Of a stretch of DNA of 35,296 bases, positions 1 to 35,296 are shown one piece after another. The stretch is from positions 594-35,889 of the IMG/VR virus record IMGVR_UViG_3300030107_001766; one strand, given 5' to 3'. Position 1 is the first letter of the stretch. Every line of letters begins with the position of its first letter. A program made the translations under genes and the position numbers. The notes below the pieces were generated by a model. It worked only from the letters and a program-made list of their open reading frames with translations. It was not told where the DNA came from and ran no database searches. This DNA comes from a virus.

Positions 1-1
1 T

Positions 2-100
2 ATTCGTTATGAATGTGGTAAAGTTAAAGCTGAACTTGTACCTGATAGCGAAGGTAATATGAAAATACTACGAATAATAGAAGATAAGTATGGGGAATAA
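2..100 (+). CDS. 3' end of a small membrane/coiled-coil protein whose start is at the right end of the window
   Basis: The frame is open from base 2 and stops with TAA at 98-100, encoding 32 residues. It has no start of its own. Joining the last two bases of the window (aa) to base 1 (t) gives an AAT codon and continues the open frame that starts at 35136. The result is one 86-residue protein with an N-terminal hydrophobic segment followed by a charged tail. Short proteins of this shape, beginning 'MASLSDKTEIGLPLKNL', are common near the lysis genes of marine podoviruses; this is recollection of the family. A lysis accessory or tail-associated role is possible, but the function is unknown. 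Its stop overlaps the next gene's start by 11 bases. Confidence 0.8.
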   Translation: MRYECGKVKAELVPDSEGNMKILRIIEDKYGE

Positions 101-305
101 AAAGATGTTTGGTTATGCAATATTATTAGCAGCTAATATGTATGGTTGTTCTTTATATGATGGTATGTCTATGAAACCTCATAAAACTACTGTGTCTACA
201 ACAACAAGTATGAGTGATATTGATAAAGGAGATAGTGATAAAGACCAAGAAAAACAATCAATGGGAATAACTGTTAAACAAGAATTTATTTGGAAAGATA
301 AATAA
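90..305 (+). CDS. Small exported protein, possible lipoprotein (Rz1/o-spanin-like candidate)
   Basis: It encodes 71 residues. The N-terminus is basic (MGNKK) and followed by a hydrophobic stretch ending in 'MYGCS', where Cys20 is a possible lipidation cysteine. The residues before it fit the lipobox only loosely. The rest is hydrophilic, rich in Thr, Ser, Asp and Lys. A short lipoprotein beside lysis genes suggests an outer-membrane spanin, but the proline-rich tail usual for Rz1 is absent. The start overlaps the previous gene and the stop shares bases with the next start (TAATG), so it belongs to a tightly coupled late cassette. Function is inferred from position only. Confidence 0.6.
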   Translation: MGNKKMFGYAILLAANMYGCSLYDGMSMKPHKTTVSTTTSMSDIDKGDSDKDQEKQSMGITVKQEFIWKDK

Positions 306-478
306 TGGAAAAAATTATTATATCTATAGTAGCTGCAGTTTTAATTGGATTAGGAACATGGAATCTCAATCAAACTTTTAACCTTTCTATTGAAGTAGCT
401 AAAATGAAAACTCAAATAGAAATGATTACTAAAGATTTAAAGAAAATAAAAAATAAGAAAAAGAAAAAGAATGATTAA
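305..478 (+). CDS. 57-aa membrane-anchored coiled-coil protein (holin or i-spanin candidate)
   Basis: It begins on the A of the preceding TAA (TAATG) and encodes 57 residues. Residues 4-19 form one hydrophobic segment (IIISIVAAVLIGLGTW). After it come heptad-like residues (IEVAKMKTQIEMITKDLKKI) and a very lysine-rich end (KKIKNKKKKKND). This architecture of one N-terminal membrane span, short coil and basic tail is seen in small phage lysis proteins (inner-membrane spanins, type III holins), although true i-spanins are longer. A separate multi-span holin lies at 1349. The coupled neighbours support a real gene; the role is inferred. Confidence 0.65.
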   Translation: MEKIIISIVAAVLIGLGTWNLNQTFNLSIEVAKMKTQIEMITKDLKKIKNKKKKKND

Positions 479-701
479 AATATGGTTAATGATTATGTTA
501 TTATCATCACCTAATTTACCAACAGTAAAATATAATGCTTATCTATACAAAACTGAAGATGAATGTGTAAATGCTCAAGCAGATTTTATGAATCATTATG
601 AAAAAAAATCTGATGATTATAAAAGAATTACTGTAGTAGATTCATATTGTATAGAGTTTGAATCTTTTCCTATACCTAGATTTAATCCTTCAGGAGCATA
701 G
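471..701 (+). CDS. Small exported protein with signal peptide
   Basis: It encodes 76 residues and overlaps the 57-aa gene by 8 bases. Residues 1-17 (MIKIWLMIMLLSSPNLP) look like a signal peptide. The mature part has two cysteines (Cys32 and Cys60, in 'DECVNA' and 'DSYCIEF') that could form one disulfide in the periplasm, and ends in a short Pro-rich stretch. Similar small secreted proteins of unknown function occur in marine phages. It lies among candidate lysis genes, so an envelope-related role is plausible, but no specific function can be given. Confidence 0.65.
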   Translation: MIKIWLMIMLLSSPNLPTVKYNAYLYKTEDECVNAQADFMNHYEKKSDDYKRITVVDSYCIEFESFPIPRFNPSGA

Positions 702-727
702 ACAAATCAAATTACTATTGTTATAAT
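699..727 (+). promoter_or_regulatory. Sigma-70-type promoter before the lysis cassette
   Basis: A TAGACA hexamer (699-704), a spacer of exactly 17 bases and a perfect TATAAT (722-727) give the best match to a sigma-70 promoter in the window. The -35 box starts inside the stop region of the preceding gene. The expected start near 734 falls on the first codon of the next gene (733), so that gene might be leaderless or mainly read from upstream transcripts. The clear target here is the endolysin/holin set starting at 942. The match is seen directly; activity is inferred. Confidence 0.6.
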
Positions 728-732
728 CTTAT

Positions 733-945
733 ATGGCTTGGCGTTATAAGATATATAATGGCGAAAGAATAACAGATGAAGGTACTTCTAGTACCAAACC
801 TAGTGTTCATATAAACCCTCACCCTAATTGGATTGTAAAAAAAAATGAAAATGGTGATGTCCTTTCCATAGAATATCAACCACCAATAATTAAAATAGTA
901 TATGAAGAAATAGTAACAACCACAATTAAGGAGGATTTAGTATGA
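733..945 (+). CDS. 70-aa hypothetical protein upstream of endolysin
   Basis: I do not recognise this protein. It encodes 70 residues, hydrophilic, with a Trp-rich start (MAWRYKIYN) and a beta-like C-terminal half (PPIIKIVYEEIVTTTIKEDLV). It has no ribosome binding site that I can see; the codon 1 region coincides with the predicted transcription start of the promoter at 699-727. Its last codons carry the strong AGGAGGA ribosome binding site of the endolysin gene, and the stop overlaps that gene's ATG by 4 bases, so translation is probably coupled. Confidence 0.6.
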   Translation: MAWRYKIYNGERITDEGTSSTKPSVHINPHPNWIVKKNENGDVLSIEYQPPIIKIVYEEIVTTTIKEDLV

Positions 946-1346
946 TAGATAAAGAAGCTATAGATATTATGGCAAAGACTTTGTATGGTGAAGCAAGAGG
1001 AGAAGGTGAAGAAGGTTTAATAGCAGTAGGTAATGTTATTAAAAATAGAGTTAAAAAGAAAACTTGGTATGGTAAAACAATAAAAGATGTTTGCCTTAAA
1101 GCATGGCAATTTAGTTGCTGGAATCATAATGACCCAAATTTTAAAACTATCTCATCACTCGACAAACGGAATAAAACATTTGCAAAGATTCTGGTACTTG
1201 CCGAGCAAATTTTAAATGATGAATTTGAAGATAATACTGAAGGTTCAACACATTATCATACTTCAAGTATAAAGCCAAAATGGGCTAAAGGTTTGACACC
1301 TGTTGTAACTCTTGGTAATCATCTTTTCTATAATAATGTGAGGTAA
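942..1346 (+). CDS. Endolysin, SleB-type cell-wall hydrolase
   Basis: The 134-residue protein matches the SleB/Hydrolase_2 cell-wall hydrolase family over its full length. It shows 'AKTLYGEARGEGEEG' near the N-terminus with the expected catalytic Glu17, then 'AVGNVIKNRV', 'AWQFSCWN' and the late 'GSTHYHT' and 'GNHLFY' motifs. Enzymes of this family cleave peptidoglycan as lytic transglycosylases or amidase-like lysins. No signal peptide is visible, so it needs the holin encoded directly downstream to reach the wall. A strong AGGAGGA ribosome binding site precedes the ATG, and the sigma-70 promoter at 699-727 would drive it late. Confidence 0.9.
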   Translation: MIDKEAIDIMAKTLYGEARGEGEEGLIAVGNVIKNRVKKKTWYGKTIKDVCLKAWQFSCWNHNDPNFKTISSLDKRNKTFAKILVLAEQILNDEFEDNTEGSTHYHTSSIKPKWAKGLTPVVTLGNHLFYNNVR

Positions 1347-1348
1347 GT

Positions 1349-1774
1349 ATGCTTGGTTTATTAGGTAGCTTAATAGGTGGTGGTAAGATTAGCAAGTCTA
1401 TCTTATCTACTGGTTTAAAAGTAGTAGATGAACTCTACGAATCAGATGAAGAAAAAAAGATAGCACAGCGAACACTAGCTGAGATAGATGCAAAGCTAAA
1501 AGAAAAACAGATAGAAGTAAATATAGCTGAAGCTAAACATAAAAGTTTATTTGTTGCTGGTTGGCGTCCATTTATAGGTTGGATATCTGCAAGTGCTTTA
1601 GCTTTTAATTTTATCGTAGCTCCTTGTATGGAATGGTATATAGCTTTTGCTAAACTAGATATTACATTACCTAATATTTCTTTAAATGAATTATATCCAA
1701 TTATTCTTGGTATGCTCGGTTTAGGATTTGCTCGCTCCTACGAAAAAACCAAGAAAGTAGATGACAGGCATTAA
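1349..1774 (+). CDS. Holin, 3TM-type family
   Basis: The protein has 141 residues. A Gly-rich N-terminus and a charged helical segment (about residues 28-65) lead into the characteristic 'AGWRPFIGWI' motif, a long hydrophobic region (about 67-100) and a final hydrophobic 'YPIILGMLGLGFARSYEKTKK'. That layout is typical of the phage holin family annotated as Holin_3TMs. It would open the inner membrane to let the SleB-like endolysin through. The gene begins 2 bases after the endolysin stop with an AGGTAAG-type ribosome site, and its end overlaps the next gene by 14 bases. Confidence 0.85.
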   Translation: MLGLLGSLIGGGKISKSILSTGLKVVDELYESDEEKKIAQRTLAEIDAKLKEKQIEVNIAEAKHKSLFVAGWRPFIGWISASALAFNFIVAPCMEWYIAFAKLDITLPNISLNELYPIILGMLGLGFARSYEKTKKVDDRH

Positions 1775-2546
1775 TAAAAAAGTTGCTCTAGTTATAGGTG
1801 ATAGTCATGATTCTCCTAAGATTAGTAAGGAAAGGTTTTATTGGATTGGTAGACACGCTGCTTTTCTTAAACCTGATATTCTTATTCATATTGGAGATTT
1901 ATCTTCTTTGGATTCTCTTTGCCATTTCATTCCTGACGATACTTATACAGCCAAAGTTACTAAACCTTTATATGAAGAAGATATGCTTAGCTTACAGGAG
2001 GCATTGTTTGAGTTGGACCAAGGGTTGGGCGACTACAAAGTTAAGAAGGTTTTATTAGAAGGTAATCACGAATATAGATTACACAAATACGCAGATAAAA
2101 ATCCACCAGTTTTTGGTATGCTTCAAAATAAATTCTATGAAGTTATGGAATCATTCAACTGGGAGCATATAGAAATGAGTAAGATGTATAATTTTCATGG
2201 CGTTAATTTTACTCATGTTCCAATAAATGCTATGGGTAAAGCGTATGGTGGTGTTAATGCAGAAAGAAAAATAGCTACTGAAACTCAATGTGATTTAGTC
2301 TTTGGACATTCACATAGGTTTCAAGATGTAAGAGTGCCAGTCTTAGGTTCGCCATTAGCTTACAGGAGAGTAGTTAATGTTGGTTCTTCTATGCCATATG
2401 GTCATATAGAAGAATATGCTAAACATAATTTATCAGGTTGGACTTGGCAAATTACTGAGATTCGTATATGGGATAATCATATTCAAGAAGTTAATTCTAT
2501 TTCTATGCAAACACTTGAACAACTTTATAAAAGGAGGAAGAAATGA
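1761..2546 (+). CDS. Calcineurin-like metallophosphoesterase
   Basis: The 261-residue protein carries the full metal-binding set of the calcineurin-like superfamily: D14-x-H16 ('GDSHD'), 'IGDLSS' with D46, 'GNHE' with N102/H103, and 'GHSH' with H183 and H185. Such enzymes use two metal ions to hydrolyse phosphate mono- or diesters; the substrate (nucleotides, nucleic acid or protein) cannot be read from sequence. It lies directly after the holin and overlaps it by 14 bases. In marine phages these genes are often accessory metabolic or nucleic-acid-processing genes. The catalytic residues appear intact. Confidence 0.88.
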   Translation: MTGINKKVALVIGDSHDSPKISKERFYWIGRHAAFLKPDILIHIGDLSSLDSLCHFIPDDTYTAKVTKPLYEEDMLSLQEALFELDQGLGDYKVKKVLLEGNHEYRLHKYADKNPPVFGMLQNKFYEVMESFNWEHIEMSKMYNFHGVNFTHVPINAMGKAYGGVNAERKIATETQCDLVFGHSHRFQDVRVPVLGSPLAYRRVVNVGSSMPYGHIEEYAKHNLSGWTWQITEIRIWDNHIQEVNSISMQTLEQLYKRRKK

Positions 2547-2659
2547 TTTTTAACTGGAAGTTTATAAATAACAAATTTAAAAGTAAATGGATATGGCTAG
2601 GTATGTGGTATTCAACTAATAAAGACCAACATAATTTTAAAGATGTATTACCCTATTAA
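2543..2659 (+). CDS. 38-aa small Trp-rich protein
   Basis: This short frame starts at 2543 with an excellent ribosome binding site (AAGGAGG at 2531-2537, 5 bases before ATG) and overlaps the phosphoesterase stop by 4 bases. It encodes 38 residues with five aromatic residues in 'WKFINN...KSKWIWLGMWY'. A weak amphipathic or membrane-associating segment is possible. The function is unknown. Its last 17 bases overlap the start of the oxygenase gene, which has no clear ribosome site of its own, so this frame may mainly couple translation into that gene. Confidence 0.6.
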   Translation: MIFNWKFINNKFKSKWIWLGMWYSTNKDQHNFKDVLPY

Positions 2660-3227
2660 ACCTAGAGGTAATCGTAAGGTTATCAATACTTATGTCTACC
2701 ATAAATCATTTAATGATAAACAAATTAATAGAATTAAAACTTTATTAAGTGAGGATTGGAATAAAGCTGAAGTAGAAACTGGTGATTCAGGTCGTTATAA
2801 ATCTGATATAAGAATTAATGAAGAACAAACATTAATACCTGATAAAGATGGATTTCCATATACACAAATTTCTAATGTAGTAGCTGAACTTAATAGAGAT
2901 TGGTGGAACTTTGATGTTACTGGTTTTAATTTTTTAACTGACCACCCATCAGTATTTAAATACAATGTTGGTGGTAAGTTTGATTGGCATTATGATTTTA
3001 CTCATAGTGAACCAACTAGAAAACTTGGTTTTACATTACAACTTTCTAATTCATCTGAATATGAAGGTGGTAATTTAGAATTTTTTGGACATGAATTTGA
3101 TGAAAAGAGTAGAGAGAAAGGAACTTTAATTTTATTTCCTAGTTACTCATGGCATAGAGTAACAGAAATAACTAAAGGAACTAGACTAGCTATGGTTGGT
3201 TGGGTTCATGGTCCAAGCTTTCAATAA
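2643..3227 (+). CDS. 2-oxoglutarate/Fe(II)-dependent oxygenase (prolyl-hydroxylase-like)
   Basis: The 194-residue protein has the double-stranded beta-helix iron-site pattern: H116-x-D118 in 'FDWHYDF', distal H171 in 'YSWHRVTE', and a probable 2-oxoglutarate-binding R181 in 'KGTRLAMVGW'. A typical 'LGFTLQLSNSSEYEGGNLEF' strand lies between them. Phage members hydroxylate unknown targets, possibly protein proline or lysine residues; substrate is not deducible here. It is the last gene of the late rightward block and converges tail-to-tail with the DUF3310 gene, overlapping it by 38 bases. All three iron ligands are present, so it is probably active. Confidence 0.85.
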   Translation: MYYPIKPRGNRKVINTYVYHKSFNDKQINRIKTLLSEDWNKAEVETGDSGRYKSDIRINEEQTLIPDKDGFPYTQISNVVAELNRDWWNFDVTGFNFLTDHPSVFKYNVGGKFDWHYDFTHSEPTRKLGFTLQLSNSSEYEGGNLEFFGHEFDEKSREKGTLILFPSYSWHRVTEITKGTRLAMVGWVHGPSFQ

Positions 3228-3492
3228 GCATATCTATTATATGCTTAGCTTTTTTTAAGTCTTCTTTTCTATTTCCCTTCTGTCGTAGGAGATATTGTAT
3301 TATATCTCCTTCGGCTTTAGGTATTTTATTAGCTATAAAGAACTCCATTGGCTGTATTTTCCACCCTAAGTAGTGGCTACCTCCTATTTGTTTATTAAAA
3401 TTACTCATTTTTTTATTCTTTTTTATTGTTTTAAATTCAAAATCATCTGTCATTATAGTATTTGTATCTACTATTACTGTTTTATTAGCCAT
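3190..3492 (-). CDS. DUF3310 family protein
   Basis: Residues from about 35 onward (GGSHYLGWKIQPMEFFIANK, then 'EGDIIQYLLRQK...EDLKKAKHIIDMLIE') match the DUF3310 family, a small phage domain often labelled nucleotide-kinase-like without firm function. Family members usually begin near 'MSNFNKQIGGSHY' (Met29 here). The start at 3492 is nevertheless preferred because a GGAGG site (3498-3502) sits 5 bases upstream, giving a 100-residue protein with an extra N-terminus. It is the last gene of the leftward block and overlaps the convergent oxygenase gene. A three-codon frame with its own ribosome site lies immediately upstream. Confidence 0.82.
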   Translation of the reverse strand: MANKTVIVDTNTIMTDDFEFKTIKKNKKMSNFNKQIGGSHYLGWKIQPMEFFIANKIPKAEGDIIQYLLRQKGNRKEDLKKAKHIIDMLIESLDHEPNQP

Positions 3493-3533
3493 TTAAACCT
3501 CCATATTTACCTCCTGAGAGGGTTTTTATTATT

Positions 3534-3625
3534 AAGTAGGGTAGCAGTAGGTACGGAGAAGATAACCTACTGTCGCTACCCTTTTACTTGCTCAAGGAAA
3601 CAAGTATATTCTACTTATTTCTTGA
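3534..3625 (+). terminator. Paired hairpins, candidate terminator of the late rightward transcript
   Basis: AAGTA-GGGTAGC-AGTAGGT (3534-3552) pairs with ACCTACT-GCTACCC-TACTT (3565-3589), apart from two 3-base bulges, giving up to 19 bp around a 12-base loop. On the plus strand the GC-rich part is followed by TTTT, which fits a rho-independent terminator for transcripts coming from the oxygenase gene. A second hairpin (3593-3625, CAAG..AAA..AAGTA / TACTT..TTT..CTTG) follows. TACTTG (3585-3590) can also pair with CAAGTA in the second hairpin, so the two can exchange partners. The structure also lies inside the leftward transcript between two early genes. Confidence 0.5.
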
Positions 3626-3636
3626 ATCTCGATTTG

Positions 3637-3837
3637 TCAAAACTTTAGATTATAACATTTAATACAATAATGAGTGCTATCATCTTGATAATACCCATAA
3701 TTTGAAGGTAAATAACTAATCATTAAGTCTTCGTGGTATTTAGTATTACATGAATTACAGGTATAAAAATTAATTTTTCCCTTTTTTCTTATACGCTTTT
3801 CAACATACTTACCCTCAAGTTTTATTACATTACTCAT
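3637..3837 (-). CDS. 66-aa zinc-ribbon-like protein
   Basis: It encodes 66 residues with two CxxC pairs, C27-x2-C30 and C58-x2-C61, the spacing of a small zinc ribbon. The first half is strongly basic (KYVEKRIRKKGK), consistent with nucleic-acid binding. A GGAGA ribosome site lies upstream. It follows the resolvase gene in the leftward operon, with about 40 bases between. It may be a DNA- or RNA-binding accessory or a transcription factor; the family is not recognised. Confidence 0.7.
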   Translation of the reverse strand: MSNVIKLEGKYVEKRIRKKGKINFYTCNSCNTKYHEDLMISYLPSNYGYYQDDSTHYCIKCYNLKF

Positions 3838-3878
3838 ATCTCTTTCTCCATATGTGAGATACTCTTTCCCATAGTAAT

Positions 3879-4280
3879 CTAATTCTTATCTGGTCCTTTG
3901 TCCTTGGCTCTCTTAAAGCCTTGCGATTTAATTTTTTTAGACAATGTTTTATTTTCGTTTTTAGTTTCATGTGCTTCTCCTTTAACTAAATGAATAAAGT
4001 ATTTCCAATCTAATACTACTGTTGGTAATTGTCTGTCTTCTACTAACAATAATATTTCTGCATTACCTTTCCATCTTTGAATAGTTTTAAATCCTTCACC
4101 ATTAGCTCTAGCTTTAGCTTCAACTGATGAACCACCAAGTATATCTACTACTAGGTCATGTGGGAATCCAACTATAGCTCCACTCATTGGTTGTCTTCTA
4201 GCTGAGATTCCCTCATGTTCGAACATATGGACTAGCTTTCGTTCTACACGATAGCCTTTTTGTTTTTGACTTCTGCCCAT
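3879..4280 (-). CDS. Hjc-like Holliday junction resolvase / PD-(D/E)XK endonuclease
   Basis: The 133-residue protein begins 'GRSQKQKGYRVERKL' and has the PD-(D/E)XK set in Hjc spacing: E13, D42 ('FPHDLVVD'), and E54-A-K56 ('SVEAKARA'). Archaeal-type Hjc and related phage enzymes cut four-way DNA junctions made by recombination or packaging. The C-terminal 40 residues are a lysine-rich tail. It starts 1 base after the SSB stop (TAATATG) without its own ribosome site, so translation is probably coupled. With the exonuclease, annealing protein and SSB upstream it completes a recombination module. Confidence 0.85.
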   Translation of the reverse strand: MGRSQKQKGYRVERKLVHMFEHEGISARRQPMSGAIVGFPHDLVVDILGGSSVEAKARANGEGFKTIQRWKGNAEILLLVEDRQLPTVVLDWKYFIHLVKGEAHETKNENKTLSKKIKSQGFKRAKDKGPDKN

Positions 4281-4281
4281 A

Positions 4282-4701
4282 TTAAAAAGGTATATCTTCT
4301 ACTTCTTCTTTAGTGCTGTTGTTAGATGGTGACACTGTTTGTGTTGCAGTATCACCACTAGCTCCACCACCAAGACCTATTCTTTTTACTGCTCCTCTAA
4401 ATCTAGGTACATTAATTTCTGTAATCCATTTAGTTCCTGTATCTGATTCAAAGCTACGAGTAGTAATCTCTCCTTTGATATAAAACATTTCGCCTTTTTT
4501 ACCTGTTCTTTCTAGCATCTGTGCTAGGATAGGGTCAAAGACAACTATCTTATGCCATTCAGTTTTCTCTTGCCACTCATCACCCTTCTTATATTTTTGG
4601 TTAGTAGCTAAAGATAATCTTGCATACTTATCACCTTTGCTGGTTTCTTTTATTTCAGCATCAGCTCCTAGTCTGCCTATTAGTGTTACTTCATTTATCA
4701 T
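4282..4701 (-). CDS. ssb: Single-stranded DNA-binding protein
   Basis: The 139-residue protein has the bacterial-type SSB OB-fold: 'MINEVTLIGRLGADAEIK', 'ARLSLATNQKYK', 'EKTEWHKIVVFD' and 'GEMFYIKGEITTRSF'. A Gly/Ser/Thr linker leads to the acidic tip 'EDIPF' that recruits partner proteins. It would coat single-stranded DNA during replication and recombination. A strong AGGAGGT ribosome site precedes the ATG, which overlaps the annealing-protein stop by 11 bases. Confidence 0.95.
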   Translation of the reverse strand: MINEVTLIGRLGADAEIKETSKGDKYARLSLATNQKYKKGDEWQEKTEWHKIVVFDPILAQMLERTGKKGEMFYIKGEITTRSFESDTGTKWITEINVPRFRGAVKRIGLGGGASGDTATQTVSPSNNSTKEEVEDIPF

Positions 4702-5179
4702 TCTTTACCTCCTTATGAGATTTAATATTAAACTCTTTATATAATTCATCAATATATTTAGAGCTATCAAATTTACCCATGAATACATCTGCTGATAATC
4801 CTAGATGACTAAATGCTTTAGTCATAGCATCTGTCATAGCTTTCTTAGGAGCTTCATCATCTAACTTACCATTAGTTTTATATAAATTTTGAACAGAAGG
4901 TATAGGTCCAAAGCAATTAGTTAATGCTTTACTGTCATCATCTAACCAATAGATAGTAACTTCAGCAAACACTAGCTTATCAGTATAAGTAAATTTGTTT
5001 TCATGTTTCCAACCTTTACCTATAGGTCCAAACTGTTCTGTCATTCTCATTATCTGCCATTGAGGGTCAATAGTAGTTAGGTTTCCCCAACCTTTATTCA
5101 TACCTTTAGTAGCTCTTGGGTCAGTCTTCTTTAGTTTATCCCATATTATTTTATTGGGATTTAATGCTGTAGTTGGCAT
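4691..5179 (-). CDS. Single-strand annealing protein (Rad52/Erf-like superfamily)
   Basis: The 162-residue protein contains the pattern of phage annealing recombinases: 'KTDPRATKGMNKGWGNLTTIDPQW' near the start, 'MTEQFGPIGKGWKHE' and 'DDEAPKKAMTDAMTKAFSHLGLSADVF'. The last motif (DEAxKKAxTDAxxKAxSxLG) is the most telling. Such proteins form rings that anneal complementary single strands exposed by an exonuclease. Its neighbours, a YqaJ-type exonuclease upstream and SSB downstream, are the expected partners. A GGAGG site precedes the ATG, which lies inside the end of the preceding gene. The exact subfamily (Rad52, Erf or Sak) needs profile comparison. Confidence 0.75.
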   Translation of the reverse strand: MPTTALNPNKIIWDKLKKTDPRATKGMNKGWGNLTTIDPQWQIMRMTEQFGPIGKGWKHENKFTYTDKLVFAEVTIYWLDDDSKALTNCFGPIPSVQNLYKTNGKLDDEAPKKAMTDAMTKAFSHLGLSADVFMGKFDSSKYIDELYKEFNIKSHKEVKNDK

Positions 5180-5360
5180 AATGTTTTCCTCCGTTTTTAA
5201 TTATATCTGTTTGTATATCATATCCATCTTTCTTCAAGTCGAATATGATAGCTGATAATCTAAAAGCTCCATATTTATTTAGTGCCTCTAGTGGTGTAAT
5301 ACCTTTGCCTTCTTGCAAATGTATTAAAACTTTTTGCTTTTGAGTTTTATATCTTGCCAT
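5151..5360 (-). CDS. Helix-turn-helix protein (HTH_39-like)
   Basis: The 69-residue protein reads 'QKQKVLIHLQEGKGITPLEALNKYGAFRLSAIIFDLKKDGYDIQT', the pattern of the small winged HTH_39 domain found in many phages: a helix, a turn at 'ITPLEALNKYG', a recognition helix 'RLSAIIFDLKKDGY', then a short wing. It is likely a DNA-binding accessory to the recombination genes or a local regulator. It is coupled on both sides: its start overlaps the upstream gene by 14 bases and its stop overlaps the annealing-protein gene by 29 bases. Confidence 0.8.
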   Translation of the reverse strand: MARYKTQKQKVLIHLQEGKGITPLEALNKYGAFRLSAIIFDLKKDGYDIQTDIIKNGGKHYANYSIKSQ

Positions 5361-5556
5361 TTATTTCCTCCTCTATTTTATTTGCTAATCTATTGTCTTC
5401 CATGTTGTCCATTATCTTATCAAACTTCTCTAGAGTATTATTAAAGTGTTGTATTACTAGAGTTCTTGCATCAAATAATTGTGAGTATGTTAATGTATTG
5501 TCTATTTCAATATCAGTTAAGACAAAATCATTTACTGTTAGTTTCTTGTGCTGCAT
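5347..5556 (-). CDS. 69-aa helical hypothetical protein
   Basis: Two adjacent ATGs exist (5559 and 5556). The second is chosen because the AGGAGA ribosome site then sits at normal distance. The 69-residue product starts 'MQHKKLTVNDF' and is mostly helical with a probable short coil ('QHFNNTLEKFDKIMDNMEDNRLANKIEEEING'). I do not recognise the family. It overlaps the end of the exonuclease gene by 29 bases and the following helix-turn-helix gene by 14, so it is part of the recombination operon. Confidence 0.65.
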   Translation of the reverse strand: MQHKKLTVNDFVLTDIEIDNTLTYSQLFDARTLVIQHFNNTLEKFDKIMDNMEDNRLANKIEEEINGKI

Positions 5557-6355
5557 CATCTTCTCCTACAGTTATGTTTAATCTTCCAGTTTTAGAACGC
5601 TTAACTGTAACACCATGTCCAGTAGCTTCTCTCCAATCTGGTTTCACTAGAGATTTAATTTCTTTTTTACTAGCTTCAAACTCTCTAGCTTTTTCTTGTG
5701 TTTGTTTTAATGTTTGTGAAAGATATGCCCATTGATTACTATTTGTCATATCTTTTACTATCATCTTATCTAACACAAGTTCTTTAGTTGATGGTGTTTC
5801 TATTGCTTCACCATCATATGGTGGTTTGTCTTGTACAACAAAGCTCCAAAACTGTTCTTCCTTTTCTACTAATTGATTCATAAACTTTTCGTTCTTTTCT
5901 ATACGATAAGCTCCCCATCTATTACCAAAGATAATAGATAACCAAGCATAGTTACAATCAAACACATACATATAATGATGTATCTGTGGTAGATATGTTT
6001 CTATTGCTTTTTCTTGTGTAACAAATCCGTTTAAATGTTTAGCTTCAAAGATACCAAATTCATTATCACCATAGATTAAACCATCTACATTTGCATACAT
6101 GAAATCTTTTTTCTCACTAACTTTTAATCCTGTATGTGCTACTTCCATGTTCATTTGTTTTTCAAACCATTTAAGATTAAATGATTCTGTCCATACTCCT
6201 AGCTGTACTGGAAATTCATTTGATAAATCTGGTAAATCTTTTTTACCTGTCTTTTCTAACCATAAGTCATACCAATCTCCTGATACTATCTTACGAGCAT
6301 CAGAACCACCGATACCTTTCATTCTTTCTTCTTTAGTATAAGCTACTTCACTCAT
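5528..6355 (-). CDS. YqaJ/lambda-type recombination exonuclease
   Basis: The 275-residue protein has the YqaJ viral recombinase motifs: 'GIGGSDARKI' at residues 14-23, E57 in 'LGVWTE', D91 in 'YANVDGLIY', and E104-A-K106 in 'FEAKH'. These form the nuclease metal site. Enzymes of this family resect double-stranded ends 5' to 3', leaving strands for the annealing protein encoded two genes later. The gene begins at the end of a 53-codon gene by ATGA overlap. Without a phage polymerase, this module is the most obvious replication or recombination machinery in the genome. Confidence 0.88.
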   Translation of the reverse strand: MSEVAYTKEERMKGIGGSDARKIVSGDWYDLWLEKTGKKDLPDLSNEFPVQLGVWTESFNLKWFEKQMNMEVAHTGLKVSEKKDFMYANVDGLIYGDNEFGIFEAKHLNGFVTQEKAIETYLPQIHHYMYVFDCNYAWLSIIFGNRWGAYRIEKNEKFMNQLVEKEEQFWSFVVQDKPPYDGEAIETPSTKELVLDKMIVKDMTNSNQWAYLSQTLKQTQEKAREFEASKKEIKSLVKPDWREATGHGVTVKRSKTGRLNITVGEDDAAQETNSK

Positions 6356-6513
6356 TTTTTCTCCTCCATTGTATCTATTTCATTTAATATATTTTGAAAT
6401 TCTTCTTCTGGTGTATAATCAGCGTGTGACCAATTAACCATCGTATTAGTTTTTAGCATTTCTTTTACTTTTTTTAATATTTGATTAGCTAAGTCGTCTG
6501 GATTATTTCTCAT
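6352..6513 (-). CDS. 53-aa hypothetical protein preceding the exonuclease
   Basis: A clear AAGGAGAA ribosome site lies 5-8 bases upstream of ATG 6513. The frame encodes 53 residues (start 'MRNNPDDLANQILKKVKEM', end 'NEIDTMEEK') and finishes in an ATGA overlap with the exonuclease gene. Its first bases overlap the end of the preceding gene by 11. It is helical and acidic towards the C-terminus. The function is unknown. Overlap at both ends and the ribosome site are the evidence that it is real. Confidence 0.7.
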   Translation of the reverse strand: MRNNPDDLANQILKKVKEMLKTNTMVNWSHADYTPEEEFQNILNEIDTMEEKK

Positions 6514-6694
6514 TCGTCTTCTCCTTTTTATTTATTATTTGATTATGAATAGCTTTACCTATTACCATAGCAGTATCATCAAACTCTAATTTACCTGACA
6601 TAGATTTAATAGTTATGTCATTTTTTATAGTAGATAATTCTTTTTCAGTAATAGTTATAGTATAAGTTTTATTTATTTTCTTCTCGTCTTTCAC
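6503..6694 (-). CDS. 63-aa hypothetical protein (GTG start)
   Basis: It encodes 63 residues and begins with GTG at 6694. A GGAG element lies about 10 bases upstream, inside the end of the preceding gene. The sequence (KKINKTYTITITEKELSTI, then 'GKLEFDDTAMVIGKAIHNQIIN') suggests a short beta strand pair and helices, but no family is recognised. Its last codons provide the ribosome site for the 53-aa gene. It is coupled on both sides by overlaps. Confidence 0.6.
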   Translation of the reverse strand: MKDEKKINKTYTITITEKELSTIKNDITIKSMSGKLEFDDTAMVIGKAIHNQIINKKEKTNEK

Positions 6695-6953
6695 TATCCA
6701 TCTTCTCCTTTCTTAATCTAGCTGATGAAATCTTTTCCATCATATCTTTACACTCCTTATCTCCCTTCTCATATCTATTCATAAATTCTACCCAAGGAAA
6801 ACCTGGCATAGTTTTTATTATAAAATTTATATTTTTTTCTATCCATCTTTTCTTTCTGTTGTGTGGGTTAGACCAATCAATCGTTTGTGGTCGTCTTCTT
6901 GGATTCCATAATCGTGTTAGCTTTCTTATTTGATAGTTAATTTTATCTGACAC
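6669..6953 (-). CDS. 94-aa basic hypothetical protein (GTG start preferred)
   Basis: An upstream TTG at 6971 would give 100 residues. The GTG at 6953 is preferred because GAGGT sits six bases before it. The product is strongly basic (RKLTRLWNPRRRPQTIDW, HNRKKRWIEK) with a charged C-terminal helix (RLRKEKMDSERREENK). It may bind nucleic acid. It overlaps the end of the XRE-like gene upstream. No family is recognised. Confidence 0.6.
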   Translation of the reverse strand: MSDKINYQIRKLTRLWNPRRRPQTIDWSNPHNRKKRWIEKNINFIIKTMPGFPWVEFMNRYEKGDKECKDMMEKISSARLRKEKMDSERREENK

Positions 6954-7156
6954 TTTAGAACCTCTGCCCAATTATATAAGTTGTAGACATTAGGTCTGCG
7001 CATACCACATTCCCATTTAGATACTAGCTTATCAGCTACACCTATCATGTCATTGACTTCTATTTGTGTTAATCCCATCTCATGTCTCCGTTCAATGAAT
7101 GGTAAGATTACATCATTCCAAAATTTGTCGTTCTTTTTTTTGACTTGATAAGGCAT
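6926..7156 (-). CDS. XRE/Cro-type helix-turn-helix regulator
   Basis: The start at 7156 gives 76 residues containing an XRE-type fold: 'IERRHEMGLTQIEVNDMIGVADKLVSKWECGMRRPNVYNLYNWAEVL'. 'GLTQIEVNDMIGVADKLVSKWE' is a textbook helix-turn-helix, and 'G..RPN..NLYNWAEVL' is the usual helix after it. An alternative ATG at 7192 has a weak AAGG site. The gene overlaps the end of another small helix-turn-helix gene. It probably represses or times transcription of the leftward operon; the target site is unknown. No integrase is present, so a lysogeny switch is not implied. Confidence 0.68.
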   Translation of the reverse strand: MPYQVKKKNDKFWNDVILPFIERRHEMGLTQIEVNDMIGVADKLVSKWECGMRRPNVYNLYNWAEVLKCQIKLTIK

Positions 7157-7304
7157 TATAAATTTTTCTAGCTGTTTCAGCACGAGGTTCATACTTGCCC
7201 TTGAGCCACCTATAGTATGTGCTTGGATTAATTCCAACATCTTTGCACTTCTCCTTTATGGTATTCTTCTCAATACCTTTTATTAAATCTATAGCGTGTA
7301 ACAT
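7113..7304 (-). CDS. 63-aa Cro-like helix-turn-helix protein
   Basis: It encodes 63 residues with a helix-turn-helix pattern, 'IKEKCKDVGINPSTYYRWLKGKYEPRAETARKIYNAL'. 'INPSTYYRWLKGKYEPR' reads as recognition helix plus turn, similar to small XRE/Cro proteins. An in-frame TAA a few codons upstream fixes ATG 7304 as the first possible start; no good ribosome site is visible. A second helix-turn-helix gene overlaps its end, so two unlike regulators are made side by side. A small inverted repeat (7319-7336) lies just upstream and could be an operator. Confidence 0.65.
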   Translation of the reverse strand: MLHAIDLIKGIEKNTIKEKCKDVGINPSTYYRWLKGKYEPRAETARKIYNALSSQKKERQILE

Positions 7305-7318
7305 GATGCATTACTGAC

Positions 7319-7336
7319 ACAATTTTTATACATTGT
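7319..7336. promoter_or_regulatory. Small inverted repeat upstream of the tandem HTH genes
   Basis: ACAAT (7319-7323) and ATTGT (7332-7336) flank an AT-rich centre immediately after the ParB-like gene's stop and 15 bases before the first HTH gene. It could be an operator for the HTH proteins or a weak hairpin. The repeat is only 5 bp, so chance is possible. Confidence 0.25.
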
Positions 7337-8086
7337 CTATCTAAATCTCCCACTCCAATTTCTTCCTTCTCTTTGAAATCGTATTCTATTATCTACTCTT
7401 GTTCCAATATTATATATATGTTCTATTAAATCTAAGTAGTCATCTATGTTAGTACAATGTCGCATCTTCATACTGTGTGCCATTAATTGTTTCCACCACT
7501 TAGCTCTACTAAAATGTCTGTCCTTATCTAAGATAATTAAAGCACTAACATAACTTCTTTTATTCCATGCACTAAAGACTGGCTTTTGTTTAACTAACCA
7601 ATTACAAAATTCTTTAGCCCACTCTAGTCTTGTTATCTTTAATTTACCTTTCTTAAAGTCATTGATTTGTGTAGAGCTTAGTGATGAATCAGCTAAGATA
7701 CTGATTGCTACTTGAGTTGGTATATCATAACTTTTAATAAACCAATCAAGTGTTGTATAAGGACCTACACCTTTTTCTAAATCCATATAAGATTTAATAA
7801 AGTCGTTGTAGTTCCAACCTTTTTGAACAGAATTAATTTGTCTTATCTCATCTATGTTCCAGTTCTGACCAGCTATATAGTGAATAGGTAAATTTAATTC
7901 TTTACATATAGTAAATCTATGCTGACCATCTACTATTTCCATTTCTTCATTAACTATTATAGGAATAGGTAAGAAATTTTCTTTCATAGACTTACGTAGT
8001 CTACTCAAATGTAAATCATTTAATGGTCTATTACCCTTGACAAATCTAAACTGATTGTATTCATTAGTAACAGTAATTTTTTTCAT
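7337..8086 (-). CDS. ParB/Srx-fold nuclease-like protein
   Basis: The 249-residue protein starts with the ParB/sulfiredoxin fold: 'NRPLNDLHLSRLRKSMKENFLPIPIIVNEEMEIVDGQHRF', with the conserved DGQHR at residues 53-57. The family usually has G-E/Q-H-R here for nucleotide or DNA-backbone chemistry. Beyond about residue 75 the sequence is unlike chromosomal ParB. In phages such stand-alone domains are variously nucleases, DNA binders or replication/packaging factors. An AGGAGA ribosome site precedes the ATG. A 250-base structured noncoding segment lies directly upstream. Confidence 0.78.
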   Translation of the reverse strand: MKKITVTNEYNQFRFVKGNRPLNDLHLSRLRKSMKENFLPIPIIVNEEMEIVDGQHRFTICKELNLPIHYIAGQNWNIDEIRQINSVQKGWNYNDFIKSYMDLEKGVGPYTTLDWFIKSYDIPTQVAISILADSSLSSTQINDFKKGKLKITRLEWAKEFCNWLVKQKPVFSAWNKRSYVSALIILDKDRHFSRAKWWKQLMAHSMKMRHCTNIDDYLDLIEHIYNIGTRVDNRIRFQREGRNWSGRFR

Positions 8087-8337
8087 AAAAATTCTCCTTA
8101 TGTTTAAAGAACCTTACGCCCTTCGAAAACGAAAGGGCGTATGGTTCTGAAGTGGCACATGAATCAGCATCATAATCTCAAAAGGATAAATTATGAGAGG
8201 CGTACCACTAACCATTGGGGGAAGTAAAGTTACTTACGTCATAAGGGAACAAATATCCCAGCGGTTCACAATACTTCCCTATCCTATCTTCTAAGTATTC
8301 AGAGGATATCCCATGAATAGATTTCCGATAGTGTTCT
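8087..8337 (-). ncRNA. Structured noncoding segment upstream of the ParB-like gene
   Basis: No gene fits here. Several complementary arms are visible: AGTGG/CCACT (8151-8155/8205-8209) enclosing CATAAT/ATTATG (8171-8176/8190-8195); GGGAAGTA/TACTTCCC (8219-8226/8272-8279); and AATACTT/AAGTATT (8270-8276/8293-8299). The last two share bases 8272-8276, so they are mutually exclusive. A strong hairpin (8108-8148) ends the segment just before the ribosome site. It could be a leader with alternative folds, a separate small RNA, or a DNA site such as an origin. The strand shown follows the flanking genes. Confidence 0.4.
8108..8148 (-). promoter_or_regulatory. Strong hairpin in the leader of the ParB-like gene
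   Basis: AGAACC-TACGCCCTT-CG (from 8108) pairs with CG-AAAGGGCGTA-GGTTCT (to 8148) around an AAAA loop, with one mismatch and one single-base bulge, about 17 bp. On the minus strand it is followed by only three Ts, so it is a poor terminator. It ends about 15 bases before the AGGAGA site and might protect or gate translation, or mark an RNA processing point. Confidence 0.55.
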
Positions 8338-9276
8338 TTAATTATATTTATAATGCACACTCCTTTGTCCATCTAAATTATCAGTAAATAAAACTAACCA
8401 CATATCATTTGTTAATGCTTTAGCTACTGCTCGTTCTCTATTGTATTTAACATTATGTTCTTTACCTCTAGTATCTCCCCAATCTTCTGTTCTATCAGGA
8501 TGACTAGCATAATGTGTTAATGTATTATACAATGCCCATAATGTATTACCTAAACCCATAGATTCTTTTCTAAATCTATTAGCTAAGTTATCTACTAATG
8601 GTTTTGAATAATGAGAAGGTTCAGAAGGTCTTGGTCTATGACCAATAGTTTTCTTGAAGAATTGTAATGCTTCTTCAGGTGTTACTTCTGACTTAATCAT
8701 TAATTCAAATTCATCTTTGCTTTCATTAAATTTACTTGGAGCTAATGCTATCTTTTCTGCTACTGCATCTACATTAAAACCAAATGTATGTTTGTATCTA
8801 TTAGCAACATGAATTGCTGGTGATAAGCAACCATTCAAACACCATAATCTAAGTGCATCAAATGTTGCTGCAAACATACGTGTTAAATCTAAACTTGAAT
8901 CGATTACCATTCGTAGTTTAAGTACATCTCCTACTTGTGGTTCAGCTACATATTTATTAAATATAATTTCCCTTCTCCACTTGCTACCATCATCATATGT
9001 TTCATCAACTACTTTTATATCTGATAAATCTATTGATGGATTTTGTAGTAGTTTACTATTTATTTTCTCAATAATATCTTTGTGAGCTACTGGTACATAT
9101 TTACTACCACAAGTAGATATTAATTGACCATTTGTTTTATTATATATACCTCGTCTTATAAACTTAGATATAGTTTCACCGTTCCTATCTTGTATAGGTC
9201 CAGTCTCTACATCAAAGTTTAATATTGATGGTACACTCAACGCTGTGCGACCACCTTCTTGTACGCTAGTTTCCAT
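8338..9276 (-). CDS. DUF932 phage/plasmid-like protein
   Basis: With the start at 9276 the protein has 312 residues; GGGAGGGA sits six bases upstream, whereas the longer form from 9297 lacks a site. Recognisable DUF932 features include 'YKLVAHKDIIE'-like 'KYVPVAHKDIIEKI', 'LRLWCLNGCLSP' and a C-terminal 'LWALYNTLTHYASHP...EHNVKYNRERAVAKAL'. The family (also called phage/plasmid-like TIGR03299) is widespread on mobile elements and has no established activity; links to replication or recombination are suggested by context. It is the largest gene of the leftward block. Confidence 0.82.
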   Translation of the reverse strand: METSVQEGGRTALSVPSILNFDVETGPIQDRNGETISKFIRRGIYNKTNGQLISTCGSKYVPVAHKDIIEKINSKLLQNPSIDLSDIKVVDETYDDGSKWRREIIFNKYVAEPQVGDVLKLRMVIDSSLDLTRMFAATFDALRLWCLNGCLSPAIHVANRYKHTFGFNVDAVAEKIALAPSKFNESKDEFELMIKSEVTPEEALQFFKKTIGHRPRPSEPSHYSKPLVDNLANRFRKESMGLGNTLWALYNTLTHYASHPDRTEDWGDTRGKEHNVKYNRERAVAKALTNDMWLVLFTDNLDGQRSVHYKYN

Positions 9277-9418
9277 TAGTTCCCTCCCATTTATCATTAA
9301 CTACACTCTCAATAACTTCTATGTTATCATTGAGTTTTGATAGTTCCTGAATTGATTTAAGTATTTCTTCTCTAACTATCTTTCTAATTTTATCTGATAG
9401 TTCTTCATCACTTAGCAT
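9266..9418 (-). CDS. 50-aa helical acidic protein
   Basis: A strong AAGGAGGT ribosome site precedes ATG 9418. The 50-residue product (start 'MLSDEELSDKIRKIVREEI') is helical with heptad-like hydrophobics in 'ILKSIQELSKLNDNIEVIESVV'. It overlaps the DUF932 start by 11 bases and carries that gene's GGGAGGGA site in its last codons. Its own start overlaps the upstream 62-aa gene by 11 bases. The function is unknown. Confidence 0.72.
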   Translation of the reverse strand: MLSDEELSDKIRKIVREEILKSIQELSKLNDNIEVIESVVNDKWEGTNGN

Positions 9419-9596
9419 TAATTACCTCCTTTGATTCAAGACAATCTTCATGTTCCCAACTGTCATAAGATTCATCTAGTGTTTCTGAATTACAAAATTC
9501 ATTTAATCCACTATCATCTTCATAGTCATTTTCTGAACAAGTAATGAAGTATGTTCGTTGAACATTATATTGATGCACTACTTTATATTCTGGCAT
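9408..9596 (-). CDS. 62-aa acidic hypothetical protein
   Basis: It encodes 62 residues. After a beta-like start (MPEYKVVHQYNVQRTYFITC) the protein is very acidic (ENDYEDDSG, SWEHEDCLESKE) and has three cysteines. An AGGAGT ribosome site precedes the ATG. The acidic, small nature could suit DNA mimicry or a host-takeover role, but that is speculation. Adjacent genes overlap it by 11 and 1 bases. Confidence 0.62.
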   Translation of the reverse strand: MPEYKVVHQYNVQRTYFITCSENDYEDDSGLNEFCNSETLDESYDSWEHEDCLESKEVINAK

Positions 9597-9862
9597 TACT
9601 TACTCCTGTCATTTATTTTAGTTATGTCTTTATAGATACTGCTCTTTGCCTCATCTAAACTTTTATTTACTTCTTCTATTTTAGATAGCGTAGGTAGTAT
9701 TGCATCATAACAATTCTCTAAGCTATCTACCCTAGCTATTAGACCATTTACTCTCTTAACTTCTTTACCTAATATATCTATTTGTTTATTCATTACTTGT
9801 TTCAATGCTAAAAATTCTGTGCTTCTAAAGTTAGATGGTCTAAATATATTTAATATACTCAT
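9596..9862 (-). CDS. 88-aa coiled-coil protein
   Basis: It encodes 88 residues with long heptad patterns ('MNKQIDILGKEVKRVNGLIARVDSLENCYDAI', then 'LSKIEEVNKSLDEAKSSI'). A GGAG site lies upstream. No family is recognised; it could be a scaffold or partner-binding protein of the early program. It overlaps the upstream gene by 4 bases and the downstream gene by 1. Confidence 0.6.
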   Translation of the reverse strand: MSILNIFRPSNFRSTEFLALKQVMNKQIDILGKEVKRVNGLIARVDSLENCYDAILPTLSKIEEVNKSLDEAKSSIYKDITKINDRSK

Positions 9863-10119
9863 AACAACTCCATCATTTTAATATGATTATTTATTTCCTC
9901 ATTTAATTTCATGTATTGTTCTTTATACATATCATATTGAGGATTACTTTTATCTAATACCTTTAACAATGCAAAGATACTAGACCTTACTCCTTCTTTA
10001 GCAATTCTCAAAGACCAATGATTATCCATGGCTGCTTGAATATCTTTTTCATTTTGTTCAACCATTTCTTCATACTCTTTTGGTTCATGCTCCATCATGT
10101 GTTCAACTATTTTATTCAT
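9859..10119 (-). CDS. 86-aa helical hypothetical protein
   Basis: It encodes 86 residues, rich in Met, Glu and Lys, and helical throughout (KIVEHMMEHEPKEYEEMVEQ; later 'MYKEQYMKLNEEINNHIKMMELL'). The ribosome site is weak, but a 4-base overlap with the preceding stop suggests coupled translation. The function is unknown. Confidence 0.58.
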   Translation of the reverse strand: MNKIVEHMMEHEPKEYEEMVEQNEKDIQAAMDNHWSLRIAKEGVRSSIFALLKVLDKSNPQYDMYKEQYMKLNEEINNHIKMMELL

Positions 10120-10316
10120 AATTTCACCACAACTTTCTCTCTATTATCTATATCACTAACCAACTCTATTGATTTGATATTTCTATGTGACCACTCAACC
10201 TCGCCATTTTCTTTATCGGTAGAAAATATATGCTCAGTTCCTTCAAATTTTACATCAGCTTCAGGATATAATTGAGCTATGTGTGTCAATGTATGCACTA
10301 ACTTTTTGATTTTCAT
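10116..10316 (-). CDS. 66-aa hypothetical protein
   Basis: The ATG at 10316 is chosen because AGGAGA lies just upstream; a GTG further upstream would start inside a hairpin. The 66 residues begin 'MKIKKLVHTLTHIAQLYPEADVKFEG' and continue with alternating beta-like segments (KSIELVSDIDNREKVVVKL). I do not recognise it, though small alpha/beta proteins like this occur in many phage early regions. A large hairpin lies in the leader. Confidence 0.62.
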   Translation of the reverse strand: MKIKKLVHTLTHIAQLYPEADVKFEGTEHIFSTDKENGEVEWSHRNIKSIELVSDIDNREKVVVKL

Positions 10317-10337
10317 TTTTTCTCCTAATCTATGAGA

Positions 10338-10380
10338 GAGAAACTTTTCCCCCACAGGAACGAAGGGGGGGAAGTTTCTC
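10338..10380. repeat. Long GC-rich hairpin between early genes
   Basis: GAGAAACTTTTCCCCC (10338-10353) faces GGGGGGGAAGTTTCTC (10365-10380). On the plus strand all 16 positions pair if two U-G wobbles are allowed. On the minus strand the two wobbles become mismatches, leaving 9 + 5 bp. It lies between two leftward genes and has no T-run after it on the minus strand, so it is not a simple terminator. It may be an RNA processing site or an antisense structure. Confidence 0.5.
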
Positions 10381-10388
10381 TTATGTTA

Positions 10389-10580
10389 TTATAGTTCCAC
10401 TATATTATTTACTCTCACTCTAACGAATGGTTTAATGGAATCTTTCTTAGGTCCTTTCTTAATTCTGTATTTAGTTAAGTCAGTTTCCTTTGGTAATTCA
10501 GATGATGGTATAGTTTTCATCACCTTCTTACCTTTTAAGAAAGCATTTAATCTATTTAATTCTTTACTCAATAAATCCAT
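10389..10580 (-). CDS. 63-aa basic hypothetical protein
   Basis: It encodes 63 residues, basic in the middle (KGKKVMKTIPSSELPKETD, then 'YRIKKGPKKDSIKPFVRVRV'). A GGAG site lies in the last codons of the upstream 46-aa gene, whose stop shares bases with this ATG (TAATG). It could bind nucleic acid. No family is recognised. Confidence 0.6.
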   Translation of the reverse strand: MDLLSKELNRLNAFLKGKKVMKTIPSSELPKETDLTKYRIKKGPKKDSIKPFVRVRVNNIVEL

Positions 10581-10720
10581 TATACTCCTCTCCCTAATAA
10601 ATATATTATTAGTTGGTTAAAGTTTTCAGCATGGGTATATAGATATCCCACCATAGCTACACACCAGATAGCTATTATTAATTTAGTAATAAATAAAGTT
10701 AATCTAAAGGCGAAGCTCAT
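10580..10720 (-). CDS. 46-aa single-span membrane protein
   Basis: A strong GGAGGTGA site precedes ATG 10720. The 46-residue product starts 'MSFAFRLTLFITKLIIAIW' and has a hydrophobic stretch of about 25 residues (to about 27), followed by a short polar part and a second mildly hydrophobic end (LIIYLLGRGV). It is likely an inner-membrane protein of the early program. It overlaps its upstream neighbour by 17 bases and its downstream neighbour by 1. Confidence 0.7.
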   Translation of the reverse strand: MSFAFRLTLFITKLIIAIWCVAMVGYLYTHAENFNQLIIYLLGRGV

Positions 10721-10934
10721 CTTCACCTCCAGTCATTGATTGTTCTATTACATTTAATGAAGTTAATTCATTACTCAATAGCTGGGCAACTGCCCATTCA
10801 GCTATCATTTTATAATCTTGAGTGGACATTTCCCTCAATGAACCTAAGTCATGCTGTAATTGTAATAGTTCTGAATGATTTAATGATTGGTCATTACTCA
10901 CCTTATCATTTACAGCGATAGATAATGCTAACAT
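10704..10934 (-). CDS. 76-aa hypothetical protein, first gene of the main early operon
   Basis: It encodes 76 residues, helical and acidic (MLALSIAVNDKVSND; then 'LLQLQHDLGSLREMSTQDYKMIAEWAVAQLL'). A GGAGA site lies upstream, and the promoter at 10953-10981 would place the transcript start about 12 bases before the ATG. It is therefore probably the first gene of the long leftward operon. Its function is not known. Confidence 0.65.
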   Translation of the reverse strand: MLALSIAVNDKVSNDQSLNHSELLQLQHDLGSLREMSTQDYKMIAEWAVAQLLSNELTSLNVIEQSMTGGEDELRL

Positions 10935-10952
10935 AAACTTCTCCGTTTCCTG

Positions 10953-10981
10953 TTTATATCATTTATATTGCACTACTGCAA
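10953..10981 (-). promoter_or_regulatory. Sigma-70-type promoter of the leftward early operon
   Basis: On the minus strand TTGCAG (10976-10981), a 17-base spacer and TATAAA (10953-10958) form a good host-type promoter. It sits just downstream of the terminator at 11002-11024 and upstream of the gene starting at 10934. The surrounding ACTACTGCA/ACTACTACAG repeats and CTACT/AGTAG inverted arms could bind a regulator. Confidence 0.6.
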
Positions 10982-11001
10982 CTACTACAGTAGACAAAAT
11001 A

Positions 11002-11024
11002 AAAGGGGGAATTTATCCCCCTTT
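11002..11024 (-). terminator. Rho-independent terminator after the 129-aa gene
   Basis: AAAGGGGGA (11002-11010) and TCCCCCTTT (11016-11024) form a 9-bp stem with a 5-base loop. On the minus strand the stem is followed by TATTTTG. It begins 4 bases after the stop codon of the leftward 129-aa gene, making that gene a separate transcript. Confidence 0.75.
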
Positions 11025-11027
11025 ATA

Positions 11028-11417
11028 TTATGTAGTAATTCTTAGCTTTTGGATTCTGCGTTTTTCCTTCACATTTTCTGCGATTGAAAGTCCTTTATTC
11101 CATTTATAGTATGGAACTCCTACTTCCTTTACGAACGCTTTAACTTCAATAGTTCTTAGCTTTACAAGAAGTTCTTTATTTTCTTGTAAATCACCAAGTT
11201 TATCTTTGATATCATCAACTTTAATGTCGGCTTTATTAACGCCCATTGAAGCTGCTGCATCAGGAGATTCTAGAAAAGCTATATGAGATTCCAAATCAGC
11301 TTGTGAATTTTCGTTCAAATCAATAGCTTTGTCGATAACTCCAATTATCCCTTCAAGTAAATATTTGGTAGTAAAATCGTTAAGCTTTGAAATTGCTGTC
11401 GAATTAACAAGAGTCAT
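11028..11417 (-). CDS. 129-aa hypothetical protein, isolated first leftward gene
   Basis: I do not recognise this protein. It has 129 residues, mostly helical: an N-terminal part (LVNSTAISKLNDFTTKYLL, EGIIGVIDKAIDLNEN), a central acidic helical part (KADIKVDDIKDKLGDLQENKELLVKLRT) and a basic end (NVKEKRRIQKLRITT). It is the gene nearest the noncoding hub, has a dedicated leader hairpin that covers its GGAGA ribosome site, and ends in its own terminator. This isolated, structured transcript suggests an abundant or tightly controlled early product, perhaps a host-takeover or regulatory protein; that is inference from layout. Confidence 0.75.
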   Translation of the reverse strand: MTLVNSTAISKLNDFTTKYLLEGIIGVIDKAIDLNENSQADLESHIAFLESPDAAASMGVNKADIKVDDIKDKLGDLQENKELLVKLRTIEVKAFVKEVGVPYYKWNKGLSIAENVKEKRRIQKLRITT

Positions 11418-11422
11418 ATTTT

Positions 11423-11514
11423 TCTCCGTTTTGGTTAAGAGGCGGAACCCATTTCTCGCCTATCAGCCCTCAGGCAGGCGCAGAAAAGGAACGTTCGCCT
11501 CTCCAAAACGGAGA
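11423..11514 (-). promoter_or_regulatory. Two-stem leader hairpin burying the ribosome site of the 129-aa gene
   Basis: TCTCCGTTTTGG (11423-11434) is perfectly complementary to CCAAAACGGAGA (11503-11514). Inside it, GAGGCG-AAC (11439-11448, one extra G) pairs with GTTCGCCTC (11493-11501). A further GC-rich internal set (TTTCT/AGAAA, GCCT/AGGC, GCC/GGC) fills the top. On the minus strand the ribosome site GGAGA is the final part of the outer arm, 5 bases before ATG 11417. It resembles a translation switch, riboswitch or protein-binding leader; I cannot match it to a known class. Confidence 0.65.
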
Positions 11515-11521
11515 CAAATAT

Positions 11522-11660
11522 GGTGAATTGTTAATTTGACCATAGCTATTTCTGCTTAACGATTTTACCCCTCCAAATATTTATGCTATCACCTTTTTTC
11601 AAGGTGATATGAAGGTATAATTGAGAGATATCCAAAGGTATTTATTTTAACAAATTCACC
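11522..11660 (+). ncRNA. 5' part of the structured hub: competing stems and a hairpin
   Basis: GGTGAATT-GTTAA (11522-11534) can pair over distance with TTAACAAATTCACC (11647-11660), 13 bp with one bulge. It can instead take part in a local TATGGT/ACCATA hairpin. Between the arms a perfect 8-bp hairpin ATCACCTT/AAGGTGAT (11588-11608) is followed by a TATAAT at 11616-11621 with no convincing -35 box. A local ACAAAT/ATTTGT hairpin competes with the 3' arm. No gene is seen. Confidence 0.4.
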
Positions 11661-11674
11661 TGATTTGTAATTGA

Positions 11675-11702
11675 GTATTAGGTTTTCTTTATCTCCTGAT
11701 AC
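11675..11702 (+). ncRNA. Hairpin with a G-U pair in the structured hub
   Basis: GTATTAGG (11675-11682) pairs with CCTGATAC (11695-11702). One position is U-G on the plus strand and would be an A-C mismatch on the minus strand. This mildly favours the plus strand as the RNA strand. Confidence 0.4.
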
Positions 11703-11737
11703 AGCATTGTGTAAATGAGGTGTTAATCAAACGAATA

Positions 11738-11743
11738 TATAAA
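11738..11743 (+). promoter_or_regulatory. Possible -10 box before the nested-stem domain
   Basis: TATAAA lies at 11738-11743. A transcript starting about 7 bases later, near 11750, would begin just before the first long arm at 11757. The candidate -35 (ATGAGG, 17 bases upstream) is poor, so this is weak support. Confidence 0.25.
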
Positions 11744-11756
11744 GTTCTGATATTAA

Positions 11757-12004
11757 AGATAAACGCCAATGATTTACTTGAAAATCAATAATGATATGTA
11801 ATGCTTAGAACTATTTAATTAATAGTGTTCGTTAAGGAAGTCATCTAGGTGTTCCTACTATCAATGGGATATCTAGGTCTTTCTCGTAGACAATGTGTTT
11901 AGGTAAAACCATAATATAAATGCTTAGTTTTACTTCATAATATAAAGGCATAAATTCACTTTAAATTGGTCTACTGATAGATGACTTCCTATTGGCGTTT
12001 ATCT
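11757..12004 (+). ncRNA. Nested long-range stems, core domain of the candidate large structured RNA
   Basis: AGATAAACGCCAAT (11757-11770) is the exact complement of ATTGGCGTTTATCT (11991-12004), 14 bp. Inside it, AGGAAGTCATCTA (11835-11847) is the exact complement of TAGATGACTTCCT (11978-11990), 13 bp. The two 3' arms are contiguous, so the stems could stack. The 5' arms are separated by 64 bases holding hairpins GATTT/AAATC (11771-11786) and GAAC-TATT/AATA-GTTC (11808-11830). The inner loop holds GTAAAAC/GTTTTAC (11903-11933). This reads as a folded branched RNA; a DNA-level origin or recombination site is the alternative. Confidence 0.6.
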
Positions 12005-12008
12005 ATCG

Positions 12009-12148
12009 ACTAGGCTTATTAGTTTTCGGCATACGCCTCAACTAATCACACCCCCAATAAGCCATGTTTCGCCATTCGGCTACACATTAGAGTTACGGCA
12101 TACGCCTTCACCTAAAACATTCCGCCCTTCGGCTACACTAGGCTTATT
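12009..12148 (+). repeat. Tandemly repeated hairpin module with alternative partners
   Basis: Direct repeats: ACTAGGCTTATT at 12009-12020 and 12137-12148; CGGCATACGCCT at 12027-12038 and 12096-12107; TTCGGCTACAC at 12075-12085 and 12128-12138. AATAAGCC (12056-12063) is complementary to GGCTTATT in either outer repeat (12013-12020 or 12141-12148), so two exclusive folds are possible. Small GC hairpins alternate: GGC-ATAC-GCC, GCC-ATTC-GGC, GGC-ATAC-GCC, GCC-CTTC-GGC. It is noncoding in both strands as far as I can see. Confidence 0.6.
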
Positions 12149-12156
12149 TCAAGATG

Positions 12157-12209
12157 TTGTATGTCGTCAGCAATTTCTTGTACTAAATCTGGTGTGCGTT
12201 GACATACAA
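12157..12209 (+). ncRNA. Closing stem just upstream of the small terminase gene
   Basis: TTGTATGTC (12157-12165) is the exact complement of GACATACAA (12201-12209), 9 bp around a 35-base loop. The 3' arm contains a perfect TTGACA, so the same bases may serve as a promoter -35 box. No T-run follows, so it is not a terminator on the plus strand. Confidence 0.45.
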
Positions 12210-12226
12210 AAATAAAGGTTTATTAG
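12199..12226 (+). promoter_or_regulatory. Possible promoter of the late packaging/morphogenesis block
   Basis: TTGACA (12199-12204) is followed after 16 bases by TATTAG (12221-12226), or after 19 by TAGTAT. A start near 12233 would leave only a few bases before ATG 12239, giving an almost leaderless message. The -35 is perfect but the -10 is mediocre. Confidence 0.4.
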
Positions 12227-12238
12227 TATAAGAGACTT

Positions 12239-12619
12239 ATGCCTAATACTCCCACAATTAAGAACTTAACGCATAGACAACGCACACTTGTTGATACTAT
12301 TGTATCACAAGATATTAGCGTAACAAAAGCTGCTGAAATTGCTGGATATGCTAAGGGTGAGAGTGGTAGAGTAGTAGCAAGTAAAACATTACGATTACCA
12401 CATGTACAAGAGTATATGATGCAACAAGTAGGGCAACACCTCACCCTTTCAAGCATATCTTCTGTGAAACGACTACGACATCTTGTTGACCATGCTCGTT
12501 CAGAGTATGTTCAGCTCGAAGCTAGTAAGGATATCTTAGATAGAGTAGGGTTCAAGCAACCTGATAAGGTTAGACATACTCTGGATGGTGATATCAGCGT
12601 CAAGATAGATTTATCTTGA
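12239..12619 (+). CDS. terS: Terminase small subunit
   Basis: The 126-residue protein has an N-terminal helix-turn-helix typical of small terminases: 'LTHRQRTLVDTIVSQDISVTKAAEIAGYAKGESGRVVASKTLRLPHVQEYM'. This resembles the Terminase_2 family 'xxAAxxAGYxxxxxxxxxAxxxLxxPxVxxxM'. The C-terminal half ('SVKRLRHLVDHARSEYVQLEASKDILDRVGF') is the usual helical oligomerisation region. It would recognise the packaging site on concatemeric DNA and deliver it to the large subunit encoded at 13623. It is the first gene of the rightward block. The ribosome site is weak (AGAGA), which fits a near-leaderless start. Confidence 0.78.
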   Translation: MPNTPTIKNLTHRQRTLVDTIVSQDISVTKAAEIAGYAKGESGRVVASKTLRLPHVQEYMMQQVGQHLTLSSISSVKRLRHLVDHARSEYVQLEASKDILDRVGFKQPDKVRHTLDGDISVKIDLS

Positions 12620-12836
12620 GTCGCTGATACCTACTACATGGTCAAGGGGGTGTGATATAGTATATAGAGGTAGGGGGGTTTAAAAAACACATGTCCTTAT
12701 AGCTAGTGGTAGTTCACAAGCAATTATAGTCAAAAAGGTTCGGTATGAGAAAAGTGCGTAGACAAATAGAACAAAATATATTTTACTGCTTGACAGGTTC
12801 AGATATGAGCTTATGTGGTTTTTGATTGAACGATAA
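12620..12836 (+). other. Noncoding gap after terS; possible packaging site region
   Basis: This 217-base gap holds a G-run (GGTAGGGGGG around 12672), TACCT/AGGTA arms and a TTGACA (12790-12795) with a poor -10 (TATGTG, 16 bases later) that might serve the small genes at 12837. A 26-codon frame (12745-12825) is the only open frame worth naming. Packaging sites often lie beside the small terminase gene, but no diagnostic site is visible. Confidence 0.35.
12745..12825 (+). CDS. Doubtful 26-aa frame
   Basis: It begins 'MRKVRRQIEQNIFYC' after a weak AAGG element and encodes 26 residues. It fits between terS and the next small gene, but without overlap or a strong ribosome site it may be chance. 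Confidence 0.22.
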   Translation: MRKVRRQIEQNIFYCLTGSDMSLCGF

Positions 12837-13016
12837 ATGATAAAAAAGAATCCATTCGTAAAGCAACCTGAACCTAAGCGTTCGAACGCTAACTTGACTT
12901 CTGTTGCTAATACTCTTAGGAAGTTGGGTAGATATAAACCAAACTCTTTAATAAGGGAAAGGAATGAAAATGATGAAGATAAAAGAAACATGGAACAACC
13001 TGAGCAAGAAAGGTAA
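12837..13016 (+). CDS. 59-aa hydrophilic small protein
   Basis: It encodes 59 residues starting 'MIKKNPFVKQPEPKRSNANL', with 'VANTLRKLGRYKPNSLIRERNEND' and a charged end. Its codon use matches the neighbouring genes, and the 3' end overlaps the 37-aa membrane gene by 53 bases. The ribosome site is weak. A perfect 14-base palindrome lies within it. Small basic proteins are usual between the terminase genes of podoviruses; the role is unknown. Confidence 0.55.
   Translation: MIKKNPFVKQPEPKRSNANLTSVANTLRKLGRYKPNSLIRERNENDEDKRNMEQPEQER
12877..12890. repeat. Perfect 14-base palindrome
   Basis: AGCGTTCGAACGCT reads the same on both strands. It lies in the packaging region, inside the 59-aa gene, and is far more GC-rich than its surroundings. 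It might be a protein-binding or cleavage site; chance or coding constraint is also possible. Confidence 0.5.
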
Positions 13017-13077
13017 GATTGCTTCTGTTGCTCTTATAGTTATTGCTGGATTAGTTATTTATAACTGGGTATTCTAA
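12964..13077 (+). CDS. 37-aa single-span membrane protein
   Basis: After an AGGGAAAGGA ribosome element the frame encodes 37 residues: a basic amphipathic start (MKMMKIKETWNNLSKKGK) followed by one membrane span (IASVALIVIAGLVIYNWVF). The positive N-terminus predicts the C-terminus outside. It overlaps the upstream gene by 53 bases and shares its TAA with the next ATG (TAATG). Similar tiny membrane proteins sit next to terminase genes in marine podoviruses, by recollection. Role unknown. Confidence 0.68.
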   Translation: MKMMKIKETWNNLSKKGKIASVALIVIAGLVIYNWVF

Positions 13078-13190
13078 TGCCGAAAAAAAAGAATCCTTAT
13101 GCCAAGGAGCTTATGTCTGGTAAGTACAGACAGAAAAAGAAACCCTCAAAAAAAAATTATGACAGAAAAAAGTCCAAATCCAAATATTGA
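13077..13190 (+). CDS. 37-aa lysine-rich protein
   Basis: It starts on TAATG and encodes 37 residues, about 40% Lys/Arg ('MPKKKNPYAKELMSGKYRQ', then 'KKKPSKKNYDRKKSKSKY'). The 'KKKNPYAK.L....YRQKK' pattern recalls a short basic protein commonly found in alphaproteobacterial podoviruses. It may bind DNA or be a structural minor protein. It overlaps the following gene by 32 bases. Confidence 0.68.
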   Translation: MPKKKNPYAKELMSGKYRQKKKPSKKNYDRKKSKSKY

Positions 13191-13413
13191 TGTCGCTTCT
13201 GTCATACAGCATCTCAATAATTTAAAAGACCAAATAGGAAATATTACTCTCCATATTGAATGGAAGAATGGAACACAAGGGGTATATGGCAATCCTAAAA
13301 CTGTAGATGAATATGCAACTGCTAGTATGATGATACAGCAGTATGCCTTGCAAACTCTTAGAGAACAAGGATTAATAGATGATACAGAAGAAATAAATTT
13401 TACTATACATTAA
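13159..13413 (+). CDS. 84-aa hypothetical protein
   Basis: The internal ATG at 13159 is chosen over an upstream 13099 start because bases 13077-13190 encode the lysine-rich protein in another frame. The product (start 'MTEKSPNPNIDVASVIQHL', later 'ITLHIEWKNGTQGVYGN') has 84 residues and looks alpha/beta. No family is recognised. It ends in a TAATG overlap with the next gene, so the two are coupled, just before the large terminase. Confidence 0.62.
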   Translation: MTEKSPNPNIDVASVIQHLNNLKDQIGNITLHIEWKNGTQGVYGNPKTVDEYATASMMIQQYALQTLREQGLIDDTEEINFTIH

Positions 13414-13619
13414 TGTCTTTTCAATTACATACTGGTGATTCCCTTACATATCCTGATATCCTTCTTCTTAGAAAGATAGTAAAGAAAGTCCACTTTAGAC
13501 ATTACCCAAAAGAATTAATGACAGACCATGAAGCTGATAAATTTATTTATTCCCTAACACCTAAAATAAAAGAACAACTAATTAAAACTTTCGTAGACGG
13601 AAATTTCGAGTATAAGTAG
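13413..13619 (+). CDS. 68-aa hypothetical protein upstream of terL
   Basis: It encodes 68 residues ('MSFQLHTGDSLTYPDILLL', 'KVHFRHYPKELMTDHEADKF') with three or four helices. It starts on the TAATG of the previous gene and ends 3 bases before the large terminase gene. Comparable small proteins precede terL in several marine podoviruses; no function is established that I know of. Confidence 0.65.
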   Translation: MSFQLHTGDSLTYPDILLLRKIVKKVHFRHYPKELMTDHEADKFIYSLTPKIKEQLIKTFVDGNFEYK

Positions 13620-13622
13620 CTA

Positions 13623-15152
13623 ATGGTTACTTTCCATTACAAACCAGATGGAGAAGTCATAAAGAAATTTATGAAGGACACCTCTTTCTTTAGAGGAATA
13701 AGAGGACCAGTAGGTTCAGGTAAATCAGTTGCTTGTTGCATAGAAATTTTTAGGAGAGCATTACAACAAGAAAAAAATAGTGAAGGTATAAGAAAATCAA
13801 GATGGGCAGTTATACGAAATACAAATCCACAGCTAAGAACAACAACAATTAAAACATGGCTGGATTGGTTTGATGAAAATAGCTGGGGTCCGTTTAACTG
13901 GTCAGTTCCTTATACGCATAGATTTAAAAAAGGAGAAGTAGACTTAGAAGTTATCTTCTTAGCTTTAGATAGACCAGATGATGTTAAAAAATTATTATCT
14001 TTAGAATTAACTGGGGTATGGATTAACGAAGCAAGGGAATTACCTAAAGCAATAGTAGATGCGTGTAGTATGCGTGTTGGTCGTTTCCCTTCTATGAAAG
14101 ATGGAGGACCATCTTGGTTTGGAGTAATAGCAGATACCAATGCTCCTGAAGAAGACCATTGGTGGTCTATCATGTCAGGCGAAGCAAATGTACCAGATTA
14201 TATTTCCCAAGAAGATAGACTAATGTTAATTAAACCTGATAACTGGAATTTTTTTATTCAGCCATCAGGAATGAAAGAAGTAAAGAACAAAGACAATCAA
14301 TTAATAGGATATGAAAAAAATACTAAAGCAGAAAACTTTAAGAATCTAAATCCTGAATACTATAATAATATTATACGAGGTAAGTCTAAAGGGTGGATAG
14401 ATGTTTATATAATGAATCGTTTAGGAGCTATCGAAGAAGGAAAATCTGTCTTTAACTCTTTTAACGAGGAGGTTCATTTAGCTAAAGAGGATATCCCTTT
14501 CTCACCTAAAGCTCCAGTATATATTGGAATAGATTTTGGATTAACACCTTCTGCTGTTTTTGGTCAGCGAATAGGAATGGGTGTATGGCATATAATAAAA
14601 GAATTAGTATGTCAGGATATGGGAGCAGTTAAGTTTGCTGAATTATTAAGACAAGAGATGGCAGAATATAAACGAGTAGAATTTAATATCTATGGCGACC
14701 CAGCAGGAGATTTTAGAAGTCAAACAGATGAATCAACTCCTTTTCAAATATTAAGAGGAGCTGGTATTCAAGCATTTCCAGCTCCATCAAATGATATATC
14801 TTTACGACTAGAATCAGTTAATGCTGTTCTAACAAGAATGATAGATGGTAGAAGTTCTTTCCTAGTTTCTCCTAAATGTATTAATATTAAAAAAGGTTTT
14901 CAAGGTGGGTATCATTATCGAAGACTACAAGTATCAGGAGATAGGTATGAAGATAAACCTATGAAGAATAGATATTCTCATGTAATGGACGCTTTACAAT
15001 ATTTATTGTTGGGAGCTGGTGAAGGTAAATCTATAGTTCAGGGTAGACAACCTATTAAACCATTTGTTATAGAACGCAATTATGATGTCTTTAATAGAAA
15101 ACCTAAAATAAAAAAGAAGTCATTATGGCAAAGAATGAGGAGTGGATTATAG
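13623..15152 (+). CDS. terL: Terminase large subunit
   Basis: The 509-residue protein has both terminase activities. The ATPase has Walker A 'GPVGSGKS' (residues 28-35) and Walker B 'GVWINEA' with Glu near 136. The RNase H-like nuclease has acidic residues in 'GIDFGLTPSAV' (about 303), 'YGDPAGDFR' (about 357) and 'HVMDALQYLL' (about 453). It would cut concatemers and drive DNA into the prohead through the portal encoded at 15812. The length is normal for the family. Its last 28 bases overlap the next gene. Confidence 0.93.
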   Translation: MVTFHYKPDGEVIKKFMKDTSFFRGIRGPVGSGKSVACCIEIFRRALQQEKNSEGIRKSRWAVIRNTNPQLRTTTIKTWLDWFDENSWGPFNWSVPYTHRFKKGEVDLEVIFLALDRPDDVKKLLSLELTGVWINEARELPKAIVDACSMRVGRFPSMKDGGPSWFGVIADTNAPEEDHWWSIMSGEANVPDYISQEDRLMLIKPDNWNFFIQPSGMKEVKNKDNQLIGYEKNTKAENFKNLNPEYYNNIIRGKSKGWIDVYIMNRLGAIEEGKSVFNSFNEEVHLAKEDIPFSPKAPVYIGIDFGLTPSAVFGQRIGMGVWHIIKELVCQDMGAVKFAELLRQEMAEYKRVEFNIYGDPAGDFRSQTDESTPFQILRGAGIQAFPAPSNDISLRLESVNAVLTRMIDGRSSFLVSPKCINIKKGFQGGYHYRRLQVSGDRYEDKPMKNRYSHVMDALQYLLLGAGEGKSIVQGRQPIKPFVIERNYDVFNRKPKIKKKSLWQRMRSGL

Positions 15153-15538
15153 CTTTTACCAGCAGACCTGAGAAGTCAGCATGGTTTCATTGGTGGACAC
15201 ATAAAGATTTTAAACACGCTTTAGCTTTTAAATATGAACCTAAACATCATTTATGGGTTTCATATAACTGGGGTAAAAATGGTGTAGACATTAGAATATT
15301 AACACCAGAAGAAATGACTTCTGCTTGTTTATATTTTAAAGAAAATCATAATGCTAAATTTTTAATAGCAGAAGCAAAGGAATTACCTACTTTTTATATT
15401 ATGGAATTAACCTTTACGAATTGCGTAACAGCTATTAGACACTTAGTAGGAATAAGAAAATTAATGATAACTCCATATAGATTGTATTGTGCGTTGAAAA
15501 GTATGGGGTGTAGAGAGTATTTAGAAGATTCTAATTAG
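15125..15538 (+). CDS. 137-aa protein, possible permuted papain-like (LRAT/NlpC-P60) fold
   Basis: It encodes 137 residues. His31 in 'DFKHALAFKY' is followed by beta-like segments and, much later, Cys100 in 'ELTFTNCVTAIRHLVGI'. An N-terminal H-A/G-hydrophobic strand and a later N-C at the start of a helix is the order seen in permuted NlpC/P60 and LRAT-type papain folds. This is a structural guess from motif order only. Such a protein could be an envelope-acting hydrolase or acyltransferase. It overlaps terL by 28 bases, so it is expressed with packaging genes. Confidence 0.6.
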   Translation: MAKNEEWIIAFTSRPEKSAWFHWWTHKDFKHALAFKYEPKHHLWVSYNWGKNGVDIRILTPEEMTSACLYFKENHNAKFLIAEAKELPTFYIMELTFTNCVTAIRHLVGIRKLMITPYRLYCALKSMGCREYLEDSN

Positions 15539-15549
15539 AAAGGTTAATT

Positions 15550-15807
15550 ATGGGTGCAGTAAAAAAGAAAGTAGAAAAAGTTATGGGCAAAGGCAAATCA
15601 ACTGATTCACCAGCTCCAGCAGCATCAACTACACCATCACCTGATGGTAATGTTCAAGCATCTGCGTATTCTACAAAAAGAGGAAAAAAATCTTTAATTC
15701 GAGGTTTAGCTCCTAGAGGAATGACTGGTGGAAGTGGATATAATACAAGTGGTGGTGACTTTGCAGTATTCTTAGAACAATTAATGAAAAGAAAAACATT
15801 AGGATAA
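15550..15807 (+). CDS. 85-aa low-complexity virion protein candidate (T7 gp7.3-like)
   Basis: It encodes 85 residues: a basic helix start (MGAVKKKVEKVMGKGKS), a Ser/Pro/Ala-rich middle (TDSPAPAASTTPSPDG) and a Gly/Arg-rich end. The 'MG.VKKKV.KV' start and position just before the portal recall the small gp7.3-type tail/virion protein of T7-like phages; similarity is by shape only. A GG-type ribosome element (AAAGGTTAATT) lies upstream. Confidence 0.6.
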   Translation: MGAVKKKVEKVMGKGKSTDSPAPAASTTPSPDGNVQASAYSTKRGKKSLIRGLAPRGMTGGSGYNTSGGDFAVFLEQLMKRKTLG

Positions 15808-15811
15808 CTAA

Positions 15812-17392
15812 ATGGCAGAAGATAAGTTTGCCTTTATATTAAATAAATATAAAGAAGCACATAATCTTAGAGAAAATTTTGTTCCTAAGTTTGAGGAGTG
15901 CTATGAATATACATTACCTCAGCGTGAATCATTTTATTTTGAATCACCAGCTAATAATAGAGCGGATAAAATCTATGATGAAACTGCTGTAGTAGGTGTT
16001 CAAGAGTTTGCTAGTAGATTACAGTCAGGTATGATTCCAGCATTTGCAAAATGGTTTTCTCTTAAATCAGGTACAGATATAGAAAATGATGAGCTTATGG
16101 CTGTAGATGAGCAGTTAGAACAAGTAACTGATTATGTTTTTCAAGTAATTAATAATAGTAATTTTAACCAAGAATCACACGAAGCATTTCTTGATTTAGC
16201 AATAGGCACAGCTTGTTTATTGGTAACTGAAGGAGATGAAACACAACCTATAAAATTTAACGCAGTACCTTTACCACAAATGTTATTACTATCAGGACCT
16301 GATGGTAAGATAGATTGGATATTTAGATTAAGAAATATACCTATTCATCAATTACAAATACTATATCCCAAAGCAAAACTAGATGATGAAATAATACATA
16401 TGATGGCTAGAGACCCAAATAAGAAATGTGAAATAATTGAGGCAACCTATAAACATTATGGCGAAGATGAGGAAACATGGCATTATTGTGTTCTTATGAA
16501 GAAAATGAAAAAGGTTATCTATGAAGAAGAATTTAAAGGACAAGGTGGAAACCCATGGCTAGTCTTTAGATGGTCTAAAGCATCAGGAGAAGTTTATGGT
16601 AGAGGACCTGTGTTTAATGGAATATCAGCAATTAAAACTTGTAACCTTGTTATAGAAATGATTTTAGAAAATGCACAGATGGCAATATCAGGTGTATGGC
16701 AAATATCAGATGATGGTACAGTTAATCCTGATACAATAAATCTTGTACCCGGCAGTGTAATTCCTGTAGCTCCAAACTCAGATGGACTACAACCATTGAA
16801 GATGGCTGGTAATTTTAATGTAGCAGATTTAGTTCTACAAGATATGCGACACAATATTAAGAAAGCATTATACAATGAAATGCTAGGTAGACCTATGGCT
16901 AAAACACCAATGTCAGCTAGAGAAGTAGCAGAAAGACAAGCAGATTTACAACGACAAATAGGAGCTGCGTATGGCAGACTTCAAGCAGAATTTATACAAC
17001 CATTAATAAAACGAGTAGTATATCTTTTAAAGAAACAAGGAAGAATACAATTACCAGTTATTGATGGTAGGGAAATTAGGGTTAAACCTGAATCTCCTTT
17101 ATCTAAAGCTCAACAGCAACAAGATGTATTAAATGTTGATTCTTTCTTAGAATTAGTTATGATGCGCTTCGGACCACAGATGTTAAACATGGTAGTTAAA
17201 TCAGAAGTTGCAGCAGAATACTTGGCTAAGAAATTAGGTGTTCCTCTCGAAATCTTGCGTGAACCTGAAGAAAGAGAAGCTATTGCTAATCAAATTGCTC
17301 AGATGGCTCAGCAAGGTCAAAACCCTATGGAAGGTGGAGCTGCTCCTCCCAATCAAGCTCCACCTGAAATGAGTGAGGAAATGCCAGTATAA
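15812..17392 (+). CDS. Portal (head-tail connector) protein, T7 gp8-like
   Basis: The 526-residue protein matches the podovirus connector family. The N-terminus 'YKEAHNLRENFVPKFEECYEYTLPQRESF' and 'DETAVVGVQEFASRLQSGMIPAFAKWFSL' are hallmark segments; 'VFRWSKASGEVYGRGPVFNGI' and 'PMSAREVAERQADLQRQIG' follow. The C-terminus is Gln/Pro/Glu-rich. Twelve copies would form the ring through which DNA enters and leaves the head. Length is close to the usual T7-type size. It ends in a TAATG overlap with the next gene. Confidence 0.93.
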   Translation: MAEDKFAFILNKYKEAHNLRENFVPKFEECYEYTLPQRESFYFESPANNRADKIYDETAVVGVQEFASRLQSGMIPAFAKWFSLKSGTDIENDELMAVDEQLEQVTDYVFQVINNSNFNQESHEAFLDLAIGTACLLVTEGDETQPIKFNAVPLPQMLLLSGPDGKIDWIFRLRNIPIHQLQILYPKAKLDDEIIHMMARDPNKKCEIIEATYKHYGEDEETWHYCVLMKKMKKVIYEEEFKGQGGNPWLVFRWSKASGEVYGRGPVFNGISAIKTCNLVIEMILENAQMAISGVWQISDDGTVNPDTINLVPGSVIPVAPNSDGLQPLKMAGNFNVADLVLQDMRHNIKKALYNEMLGRPMAKTPMSAREVAERQADLQRQIGAAYGRLQAEFIQPLIKRVVYLLKKQGRIQLPVIDGREIRVKPESPLSKAQQQQDVLNVDSFLELVMMRFGPQMLNMVVKSEVAAEYLAKKLGVPLEILREPEEREAIANQIAQMAQQGQNPMEGGAAPPNQAPPEMSEEMPV

Positions 17393-17655
17393 TGAAGGAA
17401 AAAAAGATAGAAGGAGTTGTAAGTATTGATGGATTCCGAAGAACAATAGAACAAGAAAAACAATTAAATCAAGAATTTGCTGGATTATTTAAAGATAAAT
17501 TAGGTGATAAAGTATTAGAATATCTAAAAGCAATAACAATTAATAGCGTATCAGGACCAGAAATATCAAATGAAAAGTTGCGACACCTAGAAGGTTCAAG
17601 GTATATAGTAGGATTAATTGAATATAGAATTAAACAAGGAAGGGATAATGGCTGA
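17392..17655 (+). CDS. 87-aa Bbp19-like phage protein
   Basis: It encodes 87 residues. The C-terminal half ('GLFKDKLGDKVLEYLKAITINSVSGPEI', 'HLEGSRYIVGLIEYRIKQG') resembles the small Bbp19-type protein found between portal and scaffold in many podoviruses (G-xxVLxxL...EGxRxxxxxI). Its role is not established; position suggests head assembly. It is coupled to the portal stop (TAATG) and overlaps the scaffold start by 8 bases. Confidence 0.7.
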   Translation: MKEKKIEGVVSIDGFRRTIEQEKQLNQEFAGLFKDKLGDKVLEYLKAITINSVSGPEISNEKLRHLEGSRYIVGLIEYRIKQGRDNG

Positions 17656-18436
17656 AGAAGAAATTAAACAAGAACCAGTAGATGCAGAAGCAGTTGGAGA
17701 AGTTATAAAAGAATTTCAAGATGAAAAGAAAGCTGCCGAAAAACCTGAATTTGTACCTACAAAATTTTGGGATTCTGAAAAGAATGAATTAAAAATAAAA
17801 GAATTTGCAGATAGTTATGGTAATTTAGAAAAAGCATTTCACTCTAAAGTAGATGAGCTTACGCCTCATATTAAAAAACAAATTGAATCTGATATGACAA
17901 AAGATAGACCAGAAACACAAGATGGTTATGCTGTAAAACTAGATGAATCTTTTGGTGAAGTACAAATCCCAAATGATGACCCACTATTAAATTGGTGGAA
18001 AGATACCTGTTATAAATCAGGTTATAGTAATGAAATATTTAATGAGGGTGTGAATCAGTATCTAAAAACTTCTACTAATGGTGTGCCAGTATATGAAGAT
18101 GAAATGGCAAAGTTAGGAGAAACAGGAAAACAAAGAGCAGAAGCTGTTAATCTATGGCTAAAAGGAAACTTAGATGAAACAGAATATAATCATATGGCAG
18201 ATTATCTTACAACAGCAGATGGTGTAAGAGCTGTAGAAAAAATTATGAAGAATAATAAATCAAATATTACTACTCAACAAACACCACAAGCTCCATTAGA
18301 TGTTGCTGATAGTAGAAAAGAATTAGAAAAAATGATGAAAGACCCTAGATATTTTCATCCTCAACATAGAGATGAACAATTTATTAAGAAAGTAAATGAA
18401 TCATTTAATAAATTATATCCTGAACAGACAGAATAA
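17648..18436 (+). CDS. Scaffolding protein
   Basis: The ATG at 17648 is preferred over one at 17618: it has an AAGGAAGGG ribosome site and gives a typical start 'MAEEEIKQEPVDAEAVGE'. The 262-residue protein is acidic, helical, without hydrophobic core, contains 'FVPTKFWDSEKNELKIKEFADSYGNLEKAF', and ends with a small charged helical motif ('FIKKVNESFNKLYPEQTE'). These are scaffold traits, and it sits between portal and capsid. It would guide capsid shell assembly and then leave. Confidence 0.8.
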   Translation: MAEEEIKQEPVDAEAVGEVIKEFQDEKKAAEKPEFVPTKFWDSEKNELKIKEFADSYGNLEKAFHSKVDELTPHIKKQIESDMTKDRPETQDGYAVKLDESFGEVQIPNDDPLLNWWKDTCYKSGYSNEIFNEGVNQYLKTSTNGVPVYEDEMAKLGETGKQRAEAVNLWLKGNLDETEYNHMADYLTTADGVRAVEKIMKNNKSNITTQQTPQAPLDVADSRKELEKMMKDPRYFHPQHRDEQFIKKVNESFNKLYPEQTE

Positions 18437-18440
18437 ATAA

Positions 18441-18710
18441 ATGGATAAGCTGGTCCTTATAGAATGGGTAGATGCTTTGGACCAAGAAAATGGCTGGATT
18501 TCTAAAGAAACTGCTATGAAAGCAAATGTAATGACTGTTATCTCAGTCGGATTTGTTATCAATGAAGATGCAGATATGATTACAATTATAGGTGATAAGG
18601 ATAAAGACCCTGATGCCGATACAGATATTTCACGTGTAACAACAATACCAAAAGGGTGTATTAAGAATACTAGAGTATTGTGCGTTGATTGTAATTGCAA
18701 TAATAATTAA
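18441..18710 (+). CDS. 89-aa conserved-type phage protein before the capsid gene
   Basis: It encodes 89 residues: 'LIEWVDALDQENGWIS' then 'MTVISVGFVINEDADMITI' and 'SRVTTIPKGCIKNTRVLC'. The pattern (V.W.DA....GW... then 'VGfvi.ed.d.itl' and 'ipk.cI') is one I associate with small beta-rich phage proteins of unknown function. The end is Cys/Asn-rich (CVDCNCNNN). It is 4 bases after the scaffold gene. Confidence 0.65.
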   Translation: MDKLVLIEWVDALDQENGWISKETAMKANVMTVISVGFVINEDADMITIIGDKDKDPDADTDISRVTTIPKGCIKNTRVLCVDCNCNNN

Positions 18711-18833
18711 AGCATAATTAACTATGCCTTTAGCTCGTCTAAAGTATGCCCTCGGATAACATACTCACAGTTTAAGATAACATAGGAAGCGAACCGAAAG
18801 GTTTATTTAACAACAACAATAACGAGGTATGTT
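18711..18833 (+). promoter_or_regulatory. Leader of the capsid gene with GNRA-type hairpin and A-rich stretch
   Basis: This 123-base gap holds a GCATA/TATGC hairpin right after the upstream stop (18712-18727), a 9-base direct repeat GATAACATA at 18755-18763 and 18776-18784 (21 bases apart), an AACC-GAAA-GGTT hairpin (18792-18803) and then an unstructured AACAACAACAATAACGAGGT leader. This suits a highly translated message that may be processed or separately initiated. No convincing promoter is seen. Confidence 0.45.
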
Positions 18834-19661
18834 ATGAGTTCTACAATATCAACTGCTTTTATTAAGCAATTTGAAAGCGAAGTCCATATGGCTTATCAGC
18901 GTATGGGTTCAAAACTTCGTGGAACAATAAGAACAATCAATAATGTTGTCGGTAGTCAGGCTCGATTCCAAAAGACTGGTACAGGTGAAGCTGTTACTAA
19001 GTCTAGACATGGTGAAGTTCCAGTAATGGATATTTCACACAGTACTGTTGATGTAACTCTCAGCGATTACTATGCTGCAGATTATGTTGACAAATTAGAC
19101 GAGCTAAAAACAAACATTGACGAACGCCAAGTAGTAGCACAAAATGCTGCGTGGGCGTTGGGCAGAAAAACTGATGAACAACTTACTACTGTTTTAGATG
19201 GTACATCTAATTCACAAGCAGTTGGTTCACCAGCAGCTGGACTTAGTCTAGCTAAAGCTCAATTAGCTTTTGAAAACTTTGGCACTCGAAATGTTCCTGA
19301 TGATGGCGATAGATTCTGGGTTGTTGGACATAAACAATGGACTAATCTTTTAGACCTTACACAATTCTCTAGTTTGGACTATGTTCCAGCTAATGAATTA
19401 CCATATTCTGGTGGTATGACAGCTAAAAGATGGTTAGGATTTATGTTCTACGCTTTCTCAGGATTACCTGTTGATGGTTCTTCAGATAGAAAAACATTCG
19501 CATATCACCGTTCTGCTGTCGGACACGCTATCGGTCAAGATATAGTTACGGAAATTAACTATATTCCTGAAAAGGTAGCTCACCTTACTACATCTATGAT
19601 GAGTATGGGAGCTGTTATGATTGACGATAATGGCGTTGAAGAAGTAATCTGTGACGAGTAG
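18834..19661 (+). CDS. Major capsid protein
   Basis: The 275-residue protein follows the scaffold gene and reads like the HK97-fold capsid of small marine podoviruses: 'FIKQFESEVHMAYQRMGSKLRGTIR', 'VTLSDYYAADYVDKLDELKTNIDERQ', and a C-terminal 'FAYHRSAVGHAIGQDIVTEINYIPEKVAHL'. The last segment is the characteristic strand/helix where capsids refer back to active start residues. It would form the icosahedral shell. A GAGGT ribosome site and A-rich leader predict strong translation. Confidence 0.85.
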   Translation: MSSTISTAFIKQFESEVHMAYQRMGSKLRGTIRTINNVVGSQARFQKTGTGEAVTKSRHGEVPVMDISHSTVDVTLSDYYAADYVDKLDELKTNIDERQVVAQNAAWALGRKTDEQLTTVLDGTSNSQAVGSPAAGLSLAKAQLAFENFGTRNVPDDGDRFWVVGHKQWTNLLDLTQFSSLDYVPANELPYSGGMTAKRWLGFMFYAFSGLPVDGSSDRKTFAYHRSAVGHAIGQDIVTEINYIPEKVAHLTTSMMSMGAVMIDDNGVEEVICDE

Positions 19662-19672
19662 GAGGATTTAGT

Positions 19673-19924
19673 ATGGCTTATTCAACTGATAATCCTGTTA
19701 AAAAAATAGCACAAATGGGAGCTTCAAATGCTCTTTGGTACTATACAGATGGGGACGCAATCGGTACAATAGATGATGATAATTACTTTTTAGCTGATTA
19801 TAACCTATTGACTGCTGGTGATATTATTATTGTAAATAGTGGTGGCTCTAATGCTGTAGTAGATATATTAATTGTATCTGTACAGGATGGTGGCTCTAAC
19901 TGTGATACAGTAATTTTAGCGTAG
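19673..19924 (+). CDS. 83-aa small structural protein candidate (capsid-associated)
   Basis: A strong AGGAGGA site (at the end of the capsid gene) precedes the ATG. The 83 residues form a small beta-rich domain: 'SNALWYYTDGDAIGTIDDDNYF', 'LLTAGDIIIVNSGGSNAVVDILIVSVQDGG'. Small 'ADAIATVDTANYF...GDLIxV' proteins often follow phage capsid genes and are annotated as decoration, fibre or structural proteins; that link is from memory. It is probably a minor or decoration protein of the head. A hairpin terminator follows. Confidence 0.7.
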   Translation: MAYSTDNPVKKIAQMGASNALWYYTDGDAIGTIDDDNYFLADYNLLTAGDIIIVNSGGSNAVVDILIVSVQDGGSNCDTVILA

Positions 19925-19934
19925 TAATCTAATC

Positions 19935-19959
19935 ACAAGGGGGAATTTTTCCCCCTTGT
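19935..19959 (+). terminator. Hairpin after the capsid genes, probable partial terminator
   Basis: ACAAGGGGGAA (19935-19945) and TTCCCCCTTGT (19949-19959) form a perfect 11-bp stem with a TTT loop. Only a short T-run (TT, then AAAAA) follows, so readthrough into the tail genes is likely. It resembles the terminator at 11002-11024 in its G5/C5 core. Confidence 0.65.
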
Positions 19960-19975
19960 TTAAAAAGGAATTAAT

Positions 19976-20569
19976 GTGGCAGTAAATAATGTAACAGTAG
20001 CTAATAGAGCAATAGTAATGATTGGAGCTAATAGAATTTCTAGTTTTTCTGATGGAAGTACAGAATCTACAGTAGCTAATGATTTATATTATGATATTTT
20101 AGATGGCGACTTAACAGCTTGTCGCTGGAGATTTGCCACAAAACAAGCACAACTTTCAGCTAATGCTACAGCTCCTACAGGTATATGGGGTCAAAGTCAT
20201 TACTTACCTAATGATAATTTATACATACAAAGAATAACAGTAAGTGGGAATACTATTACTGAATACGATATATTTAACAACGAATTATATTCAGATTTAC
20301 AATCAACCGATACAGTAATAGCAGATTATACATATAGACCAGCAGAAGAAGAAATGCCTAAGTATTTCTTACTAGCTTTAGAATATCATTTAGCATCAGT
20401 TTTTGCTCATGCTATTGCAAGAAATGTAGAGATGGCAAACTTATATGAACAGAAATATCAAATACAATATCGTAGAGCTAAGAACTTAGATTCAACTCAA
20501 CAACCAACAAGGAAATTTGCTAACAATAGATTTGCTAAGTTTAGAGGTTCTACAATAACCAACATTTAA
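19976..20569 (+). CDS. Tail tubular protein A, T7 gp11-like
   Basis: It uses a GTG start after an AAGGAA element. The 197-residue protein resembles gp11 adaptors: 'ANRAIVMIGANRISSFSDGSTESTVANDLYYDILDGDLTACRWRFATKQAQL', then 'YTYRPAEEEMPKYFLLALEYHLASVFA' and a basic C-terminal region. Members form the ring between portal and nozzle. Position before the gp12-like gene supports this. Confidence 0.85.
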   Translation: MAVNNVTVANRAIVMIGANRISSFSDGSTESTVANDLYYDILDGDLTACRWRFATKQAQLSANATAPTGIWGQSHYLPNDNLYIQRITVSGNTITEYDIFNNELYSDLQSTDTVIADYTYRPAEEEMPKYFLLALEYHLASVFAHAIARNVEMANLYEQKYQIQYRRAKNLDSTQQPTRKFANNRFAKFRGSTITNI

Positions 20570-20575
20570 AATGAT

Positions 20576-22792
20576 ATGCCAATATTCAGAACAGCACAAA
20601 ATACTTTTCAAGCTGGGCAGATAGACCCTCTTTTAACTTCTAGAACAGATTTACAAGGATATAAAGATGGATTAGCTACTTCTACTAACTGGTGGCATTT
20701 AGCACAGGGTGGAGTAATGAAACGACAAGGTTTTAAATACCTTGCTGAAGTAGGAGCTACTGGTAGAGTAATACCTTGGACCTTTAGCTCAGATGAAACA
20801 TATGTATTAGTATTATATGCTAGTAATGTAAAAGTATATTCTACTCTTGGAACTTTAATAACTACAGTAGGAAGTTGTCCATGGACTGCTGACCAAATAA
20901 ATGAAATTACTTATGCTCAATATGGCGATACTATGTTCTTTGCCCATACTGGATTTGCTACTCAAGAATTTGTAAGAACTTCTGCAACATCTTTTACAAT
21001 TAGAAATTTTCATTTTGCAACTAATGATACTGGTGAATGTAATATGGATAACTCGGCTGGTACAGATGATGCTGCTACTGTGCATTGTCCTTTCTTTAAA
21101 TTTAATCAATGGAATGTAACTTTAACTCCTAGTGCTATAAGTGGAACAGGTGTAACGCTTACTGCATCAGCATCTATATTTAATAGTAATCATGTTGGTT
21201 GCAGATTTTCATTAACTGACGACCCAGCAGGTGTATACCATCAAGTACAAGTAACTGGATATAGTTCAGCAACTCAAGTAACTGTAACTGTAAGAGAAAC
21301 TTTAGATTCAACTGCTGCAACAGTGCATTGGAAAGAACAAACATTTAATGATGTAAGAGGATATCCTCAAGCCGTTGCTATCTTTGATGATAGATTATAT
21401 TTTGCTGGTAGTACAAGTAGACCATCAGGAATTATGGCATCAAAAATTGGAGAGTATTTTAATTTTGATATAGATAATGCAAGTGCAGATGATGCAATAG
21501 ATGTAACTTTAGGTTCAGATAAAGTAGATGAAATACGCTATATGCAACAAGGAAGAAACTTACAAATATTTACTGATGGTGGAGAATATTATTTAAGACC
21601 TGAATCTACTGGTGGTATAGGTCCAACTAACATAGCTTTTAAAAGACAAACTACTTTTGGTATAAAAAAAATAAGACCACAACAATTAGATGCAGCTACA
21701 TACTTTATACAACGAAGTGGTACTGTAGCTAGAGAATATATTTATGATGATATTCAAGATGGCTATTCTTCTAATGGAATTTCTTTTTTAACAGATGTAA
21801 TTAATCAACCTACAGAAACAGGAATAATAATGGGAACAACCGAAAGACCTGAACAATTTTGGATATTAGTAAATACTGATGGTTCTATAGCTGCTTTCCA
21901 TACTTTGCGAAGTGATAAAGTACAAGGGTGGAGTAAATGGACTACATCTAATGGAGCTGGATTTGTTTCTATGACTTCAGTAGTCAATGATATATTTACA
22001 GTAACTTCTCGTACTATTAATAGTTCAACAAAATATTATTTAGAGAAGATGGATTTAACAGATTCTAAACCTCTTGATTGTTATATTGATGGAACAATAT
22101 ATCCATACGGAACTCCTTTAGTTAATGGAGCAAGTCAAACAGGAAATAGTTTAATTATAGATGGATTAACGCATACTGTAAAAGTAGGAGATGAATTTAC
22201 TGTTGCTGGAATATCAGGAACTTATACTGTGTCAGGTGTAACTACATTAAGTGGAGCAAATCAAACTTTAAATTTAACTACTAATCTTGCATCTTCACCA
22301 GCAGATAATGCTGCTTTAACCTTTACTAAAGGTCATATGTGGACAGTAGGAACACATTTAACCAGTCAATCTGGTATATCTGCTATAAGTGGAAATGAAT
22401 ATTTAGGAGAATTTACAGTAGACAGTAATGATAGAATTACTTTAGATGTACCTGTAAGCTCTATGTCTTGTGGTTTTAAATATGATTCTGTTTTAAAAAC
22501 TATGCCAATAGATGTAGCTATACAAGGACAACCATTAACTGCTAGATATAAAAGAATAGTGCGTTGTATTCTTGATGTTCAAGATGCTATTGATGTAGAT
22601 ATAGAGGGTCAGGATTTAAAAGTGAGACAAGTAACAGGAAGTATAGGAAGTGGAAGCTTAACAAGAACAGCAGTAAATGGTAAACATGAATTTTATTTGA
22701 CTGGTTATAGTCAAGATGCACAGGTAACATTAACCTCAGATGTACCTACGCCTTTAAAAATTAGAGGATTAGTATTGGAGATAGATTATTAA
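20576..22792 (+). CDS. Tail tubular protein B, T7 gp12-like nozzle
   Basis: The 738-residue protein starts with the family signature 'FQAGQIDPLLTSRTDLQGYKDGLATSTNWWHLAQGGVMKRQGFKYL' and is beta-rich throughout, with 'RGYPQAVAIFDDRLYFAGS' and 'LGSDKVDEIRYMQQGRNLQIFTDGGEYYL' in the middle. It forms the tail nozzle below gp11 and holds the fibre. The final residues (IRGLVLEIDY) are typical. The stop overlaps the next start (TAATG). Confidence 0.88.
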   Translation: MPIFRTAQNTFQAGQIDPLLTSRTDLQGYKDGLATSTNWWHLAQGGVMKRQGFKYLAEVGATGRVIPWTFSSDETYVLVLYASNVKVYSTLGTLITTVGSCPWTADQINEITYAQYGDTMFFAHTGFATQEFVRTSATSFTIRNFHFATNDTGECNMDNSAGTDDAATVHCPFFKFNQWNVTLTPSAISGTGVTLTASASIFNSNHVGCRFSLTDDPAGVYHQVQVTGYSSATQVTVTVRETLDSTAATVHWKEQTFNDVRGYPQAVAIFDDRLYFAGSTSRPSGIMASKIGEYFNFDIDNASADDAIDVTLGSDKVDEIRYMQQGRNLQIFTDGGEYYLRPESTGGIGPTNIAFKRQTTFGIKKIRPQQLDAATYFIQRSGTVAREYIYDDIQDGYSSNGISFLTDVINQPTETGIIMGTTERPEQFWILVNTDGSIAAFHTLRSDKVQGWSKWTTSNGAGFVSMTSVVNDIFTVTSRTINSSTKYYLEKMDLTDSKPLDCYIDGTIYPYGTPLVNGASQTGNSLIIDGLTHTVKVGDEFTVAGISGTYTVSGVTTLSGANQTLNLTTNLASSPADNAALTFTKGHMWTVGTHLTSQSGISAISGNEYLGEFTVDSNDRITLDVPVSSMSCGFKYDSVLKTMPIDVAIQGQPLTARYKRIVRCILDVQDAIDVDIEGQDLKVRQVTGSIGSGSLTRTAVNGKHEFYLTGYSQDAQVTLTSDVPTPLKIRGLVLEIDY

Positions 22793-23289
22793 TGGGCGAC
22801 CCAGTAACAATAGCAATAGTAGCTGCAACTGCAACAACTGTAGTTTCATCTGTTAAACAAGCACAAATAGCAAAGAAACAAGCTTCGTTTCAAAAAGAAC
22901 AATATGAATCTAATAAAAAAATAGCTACTAAAAAAGCTGAGTATGATACAATTCAAGCAAAAGATAGACATGAATTTCAAATGGGAAGTAATTTATCTTT
23001 AGCAACTCGTTCAGGAGTAGATACATTTTCTAGTCCTTCTTTCTTTGCACATAAAGCTTATAATGCTAGAGTATTAAATGATAATTTAGCACAAATAGAT
23101 TTAAACCTACAATCATCTTTAACAAGAGCAAACCTTGGTATTAGTCAAGCAGACCTTGCTGCAAGATATGCAGTATGGGGAGCTGTATCTGATATTGGAA
23201 ATACATTTGCTTCATCTAGTTATAAATTACATCAACTAGATACAAGTGATGCTCCGACAAATCCTACAAACACAGTAACTACAGGATAA
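22792..23289 (+). CDS. Internal virion protein, gp14-like
   Basis: The 165-residue protein has a hydrophobic Ala/Thr/Val-rich N-terminus (VTIAIVAATATTVVSSVKQ), a charged helical middle (QIAKKQASFQKEQYESNKKIATKKAEYD) and a second hydrophobic-small-residue helix (ARYAVWGAVSDIGNTFAS). This matches gp14-type ejection proteins, which insert in the outer membrane to extend the tail. Its place, after gp12 and before two very long genes, is the same as in T7. Confidence 0.78.
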   Translation: MGDPVTIAIVAATATTVVSSVKQAQIAKKQASFQKEQYESNKKIATKKAEYDTIQAKDRHEFQMGSNLSLATRSGVDTFSSPSFFAHKAYNARVLNDNLAQIDLNLQSSLTRANLGISQADLAARYAVWGAVSDIGNTFASSSYKLHQLDTSDAPTNPTNTVTTG

Positions 23290-23295
23290 TCTATA

Positions 23296-26200
23296 ATGGC
23301 TATAGAAAATATTAGAAGAGAAAGTAGACTACAAGAAATAGGAGTAGTACGAGGACAAGGTTTTGATGCTGCAACACAAGCATTACAAAAAACTAAAAGA
23401 GCAGCAAATAATATTATTGATACTGCTTTTAAATATGGAGCAGATAAAGTTTCTAAAGAAGCATTGTATGACGCAAAAGATATTCCATTAAATTATAAAG
23501 AAGAATATTATGTAGAAAGTCTTACTGGTGATAAAAGAATTACAGATGTTGTAGATAAAAATGAAAATATTATTGCTAGTTTTAAAACACCCATAACAAA
23601 TGACAGACTACCTTCAGGTAAAATATATAATGATGCTTATAATAATGAAAGAGATAAAATAGTTGGATTAAGTATTAAAGCATCAGCAGTAACATTTGCT
23701 GACCAAATGTATGTTCAATATCATAATGATTCAGAAGGATTTGTAGCAGCAGTTGATACATATTTAGAAAAAGTAAAAGAAAATGTAGGACCAAATTATC
23801 AAAACGATATAGAATTATTAGAAGCAGAAGTATTTAGCACTTATTATAAACAAATAGGTATGCGTGAATTACAAGAGCAAATGAATACTGATGCTCATAA
23901 ATTATTAACTTCATTTCAAACTTTAAAAGAATCAGCAATTAAAGAAATAAAAAATATTCTACCTTCAGTAGACCCTCTAGGTAATGATAGGTCTATGGTA
24001 TTTGAATGGAATGATAAAGAAAGTAAGATAGAATTATTTGTTTCAGAACAATATGAAGGTGAATGGCAAAAAGTAAAAGTAACAGGTGATGCTACATCTG
24101 ATAATTATTTATCATTATATGGACCATTAAATGCACAAATAAATGAATTAAACAAATCTATAGCAGATATAAATACAAGCAATTTATTATCACCAGAAAA
24201 AAAAATAAGTGAAGTCAATTTATTAAAAAGAGATTTAGCTACAAACTTAATACAAAACTTAATTGATAATGCAGTTAGTGATGATGCTGAACCAATAGAA
24301 GGTCAAATAAGTTTATTTGAATTAGAATCTGCAATAACTGGAACTAAAGATAATGCTTATATAAAATCTATAAAAGAATTTGTAGGTAATAATCAAACTA
24401 TAATTAATCAATGGGGAGAAAAAATAAATGGGCAAAGATTAACTATGGATGGATTTAATAATGCTAGTAAAGAACATATAAAATTATTAATGGAAGTTGA
24501 GTTAATGGAAGACCTTAATTTTATTAATGGTTTATTAGCACAAGGAGAACACAATCCACAATACTTAGTAGAAAAAGAAAGACTATTAAAAAAGTGGGGT
24601 TCAATAGAAAAAATATTTGCTGGTATGGATTTAGGTGAAGAAACAAAAGCAATGTTTCAAAAATATATAGACACAGGAGATGGAAAACATTTACTACAAA
24701 GTATTATAGGTAATGTTAATAATCAAACTATAATGAACAATGGAACATTTCTAAGATTACTAAAAGAATTTAGTATAGATTGGACAAGTGGTCATGTAAT
24801 GGATTTTTTAATGTTAGGTAATGATGCAGAAGCAATAAATAAATGGGCAGATGATTTATATAAATCAGAAGATTTCCTTGATAAAAAACCTAGATACCGA
24901 GCGCAGATTATGAGTAAAATAATAACTAAATTAAATTCTATTGATAGTGCAGCTGCACAAAAATTAGCTGATATATGGATGATTTCAGGAGTATTATCTT
25001 CTAATATAAATAATGGTATAGGATATAGAAAAGGTACTCCTACTGATAGTACATGGAGAAACCAAGCTGATGAATATATTAATTACCATGATAATGAAAA
25101 AAAATTATATACTCACCCAATTTATGGTGTAGACCCAAGCTCACAAAAGATAAGAGGAAGTGATGAAAAACTTTTATTAAGTTTTATTGCTAATACCAAT
25201 GTTCTTCCTACAACAGAATATGATTGGTTAAATGGTATTGTTCATAATACTTTGAATGATGAAAAATCTATAGAATTAGCATTACAACAATTTCATTTTT
25301 TTAAAAAAGTACAAAACCTATCAGATTTTTCTGGTGGTAATGTAGGTTTTGAAATTACAGCATCATTAAATCCTGAAGCATTATCAATGTTTCATATGAT
25401 AGATAGACAACTACAAAATTACAGTCCTGATAATCTTCCAACTTTAATGAAAGCTATAAAAGATAGAATTAATTTTGATTATAACAGAACACAAAACAAT
25501 GCTTTTAGTGAAGATGAATATTATGGTACTTCTGATGCACAAAAAACTATGTTTGAAAACTCAGATGTATGGCGACATTTAGTTAAAGGAGCAAAAAAAG
25601 TACCTCCTGATATGGTTTGGAATTCTGAAGCAAAACATACTGTATTAGAAATATATAAAACAAATAGGTTTAAAGGATTTGACCATCAAGCAGCTATGGA
25701 TAGTGCAATAACACATACATTATTTTTTCGATGGCAACCTAGCAAATATGGATTTAGTGCTATGTCATCTTTAGGTGGGTGGAAAGAAGATGCTGATGAT
25801 GTAATGATGACACATTTACCAGTAGAATTATTCTTTGGAGGACATGATACTGACGGAGATGGGAAACCAGATTTTACATGGTTAGAAAATCATGTACTAA
25901 AAGATTTTGTTGCTAATGCAGATTGGGATTTTGTTGGTGGAATTAATATAGAAGATGTAGAAGAAAAAACAGAATGGGCAACTGCTAAAGGTGCTGCTGC
26001 AAAAAAAGTTACTCCAGCACATACTAACTATCAAATATTACAATACCCTGATAATCCTAAAGCTGGTTATATAAATTTAGTATTAGGAGAAAATGTATTT
26101 CTTAAAGCAGCACCTAATGTTTATAATAAAGGATATCCTAAGTATGAATTATATTTTAAGCAACCAGATGTAGGTCAAGTATATTGGGGTCAATTAAAAA

Positions 26201-26385
26201 AATTAACTAATAAAGATGGAGAACCTTTCCTTATAGATTTTGGTGTTAAGTATGAAGAACTAAATAAAGAAAGATGGCATCAAAATTTAAAAGATGCAAA
26301 AGATATGAGATTAGAATGGCTTTCTAAACCACACGAAACAATACAATACACAGATGATGGTGTACCATACATACACATAGGTTAA
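23296..26385 (+). CDS. Large internal virion (ejection) protein, gp15-like
   Basis: The 1029-residue protein is largely helical, with no signal peptide or membrane span. It begins 'MAIENIRRESRLQEIGVVRG' and has a long Asp/Glu/Lys/Asn-rich body; a 'DTDGDGKPDFTW' stretch near residue 855 has the look of a calcium-binding dockerin/EF-type loop. Order (gp14-like, then this, then a longer protein) identifies it as the gp15 counterpart, longer than the 747 residues of T7 gp15. It would be ejected into the periplasm as part of the DNA conduit. Confidence 0.72.
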   Translation: MAIENIRRESRLQEIGVVRGQGFDAATQALQKTKRAANNIIDTAFKYGADKVSKEALYDAKDIPLNYKEEYYVESLTGDKRITDVVDKNENIIASFKTPITNDRLPSGKIYNDAYNNERDKIVGLSIKASAVTFADQMYVQYHNDSEGFVAAVDTYLEKVKENVGPNYQNDIELLEAEVFSTYYKQIGMRELQEQMNTDAHKLLTSFQTLKESAIKEIKNILPSVDPLGNDRSMVFEWNDKESKIELFVSEQYEGEWQKVKVTGDATSDNYLSLYGPLNAQINELNKSIADINTSNLLSPEKKISEVNLLKRDLATNLIQNLIDNAVSDDAEPIEGQISLFELESAITGTKDNAYIKSIKEFVGNNQTIINQWGEKINGQRLTMDGFNNASKEHIKLLMEVELMEDLNFINGLLAQGEHNPQYLVEKERLLKKWGSIEKIFAGMDLGEETKAMFQKYIDTGDGKHLLQSIIGNVNNQTIMNNGTFLRLLKEFSIDWTSGHVMDFLMLGNDAEAINKWADDLYKSEDFLDKKPRYRAQIMSKIITKLNSIDSAAAQKLADIWMISGVLSSNINNGIGYRKGTPTDSTWRNQADEYINYHDNEKKLYTHPIYGVDPSSQKIRGSDEKLLLSFIANTNVLPTTEYDWLNGIVHNTLNDEKSIELALQQFHFFKKVQNLSDFSGGNVGFEITASLNPEALSMFHMIDRQLQNYSPDNLPTLMKAIKDRINFDYNRTQNNAFSEDEYYGTSDAQKTMFENSDVWRHLVKGAKKVPPDMVWNSEAKHTVLEIYKTNRFKGFDHQAAMDSAITHTLFFRWQPSKYGFSAMSSLGGWKEDADDVMMTHLPVELFFGGHDTDGDGKPDFTWLENHVLKDFVANADWDFVGGINIEDVEEKTEWATAKGAAAKKVTPAHTNYQILQYPDNPKAGYINLVLGENVFLKAAPNVYNKGYPKYELYFKQPDVGQVYWGQLKKLTNKDGEPFLIDFGVKYEELNKERWHQNLKDAKDMRLEWLSKPHETIQYTDDGVPYIHIG

Positions 26386-26390
26386 TATAA

Positions 26391-29300
26391 ATGGTAACCA
26401 GTTTACAAAAATCTTCAAGTGCTTTTCAAGAAGCTATCAATCTTCCTATTAATGAATTGATGCTGCCAAATGAATATACTGAAAATGAATATAGACCTTT
26501 TATAACTCCTACTGCTCCTGATTATTATGGACAATCTTATTGGAGAGATATGGTAGACCATTGGACTTTACAATGGCAAGGAGCTGTTCAATATGGACTT
26601 AATAATGATATGGGTATTTTTGAACATGATGAATCATGGAACGCTTTAGATGAAAATCGTAATCCTTATTTTAAAGATTTAAAAAAATATGAACAACACT
26701 TAGAAGACTTAGCTATGACAAGAAGTCAAACACACTTTGAATATGTAAAAGGAAGATTAGATGAAAAGAATGAAGCAAAACAAAGATTAGAATATTCTGA
26801 TAGATGGACACCGGGATTTCTAACTGGAATGGCAAATCCATTATATCTTATTCCTTTACCAGCAACTATGGGTGTAGGTATAGCAAGAGGTTTTGCTAAA
26901 GCTGGTGGCATGATGTTTGGAATTATGTCAGCAGAAGAAGCATTGTATCATACTTATGACCCAACAAGAACAGCTAGAGAATCTGCTATGGCTATTGGTA
27001 CTGGTACTATTATTGGTGGATTGATAGGTGGAGGGTTTGGAGCATTTGGTAAAGCAACAAAAACTAAATTTAATTCTAAAAGTGTAGATGATATTGGACA
27101 AAAATTTGATAATGAACATGCAAAGATAGAAGGTAAGGTAGGCTCACCTTGGGATAATGTAAATGTTAAACCACATAGTTCTAATATTAATAAAGCTAAT
27201 ACATTATCTTTCGTTCAAAAAGTAGGGAATACAGTTAGAGTAGTGTTTGATGGTAAAAGATTAATAAAAATGTTTGATGATGGAGAAAGATGGTGGACTA
27301 ATCCTAAATTTATGGGAACAACAAGAGTATTTGCAAATGATACATTCTCATCAGTAGATGAAACAATACAATTTGCTATAGAAAGAGCTTGGGCAAAAAG
27401 TAAATTTAAAATTAAACCTAACCAAACTCGTTCAGCTTTCAATGAAATGATAAATGATTATGCTTTAGCAAGAGTAAAAGGTAGAAAGATTTATAACTCT
27501 AAAATAAATCATGCCATTACTCCTGAACAAGGTGGACAAATGAAAAAAGGAGCTTTTAATATTGGAGATGCGCTAGGAGTAGAAAAGTTTTTTAGTAAAT
27601 TTACTCCATTTTATAGAGGAATTGATAAAGTTAAAAAAGGTTTTGGTGGTGATAATTATTTAGCATCTAAGATATGGGAATTATCTTGGTCAGGTGTAAG
27701 ACACGCTGGTTTGTTAATGGGTATTGCTAGACCTAACAATGTAGAATCAATGGCAAAAACTTATCTAGGAAAAAATAAACAATTAATTGATTATACTAGA
27801 GAAGCATATGCAAAATTTACAGGTAATCCAAATAGAAGAAAAATATTAGATGTTGAAGTAACTAATACTATGACTGATATTGGAGCAAAGTGGAATCAAA
27901 TGAGTGGTAATATTGGTAAAAGTGGTGGAGGAAAACCTAATAACCCTATTACTTTTAATGAATTTTCTAAAAAAATATTCCATCAAATTATAACTCCTAG
28001 AGATGATGCAGATGATATTATTAAAAAAGTAGCAGATAGGTATAGAAAATTCTATCGTGAAATAGGAATGGAAATGTCGGAGAAAGGAATGTTTGCTACT
28101 GAAAAAGGTATAGCTAAACAACTTAAAAAAGTAAGAATAGATATAGAATCATTAAGAAGAAGATTTAATAATCTTGGAAAAGAATTACAAAATATTCAAT
28201 CAGCTCCATACTTAAAAGGTATTAGAGATAGATTAAAAAATGAATTAGATGATTTAAAAGCATATGAAAAAGAACTAATAGATTATTTAGAAACAGGTAA
28301 AGCAAATGGATTTAAAGATTTATTAGAAAATTATTTTCCTCGTATGTGGAATTTAGATGCTATAACAAAATACCCTGAACAATTTAAAGCTATAATATTT
28401 GATTACTATAAAAAGAATCCAATTATTTATAGAAATGGAAAACCAATTAATCTTTCAGATGACCCAGTAAGAATACAAAAAGCAGTAGATAAAACATATG
28501 ATGACATAATTAATCAAGCAAAGATAGATGATATTGATGGTTCTATGGCTTGGCTCTATAGAAAAAAAGGTGGAGGTAGTGGTGTTCGTTATTTAAAAAG
28601 TAGAAACTTACGAATGGATAATAGTGAGTTTATTATTAATGTAGATAATAAAATAGTATCTTTTATTCAAGAAGATGTTGAAGGAGTAACTAAAGCATAC
28701 ATAAGTAGATTATCTCCTATGATAGCTATGGCTGATAAATTTGGTGATAGATTTATGGCTGGAGAAATAAGAAGAATAATTCAATACACAACTGATAAAT
28801 ATATTCTTCCAGCAGCAAAGCAAGGTAATCATGCTAAAGCAAAAAAATATGCAGAAGATTTATATGATTACTTAGATGAAGTTAAAGATTTAAAAGATAA
28901 AGTATTAATGCAATTTAATTTAGCTGACCCTACAGCTATATTTGAAAGAGGAGTTAAGGTTGCGAAGAACTGGACAGCATTAGCTATTATGGGTTCTGTT
29001 ATTAAAACAGCAATACTTGATGCTGGCAGACCTATAATGATGCACGGATTTAAAAATACTTTTGGTACTGGTGTTAAAAATTTAATGACTTCAACAAAAG
29101 ATTTTAAAATGGCATCTAAAATGATTTCAGATGAAGTAGGTGAATCACTTGATGTTGTATTTGCATTAGCACAAAGAAGATTTGTAGAAGCTGGTGGTGA
29201 TATAGGAGGCATTAGTGGATTTGAAAGAGCATTAAATAGAAACACAGGAGTATTTTATGTAGCTAATTTATTAGCTCCTTGGACTAAAATGTTAAAAGAT

Positions 29301-30200
29301 TTTACTGGAGTATTAGGACAACATAGAATGGTTAAACATAGTCTTGAATGGAGTAAAGGAACTATAAAACCAAATGATATGAAATGGTTATTAGAAGTAG
29401 GAATAGACCAAAGAAAAGCATTAAAAATTGTAAAAGAATTAAATGCTGGTAATATACAAAGAGGAGATAATATTTTTTTAATGAATACTATGTCTTGGGG
29501 TGACCAAGAACTAGCTCATTATGTTCGTTCACATTTATCAGATGAAATAGTTAGAACTATTGTAACTCCTAGAGCTGCTGATAGACCAAATCTTATGGAT
29601 GGAGTATTAAAAATAGCTACAGGAAGAACAGCATCAGGACAAAAAAAATATTTTAGAGCTGATTCTTCTGGTTTTAGTATGCCATTTCAATTCTTATCTT
29701 ATGGAATGTCAGCTACTTCTAAGATTATGTTAGCTGGATTACAAAGACGAGATGCTGCTACTATGTCAGGACTTGTAGCTATGATGACATTAGGTTATTT
29801 CTCAGCAAGATGGAGAGACCCTTATTGGGATAAGAAAACTTTTACTGAACAAACAATAAGAGTAATAGAATTAACAGGTATGTTAGGTGTAGTTAATGAT
29901 ATGAATATAATGTTAGAAACATTATCAGGTGGACAATTAGGAGCAAGACCAGCTTTTGGAGCAAGACCTTTATTTGGTGAAGTTAATATGGGAGATAGAT
30001 TGGGTGAACCTTTCGGACCGGGAATTAATATGGTAACTGAAGCAATATGGGCTATGACTTCAGATGATGCAACAAGAAATGATAGAGCTGCGATTGTGCG
30101 TAGACTAATTCCTTGGAACAATTTATGGGTATGGAAAGACTGGTTTAGACAAGCAAGTGAATCTGCATATGGAACTTTAATAGAAAAGGAAGATAATTAG
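26391..30200 (+). CDS. Largest internal virion protein, gp16-like
   Basis: The 1269-residue protein is the longest gene and takes the gp16 position. It has a hydrophobic Gly-rich region at about 145-215 ('[30 protein letters not shown]', '[20 protein letters not shown]'), a long helical body and basic segments near the end ('[23 protein letters not shown]'). The lytic transglycosylase domain found at the N-terminus of T7 gp16 is not evident. It would be ejected to span the inner membrane. Its stop overlaps the next GTG start. Confidence 0.72.
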
Positions 30201-31912
30201 TGGCACATATTACAATATCAGATAATGCTCCTAGAGTACAGATAACAGGAACAACAAGTGTTGGTCCACACGCATATAATTTTGAGATATTTGCTGATGC
30301 AGATTTAAAAGTATATATTAATGATACTCTTAAAACTTTAACTACTCATTATACTGTAGCTGGAGCTGGTGAATCAGGTGGTGGTAGTATTACCTTTACT
30401 GGTGGTAATGCTCCTTCTTCTTCATCAGATGTTATAACTATTCAAAGAGATATAGCAGTATCAAGAACAACAGATTTTGCTACTTCTGGTAGTTTTCAAA
30501 TAGATTCTTTAAATACAGAATTTGATAAACTAACAGCAAAAGTAGCTCAACAAGAATTTAATATTAGGAGAGCTCCTCTACTTAAAGCAACTACAGTAGA
30601 TGCTAACCTAGACGAAACATTTCCTGACCCTGTAGCACACAAAGGAATTAAATGGAACAGTTCAGCTAATGCCTTAGAAGCAGTACATTTAGATTTTAGT
30701 GCTGCTGTTTCAACTGTATCTGTAGGTAATCCAGCAACTGCAGCTTTAAATACAACTACTGGAGTTTTTACTTTTGGTATTCCAACTGGAGCAACAGGAG
30801 CAACAGGACCAACAGGACCTAATGGTCCAACTGGTCCAAGTGGACCGACAGGACCTAGTGGACCGACAGGTTCAACAGGTTCAACTGGACCTGCAGGACC
30901 GACAGGACCTAGTGGACCAACTGGACCTAGTGGACCAACAGGACCAACTGGACCTAGTGGACCAGCGGGTTCTGGTTCTATGACAAACTTTGTATTAGAG
31001 GATGATTCTGGTGATGAAGTTTCAATTGAAGATGGAAAAGAAATTAAGTTTATTGGCTCTGGTATTACAACAAACTGGACTGATACTTCTCATGGTACTG
31101 ATGGTGACCCATACGATTTAACTTTTACTGTTGATGCAGCACAAACTGGAATTACTTCCATGTATGCTACTGATTTAATTTTAGGTGAAGATGCAGAAAC
31201 TGCTATTGATTTTGGAACTGCAAATGAAATTGATTTTAAAGCTGATAATGCTGCAAGGTTAACATTAACTGCTTCTTCTTTATATCCAGTAACTACTAAT
31301 CAAATTGATTTAGGAACTGCTTCTTATGAATTTAAAGATGCTTTCTTTGATGGCACAGTAACAGCAGATGCTTTTGCTGGACCATTAACTGGTAATGTAA
31401 CAGGTAATGTTTCTGGTACAGCAGCTACTGTTACTGGAGCAGCACAATCTAATATTACTTCTGTTGGAACTTTAACTACTTTATCTGTAGATAATATTAC
31501 TGTTAATGGAAATGACATTTCTTCTACAGATACTAATGGAAATATTACTTTAACTGCTAATGGCACAGGTAAAATACAATTTAATGATTTAGCTTATATT
31601 CCTCAACAAGCAATTACTTCATCTTCAAATGCTGTTGCTTGGGATGTTCAAGCAAAACCAAATGCTTATCATCAAACTTCAGAAAATACGACTTTTTCTG
31701 CACCAACAAATGGTGTTGAAGGAGCTTTTATTTGTTTAGAAATTAATTATAATGGTTCACATACTATTGGGTGGAACACAGTTTTTGAATTTGCTGCTTC
31801 AACTGAGCCAACTGAAACAGCAACAGATGGCAAAACTGATATTCATGTATTTAGATACAATGGAGCTATCTGGCAAGAAGTAGGTAGAACAATGAATTTA
31901 AGTGAGAGTTAA
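30200..31912 (+). CDS. Tail fibre protein, T7 gp17-like N-terminus with collagen-like stalk
   Basis: The GTG start overlaps the previous TAG. The 570-residue protein has three parts. Residues 1-150 ('[38 protein letters not shown]', '[27 protein letters not shown]') match the T7 gp17 N-terminal attachment domain. Residues about 197-258 are Gly-X-Y collagen-like repeats. The rest is beta-rich, with repeating '[11 protein letters not shown]' and '[16 protein letters not shown]' typical of marine phage fibres. It would attach to the tail and carry receptor-binding modules encoded next. Confidence 0.85.
30788..30976 (+). repeat. Collagen-like Gly-X-Y repeat tract
   Basis: Repeats of GGA/GGT-ACA/CCA-... 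encode about 20 Gly-X-Y triplets, mainly GPT, GPS and GAT, in the stalk of the tail fibre. Units such as '[16 protein letters not shown]' recur nearly identically at DNA level, so length changes by slippage or recombination are likely between relatives. Confidence 0.85.
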
Positions 31913-31915
31913 GAT

Positions 31916-32548
31916 ATGTATGCAATAGTAGAAAGTGGTAGCATTACCCAAACATTTAATAATCCTAGAAAATTAGTTATTAATGATATTCGTTATTCAA
32001 CTAAAATTTATTCTTTATGGTCAGTAGATGAAAAAAAAGCTATTGGCTTATACGAAGTAGAATATGATAATACAAATAAGAAAGATGAAGAATGGTATAT
32101 CAATACTAACCAGATTATAACCTATGATGCTAGTGCTGATAAAGTTACAGCTTCTTATGGAACTGCTACAGCAAAAGCTATTGCAGATTCAACATATACT
32201 TCTCAAGATAAAACTGATGGATTAATACCAAGTGGTAAAGATGTTGGTGATGTAAAAACTAGAGGATTAAAATATATAAAAAATCAAATGATAGACAATC
32301 AATGTGCTGGTATTTTAGCACCTTCTGATTGGATGGTAGTAAAAGCTACTGAAACAGATACGACAATAGATAGTGGTTGGAAAACTTGGAGGGCTAGTGT
32401 TAGAACTAAATGTAACTCCATGCAAACTCAAATAACTAATGCTAGTGATGTTGATGCTCTTGCTGATTTGTTTGCTTATAGAAATACAGGTACAGAAGAA
32501 AATCCAGTTATAGAACGACCATTAGGTGAATTTCCTGAGAAGGAATAA
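31916..32548 (+). CDS. 210-aa tail-fibre-associated protein
   Basis: It encodes 210 residues. The N-terminal part resembles small phage tail accessory proteins ('MYAIVESGSITQTFNNPRKLVINDIRYSTKIYSLWSVDEKKAIGLYEVEYD'), with beta strands. The C-terminal helical part ('WKTWRASVRTKCNSMQTQITNASDVDALADLF') recalls a segment common in fibre assembly or tail accessory genes. It lies between the fibre and a lectin-like protein, so it may help assemble or cap the fibre. Confidence 0.65.
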   Translation: MYAIVESGSITQTFNNPRKLVINDIRYSTKIYSLWSVDEKKAIGLYEVEYDNTNKKDEEWYINTNQIITYDASADKVTASYGTATAKAIADSTYTSQDKTDGLIPSGKDVGDVKTRGLKYIKNQMIDNQCAGILAPSDWMVVKATETDTTIDSGWKTWRASVRTKCNSMQTQITNASDVDALADLFAYRNTGTEENPVIERPLGEFPEKE

Positions 32549-32551
32549 CCA

Positions 32552-34003
32552 ATGCCTTTAATTATTCCAGCAAACACTTTATCAGGTGATTATGAAATAA
32601 GCAATTCACTCAGATTTGATGGTACTTCATCTTATTTAAGAGATACTTTAGGAACACCAACAAGCCAAAGAAAACTTACATTATCTGCTTGGACTAAAGG
32701 TCTTAATAAGAGAAGTGGTGGAGATGATAATAAAGTTCTGTCCGTTGGTTCAAGTGGGGATAGTCATTATACAAATATAATGAATTTAGTTAGAACAAAT
32801 GGAACACCACAAATTTATATAAGTGATACTGCTGGAAAATATTTAAACTTTAATAACACTTATTATAGAGACCCAAGTGCTTGGTATCATTGGGTAGTAC
32901 AAATAGACACAACTCAAAGTACAGCAACAAATAGAATAAAATTGTATGTTAATGGTGAGCAATTATCTAATACTGTTGCAAGTCACGAAGAACAACCTGA
33001 TGAAGATTATGATATTCCTACTTTAGCAAGTGGTCAATCAATTACTGTTGGAGCAGATACACGAGCAAGTGAGCATTTTTTTGATGGTTATATAGCAGAA
33101 CTTCATTTTTGCGATGGTCAAATACATGCTCCAACTGAATTTGGCGAAACAAATGATAATGGAATTTGGATTCCTAAAAAAGCAAGTGTTGCTTATGGAA
33201 ATAATGGATTTTTCCTTGAGTTCAAACAAAGTGGAACAGGTACAAACTCAAGTGGTATGGGTGCTGATACAAGTGGAAATGGAAATCACTTGGCATGTAC
33301 AGGTTTAACATCAGACCACCAAACAACAGACACACCGACAAATAATTTTGCAACTATTAATCCTTTAAGTAATCCTACTTTTGCGCCCGGTACTATCTCA
33401 GAAGCAAATTTAAAATTTTCATCTGACGCAACAGGTTATTCTTACAGACTTGCTACAATGGGAGCATACAGAGGAAAATGGTATTGGGAAGTTAAAGCAG
33501 TATCTTTTGCTGGAGGGTCTGACCCTTTTCAAATTGGGGTCACTTCTACTGAATCTACATCAATTTCTTATGAGTTAGGAGCGTCTGCAAATGATTGGGC
33601 TTACACAGAAGATGGAAATAAATATAATTCTGGTTCTGGTGTTTCTTATGGTTCAACTTATACTTCAGGAGATATTGTTGGAATAGCAATGGATTTAGAT
33701 AATTTAAAACTTTATTTTTCTAAAAATGGTACTTGGCAAAACTCAGGAGTTCCAACATCTGGTTCAACAGGTACAGGTGCTCTTGCACTAACTGCTGTTG
33801 CTAATACAGATTTAGGATTTTATTTTCCAGCAATAGCCGATTGGGATAATTCAGGTGGTTCTGTATTTGAAGTAAATTTTGGCAATCCTTCTTTTTCAAT
33901 TTCTTCAGGCAATGCAGATGATAATGGGTATGGAAACTTTGAGTATGATGTACCAACAGGGTATTATGCTTTTTGTTCTAAAAATTTAGGGGAGTTTGGA
34001 TAA
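32552..34003 (+). CDS. Receptor-binding candidate with LamG-like and SPRY-like domains
   Basis: The 483-residue protein has two beta-sandwich modules. Residues about 15-205 are LamG/concanavalin-like ('SLRFDGTSSYLRDTL', 'KLTLSAWTKGLNK', 'WYHWVVQIDTT', 'IKLYVNGEQL', 'FFDGYIAELHFCDGQI'). Residues about 290-420 are SPRY-like ('YRGKWYWEVKAVSFAGGSDPFQIGVTS', 'GDIVGIAMDLDNLKLYFSKNGTWQNSG'). Both are carbohydrate- or protein-binding folds used by marine phages. It most likely recognises the host surface. Its TAATG stop/start overlap couples it to the next gene. Confidence 0.82.
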   Translation: MPLIIPANTLSGDYEISNSLRFDGTSSYLRDTLGTPTSQRKLTLSAWTKGLNKRSGGDDNKVLSVGSSGDSHYTNIMNLVRTNGTPQIYISDTAGKYLNFNNTYYRDPSAWYHWVVQIDTTQSTATNRIKLYVNGEQLSNTVASHEEQPDEDYDIPTLASGQSITVGADTRASEHFFDGYIAELHFCDGQIHAPTEFGETNDNGIWIPKKASVAYGNNGFFLEFKQSGTGTNSSGMGADTSGNGNHLACTGLTSDHQTTDTPTNNFATINPLSNPTFAPGTISEANLKFSSDATGYSYRLATMGAYRGKWYWEVKAVSFAGGSDPFQIGVTSTESTSISYELGASANDWAYTEDGNKYNSGSGVSYGSTYTSGDIVGIAMDLDNLKLYFSKNGTWQNSGVPTSGSTGTGALALTAVANTDLGFYFPAIADWDNSGGSVFEVNFGNPSFSISSGNADDNGYGNFEYDVPTGYYAFCSKNLGEFG

Positions 34004-35067
34004 TGGCTTATACAACAATAGACGACCCATCAGCACATTTTCATGCACAGTTATATACAGGTAATGGCTCTAGTGGTTTATCAATAACTAATGATGCTAA
34101 TGCTGGTAATATACAACCTGATTTGTTATGGATTAGACCAAGAAGTGGTTCAGACAATAATGTTTTTTTTGATAGTTCAAGAGGTGAAGATAAACAATTA
34201 AAAGGAAATGGTTCTGATGCAGAAGATACTCATAGTCCTGCAAGAATAACTTTTGAATCAGATGGTTTTGATTTAGATACAACAGATAGTAATTATAATG
34301 GAAGTGGTTCAACATATGTAGCTTGGCAATGGAAAGCTAATGGTGGAAGTACAACAACGAATGATGCTTCAGCAACAGGTGTAGGTAGTCAAGATTCAGT
34401 TTATCAAGCAAACACAACTGCAAGATTTTCAATAGTTACTTATGGCGAATTAGGTTCTGGTGGCACTATTGCGCATGGATTAGGAACAACTCCTCATTTA
34501 ATTATTGTTAAATCAAGAGATGGAAGTCGTAATTGGTGTATATATCATCATAAAAATACATCAGCACCAGAAACAGATTTTTTTAGTCTTGACCAAAATG
34601 TAGCAACTCAAGATGCTACTGTTTGGAATGACACAGCACCTACATCAACAGTATTTAGTGTAAGTGGTGATGGAAAAGTTGGTACTGATGAAAAATATGT
34701 TGCATATTGTTTTGCGGAAGTCCAAGGTTATAGTAAATTTGGCATGTATAAAGGTAATAATAATACAGATGGAACATTTGTTTATCTTGGATTTAGACCT
34801 GAATTTATTATAATGAAAAAAACAAGTAACACAGCAAATTGGATTTCTAAAACAGGAAAAGTTGATGAATTAAATACACACCAAAAAATATCTTATCTTG
34901 ATATAAGTAATGCAGAAAATACAGCACAAGATATGGATTTATTATCTAATGGATTTAAGCACAGGTCAACAGAAGGTGATGGCAATGGAGCTGAAACATA
35001 TGTTTATATGGCTTGGGCTAGACATCCATTTGTATCTAGTGAAGGAGTTCCATGTACAGCAGTATAA
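34003..35067 (+). CDS. DUF7483-like beta-rich fibre-module protein
   Basis: The 354-residue protein reads 'FHAQLYTGNGSSGLSITNDANAGNIQPDLLWIRPRSGSDNNVFFDSSRG', 'YVAWQWKANGGS', 'TIAHGLGTTPHLIIVKSRDGSRNWCIYHHK' and 'YVYMAWARHPFVSSEGVPC'. This repeated beta pattern occurs in the module that accompanies SPRY-type receptor proteins in marine phages (the DUF7483 label is from memory). It probably forms part of the host-binding tip. Its last codons contain the ribosome site of the Cys-rich miniprotein. Confidence 0.78.
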   Translation: MAYTTIDDPSAHFHAQLYTGNGSSGLSITNDANAGNIQPDLLWIRPRSGSDNNVFFDSSRGEDKQLKGNGSDAEDTHSPARITFESDGFDLDTTDSNYNGSGSTYVAWQWKANGGSTTTNDASATGVGSQDSVYQANTTARFSIVTYGELGSGGTIAHGLGTTPHLIIVKSRDGSRNWCIYHHKNTSAPETDFFSLDQNVATQDATVWNDTAPTSTVFSVSGDGKVGTDEKYVAYCFAEVQGYSKFGMYKGNNNTDGTFVYLGFRPEFIIMKKTSNTANWISKTGKVDELNTHQKISYLDISNAENTAQDMDLLSNGFKHRSTEGDGNGAETYVYMAWARHPFVSSEGVPCTAV

Positions 35068-35135
35068 AACCTTGCCCTGAATGTGGCTGTGATAATTGTA
35101 TTTGTGATGAACAATGCGATTCGTGTGGAGCATAA
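35052..35135 (+). CDS. 27-aa cysteine-rich miniprotein
   Basis: GAAGGAG (35041-35047) is an excellent ribosome site 4 bases before ATG 35052. The 27-residue product has seven cysteines (8, 11, 13, 16, 18, 22, 25) with CxxC pairs, starting 'MYSSIKPCPECGCDN'. It overlaps the previous gene by 16 bases and ends directly before ATG 35136. It could bind zinc or an iron-sulfur cluster; the function is unknown. The strong site and tight packing are the evidence for translation. Confidence 0.62.
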   Translation: MYSSIKPCPECGCDNCICDEQCDSCGA

Positions 35136-35296
35136 ATGGCTTCTCTTTCAGATAAAACAGAAATCGGATTACCACTTAAAAATCTTTTAGGTTTATTAGG
35201 AGCAGTAGCTACTGCTGTATGGGCATACTTTGGGATTATTGAAAGGTTAAATAATATTGAAACCAATGGAAAATTAATGATTACTGATGTTGAAAA
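35136..35296 (+). CDS. 5' part of the small membrane/coiled-coil protein that continues at base 2
   Basis: It starts directly after the Cys-rich miniprotein's stop, with a GGAG element upstream. The first 53 codons encode 'MASLSDKTEIGLPLKNLLGL' and a hydrophobic span to about residue 32, then a charged helical stretch 'ERLNNIETNGKLMITDVE'. The frame runs off the window and matches the frame at bases 2-100 in phase, giving 86 residues in all. This type of protein occurs beside fibre and lysis genes in marine podoviruses. Confidence 0.75.
   Translation, partial: MASLSDKTEIGLPLKNLLGLLGAVATAVWAYFGIIERLNNIETNGKLMITDVE

Follow-up and report, generated by a model that had tools for sequence, protein, structure and literature searches.

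A long imperfect rod predicted to fold from the strand antisense to a small gene beside terS in Hodr-like marine phages

Background

Cis-encoded antisense RNAs, RNA-OUT of IS10 among them, are stable imperfect stem-loops transcribed opposite a translation start, and in RNAs of the IS10 RNA-OUT type the mismatches of the stem guard against double-strand RNases and help pairing. Hepatitis-delta-like RNA is a rod in which one arm covers an open reading frame (ORF). Obelisks are rods of ~1 kb, also with one arm covering an ORF, and their protein Oblin-1 (~200 aa) is a helical globule with a beta-sheet clasp (PMC11922315). Phages and prophages encode the large structured RNAs GOLLD and ROOL, which are of unknown function, have complex folds with pseudoknots, form cages and often, though not universally, lie near tRNAs (PMC12286853).

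Results and discussion

The gap before terS is part of a longer quasi-palindrome

The source record (IMG/VR record IMGVR_UViG_3300030107_001766) is that of a tailed phage of ~35 kb (35,889 bases in total), and the window, i.e. the whole stretch of DNA analysed here, comprises 35,296 nucleotides of it. By TerL, the closest cultured relative was Pelagibacter phage EXVC031P Hodr (66% over 99% of TerL). A terminal repeat of the record start was not found at the record ends, and the window contained no tRNA. According to the original prediction, positions 11515-12238, in the divergent hub before the terminase small subunit gene (terS), hold no plausible gene and are a candidate for a large structured phage RNA. 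Neither strand had an ORF of more than 36 aa wholly inside this stretch; the long exact complementary pairs of 14 bp and 13 bp were confirmed (Table 1), four ~26-nt hairpin repeats lay in a row at 12024-12138, and the stretch alone folded better than dinucleotide shuffles (n = 20) on both strands (z -3.6 for the + strand and z -6.0 for the - strand).

The limits of the element, however, were found to lie elsewhere. Comparison of the hub DNA with its own record revealed a second match, inverted and at 71%, and 11415-11976 was an inverted, ~70% identical copy of 10988-11522, which holds the adjoining leftward gene. Therefore, the real element is 10988-11976, beginning 527 bases further left than had been proposed. 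Aligned with itself, it showed 70% identity to its own reverse complement, with many gaps of 1-3 nt (E 7e-132). RNA folding of the + strand gave a single unbranched rod of 396 pairs with a minimum free energy (MFE) of -411.1 kcal/mol (z -30.4), and that of the - strand gave -375.9 kcal/mol (z -20.5); 96% of the predicted pairs of the window's rod spanned the centre, and a branched or pseudoknotted complex fold was not predicted. Of the large structured RNA first proposed, the conserved structure with strong covariation (see below) thus stood, whereas the self-contained, ornate molecule of ~720 nt did not: most of the stretch is one arm of an unbranched rod of ~1 kb whose opposite arm is a protein-coding gene, and its last ~260 bases hold three separate features, namely a third-strand element, an insertion of repeats and the region of the terS promoter.

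Perfect duplex runs in the rods had a mean of 3.9 bp, with one of more than 16 bp. In the apical stem the relatives had different letters with the pairing retained, and the terminator-like hairpin near the rod base scored on both strands, its T run being better leftward. GOLLD and ROOL had been named without a match being recognised, and indeed no Rfam family fitted, none reaching the gathering score in the window and nine related loci. The weak matches were irrelevant; that to MIR7127 (E 6e-4), with 32 bits where the cut-off is 100, reflected only the apical hairpin.

Table 1. Features of the rod and its surroundings in the window
Feature	Position	Strand	Remark
Whole rod, 989-nt quasi-palindrome	10988..11976	+ (predicted folded strand; terS direction)	Centre ~11482
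Left (5') arm, antisense to the leftward gene	10988..11482	+	
Terminator-like hairpin	11002..11024	-	Directly past the gene's stop codon, just within the rod base
129-aa gene within the left arm	11028..11417	-	Predicted helical-hairpin protein
Apical stem	11415..11522	+	Arms 11415-11434/11503-11522 are 95% complementary
Right (3') arm, non-coding	11483..11976	+	Bulk of the originally noted stretch
Right-arm segment	11757..11770	+	Alternative 14-bp pairing with 11991-12004; kept in L005
Right-arm segment	11835..11847	+	Alternative 13-bp pairing with 11978-11990; compensated in L001: AGAAAGTCATCTA/TAGATGACTTTCT
Third-strand element, 27 nt	11978..12004	+	Two right-arm segments can pair with it instead of with the left arm; window's own clade only
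Insertion of four ~26-nt hairpin repeats	12009..12148		Flanked by two 12-nt direct repeats ACTAGGCTTATT; not present in L001, L005 and L006
Sigma-70-like promoter of the terS operon	12199..12226	+	TTGACA, 16 nt, TATTAG; downstream of the rod
terS (terminase small subunit)	12239..12619	+	

Downstream of the rod, the 14-bp pairing with the third-strand element was equalled in none of 60 shuffles of the downstream stretch. The tandem repeats of the insertion are near-palindromic, with stem letters swapping from GGC/GCC to GCC/GGC among copies; on the - strand the insertion forms one regular hairpin (-48 kcal/mol), and a single related copy was seen in L082. The position of the terS promoter was conserved in relatives. 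It was also noticed that in ~50 relatives a nearly invariant element precedes terS, consisting of TTGACA, a spacer of 16-18 nt, a weak -10 and then a pair of G runs (5-8 G each) separated by a few nt. It resembles a promoter whose start is G-rich, or else part of a packaging signal; in the window both G runs instead follow terS (about 12645-12680).

The leftward gene

Among pairs of relatives, dN/dS of the gene in the left arm was 0.12-0.45 for the more divergent pairs and 0.66-0.96 for two close pairs, and on these values the gene was considered a real protein gene under purifying selection. AlphaFold2 modelled the product of the window's gene as a helical hairpin (pLDDT 85.5) and gave a similar all-helical model for another protein family of the same locus (136 aa), and the 129-aa protein had no match above noise in Pfam, PHROGs, PDB and BFVD. 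The locus is hypervariable: between genomes with nearly identical terS the proteins were 31-36% identical, with the rod arm matching.

Rods in related phages

A locus was scored as having a rod when its hub contained a quasi-palindrome that was 240 nt or longer and had E <1e-12. Rods were present, in the same place before terS, in 58 of 111 related loci of a first set (those in which 600 nt or more preceded terS) and in 47 of 73 loci of a second, the two sets overlapping and including near-duplicates, so that the second added 20 rods independent of the first. About half of the relatives examined had no long rod, or short palindromes only. All 25 loci retrieved by searching with two of the genes (those of L067 and L145) had a rod. 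The rods of relatives were 240-1,370 nt long and 60-75% complementary, and lay 13-465 nt from terS or overlapped it. The cultured phage Hodr carries a 694-nt rod at the same position, overlapping the leftward gene EXVC032PBaldr_022 and lacking annotation as a feature. An assembly artefact was excluded, since the rod is present in many metagenomes and in a complete cultured genome.

Long rods (985-1,370 nt) spanned the entire leftward gene, and those of the window's and the L067 clades ended slightly beyond its stop codon and the terminator-like hairpin. Short rods (240-600 nt) covered chiefly the leader and the first codons of the gene. In nearly all rods the start codon of the leftward gene was inside the left arm, L083 being an exception. 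At L011, L115 and L164 (Hodr) the right arm extends into the coding start of terS, and therefore two genes on opposite strands make up both arms of one rod.

Outside the hub, loci L001-L163 had no palindrome that reached 150 nt at E <1e-8, and no long rod was found in the more distant phages with a related terL (BcepC6B, Mwe-JY08, VA-RY-3, Pmp11 and MEP301). A 98-nt quasi-palindrome (80%, E 9e-19) is located at the left genome end of Burkholderia phage BcepC6B, beside the terminase genes (L191, 1-98), and smaller ones were seen in the window at 30805-30955 (E 3e-8) and 31356-31436 (E 2e-7) within a tail-fibre-like gene (30200-31912). Some contigs of the phage group, L195-L199, are filed under bacterial or archaeal MAGs (e.g. 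‘Euryarchaeota’ and ‘Rhodobiaceae’) and are probably mis-binned phage contigs.

The two arms change together

The right arm matched the left arm of its own genome even where the arms differed between genomes. In alignments of L038 with L051, each locus's own two arms scored 208 and 202, left against left 188, right against right 50, and the cross arms 24 and 25. A plain old inverted duplication, now decaying, was rejected as the sole cause, since the two arms of one genome fit each other far better than arms taken from different genomes do. In an alignment of eight rods of one clade, the 468 pairs of a structure derived from one aligned sequence, which favours that structure somewhat, were formed in 88.3% of cells, and sliding the partners by 1-3 columns lowered the paired cells to 38-44%. 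Changes on both sides were found in 147 of the 468 pairs versus 64 in shuffles, and double-change cells numbered 251 versus 83; with the first reference, 66% of double changes were Watson-Crick, compared with 17-31% in shifted controls. Covariation and stability beyond shuffles, whose absence had been set beforehand as the refuting result, were both present.

The strand that folds

For a comparison of the strands, the arm alignments scored only Watson-Crick identity and gave wobble pairs no advantage, and mismatches having at least three pairs on each side were counted. On the + strand of the first set these were G.T 85, A.C 15, T.T 62, A.A 23, G.G 27 and C.C 3, whereas in loop context the ratio of G.T to A.C was just 1.7 to 1 (Fisher p 7e-6 versus helix context). 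G.T was favoured in 24 of 26 informative clades and the reverse was seen in 2. The 20 new independent rods repeated the result, with G.T 110 and A.C 12, the preference being seen in 17 loci versus 0. A strand-wide mutational bias explains this poorly, because arm composition predicts a ratio of only 1.25 to 1 and the right arm is A-rich, not T-rich, on the + strand. The L006-type clade showed no strand preference. By MFE the + strand was more stable in 40 of 44 rods; rightward coding flanks had a similar though weaker bias of the same sign, and we therefore took the MFE difference as weaker evidence and relied on the flanked mismatch types.

The excess of flanked wobble-type mismatches indicates that one strand, antisense to the gene, is under selection to fold, and these comparisons show the + strand to be the predicted folding strand. 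They also show that the locus encodes a + strand single-stranded nucleic acid predicted to fold into one long imperfect rod of 240-1,370 nt. RNA is the natural reading of the folded + strand; the same pattern would be expected of a hairpin made of single-stranded DNA.

Possible functions of the rod

The overlap with the start of the gene, the near-complete but interrupted pairing and the right arm always following the gene suggest a cis-antisense RNA that would be inert until displaced by the mRNA. This is our best guess at the function, which we hold tentatively and at somewhat less than even chances. Rightward transcription starting close to the left base, or further out, would yield an RNA that acts, as a cis-encoded antisense RNA, against the translation start region of the gene or, in the long form, against the entire gene. 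The non-coding arm keeps re-evolving to fit the antisense-of-gene arm. In this model the mismatches would keep the rod stable, the perfect duplexes being shorter than those cut by RNase III, and would prevent annealing until it is wanted. The left arm is a perfect match for the mRNA but only a ~70% match for the right arm, so that the mRNA could replace the right arm through branch migration and would then be shut off. In the window's clade, the third strand past the rod could draw off part of the right arm, aiding the opening.

Several observations count against the antisense model. No sigma-70-like promoter signal (the type searched for) was found on the + strand at the rod's left base, or at the rod ends, while a clear one lies at terS, downstream of the rod; the long rod is missing in about half of the relatives, and the L006-type clade lacks the strand preference. 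In addition, the YUNR motif of antisense recognition loops, which is common but not universal, occurred in 11 of 64 apical loops and was not enriched; since these loops are tiny and YUNR is present in just these 11, no fast-pairing loop is evident.

The main rival is that the rod is itself the functional RNA and not an antisense switch, for example a decoy or inhibitor of a host RNase or of a dsRNA-binding defence, or else an RNA with a structural or packaging role next to the terminase genes, with the gene being the cheapest source of an arm or its product binding the rod. This would account for the near-maximal pairing with tiny loops, for an overall shape that is kept while length varies, and for gene and rod varying jointly as a cassette at a single place beside terS. 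However, the sequence points to no partner, and the left arm regularly holds the gene's translation start, a feature that a pure decoy could do without. The variable distance between rod and terS also speaks against it and makes terS regulation or a fixed packaging geometry unlikely. We regard a decoy or structural RNA as possible but unlikely.

The + strand may instead act as a single-stranded DNA hairpin for replication, recombination or packaging near terS. The preference for wobble-type mismatches fits single-stranded DNA as well as RNA, the site lies at a divergent hub, and the genome encodes a RecE-like exonuclease, an SSB and a RusA-like resolvase. A double-stranded cruciform, on the other hand, would give no strand preference, and a strong one was observed; moreover, no phage origin is known to consist of a very long, imperfect hairpin in which one arm is coding. 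A role as DNA is thus considered rather improbable.

We give only a slight chance to the functional molecule being the leftward (-) RNA. In this reading the mRNA of the 129-aa gene would have a long 5' leader, which would fold back over the coding region and so govern the translation or stability of the message. The ends of the long rods just beyond the stop codon and terminator-like hairpin agree with such an mRNA, and the - strand folds well too (z -20), but the strand test favours the + strand, which was also the more stable in 40 of 44 rods, even if the rightward coding flanks are biased similarly though more weakly, and the outermost conserved pairs extend beyond the T run of the terminator.

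An absence of function has a comparably slight chance. Here an inverted duplication, otherwise decaying, would be kept alike by quasi-palindrome correction, since template switching in replication can make palindrome arms coevolve, and the 27-nt element next to the rod resembles a templated copy of two right-arm segments. Correction, however, leaves long perfect tracts, whereas runs longer than ~12 bp were rarer in the rods than the geometric expectation; it gives no strand preference, whereas G.T exceeded A.C about ninefold in the second set; and many lineages have the rod at this one place, with none elsewhere. Finally, a captured viroid-like or obelisk-like RNA replicon is very improbable, for although a ~1 kb rod with a single arm coding for a small protein fits the obelisk description (PMC11922315), phage DNA encodes the rod at a fixed locus, a cultured phage genome included, no ribozyme family reached the Rfam threshold, and the protein is a ~130-aa helical hairpin and not the globule with beta clasp of Oblin-1.

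Novelty and comparison with known systems

No published description of such a rod was found among open-licence papers, to which the search was limited. We rate the rod as new as a structural class, obelisks, GOLLD and ROOL being set apart partly by their published descriptions. It probably represents, in our judgement, a new class of phage RNA, namely a DNA-encoded giant unbranched rod with an antisense-of-gene arm and a non-coding arm that coevolves with each version of the gene, gene and rod together being a two-part, hypervariable cassette that Hodr-like marine phages carry next to their packaging genes. If so, abundant ocean phages carry an undescribed structured RNA, several times the usual size of an antisense RNA, made of a gene and its own mirror, and RNA pairing constrains a protein gene along its whole length. 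It would also be a clear case of two arms coevolving across very different protein variants, and a hint of a gene-and-RNA cassette in phage-phage or phage-host conflict. With a cultured carrier, Hodr on SAR11, the rod is directly testable.

Like GOLLD and ROOL, the molecule encoded here is a large structured phage RNA, in this case as predicted from sequence; it differs from them in being an unbranched rod with a protein-coding antisense arm, in its location before terS and in having no Rfam match. With obelisks and hepatitis delta it shares a predicted rod of ~1 kb with an ORF along one arm, but it differs in residing in tailed-phage DNA, in having no ribozyme match and an unrelated protein fold, and in that the favoured strand is antisense to the ORF. 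Unlike an obelisk, which is a circular RNA without a DNA copy, the rod resides in phage DNA, that of the cultured genome included. Compared with IS10 RNA-OUT, the rod is several times longer, has no recognisable recognition loop and has a second arm that coevolves rapidly, whereas the two have in common an imperfect stem opposite a translation start and, except in the L006-type clade, a folded and selected strand that is predicted to be the antisense strand.

Follow-up and report, generated by a model that had tools for sequence, protein, structure and literature searches.

In a Pelagibacter-phage-like virus, a small minus-strand protein-coding gene faces a non-coding, inverted copy of itself, and the gene (here called B), a central hairpin and the inverted copy (A) together make up one imperfect hairpin of ~1 kb near the gene for the terminase small subunit (terS). 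The pairing of this gene-and-mirror structure is, in our judgement, probably under selection. The DNA analysed (the window, 35,296 nucleotides) corresponds to positions 594-35889 of a 35,889-base virus record, and a PHROG search of it recognised podovirus-like structural genes as well as the terminase small subunit at 12239. Coordinates below are those of the window, and features are on the plus strand unless stated otherwise.

Genes in the window run leftward from 3879 to 11417 and rightward from 12239 onward, and by analogy we term the leftward genes early and the rightward genes late. Gene B (11028-11417, minus strand), the first leftward gene, is an open reading frame of 129 aa with a ribosome-binding site, and is followed by an intrinsic terminator (11002-11024, minus strand); terS (12239-12619; PHROG 2538 and 51) is the first rightward gene. 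A sits between the start of B and a promoter-like site directly before terS (TTGACA, a 19-nt spacer and TAGTAT; 12199-12229). This site ends 8-9 nt from the terS start codon in the window and in the relatives L003, L004, L005 and L012, so close that the terS mRNA would be leaderless; its version in the isolate Pelagibacter phage EXVC031P Hodr (OQ414635) is TTGACA-17-TATACT, and the site is strong in Hodr and L012. Inspection for promoters revealed no convincing sigma-70 promoter for gene B and no convincing plus-strand promoter to the left of the hairpin from which a transcript of the whole rod-like structure could start. The window had no match to the covariance models of Rfam 15 at the gathering score and contained no tRNA genes, a DNA search of annotated phages gave no match, and a scan of ten proteins, which covered a minority of the early genes, turned up no recognisable DNA polymerase. 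Other features of the region and genome (~36 kb) include a ParB-like protein encoded at 7337-8086; in-frame 9-nt repeats at 30783-30980, within the gene at 30200-31912, that correspond to collagen-like Gly-X-Y triplets; and near-identical terminator-like sequences of the GGGGGAATTTATCCCCC type at 10989-11023 and 19923-19957, 9 kb apart. Between A and terS, the segment 12013-12150 holds the repeated short motifs GGCATACGCC and TTCGGCTACAC together with inverted AATAAGCC / GGCTTATT pieces; these motifs are present in the window and L005, and in L003, L004 and L097 their place is taken by a short AAGC-GCTT hairpin.

The B protein is predicted by AlphaFold to form a two-helix coiled-coil hairpin (pLDDT 82). 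It had no match in PHROG, a protein search for relatives likewise found none, and comparison of the model with the PDB returned generic coiled-coil matches alone, with E never below 0.5 and nothing informative on function. B evolves fast, and TerL and TerS do not: its dN/dS is about 1 against L003 and 0.45 against L097 (whose B is 71% identical to that of the window), and among phages bearing a mirror copy the median identity between pairs of B proteins is 0.27. The B proteins of L069 and L070 share an identical C-terminal end and differ in their N-terminal parts, a pattern that suggests recombination within the gene; in these two phages the mirrored copy follows the N-terminal part of B.

Self-search and alignment of the window place A at 11503-11976, where it mirrors the leader, start and coding region of B and, as a decayed relic at ~11944-11962, its terminator. 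The two are ~74% identical, and the inverted copy reaches from a centre at ~11465 to the motif GTCTACTG at 11969-11976. The inverted alignment of A with B scores 217, against 16 in shuffles, and no inverted copies of other window genes were found (next best score 27, median 18). In the phages inspected, A lacks at least one of start codon, ribosome-binding site and reading frame. The antisense (plus) strand of B forms the left arm of the rod, which is closed on the outside, beyond the B terminator, by CAGTAGAC (10988-10995) pairing with its mirror GTCTACTG; the former is found in the left arm of the window, L003, L004, L005, L086, L089 and L097 (in L087, where it was not found, the left arm is cut off), and the latter in all of these and L087. 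In the window clade the rod stops 262 nt before terS. Its sole predicted lateral branch is a side stem-loop, TATCACCTT...AAGGTGATA (11587-11609), present in the window and L003. In L086 and L089, whose B proteins are ~65% identical, A carries small deletions relative to B in the same zones, as if the positions of bulges were conserved.

The arms meet in the central hairpin (11420-11518), which was aligned for six sequences of the window clade (the window, L004, L005, L086, L087 and L097). Both sides have changed in 15 of 39 pairs, and the covariation score of 0.347 compares with 0.166 in shuffled alignments and was reached by none of 500 shuffles; controls slid along the alignment gave 0.14 or below. 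An internal loop, GAACCCATTT opposite AAAGGAACGT, is invariant while the flanking stems change together. A covariance model of the hairpin found no loci outside the window clade.

The region had drawn attention through two nested, exactly complementary long-range stems with contiguous 3' arms, and a reverse-complement check of all four arms confirms them: AGATAAACGCCAAT at 11757-11770 pairs with 11991-12004 (stem 1), and AGGAAGTCATCTA at 11835-11847 pairs with 11978-11990 (stem 2), the two 3' arms abutting. The original prediction that such pairing is very unlikely by chance also holds, as a single perfect 13-bp stem within 400 nt occurred in 21 of 2,000 dinucleotide-preserving shuffles of 11418-12238, and two such stems in none. 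The local fold of 281 nt is similarly distinct from shuffles on both strands (z = -4.6 plus, z = -4.3 minus), and so does not pick a strand. Both 5' arms lie inside A, the diverged inverted copy of the neighbouring gene, so that the stems are part of one arm of a gene-sized imperfect palindrome. The 3' arms form a 3' tail, in which the arm of stem 2 is an insertion with no counterpart in gene B. The tail is present in the window, L003 and L097, the three genomes whose B is of the 129-aa type, and absent from L004 and L005, and is therefore an extra piece. A wider search with a 16-mer of the tail gave 12 matches, two of which, the contigs of L003 and L097, could be assigned to the window clade.

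Comparison of these relatives speaks largely for compensatory change in the four arms. In L003, a G to A substitution in the 5' arm of stem 2 is accompanied by C to T in the 3' arm, the same substitution being found in the L003 gene B; a 4-nt insertion on both sides of stem 2 in the window and L003 is gone from both sides in L097; and the L097 stems, CATAGATAAACG/CGTTTATCTATG and AGGAAGTTAGG/CCTAACTTCCT, are kept at 12 and 11 bp with their 3' arms still abutting. On the other side stands an uncompensated one-base deletion in the 3' arm of stem 1 in L003, which leaves a bulge. When A is folded alone, the mean predicted probabilities of stems 1 and 2 are 0.95 and 0.69 in the window, 0.88 and 0.01 in L003, and 0.42 and 0.98 in L097, so that stem 2 of L003 also counts against compensation. 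The further suggestion, that the stems are the core of a branched RNA or else a site paired at the DNA level, survives as regards a paired element and fails as regards the core. The fold predicted for the plus strand of 10960-12050 (-432.7 kcal/mol) joins A to the antisense of B over almost its whole length, leaving one side stem-loop; 11757-11764 pair with 11198-11205 and 11835-11841 with 11122-11128, and the predicted probability of both stems in the full rod is zero.

The two arms change jointly. L003 A is 86% identical to that of the window, and at 33 scored differences between the B genes of these two phages, A differs too at 25 and pairing is kept at 18; for L039 and L081, A also differs at 40 of 49 B differences, with pairing kept at 29. 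These joint changes contradict a view of A as a pseudogene decaying independently of its parent. Between the window and L003, concerted sites are interspersed with A/B differences common to both phages, which is evidence against long conversion tracts. The breaks in the arms consist of small indels about as often as of substitutions, or more often (Hodr has 23 gap events and 4 mismatch events). In 8 of 8 phages tested they are spaced more evenly than the breaks of simulated decay put through the same alignment, with P of 0.005-0.013 in the window, L003, L097, L050 and Hodr and without significance in L004, L012 and L007; the kinship of the window, L003 and L097 means that the eight tests are not independent of one another.

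Mirror copies recur among related phages. We sampled at least 80 virus loci with a related terminase small subunit, and in 62 upstream regions (including those of the window, L003 and Hodr) gene B was chosen automatically, a procedure that sometimes picked the wrong open reading frame. With each phage compared with its own B, and a threshold of z above 12 relative to shuffles, an inverted copy was found in 31 of the 62 regions and in 23 of 44 after removal of redundancy; by this test, with its sometimes wrong choice of B, no mirror copy was seen in 15 of the 44. Each copy matches the B of its own phage, despite the low identity among the B proteins, and in Hodr 94% of aligned bases agree over 183 nt. 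Usually the copy takes in the leader and 60-170 nt from the beginning of the coding sequence; in some phages A tracks up to 430 nt of the coding region, and in the window, L003, L097 and L050 the whole gene is mirrored. Close relatives can diverge strongly in the B/A block: the window and L004 are quite different there and 93-95% identical in its flanks.

We consider the paired molecule to be probably RNA, and give the plus strand an even chance, favoured by two features of the sequences. Among mismatches of the window clade, 24 are compatible with G.U pairing on the plus strand and 9 on the minus strand (P 0.014), and the window genome has no strand skew at its 4-fold sites; G.T pairs in single-stranded DNA would give a similar bias. 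The two arms both conserve the closing motif CAGTAGAC/GTCTACTG, despite its position past the terminator of the B mRNA. Other approaches to the strand were set aside. A G.U asymmetry pooled over 23 phages (244 vs 75) fails a quasi-independence control, with 117 observed and 119.6 expected; the excess follows from the G/T richness of A, and support for a strand from G.U pairs thus comes from the window clade. The terS 4-fold sites of the sampled phages are G/T-skewed. Differences in minimum free energy do not discriminate, as shuffles of equal composition differ equally (relative to shuffles, 1.29 for the minus and 1.23 for the plus strand, with 0.12 of control stretches exceeding 1.25), and neither did a scan of self-alignments scored with wobble pairs.

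The reading that we favour, with somewhat less than even confidence, is that selection keeps the pairing of a hairpin of ~1 kb, whose likeliest form is a plus-strand RNA in which an antisense-B half is followed by the A half; its RNA nature, its strand and its mode of action are what we infer. In such an RNA, A would hold the antisense arm in a regularly interrupted rod, and because the interruptions come at regular intervals the rod would be displaceable. The B mRNA, a perfect complement of the antisense arm, would displace A, and the freed A would be captured by its own 3' tail through the two stems, so that an alternative fold would arise just upstream of the terminase genes. At the early/late boundary, such an element would sense early-gene mRNA. 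Modelled energies (~-971 kcal/mol for the perfect duplex of B mRNA and antisense plus free A, ~-545 kcal/mol for the closed rod together with free B mRNA) make strand displacement thermodynamically possible, which is a possibility and nothing beyond it, since perfect complementarity to the mRNA is a property of every antisense RNA. A switch between the rod and the tail-captured form of A is accordingly a tentative proposal, one that we think more apt to be wrong than right. Slightly more doubtful is its extension to a marine-phage class of gene-sized riboregulators, in which a rod opened by mRNA (and kept open by the tail, in the window clade at any rate) would signal early gene expression to the late operon.

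The main rival is template switching at the quasi-palindrome, by which B would be recopied into the facing arm while A otherwise drifts, giving pairing without function and compensatory-looking changes that are single copying events. Template switching is documented, and can create and maintain perfect stems and multi-base compensatory changes (PMC8794818); it would have A follow B in each phage, as observed, and the two-part 3' tail resembles a copy of two nearby segments. We nevertheless hold it to be unlikely, as the copied tracts would need to be only a few bases long, with concerted sites alternating with fixed differences, and as it does not account for an internal loop invariant on both sides between stems that change together, nor for breaks more even than simulated decay. 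That indel events rival or outnumber substitution events is likewise unlike ordinary decay. Decay is the essence of a further alternative, an ordinary inverted duplication of gene B, which would explain the loss of the start codon, ribosome-binding site or frame from A in the phages inspected. This alternative is very improbable: it would need a recent fresh origin in more than 20 lineages, and later changes in B would leave no trace in a decaying A, contrary to the joint change in the window and L003.

Two other readings keep a function for the pairing and place it elsewhere. One is a DNA-level hairpin that would form in single-stranded DNA, plus or minus, during replication or packaging and, lying beside the terminase genes, would serve as an origin or as a signal for conversion or packaging. 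Its location at the early/late divide next to terS, an invariant internal loop that could be a protein site, and the lack of a transcript start in the promoter inspection all fit, and DNA tolerates imperfect palindromes with frequent interruptions. The G.U bias of the clade is rather what RNA would be expected to show, though G.T in DNA gives the same, and A in some phages tracks up to 430 nt of coding sequence, well beyond the extent of known origin hairpins; we judge a DNA element quite unlikely. The other, less likely still, is sequestration of a ribosome-binding site, in which a read-through transcript of either strand would hide its first start codon (that of B or of terS) in the rod and translation would come solely from transcripts starting inside it. 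The ribosome-binding site of B is always covered by the rod, which in L012, L043, L016, L007 and Hodr reaches within 1-16 nt of the terS start and in Hodr, L012 and L007 covers a sigma-70-like promoter. Sequestration has no need, however, of pairing deep in the coding region, as found in the window, L003, L097 and L050, and the 262-nt gap before terS in the window clade argues against it.

The early transcripts of T4 gene e contain hairpins of a few tens of bases that hide a ribosome-binding site; the structure described here is like them in its position near an early/late boundary, where its pairing could mask such a site, and differs in that the rod spans hundreds of bases, coding sequence included. 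In the cis-antisense regulators P4 CI RNA, P1 c4 and CopA, an RNA is complementary to the start of an adjacent gene, as is the case here, whereas the putative antisense strand of the present element is already covered by a co-evolving non-coding partner. GOLLD and ROOL are large ornate phage RNAs with many conserved helices and pseudoknots, found near tRNA islands (PMC12286853). The predicted RNA would share with them its being a very large structured phage RNA; it is instead a single rod that uses the antisense of a protein gene, with no tRNA and no Rfam match. Template-switch hairpins and quasi-palindromes have been described with short stems (PMC8794818, PMC7202029) and have inverted copies and compensatory multi-base changes in common with the present case, in which by contrast a gene-length arm follows a fast-evolving gene in many lineages. 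Obelisks are circular, rod-like RNA replicons with an open reading frame (PMC11922315). A rod of ~1 kb, an open reading frame in one arm and a marine setting are shared with them; on their description they are set apart from this element, which belongs to the genome of a DNA phage and is flanked there by conserved phage genes. The literature that we searched held no description of such a gene-and-mirror element and nothing on regulation at the early/late boundary of these phages.

A protein gene with a non-coding mirror image that is re-fitted as the gene changes, in more than 20 phage lineages, is a kind of element for which we found no described match. For a group of phages with a Pelagibacter phage among its members, it offers a defined site to study at the early/late boundary. 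With one arm under protein-coding constraint and the other free of it, the element also provides a clean natural test between selection on RNA structure and template-switch copying as the source of compensatory change.

Follow-up and report, generated by a model that had tools for sequence, protein, structure and literature searches.

The window, by which we mean the whole stretch of 35,296 nucleotides analyzed, makes up most of a 35,889-base viral record (IMG/VR IMGVR_UViG_3300030107_001766), and its genes are arranged as in a pelagiphage-like podovirus, a marine phage. Lysis genes lie at the left end, and a leftward early module and a rightward late module diverge from an intergenic region that holds the hairpin array studied here. 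The closest cultured relative found was Pelagibacter phage EXVC031P Hodr (OQ414635), whose TerL is 66% identical; the title of record OQ414635.1 (L081) names EXVC031P Hodr while its locus tags read EXVC032PBaldr, possibly a labelling slip. Comparison of contig ends for a physical genome end near the terminase small subunit gene (terS) gave no common end sequence. The features of the locus are as follows, with relatives designated by L numbers.

left end of the window: lysis genes
ending at 11417, leftward: early module with RusA, exonucleases, a RecE-like gene and a regulator
11028..11417, minus strand: early gene, first of the leftward module, 129 aa, template of the inverted copy; no PHROG match
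11483..11976: copy of the early gene plus its 5' region, inverted and non-coding, ~70% identity
11978..12004: tail, forming perfect helices with two parts of the inverted copy, 11835-11847 (13 bp) and 11757-11770 (14 bp)
12009..12020: left-hand outer copy ACTAGGCTTATT, particular to the window and not conserved
12019..12045: hairpin 1, TTAGTT-TTC-GGC-ATAC-GCC-TC-AACTAA, window-specific
12046..12055: conserved box TCACACCCCC, to the left of P1, present in the window, L001 and L005 and in variant form in L094, L006, L009 and L093
12056..12063: 5' arm of the P1 stem, AATAAGCC, pairing with 12141-12148; position conserved, sequence covarying
12065..12086: hairpin c', TGT-TTC-GCC-ATTC-GGC-TAC-ACA, with a 21-nt exact match (12065-12085) to a hairpin of L094
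12087..12115: hairpin b', TTAG-...-GGC-ATAC-GCC-...-CTAA
12116..12140: hairpin c'', TCC-GCC-CTTC-GGC-TAC, outer stem degenerate
12141..12148: 3' arm of the P1 stem, GGCTTATT
12150..12238, plus strand: conserved block upstream of terS with a -35 box TTGACA at 12199-12204, probably the late promoter
12239..12619, plus strand: terS (PHROG 2538, E 6.8e-8)
from 12239, rightward: late module, terS followed by terL, portal/adaptor, capsid and tail genes

The array lies ~90 nt upstream of terS, immediately before the promoter of that gene, and adjoins its conserved -35-like box. It consists of four short imperfect hairpins, three in the apical loop of P1 (two of the GCC-NTTC-GGC type and one of the GGC-ATAC-GCC type) and one to the left of a conserved CACACCCCC box. 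An earlier note on this DNA had described a motif set occurring twice and alternating mini-hairpins of these two types, and both descriptions held. All repeats and arms were in place, with ACTAGGCTTATT at 12009-12020 and 12137-12148, GGCATACGCC at 12028 and 12097, GCCATTCGGC at 12071 and GCCCTTCGGC at 12124, and they exceeded chance when the 160-nt region was compared with 2000 dinucleotide shuffles. A 12-mer occurred in duplicate in 0.1% of the shuffles, the eight duplicated 10-mers observed were matched in none, and an 8-mer present twice together with its reverse complement, the three-arm arrangement, arose in 0.55%. GGCATACGCC alone is rare in the window (two exact occurrences; 0.3 expected with one mismatch allowed), and GCCNTTCGGC alone is not (20% of shuffles). 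The mini-hairpins form a tandem array closed by AATAAGCC/GGCTTATT that folds better than shuffled sequence, with z-scores of -3.1 on the plus and -2.95 on the minus strand; the homologous module of L094 gave -4.85 and -3.4 on its two strands.

The array adopts a single fold and is no two-state switch. The same note had proposed a choice of pairing partner giving two exclusive folds, and this did not survive. The right pairing, 12056-12063 with 12141-12148, dominates on both strands (pair probability 0.988 on the plus and 0.962 on the minus strand), whereas the left pairing reaches 0.005 and 0.000, respectively, and forcing it costs 4.4 kcal/mol (plus) or 9.6 kcal/mol (minus) relative to the right one. 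When the arms were compared for covariation in relatives, only one outer arm proved to be conserved: the left copy of ACTAGGCTTATT was not found in L094, L001, L005, L006, L009 or L093, the very outcome that the note had named as refuting its reading. RNA switches as a class have two conserved helices of similar stability, and the array was rejected as a member given a left helix with a probability of at most 0.005 that is absent in L094. That the left pairing plays a kinetic part while plus-strand RNA is being transcribed is conceivable, but nothing supports it. Rfam returned no matches at the gathering score and sub-threshold matches only at a permissive threshold, ARAGORN identified no tRNA or tmRNA, and no intrinsic terminator (a GC stem followed by a T run) was found at 11380-12300.

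Only one other phage with the array was found, L094, which carries it at the same site and has a terS 79% identical to that of the window. In its array P1 is ATTATGCC/GGCATAAT and the hairpins number three, including the one with 21 bases identical to 12065-12085; the P1 bases of the two phages differ on both sides of the stem with pairing kept. The phages with terS 96–97% identical to the window (L001, L005, L006 and L093), as well as L009 (79%), have no array. At the same spot between the conserved flanks they hold only a small hairpin, AAGC-TNT-GCTT or ATTAAC-TCC-GTTAAT, of 4–6 bp with a 3-nt loop. The P1 hairpin is kept where the array is missing, and the array is an optional filling of the P1 loop. 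P1 is thus conserved in position and pairing and not in sequence, and the array is a lineage-specific expansion, which one other phage shares and the nearest relatives lack.

Across 83 non-redundant relatives the structure signal had local maxima at about -120 and -300 with respect to terS, and many of these phages have strong hairpins of unrelated sequence at -100 to -150; folding showed no general strand bias. In L069, L044, L050, L051 and L056 the hairpins upstream of terS at the place of the array share a CTTTG-NCGNNA-CAAAG core with differing outer stems, and L069 has two of them. A DNA search of known phages with the array module returned nothing significant. Among viral contigs, the exact-motif matches lay in contigs unrelated by alignment and in a levivirus-like contig, the latter judged a chance match, and the combined two-hairpin pattern matched only L094. 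The same pattern gave 19 matches in genome contigs, which came from taxonomically scattered genomes and were read as chance. Taken alone, the array is a case of the known variable intergenic hairpins of phages, a local instance of fast hairpin turnover beside a promoter; the inverted gene copy next to it matters more.

The array sits at the terS-proximal end of this copy, between it and the late (terS) promoter region. The window has no long inverted repeat other than the one of ~1 kb at 10988-11976, which consists of the coding gene 11028-11417 as left arm and a non-coding right arm. We scanned the interval between early gene and terS in 76 non-redundant relatives with a suitable gene, window included. 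An inverted copy of the phage's own first early gene was present in 37 of these 76 loci, not all of which are phylogenetically independent, and a direct-orientation copy in none; roughly half of the relatives had no detectable inverted copy. In 32 of the 76 loci the own gene/copy pair scored above all cross-genome pairs, and the genes copied belong to several unrelated families.

Identity between gene and copy is 84.7, 84.2 and 84.1% at codon positions 1, 2 and 3. The match is therefore not at the level of protein, and a paralogous divergent gene, a pseudogene conserved as protein, was rejected for want of excess identity at positions 1 and 2. The long arms are all ~68–74% identical, none of the 37 copies is fresh or near-identical, and exact runs of at least 12 nt are rarer than random mismatch scatter would give (2.3% vs 6.0%). 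Differences by base were C 25%, A 18%, T 17% and G 10%; adenine-specific mutagenesis of the kind caused by diversity-generating retroelements was rejected on this spectrum, in which differences are frequent at C and T as well as at A. A>G and C>T differences outnumbered G>A and T>C (351 vs 120), and since these sites are not more isolated than transversions, deamination fits too, besides wobble pairing on the plus strand. Folding energy, wobble asymmetry and composition single out neither strand as the one of action.

In some lineages the copy tracks its gene. In three groups (the window, L001 and L005; L038, L051 and L067; L145, L158 and L171) the copy follows changes in the gene with odds ratios of 4 to 15 and p down to 1e-32. 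Between the window and L001 there were 17 tracked and 0 swapped changes (odds ratio 14.6, p 1.5e-11), and between L051 and L038 there were 91 tracked and 2 swapped. No tracking was seen in L006/L009/L094, L164/L166/L167 or L012/L014/L017. Positions of mismatch are also shared far above expectation (105 vs 39.5 expected for the window and L001), at a median of 3–5 nt from tracked sites. The survival of mismatches next to tracked sites disfavors tract gene conversion as the only process. The two tail helices of 11978-12004 change in step in the window, L001 and L005.

As the likeliest reading, though only at a probability of roughly one in three, we propose that the intergenic region is a structured, base-pairing boundary element between the early and late modules, with the array as its end domain. 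The region would act by base-pairing with early-gene sequence, as a structured transcript or as a single strand, and so might help to separate the leftward early from the rightward late module. P1 and its hairpins would form the terS-proximal end, a stable end or insulating structure in which the fold is kept and the sequence matters little. We count in favor of this proposal the retention of P1 without the array, P1 pairing kept despite base changes, module z-scores of -2.95 to -4.85 and the structure peaks and strong hairpins upstream of terS in relatives, together with the recurrent inverted copy of the own gene, its identity independent of codon position, the tracked changes, the shared mismatches and the tail helices changing in step. 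Counted against it are an array confined to two phages, lineages without tracking, the lack of a general strand bias in folding, base differences that deamination would explain as well as wobble pairing, and the absence of a detectable copy in about half of the relatives. No consistent promoter was found on either strand to make the putative RNA across the region.

A more far-reaching form of the proposal strikes us as rather unlikely. It holds that a large group of marine podoviruses keeps, beside whichever gene comes first in the early operon, a non-coding inverted partial copy of that gene whose imperfect complementarity, with short helices and fixed mismatches, is selected. The copy would then control early expression by base-pairing in cis, which would make it the prokaryotic equivalent of a hairpin-RNA locus, and the array would be its variable end domain.

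The main rival to the boundary element is replication template switching, to which we give only slightly less weight. Strand switches of the polymerase would create and re-homogenize inverted repeats, and array and copy would be functionless products in a tolerant intergenic region. Such switching is documented to create and maintain hairpins (PMC8794818) and to homogenize the arms of inverted repeats and invert their spacers (PMC8604942). In its favor, the tail joins two reverse-complement pieces of nearby sequence, and non-matching segments holding mutual reverse complements are modestly enriched (46 vs 31.9 expected). The scarcity of long exact runs does not fit, nor do the right arms of L006, L009 and L094, which are conserved about as well as their genes (0.89–0.90 vs 0.90–0.92). 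The fixed mismatches beside tracked sites and the lack of fresh copies count against template switching as the sole cause. The template-switch-derived RNA hairpins described by Monttinen and Loytynoja (2022, PMC8794818) resemble the present locus in that stem arms change together and contain reverse-complement copies of nearby sequence. They differ in that here the arms that pair are a gene encoding a protein and a non-coding copy of it ~500 nt long, and that the mismatches occupy fixed positions.

That the dyads are instead DNA-level sites, bound by or extruded for a phage protein such as a late-promoter regulator or a packaging or replication factor, appears improbable. The position next to terS and its promoter, a structure signal equal on both strands and the conserved flanks CACACCCCC and CAAGATG are all in keeping with such a site. 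The hairpin sequences, however, vary widely among phages whose TerS is 96–97% identical, a poor fit to sequence-specific recognition by TerS.

Highly improbable, in our judgment, is a reading in which the hairpins belong to the leader of the leftward early transcript and act on RNA polymerase in the manner of HK022 putRNA. By eye, the minus strand reads as GNAN tetraloops and several 3x3 internal loops of GNA/GNA (GTA/GAA, GTA/GGA, GGA/GGA), and G-U pairing would allow P1 to be lengthened into the conserved flanks. HK022 likewise has small hairpins in a phage regulatory region at early genes, but put exerts its effect on RNA polymerase while itself nascent, in the course of early transcription (PMC9378689), and here no matching promoter was found. 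By consensus, no conserved leftward promoter lies to the right of the array, though the host's promoter rules may differ, and close relatives lack the array.

We give very little credence to insertion of a mobile palindromic element of REP or MITE type with the 12-nt repeat as target duplication. Presence and absence between close relatives and the 12-nt direct repeats at both array ends would suit it; yet the array is single-copy in its own genome, pattern matches elsewhere look unrelated, and the only other carrier, L094, shares the site and lacks the 12-nt repeat. REP and MITE elements occur as several dispersed copies, and the array was rejected from that class on its one place in the genome and the shared site in L094. 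To the two-state RNA switch we assign almost no weight: AATAAGCC can pair with each of the two GGCTTATT copies, but the left state barely forms and its copy is not conserved.

If selected, the inverted gene copy would represent a form of phage gene control that we did not find described in the literature searched, which yielded no paper on an inverted gene copy of this kind; if mutational, it would document, in nature and on a large scale, how templates are switched in phages. Hairpin-RNA loci of Drosophila arise by inverted duplication of their targets. Inverted, imperfect non-coding sequence complementary to a gene is common to such loci (PMC10292708, PMC10317233) and the present one. The present case differs in involving a phage and a bacterial host without RNAi, in that one arm is the gene itself in cis, and in being known from sequence alone. 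EXVC031P Hodr (OQ414635) shares the divergent layout of the window, and its early gene has a weak inverted copy scoring 35.6 bits, but the phage has neither the array nor a long inverted repeat.

Several further repeats were noted. An inverted repeat TCACACCCCC (12046-12055)/GGGGGTGTGA (12646-12655) lies on both sides of terS, and a second G run follows GGGGGTGTGA at 12673-12678. Many relatives (e.g. L158, L164, L171, L041 and L044) have two G runs with few bases between them upstream of terS, GGGGGGG-AACACAA-GGGGGGG being one example. These runs lie directly 3' of a promoter-like TTGACA...CATAAA/GATAGT, where transcription presumably starts or close to that point. The gene at 30200-31912 contains imperfect direct repeats at 30782-30972 (~75%, 72 nt apart). 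Imperfect palindromes of ~98 bp occur in BcepC6B (L196, 1-98), just upstream of the first genes and terS, and in Vibrio phage VA-RY-3 (L197, 6802-6895).
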